Source of the DNA: Geitlerinema sp. PCC 7407
GTDB taxonomy: Bacteria > Cyanobacteriota > Cyanobacteriia > PCC-7407
DNA length: 64,000 bases
NCBI RefSeq assembly: GCF_000317045.1
Contig: NC_019703.1
Span: 3,026,501-3,090,500 of the forward strand
Direction of reading: 5' to 3'
A program made the position numbers and the translations under genes. The notes below the pieces were generated by a model. The model saw only the letters and a list, made by a program, of their open reading frames with translations, did no database searches and had not been told where the DNA came from. Below are positions 1 to 64,000 of this stretch, piece after piece (position 1 is the first letter of the stretch; the number at the start of each line of letters is the position of its first letter).

Positions 1-788
1 GCCATCAGGAAGCGCATTCCCGGCGAGAGCTTGGTCCAGGGAGCGCCTTCGGGAGACACTTGCAGCTGCTCAAGGCGCAGAGGCTCCTGGAGGGCGATCG
101 CCGGCCGCTCATCTTCGATTTCGAACACCACCCAGTCGCCGCTGACCGTGCTCTTGAGCGTGACATAGCCCTCATTCATCAGAGTGAGGGGAATGTCGAG
201 CAGATTGAGCAGCACCTGCTGGAGGCAGCGGGCATCCGTCTGGACGTAGAGATGGGCATCAATGGGCTCTAGGGTCAGGCGAATGCCGCGATTGGCGGCT
301 TGCAGGTGGGTGAGGTGATAAAGCTCATCGAGCAGGCTCGCGACGTAGACGGGCCGGATCTGGGGCGGAAAGGTGCCGTGCTCCAGCTTGGAGACACCAA
401 TCACTTCGTCGAGCTGCTCGACCATCTTGAGCAGGGTCTCGTGGGCTTGGCCAATGAATTCACGCTCCTCCTCGGGGCTGTCGCACAGGTCGGACTCGAT
501 GAGCTGTAGCAACCCCAAAACGCTGTTGAGGGGCGATCGCAGTTCGTGGGACGTCCGGGCCAAAAAACCACTCTTGAAGAGAGCATTTTCGCTGGCAGCT
601 TGGTAGGCCAGCTGAGCTTGGCGGACCTGGCTACGCATGCGATCGATGAGCTGGTCCGCGGCGCTGCCGTCAGCCCCAGTAGACTTGGCGGCGGAACTGC
701 GGGGCTTGTGGCGCAGCGATCGCGCTTTGAGCAACCATCCCAGCACACTGCCCATTCCGAGTCCAACGATTAGCAACGCCCAGGGCAT
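1..788 (-). CDS. Sensor histidine kinase-like protein, C-terminus outside window, degenerate ATPase motifs
   Basis: 262 codons are visible from an ATG at 788; the gene runs off the left edge. The first 20 residues are hydrophobic (single membrane anchor), followed by a basic stretch and a HisKA-like domain with H-box SHELRSPLNSVLG (His81). The ATP-binding part looks worn. The N-box region reads NLLDIPLTLMNEG where active kinases have NLLxNAxKF, and the G1 region reads EDERPAI instead of DxGxGI. The family autophosphorylates on His using ATP; here autophosphorylation is doubtful (inference). It is divergent from the permease gene at 969, so it is probably a single-gene unit. The missing C-terminus could hold a receiver or output domain. 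Confidence 0.75.
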   Translation of the reverse strand, partial: MPWALLIVGLGMGSVLGWLLKARSLRHKPRSSAAKSTGADGSAADQLIDRMRSQVRQAQLAYQAASENALFKSGFLARTSHELRSPLNSVLGLLQLIESDLCDSPEEEREFIGQAHETLLKMVEQLDEVIGVSKLEHGTFPPQIRPVYVASLLDELYHLTHLQAANRGIRLTLEPIDAHLYVQTDARCLQQVLLNLLDIPLTLMNEGYVTLKSTVSGDWVVFEIEDERPAIALQEPLRLEQLQVSPEGAPWTKLSPGMRFLM

Positions 789-968
789 GGGTCTTGAGCT
801 CCTTTTGTGAAAGTGATCGGGGCCGTGAAGTCCAACTTGAGGGGCATTTGCTGCCTAGCTGACTAGTTCAGATAACTTTGACCGTTTTTTGAGGGGCGAT
901 CGCCCCCATCCGATCGCCCCTCATCCTAAGATGAGACGCAAGAACTAGAGGGCTTCCAAGGGCAGATT
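789..968. other. Divergent intergenic region with HIP1 inverted repeat
   Basis: This 180-bp region separates two divergent genes and must hold both promoters. An inverted repeat is visible: GAGGGGCGATCG at 891-902 and CGATCGCCCCTC at 911-922, with an 8-nt loop. No convincing -35/-10 pair was recognised. Confidence 0.4.
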
Positions 969-1751
969 ATGGTTCGATATCTAGCGGTGCTGCGGCTGTT
1001 TTGGAGTACGGCGATCGCTGCCGAAATGGAATATCGCCTTAACTTTGTTTTAGCGGCCCTCAGCAGCCTAGGTGGTTTTCTAGGCAGCCTCTTCGGCCTG
1101 TTTCTCTTTTACCAAACCGGCTATACCTTTTCGGGCTGGAGCTGGAACGAAGCCCTCGTCGTGCTGGGCATCTTCACCCTGCTACAAGGCTTCTCAGCGA
1201 CCTTTCTTGTGCCCAATCTCAGCCGCATCGTTCGCCATGTCCAAGAAGGGACTCTCGATTTTCTGCTGCTCAAACCTCTCAGCAGCCAGTTTTGGCTTTC
1301 GACCCGAATGATCTCTCCCTGGGGATTTCCAGATTTGGCCTTTGGAGTGATTTTGGTGATTTACGCAGGCTGGAAGCTGGGGCTGTCGCCTTGGCGCTAT
1401 GTGGGAGGCATTTTCCCCCTCTTGCTAGCGTTGATGAGCCTGTACAGTCTCTGGTTCATGCTGGGAGCCACAAGCATCTGGTTTGTCAAAATCTACAACA
1501 CCACCGAAGTCCTGCGGGGCCTGATAGAGGCGGGGCGCTATCCCATCGTGGCCTATCCGGCTGCCTATCGCATCTTTTTTACCTTTGTGGTGCCCGTAGC
1601 GTTTCTCACCACCGTACCGGCTGAGGCAATTTTGGGCCGGGGCGACTGGCTGTGGTATCTCGGTTCTGGCAGTCTGGCGATCGCCCTTTTCCTCGGGTCC
1701 ATCGGTCTTTGGCGCTTTGCCCTGCGCTTTTATACCAGTGCCTCTAGCTAG
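969..1751 (+). CDS. ABC-2 type transporter permease (COG3694-like)
   Basis: 260 residues with about six hydrophobic segments, around residues 25-50, 60-80, 110-130, 140-165, 200-220 and 232-252. It resembles the uncharacterised ABC-2 export permeases of COG3694, which pair with a second permease and an ATPase to form an inner-membrane exporter. No ATPase or partner permease gene is adjacent, so the partners must be elsewhere. The substrate cannot be inferred. The neighbours are a divergent kinase fragment and convergent ndhH. Confidence 0.8.
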   Translation: MVRYLAVLRLFWSTAIAAEMEYRLNFVLAALSSLGGFLGSLFGLFLFYQTGYTFSGWSWNEALVVLGIFTLLQGFSATFLVPNLSRIVRHVQEGTLDFLLLKPLSSQFWLSTRMISPWGFPDLAFGVILVIYAGWKLGLSPWRYVGGIFPLLLALMSLYSLWFMLGATSIWFVKIYNTTEVLRGLIEAGRYPIVAYPAAYRIFFTFVVPVAFLTTVPAEAILGRGDWLWYLGSGSLAIALFLGSIGLWRFALRFYTSASS

Positions 1752-1783
1752 GGGCCAGCCAATCGAAAGGGCGATCGCCCAAC

Positions 1784-1810
1784 AAAAAACCCCAAGCCAG
1801 CGGCCCGGGG
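1784..1810 (-). terminator. Intrinsic terminator of ndhH
   Basis: On the minus strand the region 1810-1790 forms a 9-bp stem, CCCCGGGCC paired with GGCTTGGGG (two G-U pairs), with loop GCT. It is followed directly by six T (A1784-A1789 on the plus strand). It lies 58 nt after the ndhH stop. Confidence 0.75.
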
Positions 1811-1834
1811 CGAGGATGCAATTCTAGGGGCAGC

Positions 1835-1856
1835 GCCAGGGGCGATCGCCCCTGGC
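1835..1856. repeat. 22-nt perfect palindrome centred on HIP1
   Basis: GCCAGGGG-CGATCG-CCCCTGGC is its own reverse complement and contains GCGATCGC at the centre. It sits between the ndhH stop and the ndhH terminator. Confidence 0.8.
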
Positions 1857-1867
1857 ACCGACAGCTT

Positions 1868-3052
1868 CTAGCGATCGACCGATCCCATGATGATGTCGAT
1901 ACTGCCCAAAATTGCCATAATATCCGCTACCTTCACGCCGCGCAGCAGGTGAGGCAGCACCTGGAGATTGTTGAAATCCGCCGCCCGGATCTTCCAGCGC
2001 CAGGGGAACACCGTGTCATTGCCCTGGATAAAGATACCCAGCTCGCCCTTGCCGCTCTCGAGGCGCACATAGTGCTCGCCCGCCGGAATCTTGAAGGTCG
2101 GCGGAATCTTCTTACCAGCAAACTGGTACTCAAAGTCATTCCACTTCGACTTCGGACCTTCCATCATCCGCTTGGCCTCTAGGTTCTCGTAGGGGCCGCC
2201 CGGGATTCCCTTGAGAGCCTGCCGAATAATCTTGGTCGACTCCCGCATTTCGCGAATCCGCACCAGATAGCGAGCCATGCAGTCGCCCGCCGTCTCGTAG
2301 TGCACATCCCAGTCAAAGTCGTCGTAGCACTCGTAGTGGTCGACCTTGCGCAGGTCCCACTTCACGCCCGAGCCGCGCAGCATCGGCCCTGACAGCCCCC
2401 AGTTGATGGCTTCTTCGCGGGTAATAGTGCCAATGCCCTCGATGCGTCGCCGGAAGATCGGGTTGTTGGTGATCAGGCGCTCGTACTCATCGACCTTGGG
2501 CAGGAAGTAGTCGCAAAAGTCTTCGCACTTGTCGATCCAGCCGTAGGGCAGATCCGCCGCAACGCCGCCAATGCGGAAGTAGTTGTTGTTGATCAGGCGC
2601 ATGCCGGTGGCGGCTTCCCACAGGTCGTAAATCATCTCCCGCTCCCGGAAGATGTAGAAGAAGGGGGTCTGGGCGCCGACATCTGCCAAGAAAGGTCCAA
2701 GCCACAGCAGATGGTTGGCAATCCGGTTGAGCTCCAGCATGATCACGCGGATGTAGCTGGCCCGCTTCGGCACCTCGATGTCTGCTAGCCGTTCGGGGGC
2801 ATTGACCGTGATTGCCTCGTTGAACATGCCTGCCGCGTAGTCCCAGCGGCTGACATAGGGGACGTACATGATGTTGGTGCGGTTTTCCGCAATCTTCTCC
2901 ATGCCCCGGTGGAGGTAGCCAATGACGGGCTCACAGTCCACTACGTTTTCGCCGTCCAGGGTGACGATGAGCCGCAACACCCCGTGCATGGAGGGGTGGT
3001 GGGGGCCCATGTTGAGCACCATGGGTTCGGTCTTGGTTTCGATCATTGTCAT
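1868..3052 (-). CDS. ndhH: NAD(P)H-quinone oxidoreductase subunit H
   Basis: 394 residues, the usual cyanobacterial NdhH length, starting [24 protein letters not shown]. The frame is open 84 nt further upstream, but ATG 3052 gives the standard length and has AGGGGAG about 11 nt before it. NdhH is the 49-kDa-type subunit (NuoD homologue) of the peripheral arm of NDH-1 in the thylakoid membrane, near the plastoquinone site; NDH-1 serves respiration, cyclic electron flow and CO2 uptake. Family hallmarks include [12 protein letters not shown] near the start and a C-terminus ending DIIMGSVDR. It is a single-gene unit with its own terminator. The gene is intact. Confidence 0.97.
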
Positions 3053-3339
3053 AGATGAGCGGTCTCCCCTTGCAATCGGTTCAGCAGAGATCGAGTTGTG
3101 GGCGAGAGATGCTTGGCAGGCAAGGCTGCGCTGCACCTGAGAGGACGCGGAAAAAGACGCTAGCGGTCTTTTGACGCCCTTTTAATTATAGAGAGGGATG
3201 GCCCGGGAAACGTGCTGGCAGGCGAGAATTGGTTCGATCAAAGGGCGATCGCACGCCTTTGACAGGAGTCGCTTATCGGCCAGATAAGTTAGAAAACCCC
3301 AAAATAGTTCATTATTATCGAGACGCCTCTAGGGTTGGC

Positions 3340-4254
3340 ATGGGTTCTTTTGAAGATGGGACGGAATTGGAGTTAGCAGCGGGGGTCGACGAACCCGCTT
3401 TTGTGCATGTGCCGGTGCTGCTGACGGAGGCGATCGCGGGTTTGGCGGTCCAGCCGGGGGGCTGCTATCTCGATGCGACGGTGGGCGGCGGTGGCCACAG
3501 CCAGCACATCTTGGCGACGCCCGACACGCAGCTGGTGGCCATCGATCAGGATGAGCAGGCCTTGGCGGCGGCGGCGGAAACGCTCCGGCCCTGGGGCGAT
3601 CGCGTGACGTTTTGGCGCGGCAACTTTTCGGAGTATGACCCGGGCGATCGCCGCTTTGACGGCATTTTGGCGGATCTGGGGGTGAGCTCGGCCCAGTTCG
3701 ACATTCCTGAGCGGGGCTTTAGCTTTCGGCATGCGGCGGCCCTGGACATGCGGATGGACCAACGCCAAGAGTTGACGGCAGCGGAGGTGATCAACACCTG
3801 GGACGAGCAGGCCCTGGCCAATGCGTTTTATCACTACGGCGAGGAGCGGCTGTCGCGGCGCATTGCTCGCCGCATCGTCGAGGATCGCCCCTTTGAGACG
3901 ACGACGGAGCTGGCAGAGGCGATCGCCCGCTGCGTCCCCCGAGCCTACCGCTATGGCCGCATTCACCCAGCCACCCGCGTTTTTCAGGCGCTGCGCATTG
4001 TCGTCAACCGAGAACTCGAAGTCCTAGAGCGCTTTCTGGCGCGATCGCCCCAGTGGCTGAAACCCGGTGGCCGCCTGGGCATCATTAGCTTTCACAGTCT
4101 CGAAGATCGCATCGTCAAGCACCGCCTGCGGGAAATCCCGGAGCTAAAGGTGCTGACCAAAAAGCCGATTATTCCCACCGAGGAAGAGTGCGATCGCAAC
4201 CCCCGCGCTCGATCTGCCAAGCTGCGCATCGCCGAGCGCAAGTCAGACGCCTAG
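3340..4254 (+). CDS. rsmH: 16S rRNA (cytosine(1402)-N(4))-methyltransferase
   Basis: 304 residues from ATG 3340 ([11 protein letters not shown]); the open frame extends 37 codons further, but this start gives the family's usual 300-310 residues. It uses SAM to N4-methylate C1402 of 16S rRNA. Visible motifs are [10 protein letters not shown], the SAM-binding [39 protein letters not shown], and the C-terminal [18 protein letters not shown]. No cell-division (dcw) genes accompany it, unlike in E. coli. It is convergent with the kinase gene ending at 4272. Confidence 0.95.
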
Positions 4255-4258
4255 CCCC

Positions 4259-4272
4259 AGGGCGATCGCCCT
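4259..4272. repeat. HIP1-centred palindrome between convergent genes
   Basis: AGGGCGATCGCCCT is a perfect 14-nt palindrome between the rsmH stop (4254) and the end of the kinase gene (4272). It could form a short hairpin in either transcript, but no T-tract follows. Confidence 0.6.
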
Positions 4273-6998
4273 CAGGTGATTACTCGCGACTGCCGCGTTT
4301 GAGACCAGCTCTGCACCTTGGCGGGCGGCGGCGGCGACACGCAGCGCGGCAGCTCAATTTCAAAGCACGAGCCCTTCTTTTCCTCACTCTCCACGCGGAT
4401 GGTGCCGTCCATGATCCGCACCAGCCAGTCCACGATGGCCAGCCCCAGCCCCGTGCCGGAGTAGCGCCGCCGCAGGGACTGATCCACCTGGCGGAACTCC
4501 TCAAAAATGTGCTTGAGGTCAGCCTGGGAAATGCCGATGCCGGTGTCGGTCACGCTCAGGGAAATGCGGTCGACGCCGCGACTTTGGAGCTGCACCGTGA
4601 CGCTGCCGGTCTCGGTGAACTTGACGGCATTAGAGAGCAAATTCACCAGGATTTGCCGCAGGCGCGCCCGGTCATTGACAATCATCGGATCGCTGAGATC
4701 GCTTTGCAGGTTCAGGGCGAGGCGCTTTTGGTCCGCGAGGGAGCGCAGCTCATCCATGGTCGCCCGGGCCAGATTCACCACGTTAAATTCTTCCATTTCC
4801 AGATCGAGCCGGCCCGACTCGATCTTGGAGAGGTCCAAAATGTCGTTGATCAGGGCGAGCAGGTGCTTGCCGTTGTTGAGAATGCGCTCTACCGCGTCCG
4901 TTTGCTGGTTGGAAAGGGGAGACTGGCGCTGGCGCAACAGCAGCTGCGAAAAGCCGATGATCGCATTCATGGGGGTGCGCAGCTCGTGGGACATGGTGGC
5001 CAAAAACTGCGACTTGAGGCGGGCCGCTTCGAGGAGCTGAATGTTTTGCTGCTGGATGCGGTGGCGCTGCTGCTCGAGCTCCCAGTTTTGCTGGGCCAGG
5101 AGGTCATTTTGGACGGCGAGGCGCTCCTCGCGCTCTTCGAGGGCGTTGATCAGCTGGGCGTTGTCAATGGCGATCGCCGCTTGCTCTCCAAAGGCCAGCA
5201 GCAGCTGCCGATCGTCTTCGTCAAAGGCGTAGTCATTGAGCCAATTTCCGATCGCTAGCACGCCCAAGCGGCCCGACTGCGCCGACTCGATCGCCACCGC
5301 GCAGATCGACGCCACCTCTGCTCCCAGCAGCTTGGGCCGGTGCTCTTTGCCGATGATCAGCCGCGACTCTCCCGTCAAGAAAATTTGCCCGAGCAGCCCG
5401 TCGCCCACCCGCAGCGAGTCATTGGTCTCGAAGCGATCGACCCCCGAGCCCGCCGTCGCCGTCAGTTGCAGGAGCCAGTTTTGGGCATTGTGCAGCACGA
5501 TCAGGCCAAACTGCGCCCCCGGAATGGCGTCGCACATGGCGTCCACCATCACCTGGAGCAGACCGGGCAAGTCGGCTAGGCGCTGGTTGAGCAGGGTGGT
5601 CAGGCGCTGCAAAGTTTGGAGCTGGCGCTGACGCTCGCCCAGCACCAAAATGGCGCGACGCAGATTTTCGCTGGCTTCCTGGGCCTGCTGGTAAAGCTGG
5701 GCATTCTCGACGGCCAGGGCCGCCTGATAGGCCAGGTCCTGAAACAGCGTGATGTCCTCGGGCTCGTATAGCCGCCCAGAGTCGGACATCACAAACAGCA
5801 GCGACCCCAAAACGCGATCGCCCACCCGCAGCGGCACACAGATATAAGACCGACAGTTGATTTGCTCTAGGAGCTGCTGATGATCCGCATCCTGGCTTTC
5901 TCCAGCCAGCGACTCCAGGGACAGCGTGAGCTGATAGTCTGTCTCGCCGGTCCGCAGCACCTTGGGATAGCCAAACTCGGCGTCCGGCGACGCCGGATAG
6001 CGCTGCTGGATTTCCCACAGGAGGGCTTCCTTGGCGGGGTCAAAGTGGGCCACCGCCAGCCGCTGCAAGCCCTCGCCCGGCGGATTCGCGTCGATGGCGC
6101 ACCAGTCTGCTAGGCGCGGCACCACCAGCCGCACCAGATTTTCGAGGGCGGTGGCGTAGTCCAGGGAAGAAGACAAGATCGTATTGGCTTCCACCAAAAA
6201 GCGCAGAGAATCCTCGGCTCGCTTGCGCTGGCTGATGTCTCGAGAGTTGATGACGAGGCCCTGGATGCTGGGGTTGGCCAGCAGGTTGTTGCTGACGGTG
6301 TCGAGGTAGACCCAGCTCCCCTCGGCGTGCTGGATGCGGTATTCGGCGTACAGGGGCGTGCGGGGCTGGGCGATCGCCTCCGCCAGCACCCTAGCCACGA
6401 TCTCCTGATCTGCCGGATGCACAAAATCCTGTAGTCGCTTGCCCAGCAGCTCATCGGGCAAGTAGCCCAGAATCCGCTCGATGGACGGGCTCTCATAGCT
6501 GATCGTGCCGTCGGGCTCCAGGATCGTGATGATGTCCGAGGAATACTGGACCAGCGATCGAAATCGCTCCTCGCTCTGGCGCAAGCGGGCCTGAGTCAGG
6601 GCCACCTGGGCTTCCGCCTGGTAGATGCGCGTCACGCTGCGCAGCGTCTGACCTAGGTTCTCGGGGGTGAGGCTGGACTTTACCAAGTAGTCCGAGGCCC
6701 CCGACTTCATCAGCTCTACCGCGATCCGCTCATCCCCTTGCCCCGTGAGCACCACGATCGGCAGCGTTGTGCCCAGCTGGCGAATTTGCAGAATGAGCTC
6801 TAGACCGTCCCCGTCCGGCAGGCGGTAGTCCAAAAAAATGCAGTCAAAGGAAGACGCCTCCAGATAGGCGATCGCTCCCGCGCAATCCTCAACCTCCGTG
6901 ACATCCGCCTGAATACCCGAAGCCCTCAGAACACGCTGAAATAGGAGGCGATCAACCTCATCATCATCAACCACCAGAATATTGAGCGTCTGTTCCAT
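4272..6998 (-). CDS. REC-PAS-GAF-GAF sensor histidine kinase
   Basis: 908 residues from ATG 6998 (MEQTLNILVVDDDEVDR); a 19-codon upstream extension would overlap the preceding gene. Domains in order: receiver about 1-125 (acidic VVDDDE, phosphoacceptor in FLDYRLPDGDG, Lys in YLVKSS); PAS about 140-260; GAF about 275-435; GAF about 465-610; coiled coil; HisKA with SHELRTPMNAIIGF; HATPase with NLLSNAVKFTETG, DTGIGIS and GTGLGLAI. All catalytic motifs look intact. The N-terminal receiver suggests it takes phosphate from, or is gated by, the kinase upstream. It lies 19 nt after the response regulator gene, so probably the same transcript. The signals bound by the PAS and GAF domains are unknown. 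Confidence 0.9.
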   Translation of the reverse strand: MEQTLNILVVDDDEVDRLLFQRVLRASGIQADVTEVEDCAGAIAYLEASSFDCIFLDYRLPDGDGLELILQIRQLGTTLPIVVLTGQGDERIAVELMKSGASDYLVKSSLTPENLGQTLRSVTRIYQAEAQVALTQARLRQSEERFRSLVQYSSDIITILEPDGTISYESPSIERILGYLPDELLGKRLQDFVHPADQEIVARVLAEAIAQPRTPLYAEYRIQHAEGSWVYLDTVSNNLLANPSIQGLVINSRDISQRKRAEDSLRFLVEANTILSSSLDYATALENLVRLVVPRLADWCAIDANPPGEGLQRLAVAHFDPAKEALLWEIQQRYPASPDAEFGYPKVLRTGETDYQLTLSLESLAGESQDADHQQLLEQINCRSYICVPLRVGDRVLGSLLFVMSDSGRLYEPEDITLFQDLAYQAALAVENAQLYQQAQEASENLRRAILVLGERQRQLQTLQRLTTLLNQRLADLPGLLQVMVDAMCDAIPGAQFGLIVLHNAQNWLLQLTATAGSGVDRFETNDSLRVGDGLLGQIFLTGESRLIIGKEHRPKLLGAEVASICAVAIESAQSGRLGVLAIGNWLNDYAFDEDDRQLLLAFGEQAAIAIDNAQLINALEEREERLAVQNDLLAQQNWELEQQRHRIQQQNIQLLEAARLKSQFLATMSHELRTPMNAIIGFSQLLLRQRQSPLSNQQTDAVERILNNGKHLLALINDILDLSKIESGRLDLEMEEFNVVNLARATMDELRSLADQKRLALNLQSDLSDPMIVNDRARLRQILVNLLSNAVKFTETGSVTVQLQSRGVDRISLSVTDTGIGISQADLKHIFEEFRQVDQSLRRRYSGTGLGLAIVDWLVRIMDGTIRVESEEKKGSCFEIELPRCVSPPPPAKVQSWSQTRQSRVIT

Positions 6999-7017
6999 GC
7001 TCCCCGATCGGCCAGGG

Positions 7018-7461
7018 TTAGCCGACACTCCTACTACATCGCGTGAACTGACCAAGAGCCTTCAGAAGGCTGTCCTGGGATACTGGCTTGCGCAGATAAG
7101 CAGCAATTTTTAGAGTTCCCGCTTCCAGACGATCTTGGTCAGACTCGGAAGCTGTGAGAACAATGACCGGGAGCGACTGTAGCTGAGGGTCCGCTCGCAG
7201 CGTCCTCAAAAACTCTAGCCCTCCCATTTCTGGCATGTCGAGATCCAGAAGAATTAGCCGCTGGATACCGGAGGGTGTGCCAGCCTGCGCAGACCGCAAA
7301 CGCTCAAGCGCCTCTCGCCCATTTGAGGCACGCTCCAGGCTACAGAGAATCTTACTTTGCTGGCAGGCGCGCTGGACGCTCATCGCGTCGACATCATCGT
7401 CTTCTACCAGCAGGAGCCGATAACGAGTTTCGGTGGTTAGGAGCATCTCAGTTCTATGCAT
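7018..7461 (-). CDS. Single-domain response regulator, Rcp1-like
   Basis: 147 residues from ATG 7461; TTG 7479 and ATG 7446 are alternatives and none has a strong Shine-Dalgarno. It is a stand-alone receiver with acidic VEDDDVD, phosphoacceptor Asp73 in LILLDLDMPEMGG, Thr in VLTAS and Lys in YLRKPVS. This layout matches the CheY-like regulators that accompany cyanobacterial PAS or phytochrome kinases. It lies between a PAS-PAS kinase upstream (7707-9287, 245-nt gap) and a REC-containing kinase downstream (19-nt gap), consistent with a phosphorelay intermediate (inference). There is no DNA-binding domain. Confidence 0.88.
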   Translation of the reverse strand: MHRTEMLLTTETRYRLLLVEDDDVDAMSVQRACQQSKILCSLERASNGREALERLRSAQAGTPSGIQRLILLDLDMPEMGGLEFLRTLRADPQLQSLPVIVLTASESDQDRLEAGTLKIAAYLRKPVSQDSLLKALGQFTRCSRSVG

Positions 7462-7706
7462 CTTGGGGGAAACAAGCAATGACAGGAGGCTTAACTCCAG
7501 CGGCTGCGTGTCATTCTAACTGTCCGATTTGGCCCTTGCCGTCTACTTAGGGAAATAGACTAGACGTTGAAACAGCGGTTTTGTGGGGAGTTCAGCGCAG
7601 TCTCGAGACACCCTGATTTTTATGGAGATAAATTATTGTCGGATAGCGGGTTTGAGTTGATTTGCCGTAGCCCAGAACTTTGACGAAAAACTCTCGATAA
7701 ACGAAA

Positions 7707-9287
7707 TTATTCGTCCGAAGGAGTGATCCCAATCTTAGGCAACTCCTCATGGGTTGTATCCTGTCTTGAGAGAGATTTTGGCCAACTGAAGCGGAAAATT
7801 GCTCCTTGGTTGAGATCCGACTCCACAGTGATGTGGCCGCCGTAGCCATCGATGATTTTTTTGACGATGGCCAGACCAATGCCGGTGTTGTCTACGCGAT
7901 CGCGGGCCGCCAGGGTCTGGAAGATCATAAAAATCTTTTCGTGGTAGCGCGGGGCAATGCCCGCCCCGTCGTCCGCCACGCTGAACTCGTAGTAGGTCCC
8001 TAGATCTTGGGCACTGATGGCGATCGTGCCACGATCGCCCCCATGGTGCTTGATGGCATTGCTGATCAGATTGGTCAGCACCTGGGCCAGGGGCAGGCGA
8101 GCCGTCCAAAACGTCGGCAGGGGTTCGTGCAGCCGAACCTGGAATTCTGGCGGCGGGACCAGGGAGTCGAGAATTTCGTGCACCAGCTCCGCTACCGAAA
8201 CGGGCTCGAGATCGCTGGGCAAGCGCCCCACCCGGGAGTACTGGAGCAGGCCGTCGATCAGGCCCTCAAGGCGGCGAACCCGGCTCCGCATCAGGGTCAT
8301 CTGGTGGCGAGTGTCGGGGGTGAGCACGCCATCGAGGTCTTCTTCGAGCCACTGGGACAGGTTGGCGATCGCCCGCAGCGGCGCCTTGAGGTCGTGGGAG
8401 GCAATGTAGGCAAACTGGTCCAGATCGCGGTTGCGCTGCTCTAGGCTGATGGAGGTTTGGGCCAGGGCGCGGGTCGTGCGGGCGAGCTCGTTGGCGTGGC
8501 TGCGCAGAGCGTCCTCTGCGTGCTTGGTGCGCGTCACGTTGATCAAGATGCCCCGGAGCTTCTGGACGGTGCCGTCCTCGGCCCGCACTAGGTATCCCTG
8601 CTCCCGCAGCCAGAGGGTCTGGCCACTGGCAGAAACACAGCGGTACTCACACCGAAAGTCTTTGCCCTGGGCGATCTCTTCTTGGCGAAAGTGCTTCACC
8701 CAGCCCCGATCCTCTGAATGAACCAGGGTGAGCCAAAAGCAATCGTCCCGCAGCCACTGGTGGGCCGGATAGCCCAGCAGGGTCGTGGCGCTGTCGCTGA
8801 CAAAGGTAAAGGCCAGGGTTTGGGGGTCTGCCTCCCACAGGATCGCGTCAGGCAGGCCGTTGACCAAGCTGCAAAAATCCGTCTGCAAGGCGGCAGAGCG
8901 ATCGGGGCGATCGCTGCGGCTGCTGAGGGTCAGGTGCCCCTGGAGCTGACCCTCGGTGTCCCAGAGGGGCGTGATCTGGGCCTGCATCCACCGAAATGCG
9001 CCGTCGCGATGGGCCAGGCGATACTCGATTGTTTGGGGTTGGGCGCTGTAGGCGTGCTGGAGGCGATCGCGATCTTCTGCGTGAACCCAGGCCCAAAGCT
9101 CTATCTCCCTCGGCTGCCCGGTCACACAGTGCCACTGACGATTGCAGGTGAGCAAGTGTCCCTCGGCATCCGTGATCCAGGCGACTTGGGGCAGGGCGTC
9201 AAGGCACTGCTGCGGCAGGGTTGGCAGGCGGAGCAGCAGGGGGCCGGAGGGCGACGAGGGGACGGGGGAGCAAGGGGACTGGCTCAT
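7707..9287 (-). CDS. PAS-PAS sensor histidine kinase
   Basis: 526 residues from ATG 9287. It has no membrane segment, so it is cytoplasmic. PAS domains lie at about 30-125 and 140-255, then a coiled coil and a HisKA of the phytochrome-like type, ASHDLKAPLRAIANL (His298). The HATPase has NLISNAIKHHG, DDGAGIAPRYHEKIF and NTGIGLAIVKKI. This HisKA/HATPase pair is typical of kinases that phosphorylate stand-alone Rcp1-type regulators, and such a regulator follows 245 nt downstream. The ligand of the PAS domains is unknown; no LOV or GAF chromophore signature is present. Confidence 0.9.
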   Translation of the reverse strand: MSQSPCSPVPSSPSGPLLLRLPTLPQQCLDALPQVAWITDAEGHLLTCNRQWHCVTGQPREIELWAWVHAEDRDRLQHAYSAQPQTIEYRLAHRDGAFRWMQAQITPLWDTEGQLQGHLTLSSRSDRPDRSAALQTDFCSLVNGLPDAILWEADPQTLAFTFVSDSATTLLGYPAHQWLRDDCFWLTLVHSEDRGWVKHFRQEEIAQGKDFRCEYRCVSASGQTLWLREQGYLVRAEDGTVQKLRGILINVTRTKHAEDALRSHANELARTTRALAQTSISLEQRNRDLDQFAYIASHDLKAPLRAIANLSQWLEEDLDGVLTPDTRHQMTLMRSRVRRLEGLIDGLLQYSRVGRLPSDLEPVSVAELVHEILDSLVPPPEFQVRLHEPLPTFWTARLPLAQVLTNLISNAIKHHGGDRGTIAISAQDLGTYYEFSVADDGAGIAPRYHEKIFMIFQTLAARDRVDNTGIGLAIVKKIIDGYGGHITVESDLNQGAIFRFSWPKSLSRQDTTHEELPKIGITPSDE

Positions 9288-9387
9288 AAAGTGATAATCA
9301 ATCGTTGTTTCAACAAGGTCAGCTTCGGGCAGGGATTTGGGGCTTTAGACGGCGATCACAGGCCCAAGGCCCAAGGCACCTCAGGGG

Positions 9388-10476
9388 CTAAAATTCGGCG
9401 CGGGCAAAGAAATCCACCACGGCCTGGGCGATCGCCTGATCACCATCAGGAGCGATCGCCTCGGGGAAGCGGGGAGACTGGGGTTCCTCGCGCAAAAACG
9501 ACCAGTCTCCCGCTTCAAAGGCCGTCGGCGACAGGATCTGGTGATAGGCGCGATCGCGAATGCCCTCTAGCAGCAGCGGCGCTTCGGCAAAGTCTTCTCG
9601 GGGCAGCGACGCAATGGGCACCCCCACCCGCACCGCCTCCGCAAAGGTGCTGTAGCCCGGCTTTGAGACCACCCGGCCACACAGCGGCATGAAGTCCACT
9701 GGCCGGTAGCGATGGTCCTGGACCCGGCAGAGATTGGGCAGCTTCGGCGCCTGGGCATCAAAGGTGATGAACTGCCAGTCGGGAAACTGGGCCAGAGCCT
9801 CGTAGGGAATTCGGCTCAGCCCCAAGCCGCCAAAGGTCAGGAGCACCGTGCGCTCGGTTGGCGCACTCAGGCCAAAGTGCTGGCGCAGCTTGGCCAGGTC
9901 GTGGGCCGGAATGCCGCCGGTCAGGCCCACATCGGTGATCTGGGGAAAGGCCACCATCGGCTCATGAAAGGGCAGGCGAAACAGGCGATCGCACTGGCCA
10001 AAGCACGCCTCAATCCAGCTCACAATCGGCGCAAAGTCAGGCCCCCAGGGCTTGTAGATAAAATCCCAGCCAAAGTTGCTCATCATCCAGACCGGCACGC
10101 CCGCCGCCCGGGCAATAGGCGCGGCCAAAGGCGGAATATCGGCCAGCACCAGCCCGACGCGGTTTTGGCGCAGGAAATTGACCTCGCTGGCAATGATGGC
10201 CTTTTGCTGGGCCTGGATGGCTTGCAGCTTTTCGAGGGTGGCCGCCTTGTCCATGGTCAGGCTGTCGGTCTGGACCACCCCCACATCAAAGCCGCGGGGC
10301 CGCTGGATAAAGTCTCCCGGAATGTAGGACTCCAGCAGCCAGCGCGGCGCCGTGGTCACCAAAATTAGCAAAATCTCTGGATTGAGGCGCTGGATGGCAG
10401 CGGCCACCGAAGCGGCACGCACCGCATGGCCAAAGCCATGATTCGTCACAGCGAAATAGAGGACGGGACGGGGCAT
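9388..10476 (-). CDS. Glycosyltransferase, GT-B fold (MurG-like)
   Basis: 362 residues from ATG 10476. The N-terminal TNHGFGHAVRAASVAAAI is the Gly-rich acceptor loop of GT-B enzymes. The C-terminal half has CGRVVSKPGYSTFAEAVRVGVPIASLPR, which matches the nucleotide-sugar donor site of MurG-type transferases. It would transfer a sugar from a nucleotide donor; donor and acceptor are unknown. Similar N-termini also occur in L-arabinokinase-type proteins, but no GHMP-kinase domain is present. It stands 100 nt upstream of the PAS-PAS kinase, and a functional link is not evident. Confidence 0.75.
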   Translation of the reverse strand: MPRPVLYFAVTNHGFGHAVRAASVAAAIQRLNPEILLILVTTAPRWLLESYIPGDFIQRPRGFDVGVVQTDSLTMDKAATLEKLQAIQAQQKAIIASEVNFLRQNRVGLVLADIPPLAAPIARAAGVPVWMMSNFGWDFIYKPWGPDFAPIVSWIEACFGQCDRLFRLPFHEPMVAFPQITDVGLTGGIPAHDLAKLRQHFGLSAPTERTVLLTFGGLGLSRIPYEALAQFPDWQFITFDAQAPKLPNLCRVQDHRYRPVDFMPLCGRVVSKPGYSTFAEAVRVGVPIASLPREDFAEAPLLLEGIRDRAYHQILSPTAFEAGDWSFLREEPQSPRFPEAIAPDGDQAIAQAVVDFFARAEF

Positions 10477-10654
10477 AGAGAGTCTTTCGGCAAAGTGGGC
10501 GATCGCACCAAATCACCCCCACAACGCCACTGCACCGAGGCCCCGATCGGCACCTCTGCCCAGCCCGTTTTCGAGGCGATCGCCTCGGGGGGGCTGATTT
10601 CAGGGTAGATCGATCGCCCCAAACCCCGCAGCCAGCCCCAAGATAGATCCCGCC

Positions 10655-12115
10655 TTAGCCCGTCAGACGGAGGCTGTGCTGCTTGAGCAGCGTCCCCAAG
10701 ACCCGAATGCCCCGCTCGATGGCCTCCGGCGGCTGGGAAAAGTTCAGGCGCATGGCCGGATAGCCCCGCTGCCCTGGGAAAAACGCGTCGCCGCAGGACA
10801 CCAGCACCTGATGGGCGATCGCCTGGTTGCAGATTTCCCGCAGCGGCAGCCGATCGGGCAGCTCCACCCACAAAAACATTCCGCCCTGGGGCACCGTCCA
10901 CGACGCCTCCAAGGGAAAGTGCTGCTCTAGGGCCTGGAGCATCGCCTGCTGGCTGCGCTGGTTGTGGTGGCGCAGGCGGCTGAGGTGGTGGCGGTAGTGC
11001 CCCGACGCCAGATACTCGCTGACGATCGCCTGGGACACCGTCGAGACGTGCAGATCTTGCAGCAGCTTCCGCTCCAGCAGGTTTTGGTGGTCTGGCCCCG
11101 TCGCCACCACATAGCCCACCCGCAGCCCCGGCGTCAGCGTCTTGGAAAAGGTCCCCAGATAAATCACGCGATCGCGGGTGTCCAGGGCCTTGATCGGCGG
11201 CGGCACCGGCTCAAAATTGAGCCCTTCGTAGGCGTTGTCCTCCAAAATCCAGCAGTCGTAATGCTCCGCCAGATCGAGCAGCGCTTGGCGATGGGCCTGG
11301 GAAGTCGTGATGCCCGTGGGGTTGTGCAGCGTACTGACGGTGTAGATCAGCTTGGGGCGATGGCTCTCTAGGTACTGGGCCAGCAGCGTTAGGTTCATGC
11401 CGTCGGGGGCCATGGGAATGCCAATCACCCGCGCTCCCAGGGTCTCCAGCAGGGCCAGGGTGCCGTGGTAGGTGGGGCTCTCTACGATCACCCAGTCTCC
11501 CGGCCGGACATAGGCCTGAATCGCCAGCGCCAAGCCCTGCTGGGAGCCGTTGGTGACGATCAGGTGATCGGGGGACACCGCCAAGCCCTCCTGCATCAAG
11601 AGGCGCGCGATCTGCTGGCGCAGGGTTTGCTGGCCCTGGGCATAGTCGTAGCAAAAGAGGCTCTCGGGCAGCTGGCCCATGGCCCGACGCGCCAGCCGCT
11701 GCAAGTCTTCTAGGCCCAGGGGCTGAGAAAAGCCAGAGGTGAAGTCGATAATCTCCGGCTGGTCTTTGACGTGCAAAGAGGTGGTGTAGAGGTCAAAAAA
11801 TGAGCAGCCCCAGCGATCGGGGATGATCACCTCTTGGCGGGGCGAAAACGTGGACTCCTTGGGAGGCTTGGCGATCGCGCGATCGCTGACAAAATACCCC
11901 GCCCCCTGGCGCGCATGGATCAGGCCGTCCGCCTCCAAGACGTTGTAGGCCTCAACGACGGTGAGCTTGTTGACCTGGACGCTGCTGGCCAGGGCGCGAA
12001 TCGAGGGCAGGCGATCGCCCGGTTGCAGCATGCCCGCCGTGATCAGCCGCCGAAAGCGATCGCGAATTTGCAGATAGATTGGCTCCGGCGAGTGGCGATC
12101 CAGCAAAATCCTCAC
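10655..12115 (-). CDS. MocR-type transcriptional regulator (GntR HTH fused to aminotransferase fold)
   Basis: 486 residues from ATG 12115. The N-terminal GntR winged helix, about 1-75, reads YLQIRDRFRRLITAGMLQPGDRLPSIRALA. It is joined to a class-I aminotransferase domain with the PLP-lysine motif YLGTFSKTLTPGLRVGYV, plus ILEDNAYE and SPTYHG. Family members bind PLP and regulate nearby genes, often vitamin B6 or amino-acid metabolism; some are true aminotransferases. No obvious target gene is adjacent. A pair of inverted CTAGTAC sites lies upstream at 12283-12340 and could be its operator (inference). Confidence 0.88.
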   Translation of the reverse strand: MRILLDRHSPEPIYLQIRDRFRRLITAGMLQPGDRLPSIRALASSVQVNKLTVVEAYNVLEADGLIHARQGAGYFVSDRAIAKPPKESTFSPRQEVIIPDRWGCSFFDLYTTSLHVKDQPEIIDFTSGFSQPLGLEDLQRLARRAMGQLPESLFCYDYAQGQQTLRQQIARLLMQEGLAVSPDHLIVTNGSQQGLALAIQAYVRPGDWVIVESPTYHGTLALLETLGARVIGIPMAPDGMNLTLLAQYLESHRPKLIYTVSTLHNPTGITTSQAHRQALLDLAEHYDCWILEDNAYEGLNFEPVPPPIKALDTRDRVIYLGTFSKTLTPGLRVGYVVATGPDHQNLLERKLLQDLHVSTVSQAIVSEYLASGHYRHHLSRLRHHNQRSQQAMLQALEQHFPLEASWTVPQGGMFLWVELPDRLPLREICNQAIAHQVLVSCGDAFFPGQRGYPAMRLNFSQPPEAIERGIRVLGTLLKQHSLRLTG

Positions 12116-12648
12116 GGCCTAACCCTCAATAAGAGTGGACATCGTCAGCCCCATCCACGCCCCAGCGTCTTTCTTGCCTGGGGGCCTAGCGCGCCCCTTC
12201 GACCGTTTGCGCTAGCCCCCCAAAAAGCTACTTTTTGGAAACCCCACTTAGAGCGAATATACGGGATTGAAAAGTGAATTTGCTAGTACAGTTTTAAAAA
12301 ATTCAAATAGAACAGTAAACATTTCTTGAAACCGTACTAGTTTCTTTTCAGAAATCTGTACCTTCTGTTGTCAGAAATTTTGGGCATACTAAAAGAAGAA
12401 GGGCAATCAAAAGATTTCTGTAGCATCCACCCCACAGCCTCTCAGAATCTCGCAAAACCCTTTTTCAGAAACGCTTTGGCGGTTTTTTGCATCAGTGAGC
12501 GATCGCTCCAAACGCAGAAATTCAGCTTTTTAATCCTTGGAATTCACCCAACCGGGCGATGTGTTTGCCTCAAGGTTTAGGAGTGTTCTTCCAAAGAGTT
12601 TCTCTCCCTTTACACCCTCTTTTCATCCTCAATTCATTGGAGGTTCTC
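12116..12648. other. AT-rich intergenic region with spaced dyad, no gene seen
   Basis: This 533-bp region holds the divergent control regions of the MocR gene and the small gene at 12649. CTAGTAC (12283-12289) and GTACTAG (12334-12340) are inverted copies, 51 bp start to start. A 70-codon open frame at 12368-12580 has no family resemblance and was not accepted. Confidence 0.45.
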
Positions 12649-12900
12649 GTGAAAGCCTTCTCGACACTATCGACCAGCTCCTCATCAAAATCTTCAGTCG
12701 TTTTCGGCGAAATTTTCCAGCGCGCCTGGCAAAAAATCAGCCGATTTTTTACGGAGTCCACCGAGCCCCAAATTTGGCAGACCCACGGCCCCGACCATCA
12801 GATCGTGTGGCACGTCTACGACCCGGCAACGGGCCACACGGTTTGCTTTGCCTCTGAGGCCGAGATCCGCGCCTGGCTGGAGCATCGATATTATCTGTAG
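12649..12900 (+). CDS. Small conserved cyanobacterial protein, function unknown
   Basis: 83 residues from GTG 12649, chosen because TTGGAGG lies 6 nt upstream; the frame extends further back but with less plausible residues. The N-terminal half is Ser-rich then helical (VFGEIFQRAWQKISRFF). The C-terminal half, IWQTHGPDHQIVWHVYDP followed by TGHTVCFASEAEIRAWLE, is a compact motif I associate with short cyanobacterial hypotheticals. There are no membrane segments. It precedes mutS by 86 nt on the same strand and may share its transcript. No function can be assigned. Confidence 0.72.
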   Translation: MKAFSTLSTSSSSKSSVVFGEIFQRAWQKISRFFTESTEPQIWQTHGPDHQIVWHVYDPATGHTVCFASEAEIRAWLEHRYYL

Positions 12901-12986
12901 GCGGGGTTTTGGGGATTGGGCCGGTGGGAGTGTGTCCGGGCAGGTTCGTAGGATAGATTAAGGACTTGCCGATTTGCGACCGACCC

Positions 12987-15665
12987 ATGACCGTTTCCCC
13001 TGAGGCCTTTGGGCCTGACGCCAGCGACGGCTTGCCAGAGCGCCGCGCCAAAGCCATCAACAGCCTCACCGACCACCGCTTAGCGGATCGGGAGCTGCTG
13101 ACGCCCATGATGCGCCACTACGCCGACCTCAAAGACGACTATTCCCACGCGCTCCTGCTGTACCGAGTGGGGGATTTCTTTGAGTGCTTTTTCCAGGATG
13201 CGGTGGCGGTGGCGCGGGAGCTGGAGCTGGTGCTCACGAGCAAGGAAGGGGGCAAGGACATTGGCCGCGTCGCCATGGCGGGCGTTCCTTACCACGCCCT
13301 CGATCGCTACTGCGCCCAGCTCGTCGAGAAGGGCTACGCGGTGGCGATCTGCGATCAGATGGAGTATGCGTCCCAGGCCCAGGGCTTGGTGCGGCGCGAG
13401 ATCACGCGGGTGATGACGCCGGGTACGGTCCTCGAAGAAGGAATGCTGAACGCTCGCCGCAATAATTTTTTGGCGGCGGTGGTGCTGGCGGGCAGCGCTT
13501 GGGGTCTGGCAGTGGCGGATGTGTCGACGGGCGAGTTTCTCACCACCCAGGCCAGCGACCTAGAGCAGCTCACCCAGGAGCTGATGCGGCTGCAGCCGTC
13601 GGAGGTGCTGGTGCCTACCAATGCGCCGGATCTGGGCGGCCTTTTGCGACCGGGGGAGCGATCGAGCCATTTGCCGGACTGCCTGCCGACCCAGTTTTGC
13701 TACGCCCTGCGATCGCAAGCGTCCTTTGCGCTGCCGGAGGCCCGCCAGCGTCTGCTGGAGTGGCTGCGGGTGCGGTCCCTCGAAGGCATGGGCTGCGACC
13801 ATTTGCCCCTGGCGGTGCGGGCAGCGGGCGGGCTGCTGGCCTACTTGGAGGACACCCAGCGAGAAACCCCGGTCCCCCTGCAAACGTTGCGCACCTACGC
13901 CCTGACTGACTATTTGATCCTGGATCACCAGAGCCGCCGCAATCTGGAGATCACCCAAACGGTGCGCGACGGGACTTTTCACGGATCGCTCCTGTGGGCG
14001 CTCGATCGCACAGTGACGGCGATGGGGTCGCGGATGCTGCGGCGCTGGCTCCTGCAACCGCTGCTGAAGGTAGAGGCGATCGCCCAGCGCCAGGAGACCC
14101 TCCAGGAACTGGTGGACAACGGCACGCTGCGCCAGGATTTGCAGGCCCTCCTGCGAGACATTTATGACCTGGAGCGGCTGGCCGGACGGGCCGGATCGGG
14201 GACCGCCAATGCGCGAGATTTGGTGGCGCTGGCGGACTCCTTTGGCCGCTTACCCGATCTGGCGACGCTGGTAGCCCAAGGGCGATCGCCCTACCTCCAG
14301 GCTCTCCAGAGCGTGCCCCCGGTCCTGGAGCAGCTCGGCCACACCCTCAAGGCCCACCTGGTGGAGTCGCCGCCCCTCTCCCTCACCGACGGCAACCTGA
14401 TTCGCTCTGGGGTCAATGCCGACCTGGATACCCGCCGCAGCCAGATCGAAGACGACCAAATTTGGATCAACAACCTCGAAAAATCCGAGCGCGATCGCAC
14501 CGGCGTTTCGACCCTCAAGGTCGGCTACAACAAGACCTTTGGCTACTACATCAGCATCTCTCGGGCCAAGGCCGACCAGGTGCCGGACAACTATCTGCGC
14601 AAGCAGACCCTCACCAACGAAGAGCGCTACATCACGCCCGAGCTGAAGGAGCGCGAGGCCCGCATATTCTCAGCGCGGGACGACCTCAACCAGCTGGAGT
14701 ACGAAATTTTCGCGGCGCTGCGGACCCAGGTCGGGGAGCAAGCGGCCCTGATTCGCCAGGTGGCTCAGGCTGTGGCGGCGGCGGATGTGCTGTGCGGCTT
14801 GGCGGAGGTGGCGGTGTATCGCGGCTACTGCCGCCCCCAACTCGGCGAAGGGCGCACCATCGCCGTGGAGGCAGGCCGCCATCCCGTGGTGGAGCAGTCT
14901 CTACCGGCGGGCTTCTTTGTCCCCAATTCGACCCACCTGGGCGATCGCGGTGTCACAGCGCCAGATCTGATCGTGCTCACCGGCCCCAATGCCAGCGGCA
15001 AAAGCTGCTATCTGCGCCAAGTCGGGCTGATTCAACTGATGGCTCAGGTGGGGAGTTTTGTGCCAGCCACCTCGGCTACCTTGGGCATCTGCGATCGCAT
15101 TTTTACCCGCGTCGGGGCCGTCGACGACCTGGCGACGGGCCAGTCTACCTTCATGGTAGAGATGAACGAGACCGCCAACATTCTCAACCACGCGACGCCC
15201 CAGTCCTTGGTGCTGCTGGACGAAATCGGCCGCGGCACCGCCACCTTTGACGGGCTGGCGATCGCCTGGTCCGTGGCGGAGTACCTGGCGGGCGAGATCG
15301 GCGCTCGCACCATCTTTGCTACCCATTACCACGAGCTCAACGAGCTGGCCTCGCTGCTGCCCAACGTGGCCAACTACCAGGTGGTGGTGAAGGAACTGCC
15401 GGACCAAATCGTGTTTCTCCATCAGGTGCAGCCCGGCGGGGCCGATCGCTCCTACGGCATTGAGGCGGGGCGACTGGCGGGGCTGCCAGCGGTGGTGATC
15501 CAGCGGGCGCGGCAGGTGATGAGCCAGATCGAAAAGCACAGCAAAATCGCCGTGGGCCTGCGCAAAACCAGCGCGATCGCCGACAAACCTGAGAAAAACG
15601 GGCGATCGCCCAGTCCCAGCGCCTCCGAGAACCGCCCTGAGCAGCTTGATATTTTTGGTGGCTAG
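12987..15665 (+). CDS. mutS: DNA mismatch repair protein MutS
   Basis: 892 residues from ATG 12987; an in-frame TTG at 12966 is less likely. MutS recognises mismatches and recruits MutL. The mismatch-reading F-x-E element appears as [10 protein letters not shown] near residue 65. The connector, lever and clamp regions follow. The ATPase has Walker [10 protein letters not shown], signature [14 protein letters not shown], Walker [17 protein letters not shown] and ATHYHEL. The C-terminal LDIFGG may be a beta-clamp-binding-like tail (inference). It is full length with no frameshift. mutL is not in the window. Confidence 0.97.
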
Positions 15666-15675
15666 GGCCGAGGGG

Positions 15676-16374
15676 TCAGGTGTCCAGGCGGTGCAGCTCG
15701 CGGTGTACGCTCAGGCCGATGTCCAGCGCCTCCCGCATTAGGCGGCCGTACTCATCGGCCTCGCTCAGCACCCGCAGCGATCGCAGCCGCCCCAGGTTGG
15801 TTTCCACGTGCTCCAGCAGTTCCTGACGCCGCGCCAAAAAGGCTTGGTGCTGGCGCAGAATTTTTTCGGTCAGGAGGGCGCACACCAAGCTTTCCCGGGT
15901 GACAGCCAGGGCCGCCAACACCTCCGCGCGATCGCGGCGATCGCCCTTGGCCTGCACCGTCTCGAGCTCATCCAAAATTTGCAGCGCTCGCAGGATTTCG
16001 TGATGCTTGTCGATCTCGTCGAGCAGCGTCAAAAACAGGGCGAGCTGCTGGTGCCGACGCCAGAGATAGGCATTCCAGCCAAGGGCGATCGCTCCCGACA
16101 TTCCCAGAGTCAGCTGCACAAAGCGGGCCAGAGTCGCCGGATCGTTGCTCAGCCAGTTGAAGCTGCGCCCCACAACCAGCCCCAAGGGAAAACAAAAAAT
16201 CAGAATAATCCCCAGGGCCATCAGTTGGGCGATCGCCCATTCTGTCAGTTTTCGGGGATTTGACAACACCCCTTTACGAACCGTTCCCCCTGCGAACACG
16301 GCCCCTACATCCAGCCCGCTCAGACGCTCTATTTCCTGGGCCGAAATCATCAAATCTTGAAGCTCAGGCTGCAT
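15676..16374 (-). CDS. Conserved membrane protein with two TM helices, function unknown
   Basis: 232 residues from ATG 16374. Two hydrophobic segments at about 47-68 and 84-104 flank a short loop. The C-terminal 125 residues form a long charged, helical, probably cytoplasmic domain rich in Leu, Glu and Arg. No catalytic motif is seen. It lies 58 nt downstream of another membrane-protein gene (16433-17152) on the same strand, so the two probably form an operon. It is convergent with mutS, with only about 10 nt between the stops. Confidence 0.65.
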   Translation of the reverse strand: MQPELQDLMISAQEIERLSGLDVGAVFAGGTVRKGVLSNPRKLTEWAIAQLMALGIILIFCFPLGLVVGRSFNWLSNDPATLARFVQLTLGMSGAIALGWNAYLWRRHQQLALFLTLLDEIDKHHEILRALQILDELETVQAKGDRRDRAEVLAALAVTRESLVCALLTEKILRQHQAFLARRQELLEHVETNLGRLRSLRVLSEADEYGRLMREALDIGLSVHRELHRLDT

Positions 16375-16432
16375 AAATTTTCAGAGCATCTTTCCCAAAG
16401 TTGTTCATCCCTTTCAAGGGTTTTGATCAGCC

Positions 16433-17152
16433 TTAAAATCCAAACAGCTTCAGCACAATAATAATCGCCTGCTGATAGAAATTCCCCTCGATTTCCGGGC
16501 GAAAAAGCTGAAACGCCTGGTCCGGTGCTCCAAAAAAGGGCCGCAGCGTCCAGCCGAGCTGACTGCCTACCAGCGCGTACAGCACCAGCCAGCCTTGCAG
16601 CAGTCGCTGCCGCATATCCTGATGGCCTGGCTCGGGGTCAATGGGCTCTGCGTCGCGCACCTTCAGGACGGTTGGCCTGACCAGCGTCTGCATCGCTTGA
16701 TAAAACAAGCTGACCCCCACCAGCCCGGTAATTCCAAAAATGACCAGATTAATGAACAAAAAGAAGTTGTAATCTCGAATGGAAATCAGGAAAAACAGCG
16801 TCACCGGAGCAAAGGCAAACAGCAGTACGCTAATAACTGAAACTGTCGTCAGCATCAGCGCCAAGTACTGAGCAAACTGCAAGCTTGACCCCATCAGAAT
16901 GTCAAAGAAATAGAGAGTCGGCAAACAAATGACCAGCGTGATTAGGTAAAGCGCTGGCAGCTTAATCGCCGAAGAAGCAGATTGTAACCAACTATTGGAA
17001 GAGCCAATAATCAAGCCGTAAACCGCAAAAAAAATCGAGCTCGAAACCAACAAAGCGATGATTTTTTGCTCGATTTTAATATTTTGGCGAATTTCTGAGA
17101 GGAAGTTGGCGCGATCGCGCAGCAGCATAATCAGCACAGAAAAATAATTCAT
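16433..17152 (-). CDS. Polytopic membrane protein, Yip1-like, function unknown
   Basis: 239 residues from ATG 17152. About five hydrophobic segments lie near residues 32-52, 65-85, 93-118, 120-155 and 187-205. The arrangement resembles Yip1-like proteins, including bacterial ones often mislabelled as actin-binding WH2 proteins (family impression, not proven). There is no catalytic motif. It is the first gene of a likely two-gene unit with 15676-16374. Confidence 0.6.
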   Translation of the reverse strand: MNYFSVLIMLLRDRANFLSEIRQNIKIEQKIIALLVSSSIFFAVYGLIIGSSNSWLQSASSAIKLPALYLITLVICLPTLYFFDILMGSSLQFAQYLALMLTTVSVISVLLFAFAPVTLFFLISIRDYNFFLFINLVIFGITGLVGVSLFYQAMQTLVRPTVLKVRDAEPIDPEPGHQDMRQRLLQGWLVLYALVGSQLGWTLRPFFGAPDQAFQLFRPEIEGNFYQQAIIIVLKLFGF

Positions 17153-17445
17153 AGAGATTTCCGAAGGCCTGATGACATCAATTCCTCAAAGCCTCGGCGC
17201 GCCGACAGTCCTCGCGCAGAGGGTTTCGCCAGAACTACATCATGCTCTCGGTGGATTTCGGTGGGCTTGGATCAAAATCGAAGCTTTTCCTTCAGCATTT
17301 TGAGCATCAGCGGCGCTGCTTTCGTTTCTGCGCCCCAGACCCCAGTCCTCAGTGTCCCGTCGGGAGTCCCTCGGAGGTTCAGTCGAAATTACTAGAGGGG
17401 GTGCGATACCATCCAAGATGTACGCTGCGTAACATTCACGCCCCT
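17153..17445. other. Intergenic region, no gene seen
   Basis: 293 bp between a divergent pair. The reading frame of the downstream gene stays open here, but the residues look unlike protein and the family start is at 17446. No promoter was recognised. Confidence 0.4.
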
Positions 17446-17811
17446 ATGGAGCTAGATTCGCTACCCACCGAGGTGATCTTGACGCATTCGCGTCAGTCCC
17501 TCGGCAATGTTCATTTGGACTGGATGCCCCAGCCCGGCAGCTATCTGGACTTCAACGGCCAGACCTACGCTGTGCTGGAGCGTCGTCACCGCTATCAACT
17601 GAAGTCTGGCCGCTATCGCCTGCACAAGGTGGCGCTCTACGTACAGTCTGCGGCTCGGCCCTCAGAACGGACCCTGGTCCAGGGGCGATGGGTTCTGGGG
17701 GACGCCAAGTGCCGCTACAACGCTCTGTCGGAGCTGTTGCGCTGCGCTGTCAATCCAGCGGGTCCGTGTGAGGGCTGCCGGCACTTTGAGCTGGCCTCTC
17801 TAGACGCCTAG
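17446..17811 (+). CDS. DUF6464-like conserved cyanobacterial protein
   Basis: 121 residues from ATG 17446 ([20 protein letters not shown]). The protein has a compact N-terminal part with [25 protein letters not shown] and a C-terminal Cys-containing part, [31 protein letters not shown]. The Cys pattern CRYN-RCAVNP-GPCEGC could bind metal or an Fe-S cluster (inference). I recall this layout from DUF6464 proteins of cyanobacteria. Its last 12 nt overlap the 3' end of fmt on the other strand. Confidence 0.72.
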
Positions 17812-18789
17812 GGTTTCGCCGAGGGTTAGGCGGGCGCCATTGGCGAAATCCCAGCCCGACTGGGGCCGCTTGCCCGCCATTTGCACCTGCTGCAACAGCA
17901 AGAGTCCGTCGCCGGTTTGGATCACAGGCCCCAGGTTTTTGAGCAGGGCAACGACTTCTCCAGGCTGGCCCGCTAGGTCGGTGAGGCTGGAGGCCTGAGC
18001 TTGCAGGGCATCGGGTAGCTGGGGAAGGGTGGCGGCGCTGATGGGCGCGGTCGCCATGACCTTGAGGGGCGCTTCGCGAAAAATGGTGACGCAGGCGGGG
18101 TAGAAGCCGCGCACTTGGTTATGCAGGGCGATCGCTGGCTGAGACCAGTCGAGCTCATAGTCAGATTTTTGGATCAGCGGGGCGTAGGTGGCCTGGGCGT
18201 CGTCCTGGGGCTCGGGCATCAGGGCGCCGCGATCGCCCTCTAGCAGCGTCTCGATCAGCAGGTCTGCGCCGACAGTGGCCAGGGACTGGGCGAGGTCCGC
18301 CGCGCTATCAAACAGGCCAATGGGAACGGTCGCCTTGAGCAGCATGGGGCCGGTGTCCATGCCTGCGTCCATTTGCATGGTGGTGATGCCCGTTACCGTC
18401 GCGCCGTGGCGCAGACACCACTGGATGGGCGCGGCTCCGCGATATTCGGGCAGCAGAGAGCCATGGACATTAATGCAGCCCAGGCGCGGCATGGCCAAAA
18501 TTTCGGGGGACAGAATCTGGCCGTAGGCAACCACCACGAAGGCATCGGCCTGGGTCTCTCGCAGCTGCTGCAAGATGTCAGCGTCTTTTTTGATCCGGGT
18601 GGGCTGCCAGACCGGGATCTGGTGGGCGATCGCCCGCTCCTTGACCGGCGAAGGGATCAGCTGGCTGCCCCGCCCCCGCCGCTTGTCCGGCTGCGTCACC
18701 ACCGCCACCACCTCAAACTCGGGATGCTCCAGCAAGCGATCGAGGGTCGGCACAGCAAACTGGGGAGTCCCAAAAAACACAATTCTCAT
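17800..18789 (-). CDS. fmt: Methionyl-tRNA formyltransferase
   Basis: 329 residues from ATG 18789. It formylates initiator Met-tRNA using 10-formyl-THF. Motifs: [16 protein letters not shown] at the start; [19 protein letters not shown] (formyl-THF site, with the preceding Asn); [16 protein letters not shown]; and the C-terminal OB-fold region with VRGFYP. Length is close to the family norm (about 315-330). It is convergent with the gene at 17446, whose stop lies inside the fmt 3' end. Confidence 0.96.
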
Positions 18790-18859
18790 GAATCAGCGCA
18801 CTGAAAGGTTTTCAGCAGTGTACAAACAAGTGTCACACCTAGCGCCTTCAGCGGGCGAA

Positions 18860-19720
18860 TCACTTGGGCTCAACGGTGATTTCCAGGCGACGATTGCGCA
18901 GGCGATCGCCCTCGGCTTGGCCCGTGGCCAGCGGCAGATCCTCCCCAAATCCCACGCTCACCCAGTGATAGCCATCTCCCAGGACGCCCGATAGGTAGCT
19001 TTCCACCGCTGCGGCCCGCTGGAGAGAGAGCGCCCGATTCATTTCGGGGCTGCCCACGTCATCGGTATGGGCAGCGACCCGAATCGTGCTGCTGGGATAG
19101 GCCTGGAGATCGCCCACCAAGCTATCGAGAATTGGCTCTGCCTCCGGCTTGAGGGTGCTCTGGTTGTTCGCAAACAGCACATCGCTGGGCAGCGTCACGC
19201 GAAAGACGGGCGTAGTCGAGCTGCTGCCCGGTGTCTGTGCAAAGTCACTGGTCCCCTCAATTTGCTGAGAGAGGCGCTGAATTCGCGACTCCAGGGGCTC
19301 ATTGGACTGCTGAACCCCGATCTGGGCTTCGATCTGGGCCGCGCGACTGGCCAAAGACTGGGCCTCAGCTTGCAGTTGCTCCAGTTCTTGTTGGAGGGCC
19401 TGCTGCTCGCTCGTCGAAAGATTGGCACTGGGGGCAGCAGGCTGGGGAGCGCTGCTGGACGCGGGATCCCGCAGGCCCAACCACTGCTGCGATCGCCGCA
19501 GACCCTGGACGACCAGCGGCGGCTCACTGCTAGCGCCGGGATTGAACAGCGCGATCGCCATTCCCACCAGCCACGCCAGACTCACCCCCACCGAGAGCAG
19601 CAGCAGTCGAAACACAAACGTCAGCACAGGCCAGCTTCGCTGCACCTTGGGAGAAGGCGACGGAGGAGAAACAGGGGCGTCATTCACGGCTTTCTTTCGA
19701 ACATCGACAAACGAAGGCAC
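18860..19720 (-). CDS. OmpA-family cell-envelope protein
   Basis: 286 residues from GTG 19720, with AAGGA about 10 nt upstream. A single hydrophobic segment at about 33-56 anchors it in the inner membrane. A coiled coil at about 98-150 follows. The C-terminal OmpA/MotB peptidoglycan-binding domain has LPSDVLFANNQSTLKPEAEPIL, VAAHTDDVGSPEMNRALSLQRA and GQAEGDRLRNRRLEI. The TDxxG and NRRxEI elements that hold meso-diaminopimelate are present. Likely a cell-wall tether. It is a single gene. Confidence 0.85.
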   Translation of the reverse strand: MPSFVDVRKKAVNDAPVSPPSPSPKVQRSWPVLTFVFRLLLLSVGVSLAWLVGMAIALFNPGASSEPPLVVQGLRRSQQWLGLRDPASSSAPQPAAPSANLSTSEQQALQQELEQLQAEAQSLASRAAQIEAQIGVQQSNEPLESRIQRLSQQIEGTSDFAQTPGSSSTTPVFRVTLPSDVLFANNQSTLKPEAEPILDSLVGDLQAYPSSTIRVAAHTDDVGSPEMNRALSLQRAAAVESYLSGVLGDGYHWVSVGFGEDLPLATGQAEGDRLRNRRLEITVEPK

Positions 19721-20102
19721 GCTTCGCAGATCCTTCGGCTTGCTGCGGCCTCAGGGTCTTGGCCAGAGCACCCCTAGAAGGCTGGGCGGCTTTTTTGTGG
19801 CCAGCAAAGACGATCAAAGAGATACTAGCTCAACTCAGCAGTTTCGCCGTCACGCCTAGGCGATAAACCGGGTCTCGAAATTTTGACTTAGCAGCCAAAT
19901 GTTGCAGACACTGTCAGAAAATGTGGGCGATCGCTTGTTTTTTGACCAGTCCGCAACGAAACATTAAAAGCCTTGAAAACTTTAGTGAATTCAGGCTTTC
20001 CAGTACCGATCCCATAGGGTACATATATAGACACCAAGCTTGAATTTGTGTAGACGCCGCTTCTCACACTAAGAACGTCGTCTAGGAATTATTGCCCACT
20101 CA
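19721..20102. other. Divergent intergenic region, no gene seen
   Basis: 382 bp, AT-richer than its surroundings near 19960-20100. It must hold promoters for the OmpA-like gene and the exported protein at 20103. TACATATATAGAC around 20020-20032 is a -10-like stretch, but no -35 match was convincing. Confidence 0.35.
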
Positions 20103-20993
20103 ATGCTCCAGCGTTTCTTGCTTTTTGGCTGGCCCACGATGCGCCTTGGTCAGCCTCTGTGGTGTGCTCTTTGTTTGAGCATTTTGGGTGCGACGGCCCT
20201 CGGGACTCCCGCTTTGGCGCAAGCGGATTCCTTGACCGAGGCGCTGGTTACACAGGGATTGGGTGAAGCAACAGAGTCACAGCCCCAACCTTCTGATGCT
20301 GCCATGATGGAATCTCCGGTACAAATTGATCCGCTCAACAGCCCGCATCCGGTTCCCTGGAACTGGGTGTTGGCCACTCAGGCTGAGGTGACCGCTTCGG
20401 GAGTCCCCAGTGTTCGCTACTACCGTAGTCAGTCACTGATGTCCCCCGATGGAGAGTACGCTGCCTACAGCCGCATTCAGATGCAGGTGCAGCCCGACGG
20501 CTTTCGGAGCCGCATCAGCAGCACGATGTTTCTGGAAAACGTCAAAACCGGTGACCTGCGGGTGATCACCGCCACGTCTCCCCTGTCAGACAATCCCTTT
20601 CTCGAAAACGAGGCGGCGGATATGCCAGGGGCGATCGCCATCTTAATTCCCGTGTCGTGGTCGCCCTCAGGCGATCGCATTTTGGCCCGCGAATTTGAGG
20701 GCATCTTCAACACTTCCGATGCCTCCGACTACGCCGTCGTCTGGGATCGCACGCGCGATCGCACCAGCACCCTGGCCCCCAGCCGCATCGAGTACTCCAA
20801 CGCCATCCTGCTCGGCTGGAGTCAGCGCAGCCCTGAGCAGGTGCTCTTTCGGGCTGGCACCCTGGGCGACCCCAACTGGCCGCTCTGGGCCGTCGACACC
20901 CGCGGGCAAACCACGCTCTCGCCCAACGACAAACCCCTGGTGCACGGGACCGTCGTCAACAACGTTTGGGCAGGCCCCCAGGCCTACCGATAA
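20103..20993 (+). CDS. Exported protein of unknown function
   Basis: 296 residues from ATG 20103; Met13 is an alternative. A signal peptide is clear: hydrophobic CALCLSILGATALG then ALA-Q, with cleavage near residue 40. The mature part has a short low-complexity linker, then a beta-rich domain with LMSPDGEYAAYSRI and PVSWSPSGDRILAREFEG, reminiscent of the SPDG repeats of TolB-type propellers. Too few repeats are seen to call a propeller. It is probably periplasmic. It is followed by a strong terminator at 21036, so it is monocistronic. Confidence 0.7.
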   Translation: MLQRFLLFGWPTMRLGQPLWCALCLSILGATALGTPALAQADSLTEALVTQGLGEATESQPQPSDAAMMESPVQIDPLNSPHPVPWNWVLATQAEVTASGVPSVRYYRSQSLMSPDGEYAAYSRIQMQVQPDGFRSRISSTMFLENVKTGDLRVITATSPLSDNPFLENEAADMPGAIAILIPVSWSPSGDRILAREFEGIFNTSDASDYAVVWDRTRDRTSTLAPSRIEYSNAILLGWSQRSPEQVLFRAGTLGDPNWPLWAVDTRGQTTLSPNDKPLVHGTVVNNVWAGPQAYR

Positions 20994-21035
20994 TTTCATT
21001 TAATTTCATTCTCTTCCCTGCCCCCAGGGCAGCAC

Positions 21036-21065
21036 AAAGGGCTAGCAGGCTTCTGCTAGCCCTTT
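21036..21065. terminator. Bidirectional intrinsic terminator
   Basis: AAAGGGCTAGCAG (21036-21048) pairs perfectly with CTGCTAGCCCTTT (21053-21065) around loop GCTT. It lies between the convergent ends of the exported protein (20993) and the DUF4335 gene (21083). Confidence 0.88.
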
Positions 21066-21082
21066 CGCGACAGGCACGGCGG

Positions 21083-22483
21083 TTAAGAGTCGGGGTAGCC
21101 ATCCCAAGGATTGACTTGTAGGACCCCTCGGGACGTAAAGACGACCTTGAACTGAGCAAGGGGCACAGGGGGCACTGTAGACGCCTCTGTGGTCGCAGTC
21201 TCAGCAGCAGTAGACGACGAGGGCGATCGCTCGACCAGACTCGGCAAGGGGATCTCCTGGCCATAATCACGGGCCGGCTGGTTCACCGCCTCATACTCGG
21301 CGATCTTGCCTTCGCTGGTGACTCCCACTCGGAACACCAAATCCTGCTCAAAGGAAGGCTCCTCGTCCCAAGCATTGTTGATTTGGTCGTAGACTGAGCC
21401 CGTCAACTCCTCGATTTGCGCAGGGTCGTCGATGGTCGGTCCATCGCTAGGGGGCGATCGAAAGCCGCGCCAGGGGCTCACCTCCAGGACACCGCTCGGA
21501 CGAAAGACCACCTTGAAAAGGGCGATCGTCTCGCGAGGGGCAACTCCCCCTTCTGGCGGGATGTACACCAAGTCCAGCAGCGGCGTTTGGTTCACCGATT
21601 CATCAGACACCAAATCCATACCGTCGTAGCCCAGCACAGCCCCATCTTCGCCCACGCTCACCTTGTAGCTCAGGGGTTCCGAAAACTCAGGCTCCTCAGA
21701 CCAGGCTTGGTCAATGGTGTCATACAGGCTTTGGCGCAAAGCATTGAGCTGATTGGGGTCCACAATTTCTCGCGCTGAGGCGATCATGGCCGCCAATTCC
21801 TCCGAGTCAGGCTGGCCTGTCTGGCCCGCCTGCGCCGCAGAGGTCTCATTCGGATTATTGCCGTTGCGCGACTGGGCCGCAGGATCGCGCGGCCGCTCCA
21901 GGTTGGGGATCGGCAGCAAGAAGACCGCCACCGCCGCCGCCGCTAGCCCCGAGATCCCAACCGCCGCCGGCAAAGCGCGCTCTTGGAGGGGACGCTCGGC
22001 CTTCGCGTGCTTGCGGGAAACGGGCTGGAGCTGACAAGACAGATCCGGCAGCGTGCGGCTGTCGGCAAAGAACTGGTCGACCGCCTCCACCAAGTCAAAC
22101 AGCTGCACCGTCGTGAGATCCATCTCCAGGGGACCAGTCCGCGCAGCGGCCGCCTCCTCACTCGACATCGCTTCTGGGTGAATCACGATGCGGTGACGAT
22201 TTTGGTCGAGGCGCTCGATCGTGACCGGAGACGCCTTGCCGCGTCGGCTTTCGGGCGCCGAGACGCTGCTAAAGAAGCTCTGGGCATAGTGGTTCACAGC
22301 ATTCACAAGCCCCTCAAAAAAGGTGCGTCCCCCGCTCAAAGGCTGCTCATGCCCCTGGATGTGGCACTCTGCATTCACCAAGACATTGATGGGAGGTCGC
22401 GGATCGAGGGCTCCTTCTGCCGGAATGTCTTCGATCCCTTCGAGAACCAGCTTGCAGTTAGGCAAACTATATTGACGCTGCAT
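21083..22483 (-). CDS. DUF4335 domain protein
   Basis: 466 residues from ATG 22483. The N-terminal about 185 residues (MQRQYSLPNCKLVLEGIED, SGGRTFFEGLVNAVNHYAQSFF, PLEMDLTTVQLFDLVEAVDQFF) match cyanobacterial DUF4335. A single TM helix follows at about 195-215. The C-terminus carries two similar about 110-residue modules with LRQSLYDTIDQAWSEEPEF and SVYDQINNAWDEEPSF, each ending in FKVVFRPSGVLEVSPW or FKVVFTSRGVLQVNPW. It starts 2 nt after the DUF3038 stop, so translation is probably coupled. Function unknown. Confidence 0.8.
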   Translation of the reverse strand: MQRQYSLPNCKLVLEGIEDIPAEGALDPRPPINVLVNAECHIQGHEQPLSGGRTFFEGLVNAVNHYAQSFFSSVSAPESRRGKASPVTIERLDQNRHRIVIHPEAMSSEEAAAARTGPLEMDLTTVQLFDLVEAVDQFFADSRTLPDLSCQLQPVSRKHAKAERPLQERALPAAVGISGLAAAAVAVFLLPIPNLERPRDPAAQSRNGNNPNETSAAQAGQTGQPDSEELAAMIASAREIVDPNQLNALRQSLYDTIDQAWSEEPEFSEPLSYKVSVGEDGAVLGYDGMDLVSDESVNQTPLLDLVYIPPEGGVAPRETIALFKVVFRPSGVLEVSPWRGFRSPPSDGPTIDDPAQIEELTGSVYDQINNAWDEEPSFEQDLVFRVGVTSEGKIAEYEAVNQPARDYGQEIPLPSLVERSPSSSTAAETATTEASTVPPVPLAQFKVVFTSRGVLQVNPWDGYPDS

Positions 22484-22485
22484 TG

Positions 22486-23115
22486 TTACTCCACTTCCCC
22501 GTCAAACAAACTGCACCAAAAGCGCTGTGTGCCGGCCGTCCCGGTACAAAACAGCAGTTGTCCCAGCAAGTTCATGGCCAATTCGTTGAGCCGCTCGGGG
22601 CTGTTGTTGTAGCTGATGACGCCAGCCCGCTTGGGGTTCATGCGGGAGCGGAAGTGGGCACGAAAGCGCTCTAGATACTCCGAGAGCCGGAAGTGATGCT
22701 CGACTGAGAGCTTTTTGTCTTGGAGCTGCTGGTGGGCCAAAAGAAGCTGCCGGATCAAGACGGTGAGGCGACGGGCGAGGTGACTCGCGATGATCACAAG
22801 GGCTTTGGCTTCGTCTTGGCTGAGGGGGCGGCGCTGGCTGTAGCGTCGGAGGGGGTTGGTGCTGCGGAGTCGCCAGAGAACAACGCGGTTTTTGATGATG
22901 GGCTGGAGGCCGAGTTCCTGCGCGACGGCTAAGATCGCTTCCGAGCCTCCCAGGTCGAGGGCTTCGATTGCCAAGAGGATGAGGTCGATGTGCAGCCGCG
23001 CCCGCCGGGGACAACCGCGATCGCCGCTCAGGTAGTTTGGCAAGCTGTCCAAGATGATAGGGGAAGACTGGGCAGGTGAACTGTTGGGTTGCATTACGCT
23101 AAGAGAAACGTCCAT
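22486..23115 (-). CDS. DUF3038 domain protein
   Basis: 209 residues from ATG 23115; Met8 is an alternative. It is helical, with ARLHIDLILLAIEALDLGGSEA, VVLWRLRSTNPLRR and EAKALVIIASHLARRLTVLIRQLL, matching the cyanobacterial DUF3038 family. No catalytic residues or membrane helices are seen. It is the first gene of a pair with DUF4335, separated by 2 nt, an arrangement I recall as conserved in cyanobacteria. Function unknown. Confidence 0.8.
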   Translation of the reverse strand: MDVSLSVMQPNSSPAQSSPIILDSLPNYLSGDRGCPRRARLHIDLILLAIEALDLGGSEAILAVAQELGLQPIIKNRVVLWRLRSTNPLRRYSQRRPLSQDEAKALVIIASHLARRLTVLIRQLLLAHQQLQDKKLSVEHHFRLSEYLERFRAHFRSRMNPKRAGVISYNNSPERLNELAMNLLGQLLFCTGTAGTQRFWCSLFDGEVE

Positions 23116-23747
23116 GTTGACTGGCTAGCCGCGCACCTTAACGAAGGGACTGTTGTAACTCATACATGACGAGGGAGCAAGGGGGAAGGGTTCCTGGCCC
23201 AAGGATCAAGAACAGAATGATCAAGAATGAATGGACTGCGTCGCTCCCTCGCCATCATGACACGGTGACTATACATTGTTGTACGACGATCGTACTGAGC
23301 CCGTAGCGCTGATTACACGGTATTTGCTCGTTTTATCTTCCTGGGGATGGAAGAAAAGTCGGTCTTTGACCGCGTTTTTGCTGGGGCAAGGCACCGCAGA
23401 GGCCGCTGCCAGAAAGACCGCTGTGGAAAGCCAACGAGTCGCTCCGCTGGATTCAGCAGCATTCTACCGAAATCGGGTTCTTTTGGGCATCGCCTCTGAG
23501 AACGAGCATTGTAGTGATTTTCTTCTGCGGCGAAAGGAACCGTTCCGCAAGATGTCTGGAAAGTTGCAAAACTTTGCTGAAATCGGAGGATTTTGCGGTT
23601 TTTTGGGGCGATCGCCCGCTGACGAGGCTGCGAGCTTGAGCCGGGAAAAGGCCGAGGAAGACTTGACGGGACTGCGCCGAGGGGTTTTGGTGGGTTTGGG
23701 CGGCGATCGCGGCTGCTCGGCGATTTTTTAGTCTTTTTGTGACCCTT
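23116..23747. other. Intergenic region, no supported gene
   Basis: 632 bp between divergent genes. A 151-codon plus frame (23276-23731) and a 186-codon minus frame (23313-23873) both cross it, but neither resembles a family, and the minus frame overlaps the methyltransferase start. GTACGA-CGA-TCGTAC at 23281-23295 is a small inverted repeat. Confidence 0.4.
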
Positions 23748-24950
23748 ATGCATCCTCCTCGTCCTGGCAATCGCGCTCTGTACCCGTTTTTGGTGGAGCG
23801 GATTGCGGCCCATCCCCAGCGCCGCATTTCCTTTGCAGACTATATGGACTGGGTGCTGTATCACCCGGAGCATGGCTACTATGCCTCGCGGCCCAATCAG
23901 TTTGGGATGCAGGGGGATTTTGTGACGTCGCCCTATTTGGCGAGCGACTTTGGGGAGCTGCTGGCGGAGCAGTGGGTCGATGTGTGGCAGAGCCTGGGCG
24001 GGGGGCCGATGACGCTGCTGGAGATGGGCGCAGGCCAGGGACTACTGGCCCGCGATAGCCTGCGCTATCTGGCCAAGCACCATCGGGCTTGTTTTGAGGC
24101 GCTGAGCTATCGCATTGTCGAAAAGTCTCCGGCCCTTCGGGCGGTCCAGCGATCGCAGCTGGCAGAGTTTGGGGCGATCGCGGGCAAGGTTGCCTGGAGC
24201 ACTTGGGAGGCGATCGCCCCGAGTTCTCTGGTGGGCTGCTGCTTCTCCAATGAGCTGGTGGACGCGTTCCCGGTTCATCAGGTGGTGGTGCAAGGGGGCC
24301 AGCTCCAGGAGGTGTATGTGACGGTGGACGAGGGCGGCGGCCTGACGGAGGTGCTGGGGGAGCTATCTACGCCGCGCTTGCAGGCATATTTTGAGCTGAA
24401 CGAGATTGATTTGCTGGCTCCGGGGTACCCCGAGGGCTACCGAACCGAGGTCAACTTGGCAGCCCTGGACTGGCTGGAGACGGTGAGCGATCGCCTCCAG
24501 CGGGGCTACGTCGTGACCATTGACTATGGCTATCCGGCCAGCCGCTACTACGCACCGGCCCGCAGCCAGGGCACCTTGCAGTGCTATTACCAGCACCAGC
24601 ACCACGGCGATCCCTATATTCACGTGGGTCAGCAGGATCTGACGGCCCACGTGAATTTCACAGCGCTCGAGCGCCAGGGCGATCGCTGCGGCCTCCAGAA
24701 CCTGGGCTTCACGCAGCAGGGGCTGTTTTTGATGGCTCTGGGCCTGGGCGATCGCCTGACGGCGCTGTCGGCGGGGGGCAGCGCGATCGCCACCGCCGAC
24801 GACATCAGCCGCATCTTCCAGCGGCGGGAGGTGCTCCACAGCCTGATGGACCCTATGGGCCTCGGCAACTTTGGCGTCCTGGTTCAGAGCAAAGGGCTCA
24901 GCGACGCCGAACAGGAGCGATCGCTCAAGGGACTCCAGCAGCCCTTTTAG
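23748..24950 (+). CDS. MidA/NDUFAF7-family SAM-dependent methyltransferase
   Basis: 400 residues from ATG 23748; GTG 23739 is possible. Motifs: ISFADYMDWVLYHPEHGYYA, GDFVTSPYLASDFGELLAEQ, SAM-binding LLEMGAGQGLLARD, CFSNELVDAFPVHQVV, VVTIDYGYPASRYYAP, and HVNFTALE. These match the mitochondrial NDUFAF7/MidA family, whose member dimethylates an Arg on the complex I NDUFS2 subunit. NDUFS2 is the homologue of NdhH, encoded at 1868 in this window, so NDH-1 is a candidate target (inference). Its stop overlaps the convergent gene by 4 nt. Confidence 0.9.
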   Translation: MHPPRPGNRALYPFLVERIAAHPQRRISFADYMDWVLYHPEHGYYASRPNQFGMQGDFVTSPYLASDFGELLAEQWVDVWQSLGGGPMTLLEMGAGQGLLARDSLRYLAKHHRACFEALSYRIVEKSPALRAVQRSQLAEFGAIAGKVAWSTWEAIAPSSLVGCCFSNELVDAFPVHQVVVQGGQLQEVYVTVDEGGGLTEVLGELSTPRLQAYFELNEIDLLAPGYPEGYRTEVNLAALDWLETVSDRLQRGYVVTIDYGYPASRYYAPARSQGTLQCYYQHQHHGDPYIHVGQQDLTAHVNFTALERQGDRCGLQNLGFTQQGLFLMALGLGDRLTALSAGGSAIATADDISRIFQRREVLHSLMDPMGLGNFGVLVQSKGLSDAEQERSLKGLQQPF

Positions 24951-26149
24951 GCGATCGGCGAGCCAGAGCGCTCCTGGGCCAAAGTCACCGTTAGCGCCTC
25001 GGCTAGGGCCGCGTATTCGGTCTCATCGTTGTAGATCTGGGCGGAAATGCGGACCCAGCGTCGGGGCGCTGTGGGCCACGGCACGATGGGCACTTCGATC
25101 TGGAACTGGTCCAGCAGAATGGCCTGGAGAGACTGCCAGTCGCCGTCGGGCAGCGCCACCGAGGCCAGGGTTCCCAGCATGTCATCTGGACAGGGAGCCG
25201 CAACGCCCAGCGTCCGGCACAAGAGGTCGCGCGCCGCGATCGCCTTGGCGTGGTTGTGCTGCATCAGCGCGGGCCACCCTCCCGGCAGCAGCGACCCCAA
25301 AAAGGCGATCGCCTCCGGCACGCACAGGTAGGGCGTCGGGTCCACCGTCCCCGGCCAGTCAAACTCCAGCCAAAACCGAGAGCGATCGCGCCGGGGCGAG
25401 TTGGCCCCGTGGCTGATCGTGAGGGGCCGCATATTTTCGTGGCGATCGGGGTGCACGTAGAGGAACGCCGACCCCTTGGGGCAGCACAGCCACTTGTGGG
25501 CGTTGCCAGTGTAGTAGGTCGGGGCGATCGCCCTCAGATCCAGCGGAATCATTCCCGGCGCGTGGGCCCCATCAATCAGCGTCTCGACCCCCGCCGCCGT
25601 CAGCTGCGGCACCAGCGTCTCCAGCGGAAAGATCAGCCCTGTCTGGCTGGTCACGTGGTCCAGCAGCGCCAGGCGGGTCCGGTCCGTCACCCGAGCCATC
25701 ACCGCCGCCACCACCGCTTCGGGCCTTGCCAGGGGAAAAGGCACCTCCGCCACCACAATGCGCGCCCCCGTCTGCTCCGCCAAAAACCGCAGCGCATTGT
25801 TGCACGCGTTGTAGCCGTGATTCGTTGTCAGCAGCTCATCGCCCGGCTGGAGGCGATCGGGGCCGCTACAGCGCGATCGCAGGACCGTATTCACCCCCGT
25901 CGTGGCGTTGGGCACAAAAGCCAAATTCTCCGGCTCCGCCCCCACAAATGCGGCCAAGGCCTGGCGCGCCTGATCCAGCAGCGGCTCTATTTCCTGGACA
26001 AAAAATCGCAGCGGCTGCGCCTCCAGGCGATCGCGCAGCTGCCGCTGCCGTTCCAAGACTGGTCTCGGGCAGGCCCCAAAAGAACCATGGTTGAGAAAAA
26101 TGACTGCCGGATCGAGGGACCAATGTTTCCCGTAGGTTGTCCTTGGCAT
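24947..26149 (-). CDS. Class V aminotransferase-fold PLP enzyme (isopenicillin-N-epimerase-like)
   Basis: 400 residues from ATG 26149. It begins WSLDPAVIFLNHGSFGACPRPVLE, the typical start of CefD-like enzymes. Further motifs: FVPNATTGVNTVLRS (phosphate cup), LLDHVTSQTGLIFPLE, LIDGAHAPGMIPLDL (PLP Asp), and the PLP lysine in YTGNAHKWLCCPKGSAF. These PLP enzymes act as epimerases, desulfurases or lyases; the substrate here is unknown. No Fe-S assembly genes are adjacent. The tRNA-Asn gene and its terminator lie just upstream. Confidence 0.85.
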   Translation of the reverse strand: MPRTTYGKHWSLDPAVIFLNHGSFGACPRPVLERQRQLRDRLEAQPLRFFVQEIEPLLDQARQALAAFVGAEPENLAFVPNATTGVNTVLRSRCSGPDRLQPGDELLTTNHGYNACNNALRFLAEQTGARIVVAEVPFPLARPEAVVAAVMARVTDRTRLALLDHVTSQTGLIFPLETLVPQLTAAGVETLIDGAHAPGMIPLDLRAIAPTYYTGNAHKWLCCPKGSAFLYVHPDRHENMRPLTISHGANSPRRDRSRFWLEFDWPGTVDPTPYLCVPEAIAFLGSLLPGGWPALMQHNHAKAIAARDLLCRTLGVAAPCPDDMLGTLASVALPDGDWQSLQAILLDQFQIEVPIVPWPTAPRRWVRISAQIYNDETEYAALAEALTVTLAQERSGSPIA

Positions 26150-26161
26150 CCCAGATCCCCA

Positions 26162-26204
26162 AAAACACTGCGGGGATGAGCATAACTCACCCCCGCAGTG
26201 TTTT
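26162..26204 (-). terminator. Intrinsic terminator after tRNA-Asn
   Basis: AAAACACTGCGGGG (26162-26175) and CCCCGCAGTGTTTT (26191-26204) form a 14-bp stem, extended by TGAG/CTCA after one mismatch. On the minus strand it ends in a T-tract, 12 nt downstream of the tRNA. Confidence 0.85.
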
Positions 26205-26216
26205 GCTATTTTTCAA

Positions 26217-26288
26217 CTCCCCAGGTAGGACTCGAACCTACGACCAATCGGTTAACAGCCGACCGCTCTACCACTGAGCTACTGAGGA
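26217..26288 (-). tRNA. tRNA-Asn (GTT)
   Basis: 72 nt on the minus strand, beginning TCCTCAGTAGCTCAGTGGTA. The acceptor stem TCCTCAG pairs with CTGGGGA (one G-U), followed by discriminator G. The anticodon loop in GGCTGTTAACC reads GTT. The T arm has GGTTCGAGTCC. CCA is not encoded. Confidence 0.97.
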
Positions 26289-26416
26289 CCGCTCGCGTGC
26301 CTTTTTATATTACAGAACAGTTAGAAAATTTTGCAACCCCTTTGGAAAACTTTTTTTTAAGTTTTTCCAGACCGGGGCGATCGCCCGTTTCGAAGGCTGC
26401 GATCGCCGCCCACCGC

Positions 26417-26986
26417 CTAGACCGAAGGCGGCGGCACAATGCCCATCCGGAGCGCAGCCAGGCGCTGCTGAGCCACCGGGTCCAGGGAGCTGGCCAAAAA
26501 TCGCCCCGAGGATTTCTTGCGAGTGTTTGCTCGCTGCTTGCGGCGGACTCGCCGGGTCACCGACTCCACCTCTAGGGCAAGCTGCTGGGAGGACATCCAC
26601 TCCGCCCCATAGCCCACAACCGTCAGCTGCTGGGCTCGGTCAGAGGTCGCCACGATCAGGCGCTGACTGTACTTGCGCAGATCTTGGCGAAACAAAGCAC
26701 AGACCTTTTCGATGTAGGTATCTGCGGTTTGGTTAAAGTCGGTGTAATAAATGCTGAGGTGGTCGGTAACCGATTCCCGGCGGCTGCTGCTGTCTTGGTA
26801 GTAGGCGTCAAAGACAACTTCTGTGGCGTATCCCTGAAAGGCGCTGTAGTTGGTCAGGGTCTCAACCAGCTGCCAGCGGGCGGTTTCTAGACCCTCACAG
26901 TCGCGCGCTTGCTTCAGCTCCGACCAGGCTCCTATGACGTTGTATCCGTCGACCAATAGAAATGCCTGGGGTTCGGAGCGTGCCAT
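26417..26986 (-). CDS. NYN-domain (YacP/Rae1-type) putative ribonuclease
   Basis: 189 residues from ATG 26986. The start FLLVDGYNVIGAWSEL carries the first conserved Asp of the NYN/PIN-like fold. Further acidic positions appear in VVFDAYYQ, QTADTYIEKV and IVATSDRAQQ, giving the usual metal-binding set. In Bacillus the family member Rae1 cleaves mRNA in the ribosomal A site; activity here is inferred. The C-terminus is Arg/Lys-rich (VTRRVRRKQRANTRKKS), suggesting RNA contact. It is a single gene between tRNA-Asn and the ABC ATPase. Confidence 0.85.
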   Translation of the reverse strand: MARSEPQAFLLVDGYNVIGAWSELKQARDCEGLETARWQLVETLTNYSAFQGYATEVVFDAYYQDSSSRRESVTDHLSIYYTDFNQTADTYIEKVCALFRQDLRKYSQRLIVATSDRAQQLTVVGYGAEWMSSQQLALEVESVTRRVRRKQRANTRKKSSGRFLASSLDPVAQQRLAALRMGIVPPPSV

Positions 26987-27049
26987 GGCTTAAGGGGGGG
27001 AATGTAAAGAAAACTTATGCATGTCTCATATATTAATACGATCTCTAGC

Positions 27050-27084
27050 AAGGCTTTATTCTCTTTTAAGGAAAATAAAGCCTT
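27050..27084. terminator. Inverted repeat, possible terminator
   Basis: AAGGCTTTATT (27050-27060) and AATAAAGCCTT (27074-27084) form an 11-bp stem with a 13-nt loop. Five T follow on the plus strand, but only two on the minus strand, which is the direction of the ABC ATPase gene ending at 27150. Its role is therefore unclear. Confidence 0.45.
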
Positions 27085-27149
27085 TTTCACACGGCCAAGG
27101 CCCTCTCAAAAACTTCGGAGATCTTGTCTTTCGGGTGCAGCCCCTTTCG

Positions 27150-27836
27150 CTAGAAAGACTGGATTAGGCGCTGACGGAGGCGATCGGGGTTGCCCTGATC
27201 GACGACTCGGCCCTGCTCGAGCAGAAACGCGCCGTCGCAGTAGTTGAGTTCTTCGAGGCGGTGGGTCACCCAGAGAGCCGTGAGCCCCCGCTCTTTGACC
27301 AGGCGCTGGAGCTGCTTGACCAGGTCAATCTGGCTGTCGGGGTCCAAAAGAGCCGTGGGCTCGTCGAGCAGCAGCACATCGCAATGACGGGCGATCGCCC
27401 CTGCAATGGCAACGCGCTGCTTTTGGCCGCCGCTGAGGGCATAGATCGGCCGCCGAATAAAGTCCAAAAGATTGACGGCGGCCAGGGCGTAGGTGACGCG
27501 CTGCTGGACCTCAGGGGGAGACAGCTTTTCGGACACAAGGCCAAAGGCTACGTCCGCGCCGACGGTGGGCATGACGAGCTGGTGGTCCGGATTCTGGAAA
27601 ACAAAGCCCACGGGGGGGTGCAGCTCGATGGTGCCAGACTGGGGCTGCAAGAGCCCCGCCAGGGTGCGCAGGAGCGTCGACTTGCCGCTGCCGTTGGTCC
27701 CGAGGAGCATCCAGAACTGTCCTCGGGGCACGGCAAGGGAGCAGTCCCGCAAGACCTCTGCCCCCGAAGGCCATCGGAAGCAGAGGTCGCGCACTGCGAT
27801 CGCAGGGGCGCCTGGATCGGAAGGGGCAAAACTCAT
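27150..27836 (-). CDS. ABC transporter ATP-binding protein, energy-coupling-factor type
   Basis: 228 residues from ATG 27836. It has all ABC motifs: Walker A LLGTNGSGKSTLL, Q-loop VFQNPDHQLVMPTVGADVAFG, signature YALSGGQKQRVAIAGA, Walker B DVLLLDEPTALLDPDS, and H-loop WVTHRLEEL. The NPDHQ and DVAFG pattern is typical of EcfA/CbiO subunits that power vitamin or metal uptake. No T or S component is adjacent. Its ATG overlaps the stop of UPF0367 by 4 nt (ATGA), so the two are translationally coupled. The substrate is unknown. Confidence 0.9.
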   Translation of the reverse strand: MSFAPSDPGAPAIAVRDLCFRWPSGAEVLRDCSLAVPRGQFWMLLGTNGSGKSTLLRTLAGLLQPQSGTIELHPPVGFVFQNPDHQLVMPTVGADVAFGLVSEKLSPPEVQQRVTYALAAVNLLDFIRRPIYALSGGQKQRVAIAGAIARHCDVLLLDEPTALLDPDSQIDLVKQLQRLVKERGLTALWVTHRLEELNYCDGAFLLEQGRVVDQGNPDRLRQRLIQSF

Positions 27837-28099
27837 TCAGCGATCGCAAAGAAGCCTGCTGGACGACCCGAGGCAGAGCTGCCGGACTTTTCGGTGAGCT
27901 GCACCGCAGAAATCTCGCTGGTTACGATCGCCAGCCGCTTGTCGGTTTGGTGCTCACAGGTGAGCTCTAGGAGTTTGGGCTGACCCGACTGGATGGCGTC
28001 CAGCACGTGCTGGTAGAGCTGGTGAGCGTCTTCTTGGCTTTTGCGCTGAACGGACAGGGGGAGGGGGGTGTACTTAACAGCAATATCAATGATGAACAT
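27833..28099 (-). CDS. UPF0367-family small protein
   Basis: 88 residues from ATG 28099. YTPLPLSVQRKSQEDAHQLY, LLELTCEHQTDKRLAIVTSEI and the C-terminus GFFAIAE match UPF0367, a family of small proteins of unknown function in cyanobacteria. No membrane segment or signal peptide. It is coupled to the downstream ABC ATPase by an ATGA overlap, which hints at a shared role, but I know of no experimental link. Confidence 0.82.
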   Translation of the reverse strand: MFIIDIAVKYTPLPLSVQRKSQEDAHQLYQHVLDAIQSGQPKLLELTCEHQTDKRLAIVTSEISAVQLTEKSGSSASGRPAGFFAIAE

Positions 28100-28357
28100 G
28101 GGCCAATAACGCTCGATACGTGGACATTCAACACTATGCCTAGTATCTCAAAATCTTGGGGGAGCGGGGGCAAAAGCCTCAGGGGCGATCGCCCAGGGCC
28201 AAGCTTGAGGCCCAAGGCCCCCTGATCGGCACTGGAGAGCATCTTCGAGAGGCGATCGCTCGCCAAACCTATCGAAAGCTCAAGAAATTTTGTTCCAGAG
28301 CGGGCCCTTGCGACTATCCTATGAGCCAAGTCTGTCTAAATGGATCGAGGGGTTATG

Positions 28358-30520
28358 ATGCGGGACAACACGGGCGGGAGGAACAAACCGGCGCGGCACC
28401 AAGGGCGAGGATTTCGGCCCATTCGGCAGATCCTGGGCGCCCTCGCAGCCGCCGCGCTGACCCACGCGAATTTGCCAGCCTACGGGGCGCTGCTCAGCCA
28501 GTGGCGCTTTGACCCGAGGGAAAATCAGCTCGAGCTGAAGGTGAACGAAGGCACGCAGCCGCGCTATTTCCTGCTGGCCAAGCCTCTTCGCATCGTGGTG
28601 GATCTGCCGGGCACCCAGGTGGGAACGGTGGAGCAGGTTCAGACCTACAGCGGCTCAGTGCGCCAGATTCGGGTGTCTCAGTTTCAGCCGGATACGGCAC
28701 GCATTGTGATGGAGCTGTCGCCCGAGGTCGTTTTGGCGCCGGGGCAGGTTCAGCTCCAGGCAAGCGGTTCTGATCAGACGAGCTGGGTGCTCAAGCCCTT
28801 GATTGCAGGGGAAGCGGGCCAAAGTGTGCCGGTGGCGATCGCCCCTGCCCCTGCTGAGGCCGCCCGGCCTGACAATCCGCCCTCTGCCCTTGAGACGCCC
28901 GCCAGTGCAGCACCGGCAGCGCCTGCTGCTCCCGAGACGCCAGAGCCGCTCGCCGAGACACTGCCGGATAGCGAGGATTCCGCAGATTTGCTGGCGGCGG
29001 CGGCAGAACCAGGCATTGATATTCCCATCGAGGCCCCAGCGCCGAAGCCTTCAGCGCCCGCGGCTCCCAGCACTCCGCCGACCGCCCAGCCAGGGGCGAT
29101 CGCCCCTCGGCGTCCTGAGACCAGCGCTCCGACCCCTGCTGCCCGCCCATCAGGCCTCGAAGGCCCCGTCGAGCTGCCGCCTGCGGCCCCTTTTCGGCGA
29201 TCTAGCCAAACGGGCGTTCAGGTGCGAGTTCCCAATCTTGGGGCTCCTCCCCCGGCCCGCACGGCTGCTACGCCCGCTCCCAGCACCCCGCGAGTGACGC
29301 CCAAACCCGCTGGGACCACACCCAAGCCCGCACCAGCACCAGAAGCTCCGGCCGCCGCCATTCCTGCGGCGCCCGCTGCTCCGCCACGGCCAGCGGCGGC
29401 ACCCCTGGCGGCAACAGCGGCGATCGCCCCACCGCCGACCGCAGAGGCCCCAGTCGACATCGCCGTCGAGCTGCCGCCCGCGGCCCCTTCAGACGTGTCT
29501 GAACCCAAGCGCCCCGCCGTACAGGTGCCGGACCTAGGGCGATCGCCCGCAGCTCCAGCCTCCCCCCAAGCGCCCCCGGCGGCTGTGCCTGCCCAGAAAA
29601 CCGAGGTCGCGATCGAAGTGCCCGTCGAGCTGCCCGTTGAGGAGGTTTCGGCCTTGCCAGTGACAGCGGAGACGCCCGCGCCCGCTGCGGCCACGGTACA
29701 GGTGCCCGCTTTGGTCAGCGCTCCAGCGCCCGCGCGATCGCCCGCCCCCCTCGAAGTGCCGGTCGAGCTGCCCCCAGCCCAAGCGTCAGACCCAGAGCTG
29801 CCCCAGATTCAGGTGCCAGACTTGGCTGCCATGCCTCCTGAGGCCCCCCTCGCAGTGCCGGTTCAGGCCAACCCGGCGGCTCAAGGGGCGATCGCGCCCC
29901 GAGAGTTTTCCTTCGGTCAGCCGCTGCCCGAGGTGATTGTGGCAGGGTCCGGGGCACCCAGCACCCCCGCCCCAGATCTGCCCGCCGTCAATGAGGCGCC
30001 CAGCCCCTCAGCGCCCGAGACTGTGGCGATCGCCCTGCCGCCCCAAAATCCCGACATTCTGCTATCCAAGGGGACTCAGTTCAGACTGCGCTATGCCGGC
30101 GACGCCCCCCTCACCCTCGATGGCGATCAGGAGCGCCAAGAAGTCCTGCTACTCCAGGAGGCTGTGCTAGACGCGGCGGGGAATGTGGTTTTGGCCGAGG
30201 GGACCCAGGTGGTCGGGCGCTTCGAAACCAGCCGACGCGGCAGCCGATTCTTTGTGCAGGCGGTCACCCTCAGCGATCGCAATATTTTGGTCACCGGCAA
30301 GTCTGACTACGTTTCCAAAAAAGACAGCGACGATCTGCTCCTAGGATCTGGCCTAGGGGCGATCGCCGGTACCGTGATCGGCGGATTTACAGGCGTTGGG
30401 CTGATCGGCGGCGCTGTCGCGGGGGCCGCGACCACCTTTTTTGGGTCTGCTCCCACCATCGTGATCCAGCCGGGACAGATCCTCGAAGTCGAGCTGGCAG
30501 AAGACCTCTATCGCAGCTAG
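28358..30520 (+). CDS. AMIN-domain protein with Pro/Ala-rich repeats and VirB10/TrbI-like C-terminus
   Basis: About 720 residues. ATG 28358 is preferred because GAGGGG ends 5 nt before it; ATG 28340 and 28355 are in frame. An N-terminal signal-like segment (LGALAAAALTHANLPAYG) precedes an AMIN domain at about 50-150 (WRFDPRENQLELKV, RIVVDLPGTQ). AMIN domains bind peptidoglycan and localise envelope proteins. Residues about 165-570 are Pro/Ala-rich with four VELP...VQVPxL units. The C-terminal 150 residues (SKGTQFRLRYAG, LAEGTQVVGRFE, a glycine-rich 668-700) recall the VirB10/TrbI barrel (weak). No conjugation genes are near. It is followed by a strong terminator. Confidence 0.8.
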   Translation: MRDNTGGRNKPARHQGRGFRPIRQILGALAAAALTHANLPAYGALLSQWRFDPRENQLELKVNEGTQPRYFLLAKPLRIVVDLPGTQVGTVEQVQTYSGSVRQIRVSQFQPDTARIVMELSPEVVLAPGQVQLQASGSDQTSWVLKPLIAGEAGQSVPVAIAPAPAEAARPDNPPSALETPASAAPAAPAAPETPEPLAETLPDSEDSADLLAAAAEPGIDIPIEAPAPKPSAPAAPSTPPTAQPGAIAPRRPETSAPTPAARPSGLEGPVELPPAAPFRRSSQTGVQVRVPNLGAPPPARTAATPAPSTPRVTPKPAGTTPKPAPAPEAPAAAIPAAPAAPPRPAAAPLAATAAIAPPPTAEAPVDIAVELPPAAPSDVSEPKRPAVQVPDLGRSPAAPASPQAPPAAVPAQKTEVAIEVPVELPVEEVSALPVTAETPAPAAATVQVPALVSAPAPARSPAPLEVPVELPPAQASDPELPQIQVPDLAAMPPEAPLAVPVQANPAAQGAIAPREFSFGQPLPEVIVAGSGAPSTPAPDLPAVNEAPSPSAPETVAIALPPQNPDILLSKGTQFRLRYAGDAPLTLDGDQERQEVLLLQEAVLDAAGNVVLAEGTQVVGRFETSRRGSRFFVQAVTLSDRNILVTGKSDYVSKKDSDDLLLGSGLGAIAGTVIGGFTGVGLIGGAVAGAATTFFGSAPTIVIQPGQILEVELAEDLYRS

Positions 30521-30527
30521 TCTTTCG

Positions 30528-30564
30528 CAAAAAGAGGGGCGCAGACTGCGCCCCTCTTTTTGCG
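30528..30564. terminator. Bidirectional intrinsic terminator
   Basis: A 17-bp perfect stem pairs GCAAAAAGAGGGGCGCA (30528-30544) with its complement at 30548-30564, around loop GAC. A/T tracts lie within the stem on both sides. It separates the convergent AMIN gene (30520) and DUF3172 gene (30608). Confidence 0.9.
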
Positions 30565-30607
30565 TAGGCCCGCTAGAGCTTTGTTCTACGCGTAAAAAAG
30601 TCTTCGA

Positions 30608-31153
30608 TTAGAAATCTTTGGTTTCTGGCGGCGGTGCCCCAATTCCGGGCTGCCCCAGGAACTGGTTCTTGCTGGCGTCGTTTTGGTAAACGCACTGAAT
30701 CTCTGGCGTCGCCCCTAGGTCACCGGTATACCCAAAGGTGTTCATCCGGTTTTTGCACTCGCGGACCTGTTCATTATTGATCAGATCGCGCTGCTCTAGG
30801 ACGGCCCAGTTGTTGCGGCGCAGGACACAGCCTGGCTGCATGACCGGCTGCGTCACGTACACGTTGAAGGGGTTAAAAGTGACAAAGGTGCGGGTTTCGG
30901 TGACGATGGCGCTGGCTCCGTACTGCACGCAGATTTCTGGATTGGGGGCGCTGCGATCGATGAATTCCCGAGACGCGACGTTTTCGGGGGTGAAGCTGGC
31001 TGTGGAGCTAAAGCCAATGCCAACGCCAATTCCCAAAATGAACACCCCTGCCAAAATCGCCAAGCTGGTGTAGCTAATCAGGGGAGCTTTGGCACTCATA
31101 GGCTCGGATCGGGGAGAAACTTTGGTGGCCGTGGGTCTAGATCTACGTCTCAT
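30608..31153 (-). CDS. DUF3172 domain protein, membrane-anchored
   Basis: 181 residues from ATG 31153. One TM helix at about 27-50 (LISYTSLAILAGVFILGIGV) follows a basic N-terminus, giving an anchored protein with an extracytoplasmic or lumenal domain. The domain has PNPEICVQYGASAIVTETR, PVMQPGCVLRRNNWAVLE and VRECKNRMNTFGYTGDL, with four Cys that may form disulfides. This matches cyanobacterial DUF3172. Function unknown. It is monocistronic. Confidence 0.78.
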   Translation of the reverse strand: MRRRSRPTATKVSPRSEPMSAKAPLISYTSLAILAGVFILGIGVGIGFSSTASFTPENVASREFIDRSAPNPEICVQYGASAIVTETRTFVTFNPFNVYVTQPVMQPGCVLRRNNWAVLEQRDLINNEQVRECKNRMNTFGYTGDLGATPEIQCVYQNDASKNQFLGQPGIGAPPPETKDF

Positions 31154-31493
31154 AGGGAATTAGGCGGTTCCGAAAACCAGAGGTTGGTGCCCTCGCGGAC
31201 ACTCTTCCACCAGTATGCCGTTATTTCCTGCGATCGCCCCCTGAGGGTATCCGCAAAGGGTCGCAAATCCCCCAATGTCTTGCTTTCATGACAAAGACCC
31301 CTTAAGTCCCAGCTTAGCGCAAAAGCGAGGGGCGATCGCCCCCTATTCGAGACACTGTGAGGCCCTGCCAGGAATTAGCCGCCAGGCCCAACTGACACAC
31401 TTCAATCCCCGGGTTAAAATCCAGAATCCACCCCGCCAGTAGCTTTCGGGCTGGATTCTCCCTGTTCACCTCATCTATTCCTCTGGACCGCTT
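31154..31493. other. Divergent intergenic region
   Basis: 340 bp. It contains the HIP1-centred palindrome GGGGCGATCGCCCC (31329-31342) and the promoter at 31392-31420. No small gene was recognised. Confidence 0.45.
31392..31420 (+). promoter_or_regulatory. Sigma-70-type promoter for the ABC-2 permease gene
   Basis: CTGACA (31392-31397) and TAAAAT (31415-31420) each match the consensus at 5 of 6 positions and are separated by 17 nt. The expected start is near 31427, giving a leader of about 67 nt before GTG 31494. Confidence 0.5.
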
Positions 31494-32315
31494 GTGACTT
31501 CTCCTTCCTTTGTCTCCAAAAACTCTGCCGGTAGCGGTTTGCGCTATCTCTGGAACGACAGTTTGACCGTTTTCTGGGGTGACTGGCTAGATTTGCGGGT
31601 GCGCATTGCCCAAGTCGCGGCTTCTGGGCTGGTGTCTCCCCTGATTTACATTTTGGCCTTTGGTTTGGGCTTGGGCAGCGCCCTCGACCAGGCCATGGAG
31701 TCTCCCGCTGGCGATAGCTACCTGGAGTTCATCCTGCCGGGCATGGTGGCTCTCTCGTCGATGACCATTAGCTTCGGGGGCACGACCTTTTCGATTTGCG
31801 GCGAGCGGCTGTTTACCAAGACCTTCGAGGAAATGCTGCTGCTGCCGATTCATCCCCTGGCCCTCCACGTGGGCAAGATGATGGCGGGGATTGTGCGCGG
31901 CTTGATGACCTCAGGATCGGTGATTTTGGTGGCGGTCCTGTTTACGGGCAAGGTGTGGAGCTTTCTGAACCCGCTGTTTTTGCTGGTGCTGGTTCTCAAC
32001 TGCGCGGTGTTTGCGGGGTTGGGGGTGCTGGTGGGCCTCTCAGTCAAGTCCCTCGAAAGCGTCGGCCTCTACAACAACTTTGTGATTATCCCGATGTCGT
32101 TTTTGGGGGCGACGTTCTTTGATCCGGCGACGCTGCCCACCCTCCTCAAGGGCGTCGTTTACCTGCTGCCCCTGACCTACACCAGCACGGCGCTGCGGGC
32201 CGCAGCCTACTTGCCGCTGTCCCAGTTTCCCTGGTACTCCGTGCCGGTGCTGCTGGCCGTGGCGATCGCCCTCTCGCTGGTGGGAGCCTACCAGTTTTCG
32301 CACCAGCAAGACTAG
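31494..32315 (+). CDS. ABC-2 type transporter permease (DrrB/NodJ-like)
   Basis: 273 residues from GTG 31494. Six hydrophobic segments lie at about 40-62, 80-105, 120-150, 155-185, 190-210 and 240-265. The ABC-2 signature region is present (GDSYLEFILPGMVALSSM, FEEMLLLPIHPLALHVGKMMAG, LLPLTYTSTALRAAAYL). It would form the membrane channel of an exporter, classically with an ATPase encoded next to it; none is adjacent here. The substrate is unknown. A good promoter lies at 31392. Confidence 0.87.
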   Translation: MTSPSFVSKNSAGSGLRYLWNDSLTVFWGDWLDLRVRIAQVAASGLVSPLIYILAFGLGLGSALDQAMESPAGDSYLEFILPGMVALSSMTISFGGTTFSICGERLFTKTFEEMLLLPIHPLALHVGKMMAGIVRGLMTSGSVILVAVLFTGKVWSFLNPLFLLVLVLNCAVFAGLGVLVGLSVKSLESVGLYNNFVIIPMSFLGATFFDPATLPTLLKGVVYLLPLTYTSTALRAAAYLPLSQFPWYSVPVLLAVAIALSLVGAYQFSHQQD

Positions 32316-32323
32316 GCCGAGCC

Positions 32324-33664
32324 CTAGCGCATCGAGAAAAACTCTTCGCCGGTGGAGGGGTGAATGCCGATGGTTTGGTTGAGGTCGCTGCGGGTCGCCC
32401 CGAGGCGCAGCGCCACCGCCAGACCCTGGATAATTTCGGCGGCGGCTTCTCCGACCATGTGAGCCCCCAAGACTTTGTCGGTTTCGCCGTCCACAACCAG
32501 CTTGAGCAGGACCTGGGTTGTGTGACCCAGGGTGTGGAGCAGGGGCCGAAACTGGCTGCGGTAGCAGCGCACCGCGTCTCCGATCTTCGCTCGCGCTTCG
32601 GCTTCGGTGAGGCCGACGGTGGCCGCTTCGGGATGGGAAAAGACGGCAGAGGGAATGCAGTGGTAGCTGACGTGGTGCGGCTGCTGATTGAATTCGGTGT
32701 CGGCAAAGGCTCGCCCCTCGGCGATCGCCACTGGGGTGAGGTTGCGGCGGTTGGTGCAGTCTCCCACCGCAAAGATATTTGCTTGGGAGGTGCGGCTGTA
32801 GGCATCCACGGCGATCGCCCCCCGCTCCACGGTCACGCCAGCAGCCTCCAGGCGCAGCGGCCCTAGGTGCGCCACCCGCCCCGTTGCCACCAGCACGCCA
32901 TCCACCTCTAGGGACTGGGGCTCCTCCCCTGTCAGCCAGACCGTCAGCCCGCGATCGTGGCGCTCAATGGCCTTTGCCTCAGTATCCGTATGAATTTCAA
33001 CGCCCTGGGAGGCCATGCTCAGCTGCACGTGCTCGCGGATGTCTTGGTCGAAATGGTTCAGCACCAGGCGATCGCGCACCACCAAGGACACCTGGGACCC
33101 CAGCCCCTGCAAAATGCCCGCAAACTCCACCCCAATGTAGCCGCCGCCAATGATCGCGATGCGGCGAGGCTGCTGCGGAACGTGAAAGATGTCATCCGAG
33201 ACCCAGGCGTGCTCGATGCCAGGAATCTCTGGCCGCCGAGGCTTGCCGCCCACCGCAATCAAAATTTTCTCAGCCGTGACGGTTTGGCCGTCCACCTCCA
33301 GGGTATGGCGATCGCAAAACTGGGCTAGTCCCCGCAGCAGCGTCACGCCAGAGTCTTCGAGCAGCCGCTGATAGACCTGATTGAGCCGCCCGATCTCTTG
33401 ATCCTTGGCGGCGATGAAGTGTGGCCAGTCAAACTCCCCAGCCTCCACGGACCAGCCGTAGTCCTGGGCCAGCTGAAACTGCTCCGCAAAGCGCGAAGCG
33501 TAGACGAAGAGCTTTTTGGGGACGCAGCCGCGATTGACGCAGGTGCCGCCCAGGCTGTCTCGTTCGGCGATCGCCACCCGAGCACCATAGCTCGCTGCGC
33601 GCCGGGCCGCCGCGATGCCTCCCGACCCCGCACCAATCACGAACAGATCATAATCAAAGCTCAT
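32324..33664 (-). CDS. gor: Glutathione-disulfide reductase
   Basis: 446 residues from ATG 33664. It reduces GSSG with NADPH and FAD in the cytosol. FAD motif FVIGAGSGGIAAARRA; redox-active disulfide in GGTCVNRGCVPKKLFVY (Cys42 and Cys47); NADPH fold IIGGGYIGVEFAGILQGLG; FAD motif IFAVGDCTNRRNLTPVA; C-terminal IGIHPSTGEEFFSMR with catalytic His435 and Glu440. The CVNRGCVPKK form is that of glutathione reductase rather than dihydrolipoamide or mercuric reductase. It is convergent with the permease gene, 8 nt between stops. Confidence 0.95.
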   Translation of the reverse strand: MSFDYDLFVIGAGSGGIAAARRAASYGARVAIAERDSLGGTCVNRGCVPKKLFVYASRFAEQFQLAQDYGWSVEAGEFDWPHFIAAKDQEIGRLNQVYQRLLEDSGVTLLRGLAQFCDRHTLEVDGQTVTAEKILIAVGGKPRRPEIPGIEHAWVSDDIFHVPQQPRRIAIIGGGYIGVEFAGILQGLGSQVSLVVRDRLVLNHFDQDIREHVQLSMASQGVEIHTDTEAKAIERHDRGLTVWLTGEEPQSLEVDGVLVATGRVAHLGPLRLEAAGVTVERGAIAVDAYSRTSQANIFAVGDCTNRRNLTPVAIAEGRAFADTEFNQQPHHVSYHCIPSAVFSHPEAATVGLTEAEARAKIGDAVRCYRSQFRPLLHTLGHTTQVLLKLVVDGETDKVLGAHMVGEAAAEIIQGLAVALRLGATRSDLNQTIGIHPSTGEEFFSMR

Positions 33665-33968
33665 GGCATCTCTCCCGCAGCGTCTGGGCTAGTCTTTGGG
33701 TCTCTCGGTCGCTCTAGTGCGCCAGTGTCATCCATCACCCCAAGGGTGAGTCAAGGGATGCAACCAGTCACCAGAGCAGCCTAATTGAGACGGCGTACCG
33801 CCTTTCGATCTTAATGACTTTTGCCCAAAAGCCCCCCAGCCCTAGGGTCTAGAGGGCGATCGCCCGTCCCAGCACCCCCTTGAGTCCTGGGGCACAATTG
33901 AGGAGTTCCTTTGAGAACCGCTAGAGCGCGCTTGTGCTTCTCAGCTTCACCGTGGAATTATTAAGCCC
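33665..33968. other. Divergent intergenic region, no gene seen
   Basis: 304 bp between gor and the gene at 33969. It contains one HIP1 site near 33857. No promoter or structured RNA was recognised. Confidence 0.4.
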
Positions 33969-34649
33969 ATGGAGACTGTTTACCAATACCCCATTCCCCT
34001 CGAACGGGAATTTCAAATCGAGCTGCCCACCAGCGCCAGCATCTTGACCGTGCAAGTCCAGGACGGCAAGCCCTACCTGTGGGCGCGGGTCAACACAGCT
34101 ACTCCCCGGGTTCCCCGGCGATTTCAGCTCATCGAAACCGGCCAATCCCTCGAAGAGAGCCACTTGGTGCACATCGCTTCTTTCTTGGGCGTGCCCGATC
34201 GCGGCATGATGCACCTGTTTGAGCTGGTGCCCGACATCGAGGCTGGCAAGCTCCAGCTGCTCCAGCTCGATGAGAAAAAAGTGCTAACCTGCTGCGCCCT
34301 GCGGTTCAACGGTTGGCAGTACGTGGATGACTTTTTGTTCGACTATCGCGAGGCCCTCGACCACTATCTCGCGTCCGGGGATTGGGACCTGACCCCCCCA
34401 GAGCAGCTCGCTACGTTTTTCTTGCTCCAGCGAGCCCTCAGCAAGTGGGACCTGGCAGACGAACCCGAAAACAGTCGTCACTGGCGAGCCTTTCGATCGC
34501 TCTTTTTCCGGGTCTACAACTACGAAATCCCTGAGAAGTACCGCATTGCCGAGTACATCGACAAGTGGAACCGCAACTACGTCCCTCGACTACAGCAGTG
34601 TCTCGATCTCGTGCGCAATGTCCACAGCAACGTGCAGTACAAGGAGTGA
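33969..34649 (+). CDS. Conserved hypothetical, two-part protein
   Basis: 226 residues from ATG 33969. Residues 1-75 (METVYQYPIPLEREFQIELP, ILTVQVQDGKPYLWARVNT, RRFQLIETGQSLEESHLVHIASF) resemble short proteins known mainly from phages and plasmids (DUF7352-type; low confidence). Residues about 85-226 are a separate helical, acidic and aromatic domain with no recognised motif. No signal peptide or TM helix. It is convergent with the pentapeptide gene at 34664. The function is not known. Confidence 0.65.
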   Translation: METVYQYPIPLEREFQIELPTSASILTVQVQDGKPYLWARVNTATPRVPRRFQLIETGQSLEESHLVHIASFLGVPDRGMMHLFELVPDIEAGKLQLLQLDEKKVLTCCALRFNGWQYVDDFLFDYREALDHYLASGDWDLTPPEQLATFFLLQRALSKWDLADEPENSRHWRAFRSLFFRVYNYEIPEKYRIAEYIDKWNRNYVPRLQQCLDLVRNVHSNVQYKE

Positions 34650-34663
34650 GGCAGACCGGCGCC

Positions 34664-35206
34664 TTAATTAGTGGTGAGGGGGCAGCCGTAGCGGGCAGCG
34701 AGGCCGTTGGGCATGGTGGCTCCGCACAGGACCGCACCCCGGAAGCTGACGCCGGTGAGGACGGCTCCCTGGAGGTTTGTCTGGCGCAGGTCGGCGCCGT
34801 CGAGGTTGGCATTGGTCAAGTTAGCGTCGCGCAGGTCGGCGCCCCGCAGGTCGGCTTCGATGAGGGAGGCTCCCAGCAGGTTGGCGTTGCGCAAGTCGGC
34901 GCCCCGCAGATTGCTCTGCTTGAGGTCGGCGTCGCCGAGGTTGGCTTCCCGAAGATTGGCAAGACCAAGGTCTGAGCCGCGCAGCTTGGCGCTGTAGAGG
35001 TTGCTTTTGGAGAGGTTGGCAGCCAGGAGCTTGACGCCGTTGAGCTGAAAATAGCGCAGGTCGGCTTTGCGCAGGTAGCACGCGAGGCAGGCGCGATCGC
35101 CCAAGAGACGCTGGCGGTTGGCTTCGGTGCGCTCAGCTTCCCCGGCGATCGCCGGTAGCGCCAGACCCAGCACCATCAGCCCCGTCAACCAAACGGCTGC
35201 TTTCAT
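34664..35206 (-). CDS. Exported pentapeptide-repeat protein
   Basis: 180 residues from ATG 35206 (MKAAVWLTGLMVLGLALPAIAG), a clear signal peptide with cleavage after AIA. Two Cys follow (ACLACYLRK). Then about 20 tandem A(D/N)Lxx repeats at residues 35-160 (ADLRY, ANLSK, SNLYS, ADLRG, ANLLG) should fold as a right-handed quadrilateral beta-helix. The C-terminus has two further Cys (VLCGAT, YGCPL). Many cyanobacterial pentapeptide proteins are lumenal or periplasmic, with unknown roles. The start overlaps the stop of the LOV-GGDEF-EAL gene by 4 nt (ATGA), so expression is coupled. Confidence 0.88.
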   Translation of the reverse strand: MKAAVWLTGLMVLGLALPAIAGEAERTEANRQRLLGDRACLACYLRKADLRYFQLNGVKLLAANLSKSNLYSAKLRGSDLGLANLREANLGDADLKQSNLRGADLRNANLLGASLIEADLRGADLRDANLTNANLDGADLRQTNLQGAVLTGVSFRGAVLCGATMPNGLAARYGCPLTTN

Positions 35207-38200
35207 AGACTTTGCACCATGCTCGTGTCGTGGGAAAAGAACGGCTGCCACGGTAGATTTCCCTGACCCCAGGCCCCAATCAACGCTTCGGCGTCAGCAG
35301 CGCTGAGCGGCCGCGAAAGGAGATAGCCCTGACCCAGCTCACAGCCCAGCGATCGCAGCTGGTGGAGCTGCGTCGGCGTCTCGATGCCCTCGGCCACCGA
35401 ATCCATGCGCAGGTTGTGCGCCAGGGTGACAATGGTGCGCACGATCTCCGCATCCTCGTCCCGGACGTCCATCCGGTTCACGAAGGAGCGATCGATCTTG
35501 AGGGTGTGGGCCGGAAAACGATGGAGCTGGCTCAACGAAGAATACCCCGTCCCAAAATCATCAATGCAGAAGCGCACCTCTCGGGCTTGCAGGGTTTGCA
35601 GAATCAGCACCGCTGCCTCTGCATTATCCATAATGGCGCTCTCGGTGATCTCCAGCTTCAGACTGCCAGGGGCTGGCTGAATCGAGTGCAGCACCCGATC
35701 GATTTGGGCAATCAGGTCAGGCTGGGAGAACTGCTTGACCGACAGGTTCACATTCATCGCCAGATTGTGGGCTTTGGGGAAGGCGCTCTGCCAGATCTTG
35801 AGCTGATGGCAGGCTTCCTCCAAGATCCACTGTCCCAGGGGAATGATCAGGCCGGTTTCTTCGGCCACCGGAATGAACTCGGCGGGCGAAATCCAGCCGT
35901 GCTCGGCATGGTGCCAGCGAACCAAGGCCTCGAACCCGGTCAGAGCGCCGGTTTGCAGCTCCACGATCGGCTGGTAGTGGACCACAAATTCCCGCCGCTC
36001 GAGGGCGCGCCGCAGGTCCATCTCGATGCGCATGAAGCGGACCGCCTGGGTGTGCATAACGGGGCTGAAGACCTCGTAGCGATTTTTGCCGAGGCCCTTG
36101 GCGTGGTACATGGCGGCGTCTGCGTTGCGCAGGAAGTGCTCCGGCTGATGGTAGCGCTCGCCCGCTTCGTCTCGGCTCAGGGCAATGCCGATGCTGGCAT
36201 TGATGTAGATCTCGTGGCCGCACACGTTGAAAGGCACGCGCAAGGCCCGGTGGATGCGTCCCGCCACGTGCTGCGCTTCGGCAGGGCTCTTGAGGTCTTC
36301 GAGCAAGATGGTGAACTCGTCCCCCCCCAAGCGGGCAAGGGTATCGCTGGGCCGCAGACGCTTTTGCAGACGGCGGGCGATCGCCACCAGCAGCTGATCG
36401 CCGACCAGGTGGCCCATGCTGTCGTTGACCATCTTGAAGCGATCGAGATCGAGGAACAGCACCGCAAACAGGTGATCCGGATAGCGGGTATCCTTGGCGG
36501 CTGACTGGCGCAGGCGATCCATAAACAGCGCCCGGTTGGGCAGCCCCGTCAGGGCATCGTGGAGGGCGTCGTGGCGGAGCTGCTCCTCCATGCGCTTGCG
36601 AGTGGTGATGTCTGAGGAGATGCCATCGACGCGCAGCGGCTCACCGTCGGCATCGTAGACCACGTGGCCGCGATCGCGCAGCCAGCGGATCTCGCCGTCG
36701 GGCCGAACCACCCGATATTCCACGTCATTGCTGCCCACCTGGCGCAGCAGGGCCGCCGCCTCCAAGACGCGATCGCGATCGTCCGAGTGGATAATTTGCA
36801 GCCACAGATCCGGATGCTGCAAAAACTCCGCAATCGGCCGGCCATAGATGCGCTCCGCCGCCGGATTCAGGTAAAGCACCTGCCGCGTTTGGGCATCCAC
36901 CGACCACACAATGTCTTCTAGGGAATTTAGGATGCTTTCGAGGCGCTCCTCGCTCTGGCGCAGCGCCTCCTCAGCCCGCTTGCGCTCCGTAATATCGTTT
37001 TGGATGCCCACAAAGTGGGTCAGATAGCCCTGGCGATCGAACACCGGCGCCACAAACAGCTCATTCCAGAAATCCACCCCATCCTTGCGCGTGTTGTGCA
37101 GCACAACGTGGCACTCGCGCTGCTCTCGAATCGCCCGCCGCAGCTCTTCCACCCCCGCCTGATCGCGGTCCGGCCCCTGCAAAAAGCGGCAGTTTTTCCC
37201 CAGCACATCCTCCCCGCTATAGCCCGTAATGCCCTCAAAAGCTGGGTTGACATAGATCACCGGGTTATCGGGCTGGGTTGGATCGGTGACCACAATGCCG
37301 TTACTGCTCGCCGCGATCACCCGCTCCATCAGGTGCAGACGGCTGTCGGCCTGCTTGCGATCGATCGCCGTCGCCAGCACATTGGCGATCGCCTGCAAAA
37401 AGTGCACATCATCTTCACTAAACTGCCGCAGATGACGGGCATAGACCCCCAAAACCCCAAAAGGCTGCCCCCCAGCCCCCGGAATCACCACGCTCATGCC
37501 GCTGATCACGCGGTGGTTGTGCAGCAGCTGAGAGCTGCTAAAGCGAGCATCGACCCGCAGATCCTCAAACACCACCGGGGTCGCAGACCGCAGCGTATGG
37601 CCCGCCTGGGAGCTGGGCTGCGCGCCAATCATCGCGCAGCCCACGATTCCAGACTGCCAGCCGACTCCCGCCGTCACCAAAAACGCATGGCTATTGGGCA
37701 TCAGCTCCAAAATCGTGCTGTAGGGGACCTCCAGGGTTTCAGCCACCCACGCCGCCGCCTCATCAAACAGCACCGCCAGATCGATCCCCTCCAGAGCCCG
37801 CTGCCCCAGCTTCGCGACGGTCGCCTGTTGGCGAGCGTGGGCCCGCAGGCTGTTCTCGGCCTGCTGGCGGTGGCTAACGTCGCGAATCATCAACTGAAAG
37901 GCCGGTCGGCCCTGATGAGTGGTCGCAATCCCGCTCATCTCGACCGCCAGCGACGTGCCGTCTAGACGGGTGATCGTCTCCTGGACAAATCCCTCAATGG
38001 CAATAAATTCAGGCATCACCCCCGACGCGTCACAGCCCAAATGGTGGCTTTGGGGCGACAAAAAATGAATGATGGGCTGACCCAGGAGATCCTCGGACGC
38101 CTTAGCGCCGAGCAGATGAGCCGCTGCCCCGTTCACGTAGGTCAGCCTGCCATTGCAGTGAACCGCAATGCCATCGGGAGAGAGCTCAACTAGGCTGCGG

Positions 38201-38913
38201 TAGCGCTCTTCGCTTTCCCGCAGAGCCCTCTCCGTAGCGCGAAAAGACCGAATGTCTCGCTGAATGGTCGCCATGCAAATCGGCGCACCCGTCGTACTGC
38301 TGCGAATCGTGAAGCAGCTCCGCTGTACAGGAATCAGCGCACCCGTTTTGAAATGCTTGAGGTGCCCTTCGCTCTCATGGCGACCCACAGTCGACAAAGT
38401 CGGCAGAATCACCTCTATGAAGTACTGAAATTCTTCAGTTGTAAAATACTCCGAGATATCCTTTGACAGAGCCTCAGCCAGGCTATCAAGCCCTAGCATT
38501 TCTCGACCCGCTGGGTTGATGTATAAAACTTGACCATCAGCAGAGGACATCGCGATGAAGTCGCTGCTGTGTTCAACCAGCGCAATGAATTTCTGCTGCT
38601 CTTCCAGCATGGTTTGAAATCCCTCTAAACCAGGGAAGCTTCCGGCATCCGCGTCTGTCCTGTCCGATCCGACGGGCGATCGCAGGCTAGCCGATCTCCC
38701 AGGGGAGTATTCATTGTCCGGGGGGATCAGCTCAGCCCAGGCAGAATCAGCTCCCGCAGCCAGCGGTGTCCTTCCCCGATACTGGTGAGTATAGTGAGTC
38801 TTATAATGCGAGCCGCGATCGCTTTTTCCCCAGTTATCCTGAGGCTCTGTCAGATCTGTTGACTTGACATCCAGGGGCAGATCTGGACAGCGAGAATGAT
38901 CATGGATAGTCAT
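35203..38913 (-). CDS. PAS-GAF-LOV-PAS-GGDEF-EAL c-di-GMP signalling protein
   Basis: 1236 residues from ATG 38913, with no TM helix. Domains: PAS about 105-225; PAS about 235-348; GAF about 365-515; LOV-type PAS about 530-645 with GKNCRFLQG (Cys575), NTRKDGVDFWNELF and FVGIQNDIT; PAS about 655-770; GGDEF about 780-950; EAL about 960-1215. The cyclase motif RLGGDEF and the product-inhibition site RPSD (854-857) are intact. The phosphodiesterase motifs EALVRW, NVNLSVKQ, EITES, IDDFGTGYSSL, KIDRSFV and EGIET are also intact. So it can in principle make and break c-di-GMP under blue light (inference). It is coupled to the exported pentapeptide gene. Confidence 0.93.
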   Translation of the reverse strand: MTIHDHSRCPDLPLDVKSTDLTEPQDNWGKSDRGSHYKTHYTHQYRGRTPLAAGADSAWAELIPPDNEYSPGRSASLRSPVGSDRTDADAGSFPGLEGFQTMLEEQQKFIALVEHSSDFIAMSSADGQVLYINPAGREMLGLDSLAEALSKDISEYFTTEEFQYFIEVILPTLSTVGRHESEGHLKHFKTGALIPVQRSCFTIRSSTTGAPICMATIQRDIRSFRATERALRESEERYRSLVELSPDGIAVHCNGRLTYVNGAAAHLLGAKASEDLLGQPIIHFLSPQSHHLGCDASGVMPEFIAIEGFVQETITRLDGTSLAVEMSGIATTHQGRPAFQLMIRDVSHRQQAENSLRAHARQQATVAKLGQRALEGIDLAVLFDEAAAWVAETLEVPYSTILELMPNSHAFLVTAGVGWQSGIVGCAMIGAQPSSQAGHTLRSATPVVFEDLRVDARFSSSQLLHNHRVISGMSVVIPGAGGQPFGVLGVYARHLRQFSEDDVHFLQAIANVLATAIDRKQADSRLHLMERVIAASSNGIVVTDPTQPDNPVIYVNPAFEGITGYSGEDVLGKNCRFLQGPDRDQAGVEELRRAIREQRECHVVLHNTRKDGVDFWNELFVAPVFDRQGYLTHFVGIQNDITERKRAEEALRQSEERLESILNSLEDIVWSVDAQTRQVLYLNPAAERIYGRPIAEFLQHPDLWLQIIHSDDRDRVLEAAALLRQVGSNDVEYRVVRPDGEIRWLRDRGHVVYDADGEPLRVDGISSDITTRKRMEEQLRHDALHDALTGLPNRALFMDRLRQSAAKDTRYPDHLFAVLFLDLDRFKMVNDSMGHLVGDQLLVAIARRLQKRLRPSDTLARLGGDEFTILLEDLKSPAEAQHVAGRIHRALRVPFNVCGHEIYINASIGIALSRDEAGERYHQPEHFLRNADAAMYHAKGLGKNRYEVFSPVMHTQAVRFMRIEMDLRRALERREFVVHYQPIVELQTGALTGFEALVRWHHAEHGWISPAEFIPVAEETGLIIPLGQWILEEACHQLKIWQSAFPKAHNLAMNVNLSVKQFSQPDLIAQIDRVLHSIQPAPGSLKLEITESAIMDNAEAAVLILQTLQAREVRFCIDDFGTGYSSLSQLHRFPAHTLKIDRSFVNRMDVRDEDAEIVRTIVTLAHNLRMDSVAEGIETPTQLHQLRSLGCELGQGYLLSRPLSAADAEALIGAWGQGNLPWQPFFSHDTSMVQSL

Positions 38914-39702
38914 TGCGGCCTGAGGTTTGAATAAGGTTTTCGTAACAGATATTTTGTGATGCCAAAGTTTTATTTGATTTCCCCTCGGGATCGCTATTAA
39001 ACGCCAGATTCATTGCCAAAGTAAAGCGAGAATTCACGAAATCTGTACGCTATAAAATCAGGCCTAGGGAAGATGCGATCGCGATAATTCCTGAGAAAAT
39101 ACCGAAATTTAGAGGCGGATTTTAATCCCTGGCAATTTCCGAACAACTAAGGCCTTGAATCCCCAACAAAAGGCTCAGCTACTAACAAAATCTGCCGCGA
39201 TCGAAGAATTTAAGTGGCTACTGTGTATCGATGCACACCATCCTATCGAATTTCTACAGCCGTCGCTGATAGAAAACCACACAAGCTTAACAAAAGCATG
39301 AAAAAATCTTGGTTTTTCGTATTTTCCATTCAAGAAATTTCATGAAAAATTTAAAAATCAGCCAAAATTTACGATTTTATTTCGCACAACTTTACGAAAG
39401 TTTATTTTCAATGACATATTTGCTGAGAATTGACAAAAAATTCGTGGCAAAAAATACTTGTTTTCAGCCAACGCGGTGAGCTGCTTAATGCTCTCGCAGC
39501 AGATTTTTTTTAGTGACGTATCAACGCCTCAGACCGTTGATTCTGACTCGCTTGGGCTACTGTTGCTCCTGACCCAGCAGACTTATTGCAGAGACAATTG
39601 TTAGGCATTGTCCCGCCACAGCCTGACTTTGCCGCCGAGATTCTAGAGCCCCTGAGCCAGGAAAAAGCCTGTTTAAGGATTGGGGCAAAGGCCCACCCGT
39701 AA
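38914..39702. other. AT-rich 789-bp intergenic region, no gene seen
   Basis: It lies upstream of the LOV-GGDEF-EAL gene and downstream of recG's stop. 39290-39450 is strikingly AT-rich with runs such as AAAAATTTAAAAATC. No open frame with protein-like residues was found. It should hold the promoter of the minus-strand gene at 38913. A small RNA cannot be excluded. Confidence 0.4.
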
Positions 39703-42276
39703 TTAAGTCAAAATCGCGCCGCCCATCAAGCGCTGATAGCGATAGTTCAGCTCTCGGCGCATCAGGGGCCAAGCGGCCAGGGTGTCGTCTTGCTGGACCA
39801 CTGATTCAGCCGCTGCTCGGGCCACTTCGAGCACGGCTTGATCCTCCACCAGGCTGGCCAGGGCAAAGTCCGGCAGCCCCGACTGACGCATTCCCAGTAC
39901 TTCCCCTGGTCCCCGGAACCGCATATCCATCTCCGCGATAAAAAATCCATCCTGGGACTGCTCTAGGACTTGCAGACGCTGGCGGGCCGTTTCCGCTTTG
40001 GAGCTGCTCATCAGCAGACAAAAAGACTGGGCAGCGCCTCGGCCTACCCGTCCCCGCAGCTGGTGCAGCTGAGAGAGGCCAAAACGCTCCGCATGTTCAA
40101 TGAGCATGACTGTTGCATTAGGCACATCAACACCCACTTCAACGACCGTAGTCGACACCAGAAGTTGGGTTTCGTTGTCGCGAAACTGATTGATGGCTTC
40201 TTCTTTCTCTTGGCTGCTCATGCGGCCATGGAGCAGCCCCACGCGAAACTCGGGAAAAATGAGTTCCTGAAGGCGCTGATGCTCATCAATCGCCGATCGC
40301 AGATCGAGCTTTTCGGACTCCTCGACCAGGGGCAGCACGACGTAGGTTTGGCGGCCCTGGGCGATCTCGCGGCGAATCAGATCGTAGGCGTGGGCGCGAT
40401 CGCCCCCAGTCAGCGCCGTCGTCTGAATGGGCTGACGCCCCGGCGGCAACTCATCGATTTGGCTCACGTCCAGGTCACCGTGCAGCGTCAGCGCCAAGGT
40501 ACGGGGAATGGGCGTCGCCGTCATAGTCAGGACGTGGGGGTTGCTGCCCTTTTGCTGGAGGCGGGCCCGCTGCTGGACCCCAAAGCGGTGCTGCTCATCG
40601 ATCACCGCTAGGCCCAGCTTGTGGAAGCTGACCGCATCTTGAATCAGGGCATGGGTGCCGACCAGCACCGGCAGCTCTCCGGTTTGCAGGTGAGCGTGGA
40701 TTTGGCGGCGCTTGGCGGCCTTGGTGGAGCCGGTTAGCAGCTCCACGGGCAGATGCATGAGATTGAACCAGCTCACCAGCTTGCGGTAGTGCTGCTCGGC
40801 CAGCACTTCGGTAGGAGCCATGAAAGCTGCCTGGTAGCCTGCCTCGATGGCAGCCAGGATCGCCAGCACCGCAACCACCGTTTTGCCGGAGCCGACATCT
40901 CCCTGCACGAGCCGGTTCATCGGGAAAGGCTGGCCCATGTCGTTGAGGATGTCGTTGACGACGCGATCCTGGGCACCGGTCAGCTGAAAGGGCAAAATTT
41001 CGAGAAAGGTCTGGTGGAGATCACCGGTGGGCGCCAGAATGGCGCTGGCCTGCTCGCGGCGCTGGGAGACCCGCCGCATCAGCAGCCCCAGCTGCAAATA
41101 GAAAAACTCGTCGAAAATCAGGCGGCGACGGGCCTGGGCGAGGGCTTCGCGATCGGGGGGAAAGTGAATGTGGGCGATCGCCTCTTTGAGAGAAATCAGG
41201 CCATACTGCTGGCGCAGATCCGCCGGCAGCGCGTCTTGCAGCTGGGCCACCGCCGGCAGCGCTTGCAGGACGGCACGGCGCACCAGATCCGCCGGAACGC
41301 CCTCAGTGAGCGGATAAATCGGCACAATGCGCCCCACCGTCAGCGACTCTATGGTGTCTTCGCTGTGGGAGAGCACCTCGATTTGGGCCTCTTCGAGGGT
41401 GAACCCGTACTTACTTTCCTTGACCAAGCCCGAGGCAGCCAGGGTCGTGCCGGGGGGATAGCTGCGGCGCTGCTGCTCTTGCCAGGCGCGGCTCGTGAAG
41501 CGGTGCCCGGGCCGAAACCAGCTCAGGCGAATTTGGCCGCTGCTGTCGCGCAGGGTGATTTCTAGAATGGCGAGCTTGTTGTTTTTGGGGCTGGTAAAGC
41601 AGTTGCATCGCCGGACCGTACCGACGATGGTGACCGTTTCCCCAGCGACCAAGTCTCGAATGCGAACTTGCTTGGCGTAGTCAAGGTGGTCGCGCGGATA
41701 GTAAAACAAGAGATCGCGCACAGTCAAAAGGCCCAGCTTGGCCAAACGCTCAGCGTTTTTGGGACCAACGCCTTTTAGGTAGGTCAGCGCTTGGTCGGGA
41801 TCGAGGCTGGGAGCAGCGGACTCGACCAGGGAGGCGGTGCGGGGGGATTTGATTTTTTTGGCGGGGGTGCTGCGGCTGCTCGGGTCGACGGCTCCGGACA
41901 GGACGCTCTTGGCTTCCCACTGCTTGCGCGTCTGATGCAGGAAGCGGCGGGTCTCGGCGATCAGGTGCTGGCGCTGGGCAAAGGTCATGTCGGGGTACTG
42001 ACCAAACTGATCGGCGATCGCCCGCCAGCGTCGCCGCGCGTCCTCATCCCGCAGATCCGGCACCTGCTCAAAGCTCAGCCGCAGGAATTCATGAAAGCGG
42101 TGCTGCTTCCCTTCGAGGTTGTTAAAGCCTTTCTCAGCCTCGACGGCCAGGGCTTTTTGCAGGCGCACCCAGTCCGGCTCAGGGCTAGACGTCCCGCCGC
42201 GATCGCCCGTGTCGGCCACTCGGGGCGAACGCTCTTCCGGCGGTATCCACTCTGACTGGGTAAGGCGCTCTGTCAT
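39703..42276 (-). CDS. recG: ATP-dependent DNA helicase RecG
   Basis: 857 residues from ATG 42276. RecG remodels stalled replication forks and Holliday junctions. A cyanobacterial-type N-terminal extension of about 160 residues precedes the wedge domain (YLKGVGPKNAERLAKLG, DLLFYYPRDHLDY, OB fold). Helicase motifs: MNRLVQGDVGSGKT (I), APTEVLAEQHY (Ia), VIDEQHRFGVQQR (II, DEQH), TMTATPIPRTLAL (III), HGRMSSQEKEEAINQF, STTVVEVGVDVPNAT and QLHQLRGRVGRG (IV-VI). All are intact. It lies 12 nt downstream of the unknown gene 42289-43173 on the same strand. Confidence 0.96.
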   Translation of the reverse strand: MTERLTQSEWIPPEERSPRVADTGDRGGTSSPEPDWVRLQKALAVEAEKGFNNLEGKQHRFHEFLRLSFEQVPDLRDEDARRRWRAIADQFGQYPDMTFAQRQHLIAETRRFLHQTRKQWEAKSVLSGAVDPSSRSTPAKKIKSPRTASLVESAAPSLDPDQALTYLKGVGPKNAERLAKLGLLTVRDLLFYYPRDHLDYAKQVRIRDLVAGETVTIVGTVRRCNCFTSPKNNKLAILEITLRDSSGQIRLSWFRPGHRFTSRAWQEQQRRSYPPGTTLAASGLVKESKYGFTLEEAQIEVLSHSEDTIESLTVGRIVPIYPLTEGVPADLVRRAVLQALPAVAQLQDALPADLRQQYGLISLKEAIAHIHFPPDREALAQARRRLIFDEFFYLQLGLLMRRVSQRREQASAILAPTGDLHQTFLEILPFQLTGAQDRVVNDILNDMGQPFPMNRLVQGDVGSGKTVVAVLAILAAIEAGYQAAFMAPTEVLAEQHYRKLVSWFNLMHLPVELLTGSTKAAKRRQIHAHLQTGELPVLVGTHALIQDAVSFHKLGLAVIDEQHRFGVQQRARLQQKGSNPHVLTMTATPIPRTLALTLHGDLDVSQIDELPPGRQPIQTTALTGGDRAHAYDLIRREIAQGRQTYVVLPLVEESEKLDLRSAIDEHQRLQELIFPEFRVGLLHGRMSSQEKEEAINQFRDNETQLLVSTTVVEVGVDVPNATVMLIEHAERFGLSQLHQLRGRVGRGAAQSFCLLMSSSKAETARQRLQVLEQSQDGFFIAEMDMRFRGPGEVLGMRQSGLPDFALASLVEDQAVLEVARAAAESVVQQDDTLAAWPLMRRELNYRYQRLMGGAILT

Positions 42277-42288
42277 GACCGTTGGGGC

Positions 42289-43173
42289 TCAGCTTTCATA
42301 CCAGCTCGCTCGCCAAGCGTGTTGGGCCTGGGCGATCGCTCGCTCGTGGCATTTCGCCTGGTAGTCGCGGGCCAGCCTTTGCAGACGATTGACCAAGTCC
42401 CGCAGTCGCTGGCGCAGCGAGAGCAGCGTCGGCTCCGCAAATTCAATCTCCCCCAGCCGCAGGTACAGCGCCATCACCTGGGAGACCATCGCGCTCTGCT
42501 CGTCGTCGCTCTCGGTCTCCACTAGCAGATTGAGCAAATTGGGCGAACTCGATCGCATCTCGGTGCCCATCTCCACCTTAGCCGCCGCCTCCAGTACCGG
42601 CTCGGGCAGGTGCCGCGGCAAAATGCCAAAGCGCTGCAAAATCACGTTGGCATCGCGGGAGAGCAGAGCCAACTGGTCTGTGATCGCGTCTTCCAGATCC
42701 TCTTGCCAGTCGATGAGTAGCTCAGGGGTCAAGATGTCCTCGGCTGGATCGGCAGGAGCGTCGGAGGATGGCGCTTGGGACGTCTGGGGCACTAGGGCAT
42801 GCTCGTCCTCAGGGCAGCAGTCCTCTTGGGCAGAAGGGGCGATCGCCTCCTCGGGCGTCGAGTCCGGCTCATCTTCTTCTTCAAAGGCCTCGGGAGGCTG
42901 CAACTGCTCGAGCAGTCGACCCTGGGCAGACTGTCCCACGCGCTGGAGGGCCTGCTGGAGCTGCTGCCGCTGACTAAAGCTCAGCTCCAAAAAAGCCTCG
43001 GGATAGCCCTGGGTACACAGATGATAGGACGCCAAAATCAGCTGCTGGCGCACAGCTTGCCCCAGAGACGTCAAATAGGCTTTGTACTGGACTTGAAATT
43101 CTTGGGCCAAGGCTGCGATCGCCTCTTCAAGTCCCGCAATATCGCGTTCAATTCGATCGACCGATCCCACCAC
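42289..43173 (-). CDS. Conserved hypothetical, acidic linker, co-transcribed with recG
   Basis: 295 residues from GTG 43173, chosen because AGGAGG lies 10 nt upstream; an in-frame TTG at 43218 is weaker. The N-terminal helical part (DRIERDIAGLEEAIAALAQ, ASYHLCTQGYPEAFLEL) is followed by an acidic Glu/Asp/Ser/Pro linker at about 95-160, then a second helical part (LLIDWQEDLEDAITDQL, LRLGEIEFAEPTLLSLR). No TM helix or catalytic motif. The 12-nt gap to recG suggests a shared transcript and possibly a DNA-related role, but this is only context. Function unknown. Confidence 0.7.
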   Translation of the reverse strand: MVGSVDRIERDIAGLEEAIAALAQEFQVQYKAYLTSLGQAVRQQLILASYHLCTQGYPEAFLELSFSQRQQLQQALQRVGQSAQGRLLEQLQPPEAFEEEDEPDSTPEEAIAPSAQEDCCPEDEHALVPQTSQAPSSDAPADPAEDILTPELLIDWQEDLEDAITDQLALLSRDANVILQRFGILPRHLPEPVLEAAAKVEMGTEMRSSSPNLLNLLVETESDDEQSAMVSQVMALYLRLGEIEFAEPTLLSLRQRLRDLVNRLQRLARDYQAKCHERAIAQAQHAWRASWYES

Positions 43174-43409
43174 TGTTCTTCGACCTCCTGGCTCTTGCCC
43201 ATCACCCTGATTAACCAATCAGCGTGACGCTACAGGACTGTTTCTCAGCAAACTGTTGCTTAAACGGACTCAACTCCAGCATACAAAGACAAAAGGACAG
43301 GTTCCCATAGTCGATGGAAAACCCGTCCTCAAAAAGCATTCCTGAAGTAGGCATCAGCAGGCGATCGCCCTTCTCTCGCCGATCAAAAGGCGATCGCCCC
43401 CAGGGCAAT

Positions 43410-44072
43410 CTAGAGCTTGCCGCCGGTCTGAGCTGCCACTTCTTCAGCGAAGTTACTCTCTTCCTTCTCGATGCCCTCGCCCAGCACAAAGCGCACAAAG
43501 CGACGGATCTGGATGTTTTCGCCCAGTTGAGAAACGGCTTGCTTCACCAGCTCTTCCACCGTGATGCTCTGATCGCGGATGAAAGGCTGATCCATCAGCG
43601 CCAGTTCCTTGAGGCGCTTCTCGATCCGGCCCACCACGATTTTCTCGCGGATGTTTTCCGGCTTGTTCGCGAGGTCATCGCGACCCATTTCGATCTGCTT
43701 TTCGCGCTCAGCGACTTCAGCGGGAATGTCGCTGACCTTCACGTACTCCACGTTGGGGCAAGCCGCGATTTGCATCGCCACGTTGCGCACCAGGGTTTGG
43801 AACTCTTCGCGGCGAGCCACGAAGTCCGTTTCACAGTTCACTTCCACAAGCACGCCCACTCGGCCACCCGTGTGAATGTAGCTGCCGACTAGACCTTCGG
43901 CAGCCACCCGGCTTGCTTTTTTCTCAGCAGAGGTAATGCCCTTCTGCCGCAGCCATTCTGCAGCCTTCACGGGGTCGCCACCGGACTCCTTGAGGGCTTT
44001 TTTGCAGTCCATCATGCCTGCGCCGGTTTTTTCGCGCAGATCTTTGACGAGCTTTGCCGAAATTTCTGCCAT
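43410..44072 (-). CDS. tsf: Translation elongation factor Ts
   Basis: 220 residues from ATG 44072, the short cyanobacterial form (E. coli's is about 280). EF-Ts exchanges GDP on EF-Tu. Motifs: [46 protein letters not shown] (contains the TDFV element that contacts EF-Tu) and [16 protein letters not shown]. It follows rpsB by 139 nt in the classic rpsB-tsf operon. Confidence 0.97.
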
Positions 44073-44211
44073 TGTTGTTTGTCCCTACTCTCTGCTTTGA
44101 CAGGTTGACCCTTGGGGGAGCGATCGCGCCTTGAGAGCAAGCTTCTAGGCCCACCTCTCAAGCCACCGACTATCGGTTTACGCGATCGCCCGCTGGGGGT
44201 CGTTGTGCCGA

Positions 44212-44997
44212 TTAGTTGTCAGCGCCTTCGTCGTCGCCCGAGGCGTCGCTCTCTTCGTAGTCGTAGTCTTCTTCAGCGCCTTCGTAGTCTTCGTAGTCTT
44301 CTTCGGCGTCCAGTTGACCGTGGCGACCTTCATAGATCGCGTCTGCCAACTTGCCCACTATTAGCTTAATGGAGCGGATGGCGTCGTCATTAGCGGGGAT
44401 GGGAATATCCACCACATCGGGATCGCAGTTGGTGTCCAGCAGAGCCACGATGGGCACGCCAATTTTCTGGCACTCCAGAACGGCGTTGTATTCCCGGCGC
44501 TGGTCGACGATGACGACGATGTCCGGCAGCTTGCGCATGGAGCGCAGACCGCCCAGGTACTTGCGCAGCTTCTCAAGTTCGCGGCGCAGTACAGATGCTT
44601 CTTTCTTGGGCAGAAGATCCAGAGCACCGGTTTCTTCGCGACGCTCTAGCTCTTTGAGGCGTTCGATCCGGGTCTTGATGGTTGCCCAGTTGGTGAGCAT
44701 GCCACCGAGCCAGCGCTGGTTGACGTAGTGAGCACCGCAGCGCTGGGCTTCTTGGGCGATGATGCCCGCAGCTTGGCGCTTGGTGCCGACGAACAGGAAC
44801 TTTTTGCCCTGCTCAGCGCTGGTGCGCATGAACTGGTAGGCGTCCTCCATGCAGCGAGCCGTTTGCACGAGGTCGATGATGTGGACCCCGTTGCGAGCGG
44901 TGTAGATGTAAGGCGCCATGCTGGGATTCCAGCGGCGGGTCTGGTGACCAAAGTGAACACCAGCCTCTAGGAGTTGAGCCAAAGAGACAACAGGCAT
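44212..44997 (-). CDS. rpsB: 30S ribosomal protein S2
   Basis: 261 residues from ATG 44997, with AAAGGAG 9 nt upstream. S2 binds the 30S head-body junction and helps recruit S1. Conserved parts: [69 protein letters not shown] and [13 protein letters not shown]. The last 30 or so residues form a very acidic tail of Asp, Glu and Tyr ([20 protein letters not shown]) beyond the usual fold. It is the first gene of rpsB-tsf. Confidence 0.97.
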
Positions 44998-45248
44998 TAT
45001 GAAATTCTCCTTTCGGGTTTAGCCTCCATCCAGGCGGATTCCAGGCAAACGTCGAAGGGGCGATCGCGCACGCAGCCGAGGCTGCTCACGAGATGGCTTT
45101 CGGCGGCCAGAAACACCCGAAACCCTGGATGTGTGAGATTTGACAACTTTCCTAGGGTAGCATAGTTGGACAGATCTCCGATGGCGATCGCGCGTCTTCG
45201 CGCAGGCGATCGCCCCTGGGCTTCTACGATGAGTCAGGCGGTAGGTGG

Positions 45249-46571
45249 ATGCAAACACGAGTAACGCTTTCAGTCTTGGTGCTGAGCGTGGTAGCAGCGG
45301 CGGGGTTCGCGGTGCTGTCGGTGCGCAATCACACCCGGGTCTACACCCTGACCCTGGCTACCGCAGCCAAGGACGGCGAATACTATGCCTTTGGTCAGGC
45401 CCTCTCGCGGGTCGTAGCCCAGCACCACCCCCGCCTGCGCATTCAGGTGCTCGAGACCCAGGGCTCCCAAAACAATGTGGAGCTCCTGCTCCAGAAAAAG
45501 GCCGATCTCGCGATTGTTCAGAGCGATGCGTCCGTCGAGCCGCCAGCCCGGGCGATCGCCTCTCTGTTTCCCGAAGTCTTTCATCTGGTCGCCCGCCAAG
45601 ATCCGTCGCTCCAGAATCTCTCGGACTTGCAGGGCAAGCGCGTCGCCCTTCCCCCCGAGGGCAGCGGGTCCTACGCCCTCTTTTGGCCCCTCGCCCAGCA
45701 CTATGGCCTCTCGGCCAACAACTTTTTGCCCACGACCGTGCCACCGGTCCGCGCCAGCGCCATGGTCCGGGCAGGCCAAGCAGATGCCCTCTTTCGCGTG
45801 ATCGGTCTGGGCAACCCCGCGATGGCCGATCTGCTGCGGACCGGGCAGGCGCGCCTGCTGCCCATCGACCAAGTGAGCGCCCTACAGCTCTCGCTGCCGC
45901 AGATCGAGGCCGTCACAATTCCTAAGGGGATCTATGGCGGAGCGCCGCCCATCCCGCCAACCGACCTGCCGGGGGTGGGGGTGCGGGCGATGCTGATCGC
46001 CCACGAAACGGTGGACGCCAGCGCGATCTATGAGGTGACGCGCATTCTCTACGAGGCGCGCAACGAACTGGTCACCCAGTACCCCCAAGCGGCGACGATC
46101 CAGCTACCGGAGGCGGGCGAAGGGCTGGGAGTCCCGCTGCACCCAGGGGCCAAGGCCTACTACCGGCAAGATGAGCCCAACTTTGTTGTGCAGTATGCCG
46201 AGCCGCTGGGCCTGCTGCTGTCGATGTCGGTGCTGGCGGTGTCGAGTCTTTGGCAGTTTCGGCTGTGGCTGCTGGGCCGCCAAAAAAACCGGGCCGATAT
46301 GTACAACCTGGAGATTTTGGCGCTGATCGATCAGGTGCACGATGTCCAGGACGTGGGTCAGCTGCGGGCGGTTCAGGCCCAGCTTTTTGAGATCCTGCGG
46401 AAGGTGGTGGTGGACCTCGACGAAGACCGAATCTCTCCGGAGTCTTTCCAGTCCTTTACGTTTCCCTGGGAGGTGGCGATCACGACGATTCGCCATCGGG
46501 AAATGGTGCTGCTCAACCGGCTGCCCCTCGATGGCTTGGGGGACAGGGGCGATCGCCCCCATCGATTCTAG
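45249..46571 (+). CDS. TAXI-family solute-binding protein fused to TM helix and cytoplasmic tail
   Basis: 440 residues from ATG 45249. An N-terminal anchor (residues 5-25) is followed by a TAXI-type periplasmic binding domain at about 30-295: AAKDGEYYAFGQALSRVV, ELLLQKKADLAIVQSDAS, LQGKRVALPPEGSGSYALF. A second TM helix at about 318-340 leads to an about 100-residue cytoplasmic segment (QKNRADMYNLEILALIDQVHDVQ). Canonical TAXI proteins deliver substrates to TRAP DctQM permeases; none is nearby. The topology suggests a sensor or accessory role (inference). Its 3' end overlaps the convergent GT2 gene by 4 nt. Confidence 0.82.
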   Translation: MQTRVTLSVLVLSVVAAAGFAVLSVRNHTRVYTLTLATAAKDGEYYAFGQALSRVVAQHHPRLRIQVLETQGSQNNVELLLQKKADLAIVQSDASVEPPARAIASLFPEVFHLVARQDPSLQNLSDLQGKRVALPPEGSGSYALFWPLAQHYGLSANNFLPTTVPPVRASAMVRAGQADALFRVIGLGNPAMADLLRTGQARLLPIDQVSALQLSLPQIEAVTIPKGIYGGAPPIPPTDLPGVGVRAMLIAHETVDASAIYEVTRILYEARNELVTQYPQAATIQLPEAGEGLGVPLHPGAKAYYRQDEPNFVVQYAEPLGLLLSMSVLAVSSLWQFRLWLLGRQKNRADMYNLEILALIDQVHDVQDVGQLRAVQAQLFEILRKVVVDLDEDRISPESFQSFTFPWEVAITTIRHREMVLLNRLPLDGLGDRGDRPHRF

Positions 46572-47533
46572 GCCCGAGCCCGCATCTGGGAATAGGCCGC
46601 GTAGACACCCTGGACGTTGTACCAATTGAGGAAAATGCGGGCCACTTCCAGCGCTAGCTGGGGCTTGCCGCGATCGATCAGCCACTGGAGGAGGGGGGCG
46701 AGGGTGCGTTCATTAAGGCGGCCCCCCAAAGACAGCAGCCCCCAAAGCACTCGGTGCAGCCAGGTCATCTGGATCATCATGCGCACATCCCAAGTGGGGT
46801 GCTTCTGGTAAAACAGCACGCCCATGCGCCCCCGCTGAATTTCCTGATCGATCAACTTGGGGATTTGCTCGAGGGAGAAGGGGGGATGCCAGTGGTAGCC
46901 CACAGCGTCGGGGCACTTGATCAGCTTGAGGCCCAGGTTCTTGAGCCGGACGCCGAGCTCGAGGTCTTCCCAGCCGTAGAGCTGAAACTGGGTGTCGAAG
47001 AGGCCAGCGGCTTCGAGCCAGTGGCGGGCGATCGCCACATTCCCGGTAGCAAAGAAGGCCGCCGAGAAGTCGGTCACCTTGTAGGGTTCGCTGGTGGGAT
47101 GCTCGAAATTGGCGGTGTTGATGACGCGCCCATAGGTAAAGAGGCGATCGCTCCCGAGCTGCTGCGCCCCTTCTACCAGGCGATCGCCGTGGGCCTGCAA
47201 AAACTGCGGCGTCACCACCAAGTCGCTATCTATAAAAATAATCGTGTCGCCCTGGGCCGCCTGTACGCCCAGGTTGCGGGCCGCTGCTGGACCCTGGTGA
47301 TCCTGGCCGAGCAGCCGCACGTGACCAAACTCAGCGCTCGTGCCGACGGCATCGCTGACGCCCAAGGCACGCAGCCACTCCACCGTGCCATCGGTCGAGC
47401 CATCATCCACCACGACCACTTCATAGCCCTCAACGGGCTGCCGGGGCACAAAGGTTTGCTGCTCCAGCGCCCGCAGACACTTTTCCAGGATGGGTTTGCG
47501 ATTGTAGGTGGGAATAACGACGCTGAAAAACAC
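46568..47533 (-). CDS. Family 2 glycosyltransferase
   Basis: 321 residues from GTG 47533. It has the GT-A fold: FSVVIPTYNRKPILEKCLRAL, VVVVDDGSTDGTVEWL, AAARNLGVQAAQGDTIIFIDSDLV (DSD metal site), GNVAIARHWLEAAGLFD and the acceptor motif YGWEDLELGVRLK. It transfers a sugar from a nucleotide donor, probably for cell-surface glycan; specificity is unknown. It lacks C-terminal TM helices, so it is not a polysaccharide synthase. It is divergent from argG. Confidence 0.88.
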   Translation of the reverse strand: MFFSVVIPTYNRKPILEKCLRALEQQTFVPRQPVEGYEVVVVDDGSTDGTVEWLRALGVSDAVGTSAEFGHVRLLGQDHQGPAAARNLGVQAAQGDTIIFIDSDLVVTPQFLQAHGDRLVEGAQQLGSDRLFTYGRVINTANFEHPTSEPYKVTDFSAAFFATGNVAIARHWLEAAGLFDTQFQLYGWEDLELGVRLKNLGLKLIKCPDAVGYHWHPPFSLEQIPKLIDQEIQRGRMGVLFYQKHPTWDVRMMIQMTWLHRVLWGLLSLGGRLNERTLAPLLQWLIDRGKPQLALEVARIFLNWYNVQGVYAAYSQMRARA

Positions 47534-47693
47534 AGTAGCTCCAAAATCTGGGACTCAAAACTCGGGGCGATCGCCTACTTTTTGCATCATGCCACACCCC
47601 AATCGGACTCGTCGGATCTGTACCGGCCTAGACACGAATCCATCAGGATTAGTTGCATAATAGGGACTCATTGTTCTACCGAGTGAGATGGTC

Positions 47694-48899
47694 ATGGGTC
47701 GCGCCGACAAAGTTGTGCTGGCATATTCTGGCGGAGTAGACACCTCCGTTTGTATCCCCTACCTCAAAGAAGAATGGGGCGTCAAAGAAGTGATCACGCT
47801 GGCCGCTGATCTCGGCCAAGGGGATGAGCTAGAGCCCATTCGCCAAAAAGCCCTCGATTCTGGCGCGGCTGAATCCCTCGTGATCAACGCCACCGAGAGC
47901 TTCGTCAAGGACTACACCTTCCCGGCCATTCAGGCAAACGCCCTCTACGAAAATCGCTATCCCCTGTCGACGGCCCTGGCGCGCCCGCTGATCGCCAAGC
48001 TGCTGGTGGAAGCAGCCGAAAAGTACGGCGCGGACGCTGTCGCCCACGGCTGCACCGGCAAAGGCAATGACCAGGTGCGATTTGACGTGTCCATCGCCGC
48101 TCTAAATCCCAACATCAAAGTGCTCGCTCCGGCGCGGGAGTGGGGCATGAGCCGCGAAGAAACCATTGCCTACGGCGAGCGGTTCGGCATTCCGGCGCCG
48201 GTGAAGAAGTCCTCGCCCTACAGCATCGATCGCAACCTGCTGGGCCGCAGCATCGAAGCCGGTCCTCTCGAAGATCCCTGGACCGAGCCCCTCGAAGAAG
48301 TCTATGACCTGACGAAAGCGATCGCCGATACCCCCGACGAGCCCGAGTACATCGAGATCAACTTTGAGCGCGGCGTCCCCGTCGGCCTGAACGGCCAAGG
48401 CCTCGATCCCGTCAGCCTGATCAGCCGCCTAAACGAAGTCGTCGGCGCTCACGGCGTTGGCCGCATCGACATGGTCGAAAACCGCCTGGTAGGCATCAAG
48501 TCGCGGGAAATCTACGAAGCCCCGGCCCTGCTCGTGCTGATTCAGGCTCACCGCGACCTCGAAAGCCTCACCCTAACCGCCGACGTCACCCACTACAAGC
48601 GCGGCATCGAAGAAACCTACTCCCAGATGATCTACAACGGTCTCTGGTACAGCCCCCTCAAGGGCGCTCTGGATGCCTTTGTCCACCAAACCCAAGAGCG
48701 AGTCTCGGGCACGGTGCGTCTGAAGCTCTTCAAGGGCAACGCCACCATCGTGGGCCGCAAGTCCGAGAAGTCCCTCTACACCCCTGACCTCGCCACCTAC
48801 GGCGCTGAGGACACCTTCGATCACAAGGCTGCTGAGGGCTTCATCTATGTGTGGGGCCTGCCCACCCGTGTGTGGTCTCAGAAGCTGCGTGAGTCCTAG
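47694..48899 (+). CDS. argG: Argininosuccinate synthase
   Basis: 401 residues from ATG 47694 ([18 protein letters not shown]), the usual start and length; ATG 47688 adds two residues. It joins citrulline and aspartate with ATP in arginine synthesis. Motifs: PP-loop [64 protein letters not shown]. Arginine also feeds cyanophycin in many cyanobacteria. CATAAT near 47656 may be its -10 element. It is followed by a terminator at 48965. Confidence 0.97.
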
Positions 48900-48964
48900 G
48901 ACTTGCTAGTTAGGCTTTCGAGTTCTGAGCGCCTTAGGCGATCGCCCGCGCCTAGACACTCAAT

Positions 48965-49017
48965 AAGACCCTTATTCTCATTCTGCGATCGCCCGCAAAG
49001 CAGAGAATAAGGGTCTT
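48965..49017. terminator. Terminator after argG
   Basis: AAGACCCTTATTCTC (48965-48979) pairs with GAGAATAAGGGTCTT (49003-49017), a 15-bp perfect stem. The 23-nt loop contains a GCGATCGC site. TTAGTTTTT follows on the plus strand. It also faces the convergent EcsC-like gene. Confidence 0.85.
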
Positions 49018-49074
49018 TTAGTTTTTCAACTCCCGCTTCCGCATTCAGACCACCAGGGTCAAAACTTAGTTCTT

Positions 49075-49710
49075 TTAACTTGGGAAAACTTTCTTCGCTG
49101 TGTGGCCACAGGTATTGATAAACAGACAATCAAAGCCACCACTGACAAAGCCACCAGCAATAGGAACCATTTTTGTGAGGTTAATTACGCCTTTTTCTCC
49201 GGCTTTGGTGATGAGGCGAAAACCAACCTTTTTATTAATCTCAATTAGAACTTTACCCGGCACTTGTTTAATCACATTCAGACAAACTTTATTGCCGACT
49301 GTAATTCCAGCTCCCTTCAAGATTTCTTCTGCTCCTCCACCAATGAGAGAAAGCAAGATCATTGTCTTGACCTGCTCCGAATGAATATCGTAACCACGCA
49401 GACATGCAATTACAGCAATTGTATTGGCGGCTAGAGCGTAGGAAGCGGCCAAGCTAGCAGGAAGTGCGATTGGCAGCGTCGCCAAACCTCCCAAACCCGT
49501 CACAAACCCTGTGCCAGCGGCATAGGCGGCATTCCACGCAATTACCGAGTTGGTTGCATCTTCAATGGTTTTACAGGAACGTCGATGATCTTCTGCGACT
49601 TTTTCAGCGGGTGCCAAAACACCCAAGCCATTAATACCTGCATTAACAATCCAATCGAGCAACCCATTAGCAGCTTGCTCTAAGTCGCTGGGCACAGAAG
49701 ATGAAACCAT
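49075..49710 (-). CDS. EcsC-family protein, AT-rich
   Basis: 211 residues from ATG 49710. It resembles EcsC-type proteins: a helical N-terminus (LEQAANGLLDWIVNAGINGLG), a hydrophobic GTGFVTGLGGLATLPIALPASL with SYALAANTIAVIACLRGYD, then KTMILLSLIGGGAEEILKGAG and KMVPIAGGFVSGGFDCL. It is probably membrane-associated. EcsC function is poorly known. Codon use is much more AT-rich than the neighbours, and I see no GCGATCGC in the gene, both consistent with acquisition by transfer. It is a single gene. Confidence 0.75.
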   Translation of the reverse strand: MVSSSVPSDLEQAANGLLDWIVNAGINGLGVLAPAEKVAEDHRRSCKTIEDATNSVIAWNAAYAAGTGFVTGLGGLATLPIALPASLAASYALAANTIAVIACLRGYDIHSEQVKTMILLSLIGGGAEEILKGAGITVGNKVCLNVIKQVPGKVLIEINKKVGFRLITKAGEKGVINLTKMVPIAGGFVSGGFDCLFINTCGHTAKKVFPS

Positions 49711-49843
49711 TGATTTTTTCTTTGAAACGGCTTTATCTGTTTTAGCCTTCAGATCTTTAAATACCTAACCGTAGGATTACGAATTTTCTACGACTTGACA
49801 GTTATAGTTCACCCATGCTTTTGGCCGGTTTTGCAGAAACGCG

Positions 49844-49869
49844 AAGAGGGAGGCGATCGCCTCCCTCTT
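49844..49869. terminator. HIP1-centred 26-nt palindrome, likely terminator
   Basis: A perfect palindrome with 13-nt arms, AAGAGGGAGGCGA and its complement, centred on GCGATCGC. It ends in TTTTA on the plus strand. It lies 78 nt beyond the dedA-like gene's stop (49947, minus), in a position to terminate that transcript. Confidence 0.65.
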
Positions 49870-49946
49870 TTACTCACTCAATGACTAATTGGTTGAACTG
49901 ATTTGAACTGAGCAGACTTAGCCGTGAACCAAGCGCGAGAACGCGT

Positions 49947-50582
49947 TTATTCTTGCGGCTCTACTTGTTTGGCAATCTTGCGAGACTCCAGCCACAACGG
50001 CACCCCAATCCAGGCGGCCAAGAGGACAAAGGCCGCGATCGCAAACCGAGCGACCCAGCTAATCACTTCCTCAAGGGGCAGCACCTGACCGATAAAGAAC
50101 GACACGCCCACCATTACCGACGCCCACAGCGCCGCTCCCGCAGCGTTGTAGAGCAAAAACTGGCGATAGGGCATCTGGGCAATCCCAGCCAGCGGCCCTG
50201 CAAAAATTCGCAACAGCGCGATAAATCGGCCCAGAAACACTGCTTTGGCCGCATTTTCGCTAAACTGTCGCCGACCCTCAGCAATTTGTTCTTCCTGGAT
50301 GCGGAAGATCTTGCCCAAGCGCAGCAAGAAAGGCCAGCCGCCCCAGCGACCGATCCAATAACCGCAGCTATCGCCCACGATCGCCCCAGCGATCGCGCTT
50401 AGCAGCACTAGCCAAACATTGAGCTCATCATTCCCTGCCAAGAAGCCACCCACGAGCGTGATGGTCTCTCCGGGCAGCGGGATGCCCATGTTTTCCAGCA
50501 AAATGCCAAAGAAGACGGCCCCATAGCCGTACTGATGGGCAATCTCTTGAATAGACTCTAGCGAGATGATTTCGGCGGACAT
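49947..50582 (-). CDS. DedA-family (VTT/SNARE-associated) membrane protein
   Basis: 211 residues from ATG 50582. Several hydrophobic segments, with the family's conserved ENMGIPLPGETITLVGGFLAG and GRFIALLRIFAGPLAGIAQMPYRQFLLYNAAGAALWAS. The F/ALRxxAGxxAGxxxMxYxxFxxxNxxGA pattern is the DedA core. Family members act in undecaprenyl-phosphate or phospholipid translocation and in membrane homeostasis. The specific substrate here is not evident. It is a single gene. Confidence 0.92.
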   Translation of the reverse strand: MSAEIISLESIQEIAHQYGYGAVFFGILLENMGIPLPGETITLVGGFLAGNDELNVWLVLLSAIAGAIVGDSCGYWIGRWGGWPFLLRLGKIFRIQEEQIAEGRRQFSENAAKAVFLGRFIALLRIFAGPLAGIAQMPYRQFLLYNAAGAALWASVMVGVSFFIGQVLPLEEVISWVARFAIAAFVLLAAWIGVPLWLESRKIAKQVEPQE

Positions 50583-51236
50583 TCAAGATGGCCTTTACAA
50601 AGTTTCACCTTACTCTCAGATTGTGGCGCGTTTGAAAGAAGAGTGTCAATTGAGAAGCTTGAAATTCCGCCATTTGACGGCATTCTGGCAGAAAACTTTA
50701 TAAAGGCGCTGGCAAGATCAAAAGCAATCACCGGGCAACTCGCTTCCGGAAATCAGCCCTTTGGCATGGAGGTGTAGAAGCAAACGCAAAATTTCCCCTA
50801 TCTTCGGTCAGAATTCTTAAATCCCTCTGAAGATAGAAAAGCGTCTCTCTAGTCAGAGAGAAAATTCTCTCTATCGGCTGGCAGCTGCTCAATCTGTTGC
50901 GGCAGATGCGTTTTGGCGATCGCCCCCAAAACTTTATTGAACTCCTGGGAAGTCGTGAAGTTTTTGCAAAGCCCAGCAAAAACTCGGGTTTATTTCAGCC
51001 AACTCGCTTAGCATAGATTTCAGTCAAGCGTAGTTTTACGTAAAACCCAGGATATTTACCCGGGTTGCTGGACTAACGACTTGGGCCTGCTGACTGCACT
51101 CGTCCTGACTGCTCTTTAGTTGCCCACCTCTAGCCCGCAGCTGTCAGCTACGAGTGATGCACCGTGCTCCAAGTTTAGGTTTCAAGGAAGGGCAGGGCCT
51201 TCCAGTCCTTTCCAAAGCTGTCCCCCAACGCGAACT
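50583..51236. other. 654-bp intergenic region with three-arm hairpin motif
   Basis: No protein-like open frame was found. TCTCTCT (50844-50850), AGAGAGA (50855-50861) and TCTCTCT (50866-50872) allow two mutually exclusive hairpins. The reading frame of the STAS gene is open back to TTG 51120, but that stretch does not look like protein. It must contain promoters for both divergent genes. Confidence 0.45.
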
Positions 51237-51611
51237 ATGGCCATGATTTTGAGTGAAACATCAGGTGTGGTCGTGCTCAAGCCCCAGGGCCGCCTGAACG
51301 CCCAAGGCAGTGCGACGCTTCAGGAGTGTATTGATCGGCTATCCCTCGAACCGCAGTACCTCTGGATCCTAGACCTCGACCAAATCGAGTTTATTGATAG
51401 CTTCGGGTTGATGACTCTGACTGAGAGTCTGAAAGCAGCCCGAGCCTGTGGTAGCCGCTTGGTCATCTGCAACCTGCGGGCACCTGTGCGTCTGATCCTC
51501 GAAATCACGCAGCTTGATCGGGTATTTGAGATTTTTGAGAGTCCGGAGGCGGCTCTGAAGCATCACCGCCCTCGCGTGATCGCGCCCCTCAAAGGCGAGC
51601 TAGCAGCCTAG
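51237..51611 (+). CDS. STAS-domain anti-anti-sigma-factor-like protein
   Basis: 124 residues from ATG 51237; ATG 51243 is also possible. A single STAS domain: VVVLKPQGRLNAQGSATLQECID, the strand-loop YLWILDLDQIEFIDSFGLMTL with the Ser of the D-S-x-G-L motif that is phosphorylated in SpoIIAA-type proteins, and RLVICNLRAPVRLILEITQLDRVFEIF. Such proteins switch partners with an anti-sigma kinase. No kinase (RsbW-type) or PP2C phosphatase is in the window. It is monocistronic, with its own terminator at 51742. Confidence 0.88.
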   Translation: MAMILSETSGVVVLKPQGRLNAQGSATLQECIDRLSLEPQYLWILDLDQIEFIDSFGLMTLTESLKAARACGSRLVICNLRAPVRLILEITQLDRVFEIFESPEAALKHHRPRVIAPLKGELAA

Positions 51612-51741
51612 AACTGAGCTCTAGCAAGGGTCGTCAAAGCGGCCTGGTTGGTCTTCTAGAGAGTCTGACAGCCAAAAACGTGTGAATCCCAATCGATGGG
51701 CTCCGGGAATGCTGAGGCATTTCATCTCTCATCGCTTCTAT

Positions 51742-51771
51742 GCCGCGATCGCCTCTGGTCGCGGCTTTTTT
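51742..51771 (+). terminator. Intrinsic terminator after the STAS gene
   Basis: GCCGCGA (51742-51748) and TCGCGGC (51759-51765) form a 7-bp GC-rich stem with a 10-nt loop, followed by six T. It is oriented for the plus-strand STAS gene. Confidence 0.82.
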
Positions 51772-51788
51772 CGTGTCGGGGGTGACGA

Positions 51789-52493
51789 CTAGAGCAAAAC
51801 GTGGTCCACGGGCGGCCGAATGACGATGTCGCGCAGCGGCTGCCCCCGCAGGCAGTGCCAGTGGCAGCTGAACAGATTCGGCGCTTGGCAGCTCAGGCTA
51901 GCGATCGCGGGCGGCGCCGGAAAGGGCCACAAGCGGTCAAACCACCAGCGATCGCCCTGGTAGCCAAACTGAAGCAAATAAACCGCCGGAGGCGCGGCCA
52001 AAGACGACAGCAGCCGCTGGCTCAGGCGGTAGAGGGGCTGACGCTGGTAATCGGCCAGGTGGAGGGGCTGGCAGTAGCCGGTCGGGGCCGCGGGCGCGAT
52101 CGCCTCGGCGTACAGCGGCCCCTTGGCCGTCTGGACAACGGGCAGCCAATACTGGCCTTCTCCTACCAAAAAGTCCCACTGCTGAACGCGCTGGCGCAGC
52201 AGTGGGACATCACGGCAAGTGGCGTAAATCGTTTTTTCGGGGAAGTGAAGCGTTTCTGGGAGATCGAGGGTCAGGGGGACCAGTAGCGTCTTCGGGGCGA
52301 TCGCCTCCGGACTCAGCGCCGTGGCCGAAACCACGGTTACGCTGGCCTCTTGGCCGCCTGGGCCGTCCCCATCGAAGTTCGAGGAGGCGATCGCCTGCCG
52401 GAGGGCACGAATGGACTGGATGAGCGCCGGGGTAGCCTCTCGTGGCTCACCGGTCTCATCGACAGCCCCATCAACGGCGATCGCAACCCGCAT
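51789..52493 (-). CDS. Conserved hypothetical, third gene of a flavoprotein operon
   Basis: 234 residues from ATG 52493. It starts MRVAIAVDGAVDETGEPREATPAL, then reads SVTVVSATALSPEAIAPKTLLVPL, TIYATCRDVPLLRQRVQQWD and a C-terminal part rich in Trp, Pro and Leu (YQGDRWWFDRLWPF). I recognise no family. No signal peptide or TM helix is seen. It begins 16 nt after the coiled-coil gene and closes the operon 54059-51789, so its job may relate to the disulfide oxidoreductase upstream (context only). Confidence 0.65.
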   Translation of the reverse strand: MRVAIAVDGAVDETGEPREATPALIQSIRALRQAIASSNFDGDGPGGQEASVTVVSATALSPEAIAPKTLLVPLTLDLPETLHFPEKTIYATCRDVPLLRQRVQQWDFLVGEGQYWLPVVQTAKGPLYAEAIAPAAPTGYCQPLHLADYQRQPLYRLSQRLLSSLAAPPAVYLLQFGYQGDRWWFDRLWPFPAPPAIASLSCQAPNLFSCHWHCLRGQPLRDIVIRPPVDHVLL

Positions 52494-52509
52494 ATGCTCC
52501 GAAAATCAC

Positions 52510-53058
52510 CTAGACGTCGCTGAAGGTCGGCACATTGGGCATCGCGCCTCGGGGGAAGCTCGGCAAATCGAGGCTGCCAGCCCGACGATTGCGCACCGCC
52601 AGGCGATAGCTCACGCTCTGCAGCTCCGCGTGGAGCTTCCGGTTTTCCTGCTGGATCGCCGCCACCTTCTCCTTGATCGGTGCCATGCGCTCCGCAAACT
52701 TCTGGCGGTACACCTTCGGCAGCTCCTGCACCACCTGCTCCAGCATCCGGGAGCGATCGGTCAGCTCCTGCACCGTTTGCCGCAGCTGATAGATCTCAGA
52801 GTCGCGGCTGGAAATCTGTTCTTGGTAGAAAGACACCTGCTGCTCGACGCCCTGCAGCTGCTCCCGCAGCGCCCGCATCTCAGCCTGGTGCTTTTCGGAC
52901 ACCTCCGGCGTCGGCATGAACCCGGTGTTGCCCTTCACCAAGCGAAACAGCTCCTGGGACAGCTGCTGCACGAGCTGGTCGCGCATTTGCAGTTCTTCCC
53001 GCAGGTTCACGACCTGAGATTGGAGATCCTGAAAACTTGAAAGGTCAGTTTGAGTCAC
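52510..53058 (-). CDS. Coiled-coil protein coupled to the TrxR-like flavoprotein
   Basis: 182 residues from GTG 53058 (VTQTDLSSFQDLQSQVVNLR). This start overlaps the previous stop (GTGA) and has GGGAG upstream; the frame extends 59 codons further, but within the upstream gene. Residues about 8-155 are heptad-like helices rich in Gln, Glu and Leu (LREELQMRDQLVQQLSQELF, FYQEQISSRDSEIYQLRQTV), suggesting a dimeric coiled coil. The C-terminus is short and unstructured. There are no Cys in the coil. It may be a scaffold or partner for the flavoprotein (inference). Confidence 0.75.
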   Translation of the reverse strand: MTQTDLSSFQDLQSQVVNLREELQMRDQLVQQLSQELFRLVKGNTGFMPTPEVSEKHQAEMRALREQLQGVEQQVSFYQEQISSRDSEIYQLRQTVQELTDRSRMLEQVVQELPKVYRQKFAERMAPIKEKVAAIQQENRKLHAELQSVSYRLAVRNRRAGSLDLPSFPRGAMPNVPTFSDV

Positions 53059-54059
53059 GATTTCGCAGCTCCCGTAGTAAGGTTTTCTTCCCAACGGCGG
53101 GGAGATGAAGCGCGCCGAATGTCTCGCCATATTGCCGTTGCAGCTAATGTACCATCTGCAACCGCGATTGACACCTGATTGAGACCGACTTTTAGATCTC
53201 CCACCGCAAAGACCCGAGAATGAGACGTACGGCACATTTCATCCGTCACGATATTCTCCCCTTGCTTGGTCAAATTCAGGCTTTCCAGATATTTATTGTG
53301 ATATTCCGAGCCCATGGCCACCAGGCCGGTTTGCAGCTCCACCACCGAGCCGTCGGTCAGCTCTACGCCGCTGAGCTGGTGATTTTCGCCCAGGAAGCGC
53401 CGGATCGGGGTTTCGACCAGGGGGTAGCCATGCTCTTGCAGCTTTTGGCGCATTTCGGCACTCACCTCACACAGGCCCTGGGTAAACACGGTGAGGTAGG
53501 GCGTAAACCAGTTCATGACAAAAGCGGTGTTGATCGCCCCTTCTGACCCGACGAACAGGCCACACTTTTGATCGGCCATTTCGTAGCCGTCGCAGATCAT
53601 ACAGACGTGCAGGGTGTAGCCCGCAAAGTCAAAGACATTTTGCATATCCTCAAGCTGGGGCAGGCGATCGATGATGCCGCTAGCCGCGATCACGTAGCGC
53701 GATCGAAAGGTGGGATAAACGCTGTCCTGTTTGCCCACTTTGACCTTGACGGCGAAGGTTTCTCCTTCGTCTTGGATGTCTTCCACGTAGGCGCGCAGGT
53801 GGTCAGCGCCTAGGGATAGGGCATGATCGAGGCCCTGCTGCTGGAGAGCGCGTCCGGGTGTTGTGGAGTCGAGGCCCAGGTAGTTGCGCAGGTCCTGCAT
53901 CCAAAAGGAGCGGCCCCGGCCTTTTTCGATGACCAGGCAGGAAAGCCGATAGCGCTGGAGGTAGATGGCAGCGGAGAGGCCAGCGGCCCCCCCACCGACG
54001 ATAATGACGTCATAGGTGTGATCGAGGCGCTGATCGAGATTCTTTTTTGCCAGCTTCAT
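53055..54059 (-). CDS. Thioredoxin-reductase-like FAD disulfide oxidoreductase lacking a canonical NADPH site
   Basis: 334 residues from ATG 54059. FAD motifs: YDVIIVGGGAAGLSAAIYL and SRVFAVGDLKVGLNQVSIAVADG. A CxxC is present as VCMICDGYE, at the place of the TrxR redox disulfide (VCATCDG). The NADPH domain, however, reads CGLFVGSEGAINTAFVMNW where TrxR has GGGDSAxEEA, and VFTQG replaces the HRR motif. This resembles the cyanobacterial pyridine-nucleotide-independent TrxR relatives (DDOR/DTR types), which use ferredoxin or a second flavin (family knowledge; assignment inferred). It leads a three-gene operon. Confidence 0.85.
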   Translation of the reverse strand: MKLAKKNLDQRLDHTYDVIIVGGGAAGLSAAIYLQRYRLSCLVIEKGRGRSFWMQDLRNYLGLDSTTPGRALQQQGLDHALSLGADHLRAYVEDIQDEGETFAVKVKVGKQDSVYPTFRSRYVIAASGIIDRLPQLEDMQNVFDFAGYTLHVCMICDGYEMADQKCGLFVGSEGAINTAFVMNWFTPYLTVFTQGLCEVSAEMRQKLQEHGYPLVETPIRRFLGENHQLSGVELTDGSVVELQTGLVAMGSEYHNKYLESLNLTKQGENIVTDEMCRTSHSRVFAVGDLKVGLNQVSIAVADGTLAATAIWRDIRRASSPRRWEENLTTGAAKS

Positions 54060-54267
54060 GATGTCTCTGGAGTGGATGGAGTGCGGGTTTGCTTAGATGA
54101 ATCGAGTGTTAATCAATGCTAGCTTTCGCGGGCAGCGATCATCTGGGCAAGCGCTTCCGGAGGATGGGTTAGGGGTACGGAAGCTTGCGAAGTGCTCCTG
54201 ACAAGGGGCGATCGCTCCTAGCCAAGAATTGCTGTAGTCTATTAAACGCCTCATTCAGCAGACCGCC

Positions 54268-55413
54268 ATGAAACTCGCCTGTACCCAAAGCGATCTTAGT
54301 ACTCACCTTTCTTTGGTCAGCCGCGCTGTCCCGTCTCGCCCTGCCCATCCGGTACTTGCCAATGTCAAGCTGACGGCAGATGAGGCCACCCAGCGCGTGA
54401 GCCTGACCGCCTTTGACTTGAGCCTGGGGATTCGGACCAGCTTCGCCGCCAAGATTGAGGCGGGGGGAGAGATCACGCTGCCTGCCAAGCTGCTGGGGGA
54501 CATCGTGGCGCGCCTGCCCGACGGAGAGATGGTTTTGGATGATGACCTGGGGGAAGCGACGGTCACGATCAAGTCGGCCTCGGGCAAGTATCAGGTGCGG
54601 GGCATGGGGGCGGAGGAGTTTCCGGAGCTGCCGATCATCGAGGAAGGGGACGTGGCCCAGCTGCCGGCGGAGGCGCTGATCGAGGGGCTCAAGGGGGCTC
54701 TGTTTGCGGCGAGCACCGATGAGACCAAGCAGGTGCTGACGGGGGTCCACGTGACGATCCAGGCGGAGGGGCTGGAGTTTGCGGCCACGGACGGCCACCG
54801 GCTAGCGGTGGTGCAGACCAGCTCCGAAGAAGGAGCGGCGACGATCGTGGGAGGGGAAGGGACGCTGGATGTGACGATCCCGGGGAAAACCCTGCGGGAG
54901 CTGGAGCGGATGCTAGCCGCGCACCAGTCTACGGAGGCGATCGCCCTTCGCTCGGAGCCGGGACAGGTCGTTTTTGAATGGGCGGACCAGCGCCTGACCA
55001 GTCGCTTGCTAGAGGGGCAGTATCCCAACTATCGCCAGCTGATTCCGAAGCAGTTTGCTCGCCAAGTCACGGTGGAGCGGCGATCGCTGATCTCGGCCCT
55101 AGAGCGGATTGCGGTGCTGGCCGATCGCAAGAATAATATTGTCAAAATTTCCCTAGACTCGGCTCAGCAGCAGATCACGGTGTCGGTGGATGCCCAAGAC
55201 GTGGGCAGCGGCCAGGAAGCCGTCCCGGCTCAGCTCACCGGCGAAGACCTAGACATCGCCTTCAATGTGAAATATCTGCTCGACGGCCTCAAGGTTTTGC
55301 CGTCAACCGAGGTCCAGATTCAGGTCAATACGGCGACTAGCCCCGTTGTCCTAGTGCCCATTGGCGCAATGAAAATGACCTATCTCGTGATGCCGGTCCA
55401 GATTCGCAGCTAA
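54268..55413 (+). CDS. dnaN: DNA polymerase III beta subunit (sliding clamp)
   Basis: 381 residues from ATG 54268 (MKLACTQSDLSTHLSLVSRAVPSRPAHPVLANVKL). Three similar clamp domains, about 1-125, 130-255 and 256-381, form the ring half; the C-terminus APIGAMKMTYLVMPV-like segment (VPIGAMKMTYLVMPVQIR) carries the conserved MPxR-type end that forms the partner-binding pocket. It tethers DNA polymerase III to DNA. The gene stands alone, not next to dnaA. No DnaA boxes were seen in the 208-bp region upstream. Confidence 0.97.
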   Translation: MKLACTQSDLSTHLSLVSRAVPSRPAHPVLANVKLTADEATQRVSLTAFDLSLGIRTSFAAKIEAGGEITLPAKLLGDIVARLPDGEMVLDDDLGEATVTIKSASGKYQVRGMGAEEFPELPIIEEGDVAQLPAEALIEGLKGALFAASTDETKQVLTGVHVTIQAEGLEFAATDGHRLAVVQTSSEEGAATIVGGEGTLDVTIPGKTLRELERMLAAHQSTEAIALRSEPGQVVFEWADQRLTSRLLEGQYPNYRQLIPKQFARQVTVERRSLISALERIAVLADRKNNIVKISLDSAQQQITVSVDAQDVGSGQEAVPAQLTGEDLDIAFNVKYLLDGLKVLPSTEVQIQVNTATSPVVLVPIGAMKMTYLVMPVQIRS

Positions 55414-55437
55414 GCGGATGGGTCGTCTGTATCTTTT

Positions 55438-55455
55438 GGGGGGCGATCGCCCCCC
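55438..55455. repeat. HIP1-centred 18-nt palindrome after dnaN
   Basis: GGGGGGCGATCGCCCCCC is a perfect palindrome 24 nt after the dnaN stop. It is followed 33 nt later by a classic hairpin terminator. Confidence 0.7.
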
Positions 55456-55487
55456 GAAAGCCTTTCTTCCGAAGAGTTTATTGAGCA

Positions 55488-55524
55488 AAAAGCGCTCTGA
55501 AAACTAACTTTTCAGAGCGCTTTT
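55488..55524. terminator. Bidirectional intrinsic terminator after dnaN
   Basis: AAAAGCGCTCTGAAAA (55488-55503) pairs perfectly with TTTTCAGAGCGCTTTT (55509-55524), a 16-bp stem with loop CTAAC. It serves dnaN (+) and faces the kinase gene ending at 55633 (-). Confidence 0.92.
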
Positions 55525-55632
55525 GCGGAAATTTATAGCGTTTTTCTCAAACTAACAGTCAGCCACTATTGGCATTTATCCTGGTTTTCACACTAATTTT
55601 CTAAGATTGCTCATCTCCTGTTTCGTCGTGTT

Positions 55633-56967
55633 TTAGCTGTTGCTGGATTCACTGCGACCCCCGGCAGTTGCCAAGGCTGGCTGCCGAATCGGAATCTGAA
55701 TAATAAACTCCGATCTTTCGCCCGGCGTCGAAATGCACTCGAGCTTGCCTTGGTGCTTATCAGCAATAATTTGATAGCTGATCGAGAGCCCCATGCCGGT
55801 GCCTTTGCCCAAAGGCTTGGTTGTAAAGAAGGGGTCAAAGATACGTCGCTGAATCTGCGGAGAAATACCAGGCCCGTTATCGGCGATCGCAATTTTTATC
55901 CACTGATTTTCGAGCACCGAGGTTCGGATCGCGATCTGACTTGGCCGCTGTTGATTCTCAGGATAGGTTCGCTGAGTCATCTGCTCTTCGAGAGCGTCGA
56001 TCGCGTTAGCCAAGATATTCATAAAAACCTGATTGAGCGAGCTCGCGTAGCATTCCACTGGCGGCACAGCGGCGTAGTCGCGAATCACTTGAATTTCAGG
56101 ATGATTGGACGTGCCCTTGAGGCGGTGCTGCAAGATCAGCAGCGTGCTATCAATCCCTTCATGGACATTGACGGCTTTGCACTCAGACTCGTCAAGGCGC
56201 GAGAAATTGCGGAGCGATCGCACAATTTCACAAATACGCTGAGTGCCAATTTTCATCGAGGCCAGCGTCTTGGGGAGATCATCTTGAACAAAGGCCAAGT
56301 CCAGATCATCCGCAGCCGATTGAAGGGCCGCTGGCGCTTCTGCACTGCACTGCTGATACACCTCCGCAAAGGTCAGCAAATCTTCTACATACTCCTGTAC
56401 GTGGACTAAATTTCCATGAATAAAGTTGACAGGATTATTGATTTCATGGGCCACGCCAGCCACGAGCTGGCCTAGCATCGCCATCTTCTCAGACTGCACA
56501 AGCTGTACCTGAGACTGCTGGAGCTGTTGCAGCGCTTTTTGCAGTTCATCGGTGCGCTGCTCTACTTGCTCCTCTAGGGTTTGGTTGAGCTGGCGCAATT
56601 TGAGCTGAGTCGTGACGCGAACAATCAGCTCTGCCTCTTGAAACGGCTTCGTGACGTAGTCAACTGCTCCCAGAGTGAACCCTCGAACTTTGTCCGTCGT
56701 ATCCGACAAAGCCGTCATGAAAATCACGGGAATATCGCTGGTCACCGAAGAGGCTTTGAGACGGCGGCAGGTTTCAAAGCCGTCTAAAATCGGCATCATG
56801 ACATCCAGCAAAATCAGGTCCGGCTGGCTCAGGGTTGCCTGCCTGATCGCGCGCTCTCCATCTGTTGCGATCGCCACCTCAAAACCAGCATCACTCAGTG
56901 CCTCTACCACCACTTCCAAGTTCGCTGGCGTGTCATCAACAACCAAAATCAATGGCAGACTATTCAT
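55633..56967 (-). CDS. REC-HisKA-HATPase hybrid response regulator/kinase
   Basis: 444 residues from ATG 56967. A receiver at 1-125 (LVVDDTPANLE, phosphoacceptor Asp55 in LILLDVMMPILDG, Lys in YVTKPF), a coiled coil at about 125-160, HisKA with LVAGVAHEINNPVNF (His174), and HATPase with NILANAIDALEEQ, DNGPGIS and GTGMGLSISYQI. The AHEINNP H-box is typical of NtrB-like cyanobacterial kinases. Its ATG shares one base with the stop of the upstream MASE1 kinase (TAATG), so the two are translationally coupled and may form one phosphorelay (inference). Confidence 0.92.
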   Translation of the reverse strand: MNSLPLILVVDDTPANLEVVVEALSDAGFEVAIATDGERAIRQATLSQPDLILLDVMMPILDGFETCRRLKASSVTSDIPVIFMTALSDTTDKVRGFTLGAVDYVTKPFQEAELIVRVTTQLKLRQLNQTLEEQVEQRTDELQKALQQLQQSQVQLVQSEKMAMLGQLVAGVAHEINNPVNFIHGNLVHVQEYVEDLLTFAEVYQQCSAEAPAALQSAADDLDLAFVQDDLPKTLASMKIGTQRICEIVRSLRNFSRLDESECKAVNVHEGIDSTLLILQHRLKGTSNHPEIQVIRDYAAVPPVECYASSLNQVFMNILANAIDALEEQMTQRTYPENQQRPSQIAIRTSVLENQWIKIAIADNGPGISPQIQRRIFDPFFTTKPLGKGTGMGLSISYQIIADKHQGKLECISTPGERSEFIIQIPIRQPALATAGGRSESSNS

Positions 56968-59501
56968 TATTCACCTCTCTCCGATTCAGCAGCTTTCTTA
57001 TCAGCAGCCTGCTTAAGCAATTGCTGAATCAGCTCCTCTATTTTTATGACCTGAAACCCTCTGCTCAGCTCAGAGAGCTGCTTTGCCAGAGGTGCATATT
57101 GGGCATTTTCTACAACTAAATCCTGGGCAAGATCCACGAGTCTTTTCAGGCGGCCTTGCTGAGCCAAATCAAGTAGCTGCGCTAGAGCCTCTGACGATGG
57201 GACAGCGTCTAGACCCACAGGAGCTAGGCTCGTCACCGGCACAGAGGTCGATACCGGTAAAGTCAATGTCGCTTCTGGTTTCAAATCCGAAACTGGCGCT
57301 TGATAAACCCAAGTAAGCTGTAGGTACTTACGCAACATTCGAAATAGGCTTTCAGCTTCGACAGGCTTCCCTAAGAAAGCACTCCCTCCAGCATCTAGAC
57401 TCTGCTGTTGCTCCAGGTTTGAAACCGAGGCTGAGGAAACAATAATTGGGATTGAATTGAGCGTATCGGACTCTCGAATCCCTTGAATTAACTGATAGCC
57501 ATTCATAACAGGCATCAGAATATCCGTAATAGTCAGATCTGGTTGATGTTTCCAGGCTTTTTCTAAGCCATCTTTTCCATCCTCCGCCTCAATCACAGCA
57601 AAGCCCAAAGGCTCCAGTAAGTTGACAATAACGGATCGATTTTCCCACTTATCGTCAACCACTAAAATGGTTTTTTGTTCTTCTTGGTAGCCTTCTAGGC
57701 GCTCTCCATTGGCGTTCAGGGTGGACTGTCGCCACTCAGTCGCGATCGGAAACTCGACTTCTAGGGAAAATGTGCTGCCTATTCCGACCTGGCTCTGGAC
57801 AGAAATATGGCTGCCCATCATCTGAGCGATCGTTTGGCTAATGGCCAGTCCCAAGCCAGTTCCTTCGGAATTGCGCTTGTAGTTACTGACCTGCTCAAAG
57901 GGTTGGAAAATCTTCTCTATGGCCTCAGCATCGATGCCGATGCCTGTATCTTCCACTTGAAAGCGCAGGCGTACAGTTGAAGTTTCGGCATCTTCTGCCT
58001 GAATTTCCTTTCTTGACGCGTGATTTTCTGGAGCCTGCAATCGCCGAACTCTAAAAGTAACTTTGCCGTGATCGGTGAACTTAACTGCGTTGCCTAGCAG
58101 ATTGATCAGCACTTGCCGCAAGCGCTTTTCGTCAGCTTCGATACCTTCTGGCAAATCTGCATCGGGCAGATACACAAAATCAATTTCTTTTTGTTTAGCG
58201 CGAATGCCAACAATTTCAGCAATTCCCTGCAAAAGGGCGGGCAGGTGAACGATCGCAGGCTCTAGCTCTAGGCGGCGAGCTTCGATTTTAGAAATGTCTA
58301 AAACGTCATTAATTAAGGTCAGTAAGTGCGAGCCGCACTGATAGATAATATCAATGCCTTTGCGCTCTTTTTCGCCCCAGCTTTGGGAGCGGCTGAGGAT
58401 CTGGGCATAGCCCAAGATGCCGTTGAGCGGGGTCCGCAGCTCGTGACTCATGTTTGCCAAAAACTCACTTTTGGCGTGGCTCGCGACTTCTGCTGCTTCC
58501 TTGGACTGCTTGAGGGCGGCGGTGCGCTCTTCTACTTTGAGCTCTAGGTCTTCGTTGACGCGCTGCAATCTTTCTTTGGCTTGTTCGCGCTCCATGATCA
58601 CAGCCGACAACATCAACGTCGTGACGGTGACGGTCCCTAAGAAGGTTTGCAGCAGCAGCAGAGATTCATTGAGGGTGCTGCGGTTGAAGGAGCTGGTGCC
58701 GCGAATAGCGCCGGCGATCGCCAGAGCGGACACCAACACAATGGCGATCGCCGTAAAACGCTGCTCTGTCCGAAACGCCGACCAAACCAGCAGCGGGATG
58801 AGCAAATACTCCACGGGATAGCTAAACCCAAAGGCCACCATGCCAATGCTGAGCAATGACAAAAGCCACAGTCCCGTCTCTAGGGCAAAAGCCTTTGGAC
58901 TCGGGTGAATGGATGAATTGATTTTCTCAAAGGACTGATACCGACTGCCAATCCAAGAGAGCAGCAGCGGCGCAACCACCAGAACCCCAATCAAGTCTCC
59001 TAGCCAAAAAGTCAGCCAGCTAATGACGTAGTTTTCGGCCTTGATGAACCCGCACAAATACATCACGGTTGAGCCGAAGGTGGGGCTCACCATACAGCTC
59101 AAAACTTCGATACCGGTAAACCGAGTCACGCTGGGGACGTTGGTAAAAATTCGGCGATTGCCGATCAGGCGCCGAATGAGAAACGCTCCGGCGATCGCCT
59201 GTAAAACAGAGCCCGTGGCAATCCCAAGACCTGAGATAACCGCCATGGGCAAAACGCCGGTATTCGCCCACAGTGCCCACGCCGCCGCCACAAAAGCTCC
59301 CAGCCAGATCCCCCACCAAACCTGGTATCCCAAAAGCAGGATCATCGCTAGGGCAATACCAGAGGGCGGATAGACTGGCGTGATAAAGCCAGGGGGAATT
59401 GCCAAAAACTGCCCTAATTTTGCTGTGATGTAATAGATCAGCGCAATCGACAGGATGAGCAGAATCTTTTTGATTCGCCGGGAAAAGTCTTGCAGGTTCA
59501 T
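56967..59501 (-). CDS. MASE1 membrane sensor, hybrid histidine kinase
   Basis: 844 residues from ATG 59501 (MNLQDFSRR); the frame extends 7 codons upstream. The N-terminal about 300 residues hold 7-8 TM helices of the MASE1 sensory type ([32 protein letters not shown]). After a coiled coil come HisKA ([20 protein letters not shown]), HATPase ([42 protein letters not shown]) and a receiver ([27 protein letters not shown]). A C-terminal helical segment (about 775-835, [20 protein letters not shown]) resembles cyanobacterial extensions of unknown function. It is coupled to the REC-kinase gene downstream. Confidence 0.92.
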
Positions 59502-59906
59502 GGAGCCAAGTCCAGGCAGCACGCCAAGGGAAACACAGATCTCTTGATTTTAAGGTGCCCACTTTCGGACGAGATGTAGCGATCGCTGCCAATGACGCTT
59601 AGTAATCAAAGGGAGGATTTTACTCAAAAAATCTCAGGAAAAACACGGGGTCTTCGAGAGCTATAAAGATAAATTAAGGAATAAATCTGGAGATTATAAA
59701 GGATTTTTTAGGGTGATTACGCAGCAAGGTAACCATGCCTATGCCTTTCCAGACTATTGAGCCTCTAAATAAATCGATCTACATTTCTCGCGACTCGCAG
59801 GTAACATTCTGCGCGAAATTCCAACAGAGCAATCACCGTGGCTAAAGTATAAGTACCGTATGTAACATTTACACTATGCACAAAATATCGAAAGTGGAGC
59901 CTCGAA
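59502..59906. other. AT-rich intergenic region, no gene seen
   Basis: 405 bp upstream of both the MASE1 kinase (minus) and the HNH-like gene (plus). AT content rises sharply from about 59620. No tRNA fragment or clear promoter was found. Confidence 0.4.
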
Positions 59907-61034
59907 ATGGCACAGTGCTACATTTGCGAAACAGAAATTCAATCAGAAAATCGTTATAAAGAGCATATTCTTTTAAATTCACTGGGAGGCAAGCTAAAGT
60001 CAGACTCTTTGCTGTGTCAGGAGTGTGCTCCTTACTTTGATAAAATTGATGCAGCACTGTCCAATCAGCTTAATTTTATTGGCTTGTTGCTGAATATTAA
60101 ACGCGATCGCGGCACCAATCCCCCAATTAAAGTAACAATTACAGGCACAGGAGAGAAAATTTTTATTAGTGCGGGAGGCAAGCCAGTTTCAATCAAGCCT
60201 GTCATCCAAAATTCCACTATTGATGGAGCACCTCACCTATCAATTTCTGCTAAAGATAAGAAACAGATGCGGGAGGTTTTACAGGGACTGAAGCGAAAAT
60301 ATCCGTGCCTAGATGTTGAAGCCATACTGGATGAGGCTGCTCCACAAGGTTCTTATATGACTAGCCCAGTTCATCATGAGGAAACTGTTGGAGGAGAAGA
60401 AGCCTTTAGAGCCATCTGTAAAATGGCGATTGGGTTATATCTCCATCAAGGCGGGACACGGGATACCATCGCCCACTTAATTCCTTACATCAAAGATGGA
60501 CAAAACCGTAGCTGCGTATGTTTTTTCTATCCCGATAATTTCACTGCACTTGATGGCGAAAATCTTACGGTTTTTCATACGCTTTATGTAAAGGGCGATC
60601 CCTCGGAAGGTATTTTGTTTGCCCATATCGATTTTTTTAGCACCTTCAAATTTCTCGTTCTGTTGTCAGATCGTTACGATGGCACCCCTCTCAACGCTAC
60701 ATACACGTTTGATGTAGTCAAGAATGAGACGGTTGCTCTAGAGATGAAGATTGCCATTTCTAGACAGGAGCTTTTAGATCTATTTGAGCAACAGCCACAC
60801 TTCAATCAAGAAATCAATCGAGCATGGGTAGATCTTAAGGAAGCGATGTCGATCAAACAAACAAATGACTTTGTCAGTACTCTTTCACGCGAAGCCGCTA
60901 AGAACTTCTTCAAAGATGTTCCTGAAGGCAGCATCCCCGATAAAGAAGTTGTAGCCGATTCAATGAAAGACTTCATGAGAAAATACGTTGCTTTTGGGTA
61001 CCGACATGAACTGGGTGGCATGACTTTAGAATGA
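59907..61034 (+). CDS. HNH-endonuclease-like protein
   Basis: 375 residues from ATG 59907, with GGAG 8 nt upstream. Residues 1-45 form a zinc-finger HNH-like module: CYICETEI, then YKEHILLNSLGGKLKSDSLLCQEC (CxxC, E-H, LGG, CxxC). In related HNH proteins the second CxxC is usually followed by Asn; here it is Ala (CQECAPYF). The remaining about 330 residues match no family I recognise (NRSCVCFFYPDNFTAL, FAHIDFFSTFKFLVLLSDRYDG). HNH proteins of this type are often nucleases in restriction or defence settings. The gene is AT-rich; I saw one HIP1 site (60103-60110). Probable horizontal acquisition. Confidence 0.72.
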   Translation: MAQCYICETEIQSENRYKEHILLNSLGGKLKSDSLLCQECAPYFDKIDAALSNQLNFIGLLLNIKRDRGTNPPIKVTITGTGEKIFISAGGKPVSIKPVIQNSTIDGAPHLSISAKDKKQMREVLQGLKRKYPCLDVEAILDEAAPQGSYMTSPVHHEETVGGEEAFRAICKMAIGLYLHQGGTRDTIAHLIPYIKDGQNRSCVCFFYPDNFTALDGENLTVFHTLYVKGDPSEGILFAHIDFFSTFKFLVLLSDRYDGTPLNATYTFDVVKNETVALEMKIAISRQELLDLFEQQPHFNQEINRAWVDLKEAMSIKQTNDFVSTLSREAAKNFFKDVPEGSIPDKEVVADSMKDFMRKYVAFGYRHELGGMTLE

Positions 61035-61208
61035 AAAGCCTGGGAATAATGGCGTGTCGTCCGCTTTCTTGGGCTTGGCAAACTTTTTCGCTGCCTTTTT
61101 CTGCTTGCTCTCAGCGGGCTTGCCGCCTAGCACTTCTTCTTCAGGAAGTTTCTGGTTGAGGTCAAGGAATCGACCTAAGACCTCATCATGGGTGGATTCG
61201 AGCCAGCA
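61026..61208 (-). pseudogene. Remnant of a gene C-terminus (possible R-M methylase tail)
   Basis: A minus-strand frame of 60 codons ends in TAA (61028-61026). It reads WLESTHDEVLGRFLDLNQKLPEEEVLGGKP, a Lys/Ala-rich stretch and a terminal DDTPLFPGFSF. It looks like a real protein end, but has an in-frame stop at 61211-61209 and no ATG. LDLN and EEEV followed by a Lys-rich tail recall C-termini of Eco57I/PglX-type DNA methylases, but this is a weak impression. Its stop lies inside the last codons of the HNH-like gene. Confidence 0.42.
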
Positions 61209-61365
61209 TTAGTGTCAGAGAAAGGAATTTTTTACCCCAAAAAACTGGCTTATATGGTCTCAAAATGACCAATTCATAGAAAGTTTGTACTATTAAATGA
61301 GACTCTTAGAGCCATATCCAAACAGATTGAGGCTCTCTAAATCATTGATTCTGTAAGTTTTTGAA

Positions 61366-61437
61366 AGCCGATGACGGGATTTGAACCCGTGACCGCTCGA
61401 TTACGAATCGAGTGCTCTACCACTGAGCCACATCGGC
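61366..61437 (-). tRNA. tRNA-Thr (CGT)
   Basis: 72 nt on the minus strand. The acceptor stem GCCGATG pairs perfectly with CATCGGC, followed by discriminator T. The anticodon stem CTCGA/TCGAG holds loop TTCGTAA, so the anticodon is CGT. The T arm GGTTCAAATCC is present. CCA is not encoded. Confidence 0.97.
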
Positions 61438-61533
61438 ATGTAACGGTAAACTAGTATAGCAGCATCAAAGGGCGATCGCCCATTTTTTTGCGGCTGTTTC
61501 CAGAAGATTATCTAATCATTTTGCCAGCAAGCT

Positions 61534-61839
61534 ATGCCTGACCCTAATCCGAGCCCTGCGGGTCGTCGCCTACAGCAGCGCGACCCCGAAGCCTTCGAGC
61601 GGCTGCGCGCCGAGGCCGCAGCCCCCTACAAAGGGCTGCGACAGTTTATTTACGTTGCCTTCGCTGCGTCCGGAGGCATCGGCAGCTTCATTTTCTTGAC
61701 CCAAATCTTGGCGGGGCGGGACGTGAGCAGCGCGCTGCCCAACTTTGCCCTGCAGGTGGGGGTGGTCGCTCTGATGATCGCGCTGCTGCGCTGGGAGCGG
61801 CGATCGCCCAAAAACGCCGCGAAACGGAAAAAGCCCTAG
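61534..61839 (+). CDS. DUF3493 (LPA1/Rep27-type) membrane protein
   Basis: 101 residues from ATG 61534. RRLQQRDPEAFERLRAEAAAPYKGLRQFIYVAFAASGGIG is the conserved core; two hydrophobic segments at about 38-60 and 70-88 span the membrane, and the tail is basic. The family is related to LPA1/REP27, chloroplast proteins needed for photosystem II assembly and repair. The cyanobacterial members lack the TPR part and their role is unproven. It is a single gene next to tRNA-Thr. Confidence 0.78.
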   Translation: MPDPNPSPAGRRLQQRDPEAFERLRAEAAAPYKGLRQFIYVAFAASGGIGSFIFLTQILAGRDVSSALPNFALQVGVVALMIALLRWERRSPKNAAKRKKP

Positions 61840-62106
61840 CCTGGGGCTTTCAGCGCCGCCAATTTGAAGTTTTGCGGCAATTCATTGCGAAAAATCACGA
61901 AAGACAAGGAAAGAATACAAAGAAAACATTACGAAATCTACCGACCCCCGAAAACCCTGCGAGGATAACAGTCAATAAAAGGAGGTCAGCCAATATAAAG
62001 ACCTTCAGCGATAAATCCTTATAAATATCTACGAAAGGCCAGGAATCTTCGGATCCCTGGCCTTTTGTGTTGTCTAGTCAGTGAGCCCGCGTCTCGCGGG
62101 CGATCG
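61840..62106. other. AT-rich convergent intergenic region
   Basis: 267 bp with no gene. A terminator hairpin lies at 62034-62065. GGAGG at 61981-61985 looks like a ribosome-binding site, but no open frame follows it. Confidence 0.4.
62034..62065. terminator. Bidirectional intrinsic terminator
   Basis: AAAGGCCAGG (62034-62043) pairs with CCTGGCCTTT (62056-62065) around a 12-nt loop, with T after it on the plus strand and A before it. It lies between DUF3493 (+) and the SLH protein gene (-, ending 62107). Confidence 0.8.
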
Positions 62107-63765
62107 CTAGGGTTTGACCACGTAGGGCGAGTCGATGGGCTCTGCTTTGCCTGCATTCACCAGCGCTTGGTAGACCAGAGCCGCCACTTCTGCCCGGGTC
62201 GCTTCGCGGTTGGGGTTGAGCTGAGTCGCGGTTGGGTAGTTCACCACCAGCTGGCGCTCTGTGGCTGCGGTCACCGGCCCCACGGCATAGGACGGGATCT
62301 GCGCCCCATCCTGGTACACCGACAGCACGTTGGTATTGGTGGGCGAGAGCCCCAAGCCATTGGCCAAGGCCACCAGGATTTGCACTCGCGGAATGCGCTG
62401 CTCAGGCCGGAAGATATTGCCGGGATAGCCCGCCAGGAAACCGCCCCGGTAGGCCGTCTGGATCACCTGGGTCGCCCAATAGCCCGAGCGAATGTCCGAG
62501 AAGGTCGTCGCGCCCCGCTGGGGAGCCGGATTGAAGGCCTTAGCGACGATCGCCGCGAACTGAGCCCGCGTCACCGGTTCGCTAGGCCGAAAAGTGCCGT
62601 CGGGGAAACCGGCAATAATGTCTTGGCTAGCCAAAGCGGCAATGTAGGCCTCGGCCCAGTGGCCCGTCACATCACTGAAGGAGCCAGAAGAAGGAATCGA
62701 GGTAGCAACAAAGTCCACCTTGCCAACAATGCGATCGCGGTTAATGTCGTTGCCCACTGCCACGATCGTGTTGGTGCGGGTCGCGTTGTGCAGATCGTAG
62801 CGACCGTTGTTGCGAAGGATATTTTCGCCTGGATCGTCCGCAGTGCCCAGATCGGGCTGGGCGTTGATGGTCGCCACCACGCCATCTCGGGTGTTGCGCT
62901 CGATGGTGTTGCCCCGCAGCACCGGGCGAGCGTTGTCGTTCACGTAGATACCGTCGACATTTTCGATCACCCGGTTGGAAGCCAGTCTCGGCGCTGAGGT
63001 GCCGCCAACGGCAATGCCAAAGCCTGTACTTTGAAAGACGTTGTTTTCAATCTGTCCCTGGGCCGCGCGGGTCACCGATAGGCCGTTGCCGCCGTTGCGC
63101 ACAAAGACGTTGTCCGCGATGGTGGGGTTTGCGCTACCGGCAATCAAGATGCCGTCACGGCGACTGTTGGTGAAGGTGTTGTTGCGAATAACGGGGGTTC
63201 CATCTTCGACCCACAGCCCCGTTCCGCGGCTATCGGCGGTATTGGAAATGGTCACGCCCCGCACGGAAGCGGTCTTCTCTGCGCGTACAGCGACGCTCTG
63301 ACCTCCCCAGCTGGGACTGAGATAGGTGCCTCCCCCTACGATCAGCACGGTCTGGCCCTTGTTAGACTCATCCCCTCGCAAAATCACGCCAGCAGGAATG
63401 GTCAGCGGAAACACTTCGCCAGAGTCGCGGCTGTAGGTGCCAGGAGCAAGCTGAATGACGGTGTTGGCGCTGGCTTGGCGCAGGGCATAGGTGATGGTGC
63501 GATAGGCATTCGCTTCGCTGCCGCCGGCGCTGGAGCTGTCGTCACCCCGAGCTGGGTTGACGTAGAGGACCCGCGCTGAGGCTGGGATTTGGGCGGTCGA
63601 GGCGGGCGTGGGGCGATCGCGGGTCGCCGTCGGCAGCGAGCTGCTGGCGATCGCCGGAACTCCCAACGTCAACAGCAAAAGGCTCACCAATCCAGCCCGC
63701 AAGCTAACGGGGGCCAGTCGTCGGGCCATGCGACCTTGAGGCGAGACGCGGTCCTGATGAGTCAT
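62107..63765 (-). CDS. Surface protein: DUF1565/right-handed beta-helix plus three SLH domains
   Basis: 552 residues from ATG 63765 (MTHQDRVSPQGRMARRLAPV). The frame is open 50 codons further, but that stretch looks non-coding. A signal peptide (LRAGLVSLLLLTLGVPAIAS) precedes a DUF1565 region (LYVNPARGDDSSSAGGSEANAYRTITYAL) and PbH1-type beta-helix repeats (GTPVIRNNTFTNSRRDGILI, SANPTIADNVFVRNGGNGLS, NARPVLRGNTIERNTRDGVV). Three SLH domains follow (FSDVTGHWAEAYIAALASQ, FSDIRSGYWATQVIQTAY, and a weaker third). SLH binds pyruvylated wall polymers, so the protein is probably displayed at the cell wall. It is monocistronic. Confidence 0.9.
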   Translation of the reverse strand: MTHQDRVSPQGRMARRLAPVSLRAGLVSLLLLTLGVPAIASSSLPTATRDRPTPASTAQIPASARVLYVNPARGDDSSSAGGSEANAYRTITYALRQASANTVIQLAPGTYSRDSGEVFPLTIPAGVILRGDESNKGQTVLIVGGGTYLSPSWGGQSVAVRAEKTASVRGVTISNTADSRGTGLWVEDGTPVIRNNTFTNSRRDGILIAGSANPTIADNVFVRNGGNGLSVTRAAQGQIENNVFQSTGFGIAVGGTSAPRLASNRVIENVDGIYVNDNARPVLRGNTIERNTRDGVVATINAQPDLGTADDPGENILRNNGRYDLHNATRTNTIVAVGNDINRDRIVGKVDFVATSIPSSGSFSDVTGHWAEAYIAALASQDIIAGFPDGTFRPSEPVTRAQFAAIVAKAFNPAPQRGATTFSDIRSGYWATQVIQTAYRGGFLAGYPGNIFRPEQRIPRVQILVALANGLGLSPTNTNVLSVYQDGAQIPSYAVGPVTAATERQLVVNYPTATQLNPNREATRAEVAALVYQALVNAGKAEPIDSPYVVKP

Positions 63766-64000
63766 CGATTTTTCTCTCGTATAGCAATTGGTATGGGCAA
63801 TGGGGTGAGTCATCGCAGTGGCGTTCTCTTGGTTCGAAGTCCAGGGCAGGCTGTCGCAGTTGATGTCCCGCGAAGCGCGCCTAGATCCAAGCAGAAACTC
63901 AGCCAAGCACCTCACCCTCTTTCGTTTGGCTGCTGGTTAGCCCTTAGATACGGTGCCAAACCCTAGTTTTCACGTTATTCAATTATTTTGAGGACTGACC
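63766..64000. other. Upstream region of the SLH protein gene
   Basis: 235 bp to the window edge. Minus-strand frame extension and plus-strand frames were rejected as coding. No promoter was recognised. Confidence 0.35.

Follow-up and report, generated by a model that had tools for sequence, protein, structure and literature searches.

The minus strand of the window, the 64,000-nucleotide stretch of the Geitlerinema sp. PCC 7407 genome that we analysed, encodes a LOV-GGDEF-EAL protein that we propose to be a blue-light-stimulated c-di-GMP phosphodiesterase (PDE) with conditional cyclase activity. We assign this reading, which draws on analogy to a cyanobacterial protein, SL2, a probability of about 0.6. 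Proteins of the LOV-GGDEF-EAL kind are already known, and one from a different cyanobacterium has been characterised in part; the window adds a well-formed new case. The following features of the window, with residues counted from the first ATG, are used throughout.

35203..38913, minus strand: LOV-GGDEF-EAL protein with the order PAS-PAS-GAF-LOV-PAS-GGDEF-EAL, proposed blue-light c-di-GMP phosphodiesterase/cyclase
38611..38913, minus strand: doubtful N-terminal stretch, residues 1-101, without a domain and without coding-type GC3
38208..38610, minus strand: PAS 1 region, approximately residues 102-235 (Pfam, PAS_9)
37860..38208, minus strand: PAS 2 region, approximately residues 236-352 (Pfam, PAS_9)
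37363..37782, minus strand: GAF domain, residues 378-517 (Pfam)
36991..37329, minus strand: LOV domain, residues 529-641 (Pfam, PDB sequence search, alignment, Foldseek)
37189..37191, minus strand: codon of Cys575, the expected flavin-adduct residue (motif position, alignment)
37090..37092, minus strand: codon of Thr608, aligned with a Tyr in 85 of 89 cyanobacterial LOV domains
36619..36876, minus strand: PAS 4, residues 680-765, between LOV and GGDEF (Pfam, AlphaFold2 model)
36079..36567, minus strand: GGDEF domain, residues 783-945 (Pfam, 158.8 bits)
35308..36018, minus strand: EAL domain, residues 966-1202 (Pfam, 254.3 bits)
34664..35206, minus strand: pentapeptide-repeat protein of 180 residues, directly downstream, its own ATG overlapping the stop codon of the LOV gene (ATGA)

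The frame is open on the minus strand from 38913 to 35203, giving up to 1236 residues from the first ATG, and the plus-strand frame beginning at 35203 is interrupted by stops. The initial annotation had given an open reading frame at 35203-38913 with its strand unstated; the coordinates hold and the strand is minus, but the start codon is doubtful. GC3 is 0.525 for residues 1-101, not above the GC of the second codon position (0.545), 0.585 for residues 102-235 or so (PAS 1), and 0.72-0.79 from residue 237 onward; coding-like GC by codon position starts at about residue 102 and is strong from residue 237. Because residues 1-101 lack coding-type GC3, Met102 (codon 38610-38608) is a likelier start than the first ATG, and the longer start is probably over-long. 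With a start at Met102, the LOV cysteine would be residue 474 instead of 575. The 789-bp gap between the LOV gene and the upstream recG (window 38914-39702) has a GC content of 0.417, compared with 0.588 for the whole window. A search of the whole window against Rfam returned two tRNAs only, with no RNA element beside the LOV gene or in the gap, and the matches in a promoter and terminator scan were not above the expectation from shuffled sequence.

Pfam recognised four PAS matches (LOV among them), GAF, GGDEF and EAL in the window protein, and the two N-terminal PAS regions were separately matched by PAS_9 in a profile search of the genome. No membrane segment was recognised in the protein, and a cyanobacteriochrome-type chromophore Cys was not found in the GAF domain by eye. 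The NCBIfam model NF053781, whose listed name is Tlr1612 family c-di-GMP phosphodiesterase, matched at 606.5 bits, below its curated cut-off of 1600 bits. An AlphaFold2 model of residues 520-1236 had a mean pLDDT of 89 and a pTM of 0.52; because of this pTM, the relative placement of the domains is not fixed by the model. With the same model, Foldseek found DosP (PAS-PAS-GGDEF-EAL) as the best whole-chain match, together with 5m3c, MorA, 8c05 and the LOV-PAS tandem of Brucella LOV-HK. DosP (PdeO) of E. coli shares the two PAS domains ahead of GGDEF-EAL but is a haem oxygen sensor without LOV, and Brucella LOV-HK shares the succession of LOV and PAS but has a histidine-kinase output. In LadC (8c05), a LOV-activated diguanylate cyclase, LOV governs GGDEF through a helical linker, as it would here; both EAL and a PAS domain between LOV and GGDEF are absent from it.

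Alignments, profile searches and the structure model agree that the third PAS domain of the window protein is a LOV domain, as the initial annotation had claimed, and flavin binding and a photocycle are predicted for it. The motifs GKNCRFLQG (572-580), NTRKDG (607-612), FWNELF (615-620) and FVGIQNDIT (634-642) were located by computation, which also places the adduct-type cysteine at residue 575, as annotated. The roles of the conserved LOV residues in flavin binding are established for the family. We aligned the window protein and 88 further LOV frames from cyanobacteria, the frames themselves having been picked by the motif GxxNCR[FY]LQG. Asn574, Cys575, Arg576, Gln579, Asn607, Asn617 and Gln638 are all present, in columns kept in 85-89 of the 89 frames. 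The one clear departure inside the signature motifs is Thr608 in place of Tyr, so that the "full LOV signature" of the initial annotation stands for all highly conserved flavin-site residues but not for this position. In a PDB sequence search, the 130-residue LOV stretch matched LOV photoreceptors across nearly its full length (1e-40 to 1e-28), including 7r5n (1.1e-40), YtvA (2pr5, 5e-32), the LOV-activated cyclase 8c05 (8.6e-32), phototropin and aureochrome. The nearest other LOV-like PAS in the own genome (C1:3845214-3845531, in a frame of 799 residues) has lost the cysteine (GQTPRLLQG) and retains NYRRDG.

The enzymatic half of the protein is well preserved. The GGDEF-EAL pair matched the solved tandem enzymes 5m3c (1.4e-113) and MorA (4rnh, 1.4e-108). 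Aligned to these, the GGDEF domain retains the substrate (guanine) and metal residues as well as the RxxD I-site, and all the catalytic motifs of the EAL domain were matched (EAL, NLS, EITES, DDFGTG, KID, AEGIE and QG). The computed positions are 854-857 for the I-site RPSD, 863-867 for GGDEF and 995-1000 for EALVRW. Pfam, the alignment and the motif positions thus bear out the annotated intactness of GGDEF, I-site and EAL. The protein is also bifunctional-looking by its motifs, as had been noted, but SL2 points to breakdown as the net light-driven activity.

SL2 of Synechococcus elongatus PCC 7942 was reportedly described by Cao et al. in 2010. We take genome G030 in our set to be S. elongatus, and its frame L181 (937 residues), which reads REC-PAS-PAS-LOV-GGDEF-EAL from its sequence, to be the likely SL2. 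L181 and the window protein both have a cyanobacterial LOV domain with an adduct cysteine upstream of GGDEF-EAL in one chain, and the best blastp alignments between them cover LOV (53% identity) and PAS-GGDEF-EAL (40%). Their architectures differ: in L181 a receiver domain and two PAS domains precede LOV, which is directly joined to GGDEF, and the motifs are GRNCRILQG and NFRKDG, whereas the window protein has PAS-PAS-GAF ahead of LOV, a PAS domain between LOV and GGDEF, and NTRKDG. G030 has two further LOV frames. L182 has a LOV domain without the cysteine (NFRFLQG) and SSDEF, and L183 has GKSCRFLQG and a fused part without a recognisable GGDEF; L185 of another genome (G011) has the same LOV motif as L183 and nearly equal length, and its GGDEF and EAL motifs have decayed. 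SL2 is described as an FMN-binding protein in which the cysteine adduct forms and c-di-GMP breakdown is faster under blue light (PMC8846402, PMC7690835, PMC13001216), and PMC5812497 also gives an increase of PDE activity in blue light. Light-regulated synthesis was absent from truncated LOV-GGDEF constructs of LOV-GGDEF-EAL proteins (PMC10396304), suggesting EAL as the regulated output.

By analogy with SL2, the "blue-light switch of c-di-GMP" suggested in the initial annotation is a well-supported prediction, for which we envisage the following mechanism. The window protein would be a cytoplasmic, probably dimeric enzyme in which blue light causes Cys575 to form a covalent adduct with FMN bound by LOV. 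A flip of Gln638 would then alter the LOV beta-sheet, and the signal may be relayed through a helical linker to PAS 4 and its own linker and on to the GGDEF-EAL pair, 291 residues separating the Cys motif from GGDEF. EAL-driven breakdown would increase and c-di-GMP would fall in the light. The intact GGDEF domain could provide GTP-dependent allosteric control, or synthesise c-di-GMP while EAL is restrained, and PAS 1, PAS 2 and GAF would serve as further inputs. Our analysis shows the gene, its domain order and motifs, its membership of the LOV family and the predicted fold, whereas FMN binding, the photocycle, dimerisation, the sign of the light response and its physiological output are predictions. 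Since the protein that we take as SL2 lacks a PAS domain between LOV and GGDEF, the sign or strength of coupling may differ in the window protein. We count the unusual Thr608 against this explanation.

It is highly improbable that the third PAS is an ordinary PAS domain that is LOV-like by chance. The own genome does contain 96 PAS_9 matches; however, GxxNCR[FY]LQG, searched as a degenerate DNA pattern, occurs at a single site in its 4.68 Mb. Of 194 cyanobacterial genomes, 69 contain this pattern and 0 its reverse, and about 130 residues are alignable throughout with proven LOV domains. More conceivable, yet unlikely, is a LOV flavin with a chiefly redox or structural function, while the signals that drive the protein enter through PAS 1, PAS 2, GAF or PAS 4. 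Four additional sensor domains in the same chain, the non-canonical roles of Cys-less LOV-like domains such as that of RmcA, and the off-consensus Thr608 are consistent with such a role. Against it, Cys575 and every flavin-site residue are retained, whereas some LOV-like PAS domains, such as those at C1:3845214 (TPRLLQG) and in L182 (NFRFLQG), have lost the cysteine.

With GGDEF and the I-site intact, the protein might instead be a net diguanylate cyclase, LOV activating GGDEF in the light or switching the protein from PDE to cyclase, so that blue light would raise c-di-GMP, as is the case for Cph2 and SesA. The preserved substrate and metal residues agree with this, LOV-activated cyclases are known (8c05; PMC10396304), and SesA raises synthesis under blue light in Thermosynechococcus. 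We consider it rather unlikely, because the downstream EAL carries every catalytic motif, the nearest characterised kind, SL2, is a light-stimulated PDE, and the truncated LOV-GGDEF pieces mentioned above showed no light-driven synthesis. 

The start codon of the pentapeptide-repeat gene and the stop codon of the LOV gene overlap (CTATGAAAG), an arrangement typical of operons that suggests one here. The pentapeptide-repeat protein looks secreted, having a signal-peptide-like N-terminus by inspection, and contains a Cys-x-x-Cys stretch. Matches to it at E 1e-20 or better were found in 16 of 59 genomes. As a conserved neighbour, the gene was rejected: it lies directly downstream in none of the other LOV-GGDEF/EAL loci examined. 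A distinctly doubtful elaboration builds on the intact GGDEF, I-site and EAL: a true two-way light-gated switch, in which LOV, acting through PAS 4, would turn the protein from net synthesis in darkness to net breakdown under blue light, and the co-translated, secreted pentapeptide-repeat protein would belong to the output.

LOV-GGDEF-EAL proteins are common. By a simple motif search of the 88 LOV frames obtained with the exact pattern (L170 left out), 19 have both GGDEF and EAL motifs, approximately one fifth, and two have GGDEF alone; a published census put the share of bacterial LOV proteins that carry GGDEF or GGDEF with EAL at about 18% (PMC4844311). Five cyanobacterial LOV-PAS-GGDEF-EAL proteins (L116, L114, L087, L159 and L107) have a LOV-to-GGDEF spacing of 290-292 residues, compared with 291 in the window protein, and are 50-53% identical to it over the shared part, but they differ in the frame lengths ahead of LOV and have Tyr at the position of Thr608. 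A protein search of genome contigs for relatives gave six distant loci, with the LOV motif in the GGDEF-EAL frame in 0 of 6. A single origin of LOV-GGDEF-EAL was unsupported by a tree of 38 GGDEF-EAL parts (L181 left out), on which the LOV-PAS label changes 8 times, compared with 7.4 with shuffled labels, and the window protein is unplaced. The scatter of LOV-bearing proteins over this tree suggests frequent exchange of sensor parts.

The genome, a single contig of 4,681,111 bases, gave 23 GGDEF and 11 EAL matches in a profile search, indicating that the LOV-GGDEF-EAL protein is one part of a large c-di-GMP network. The same search gave no PilZ match, which suggests that the c-di-GMP effectors are not the usual ones or have diverged. 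Type IV pilus/type II secretion family ATPases are present, as is one ComFB-family protein. We rejected the latter as evidence for a c-di-GMP output because ComFB is reported, in the abstract of PMC12313861, as a c-di-AMP receptor. The genes beside the LOV gene gave no link to motility or biofilm, and the role in either that the initial annotation had proposed is a guess. If the light response is real, the window protein would offer a possible optogenetic part and would join SL2, from which it differs in build, as a second cyanobacterial case in which blue light controls c-di-GMP directly. The general picture, in which such proteins are widespread, would stay as it is.
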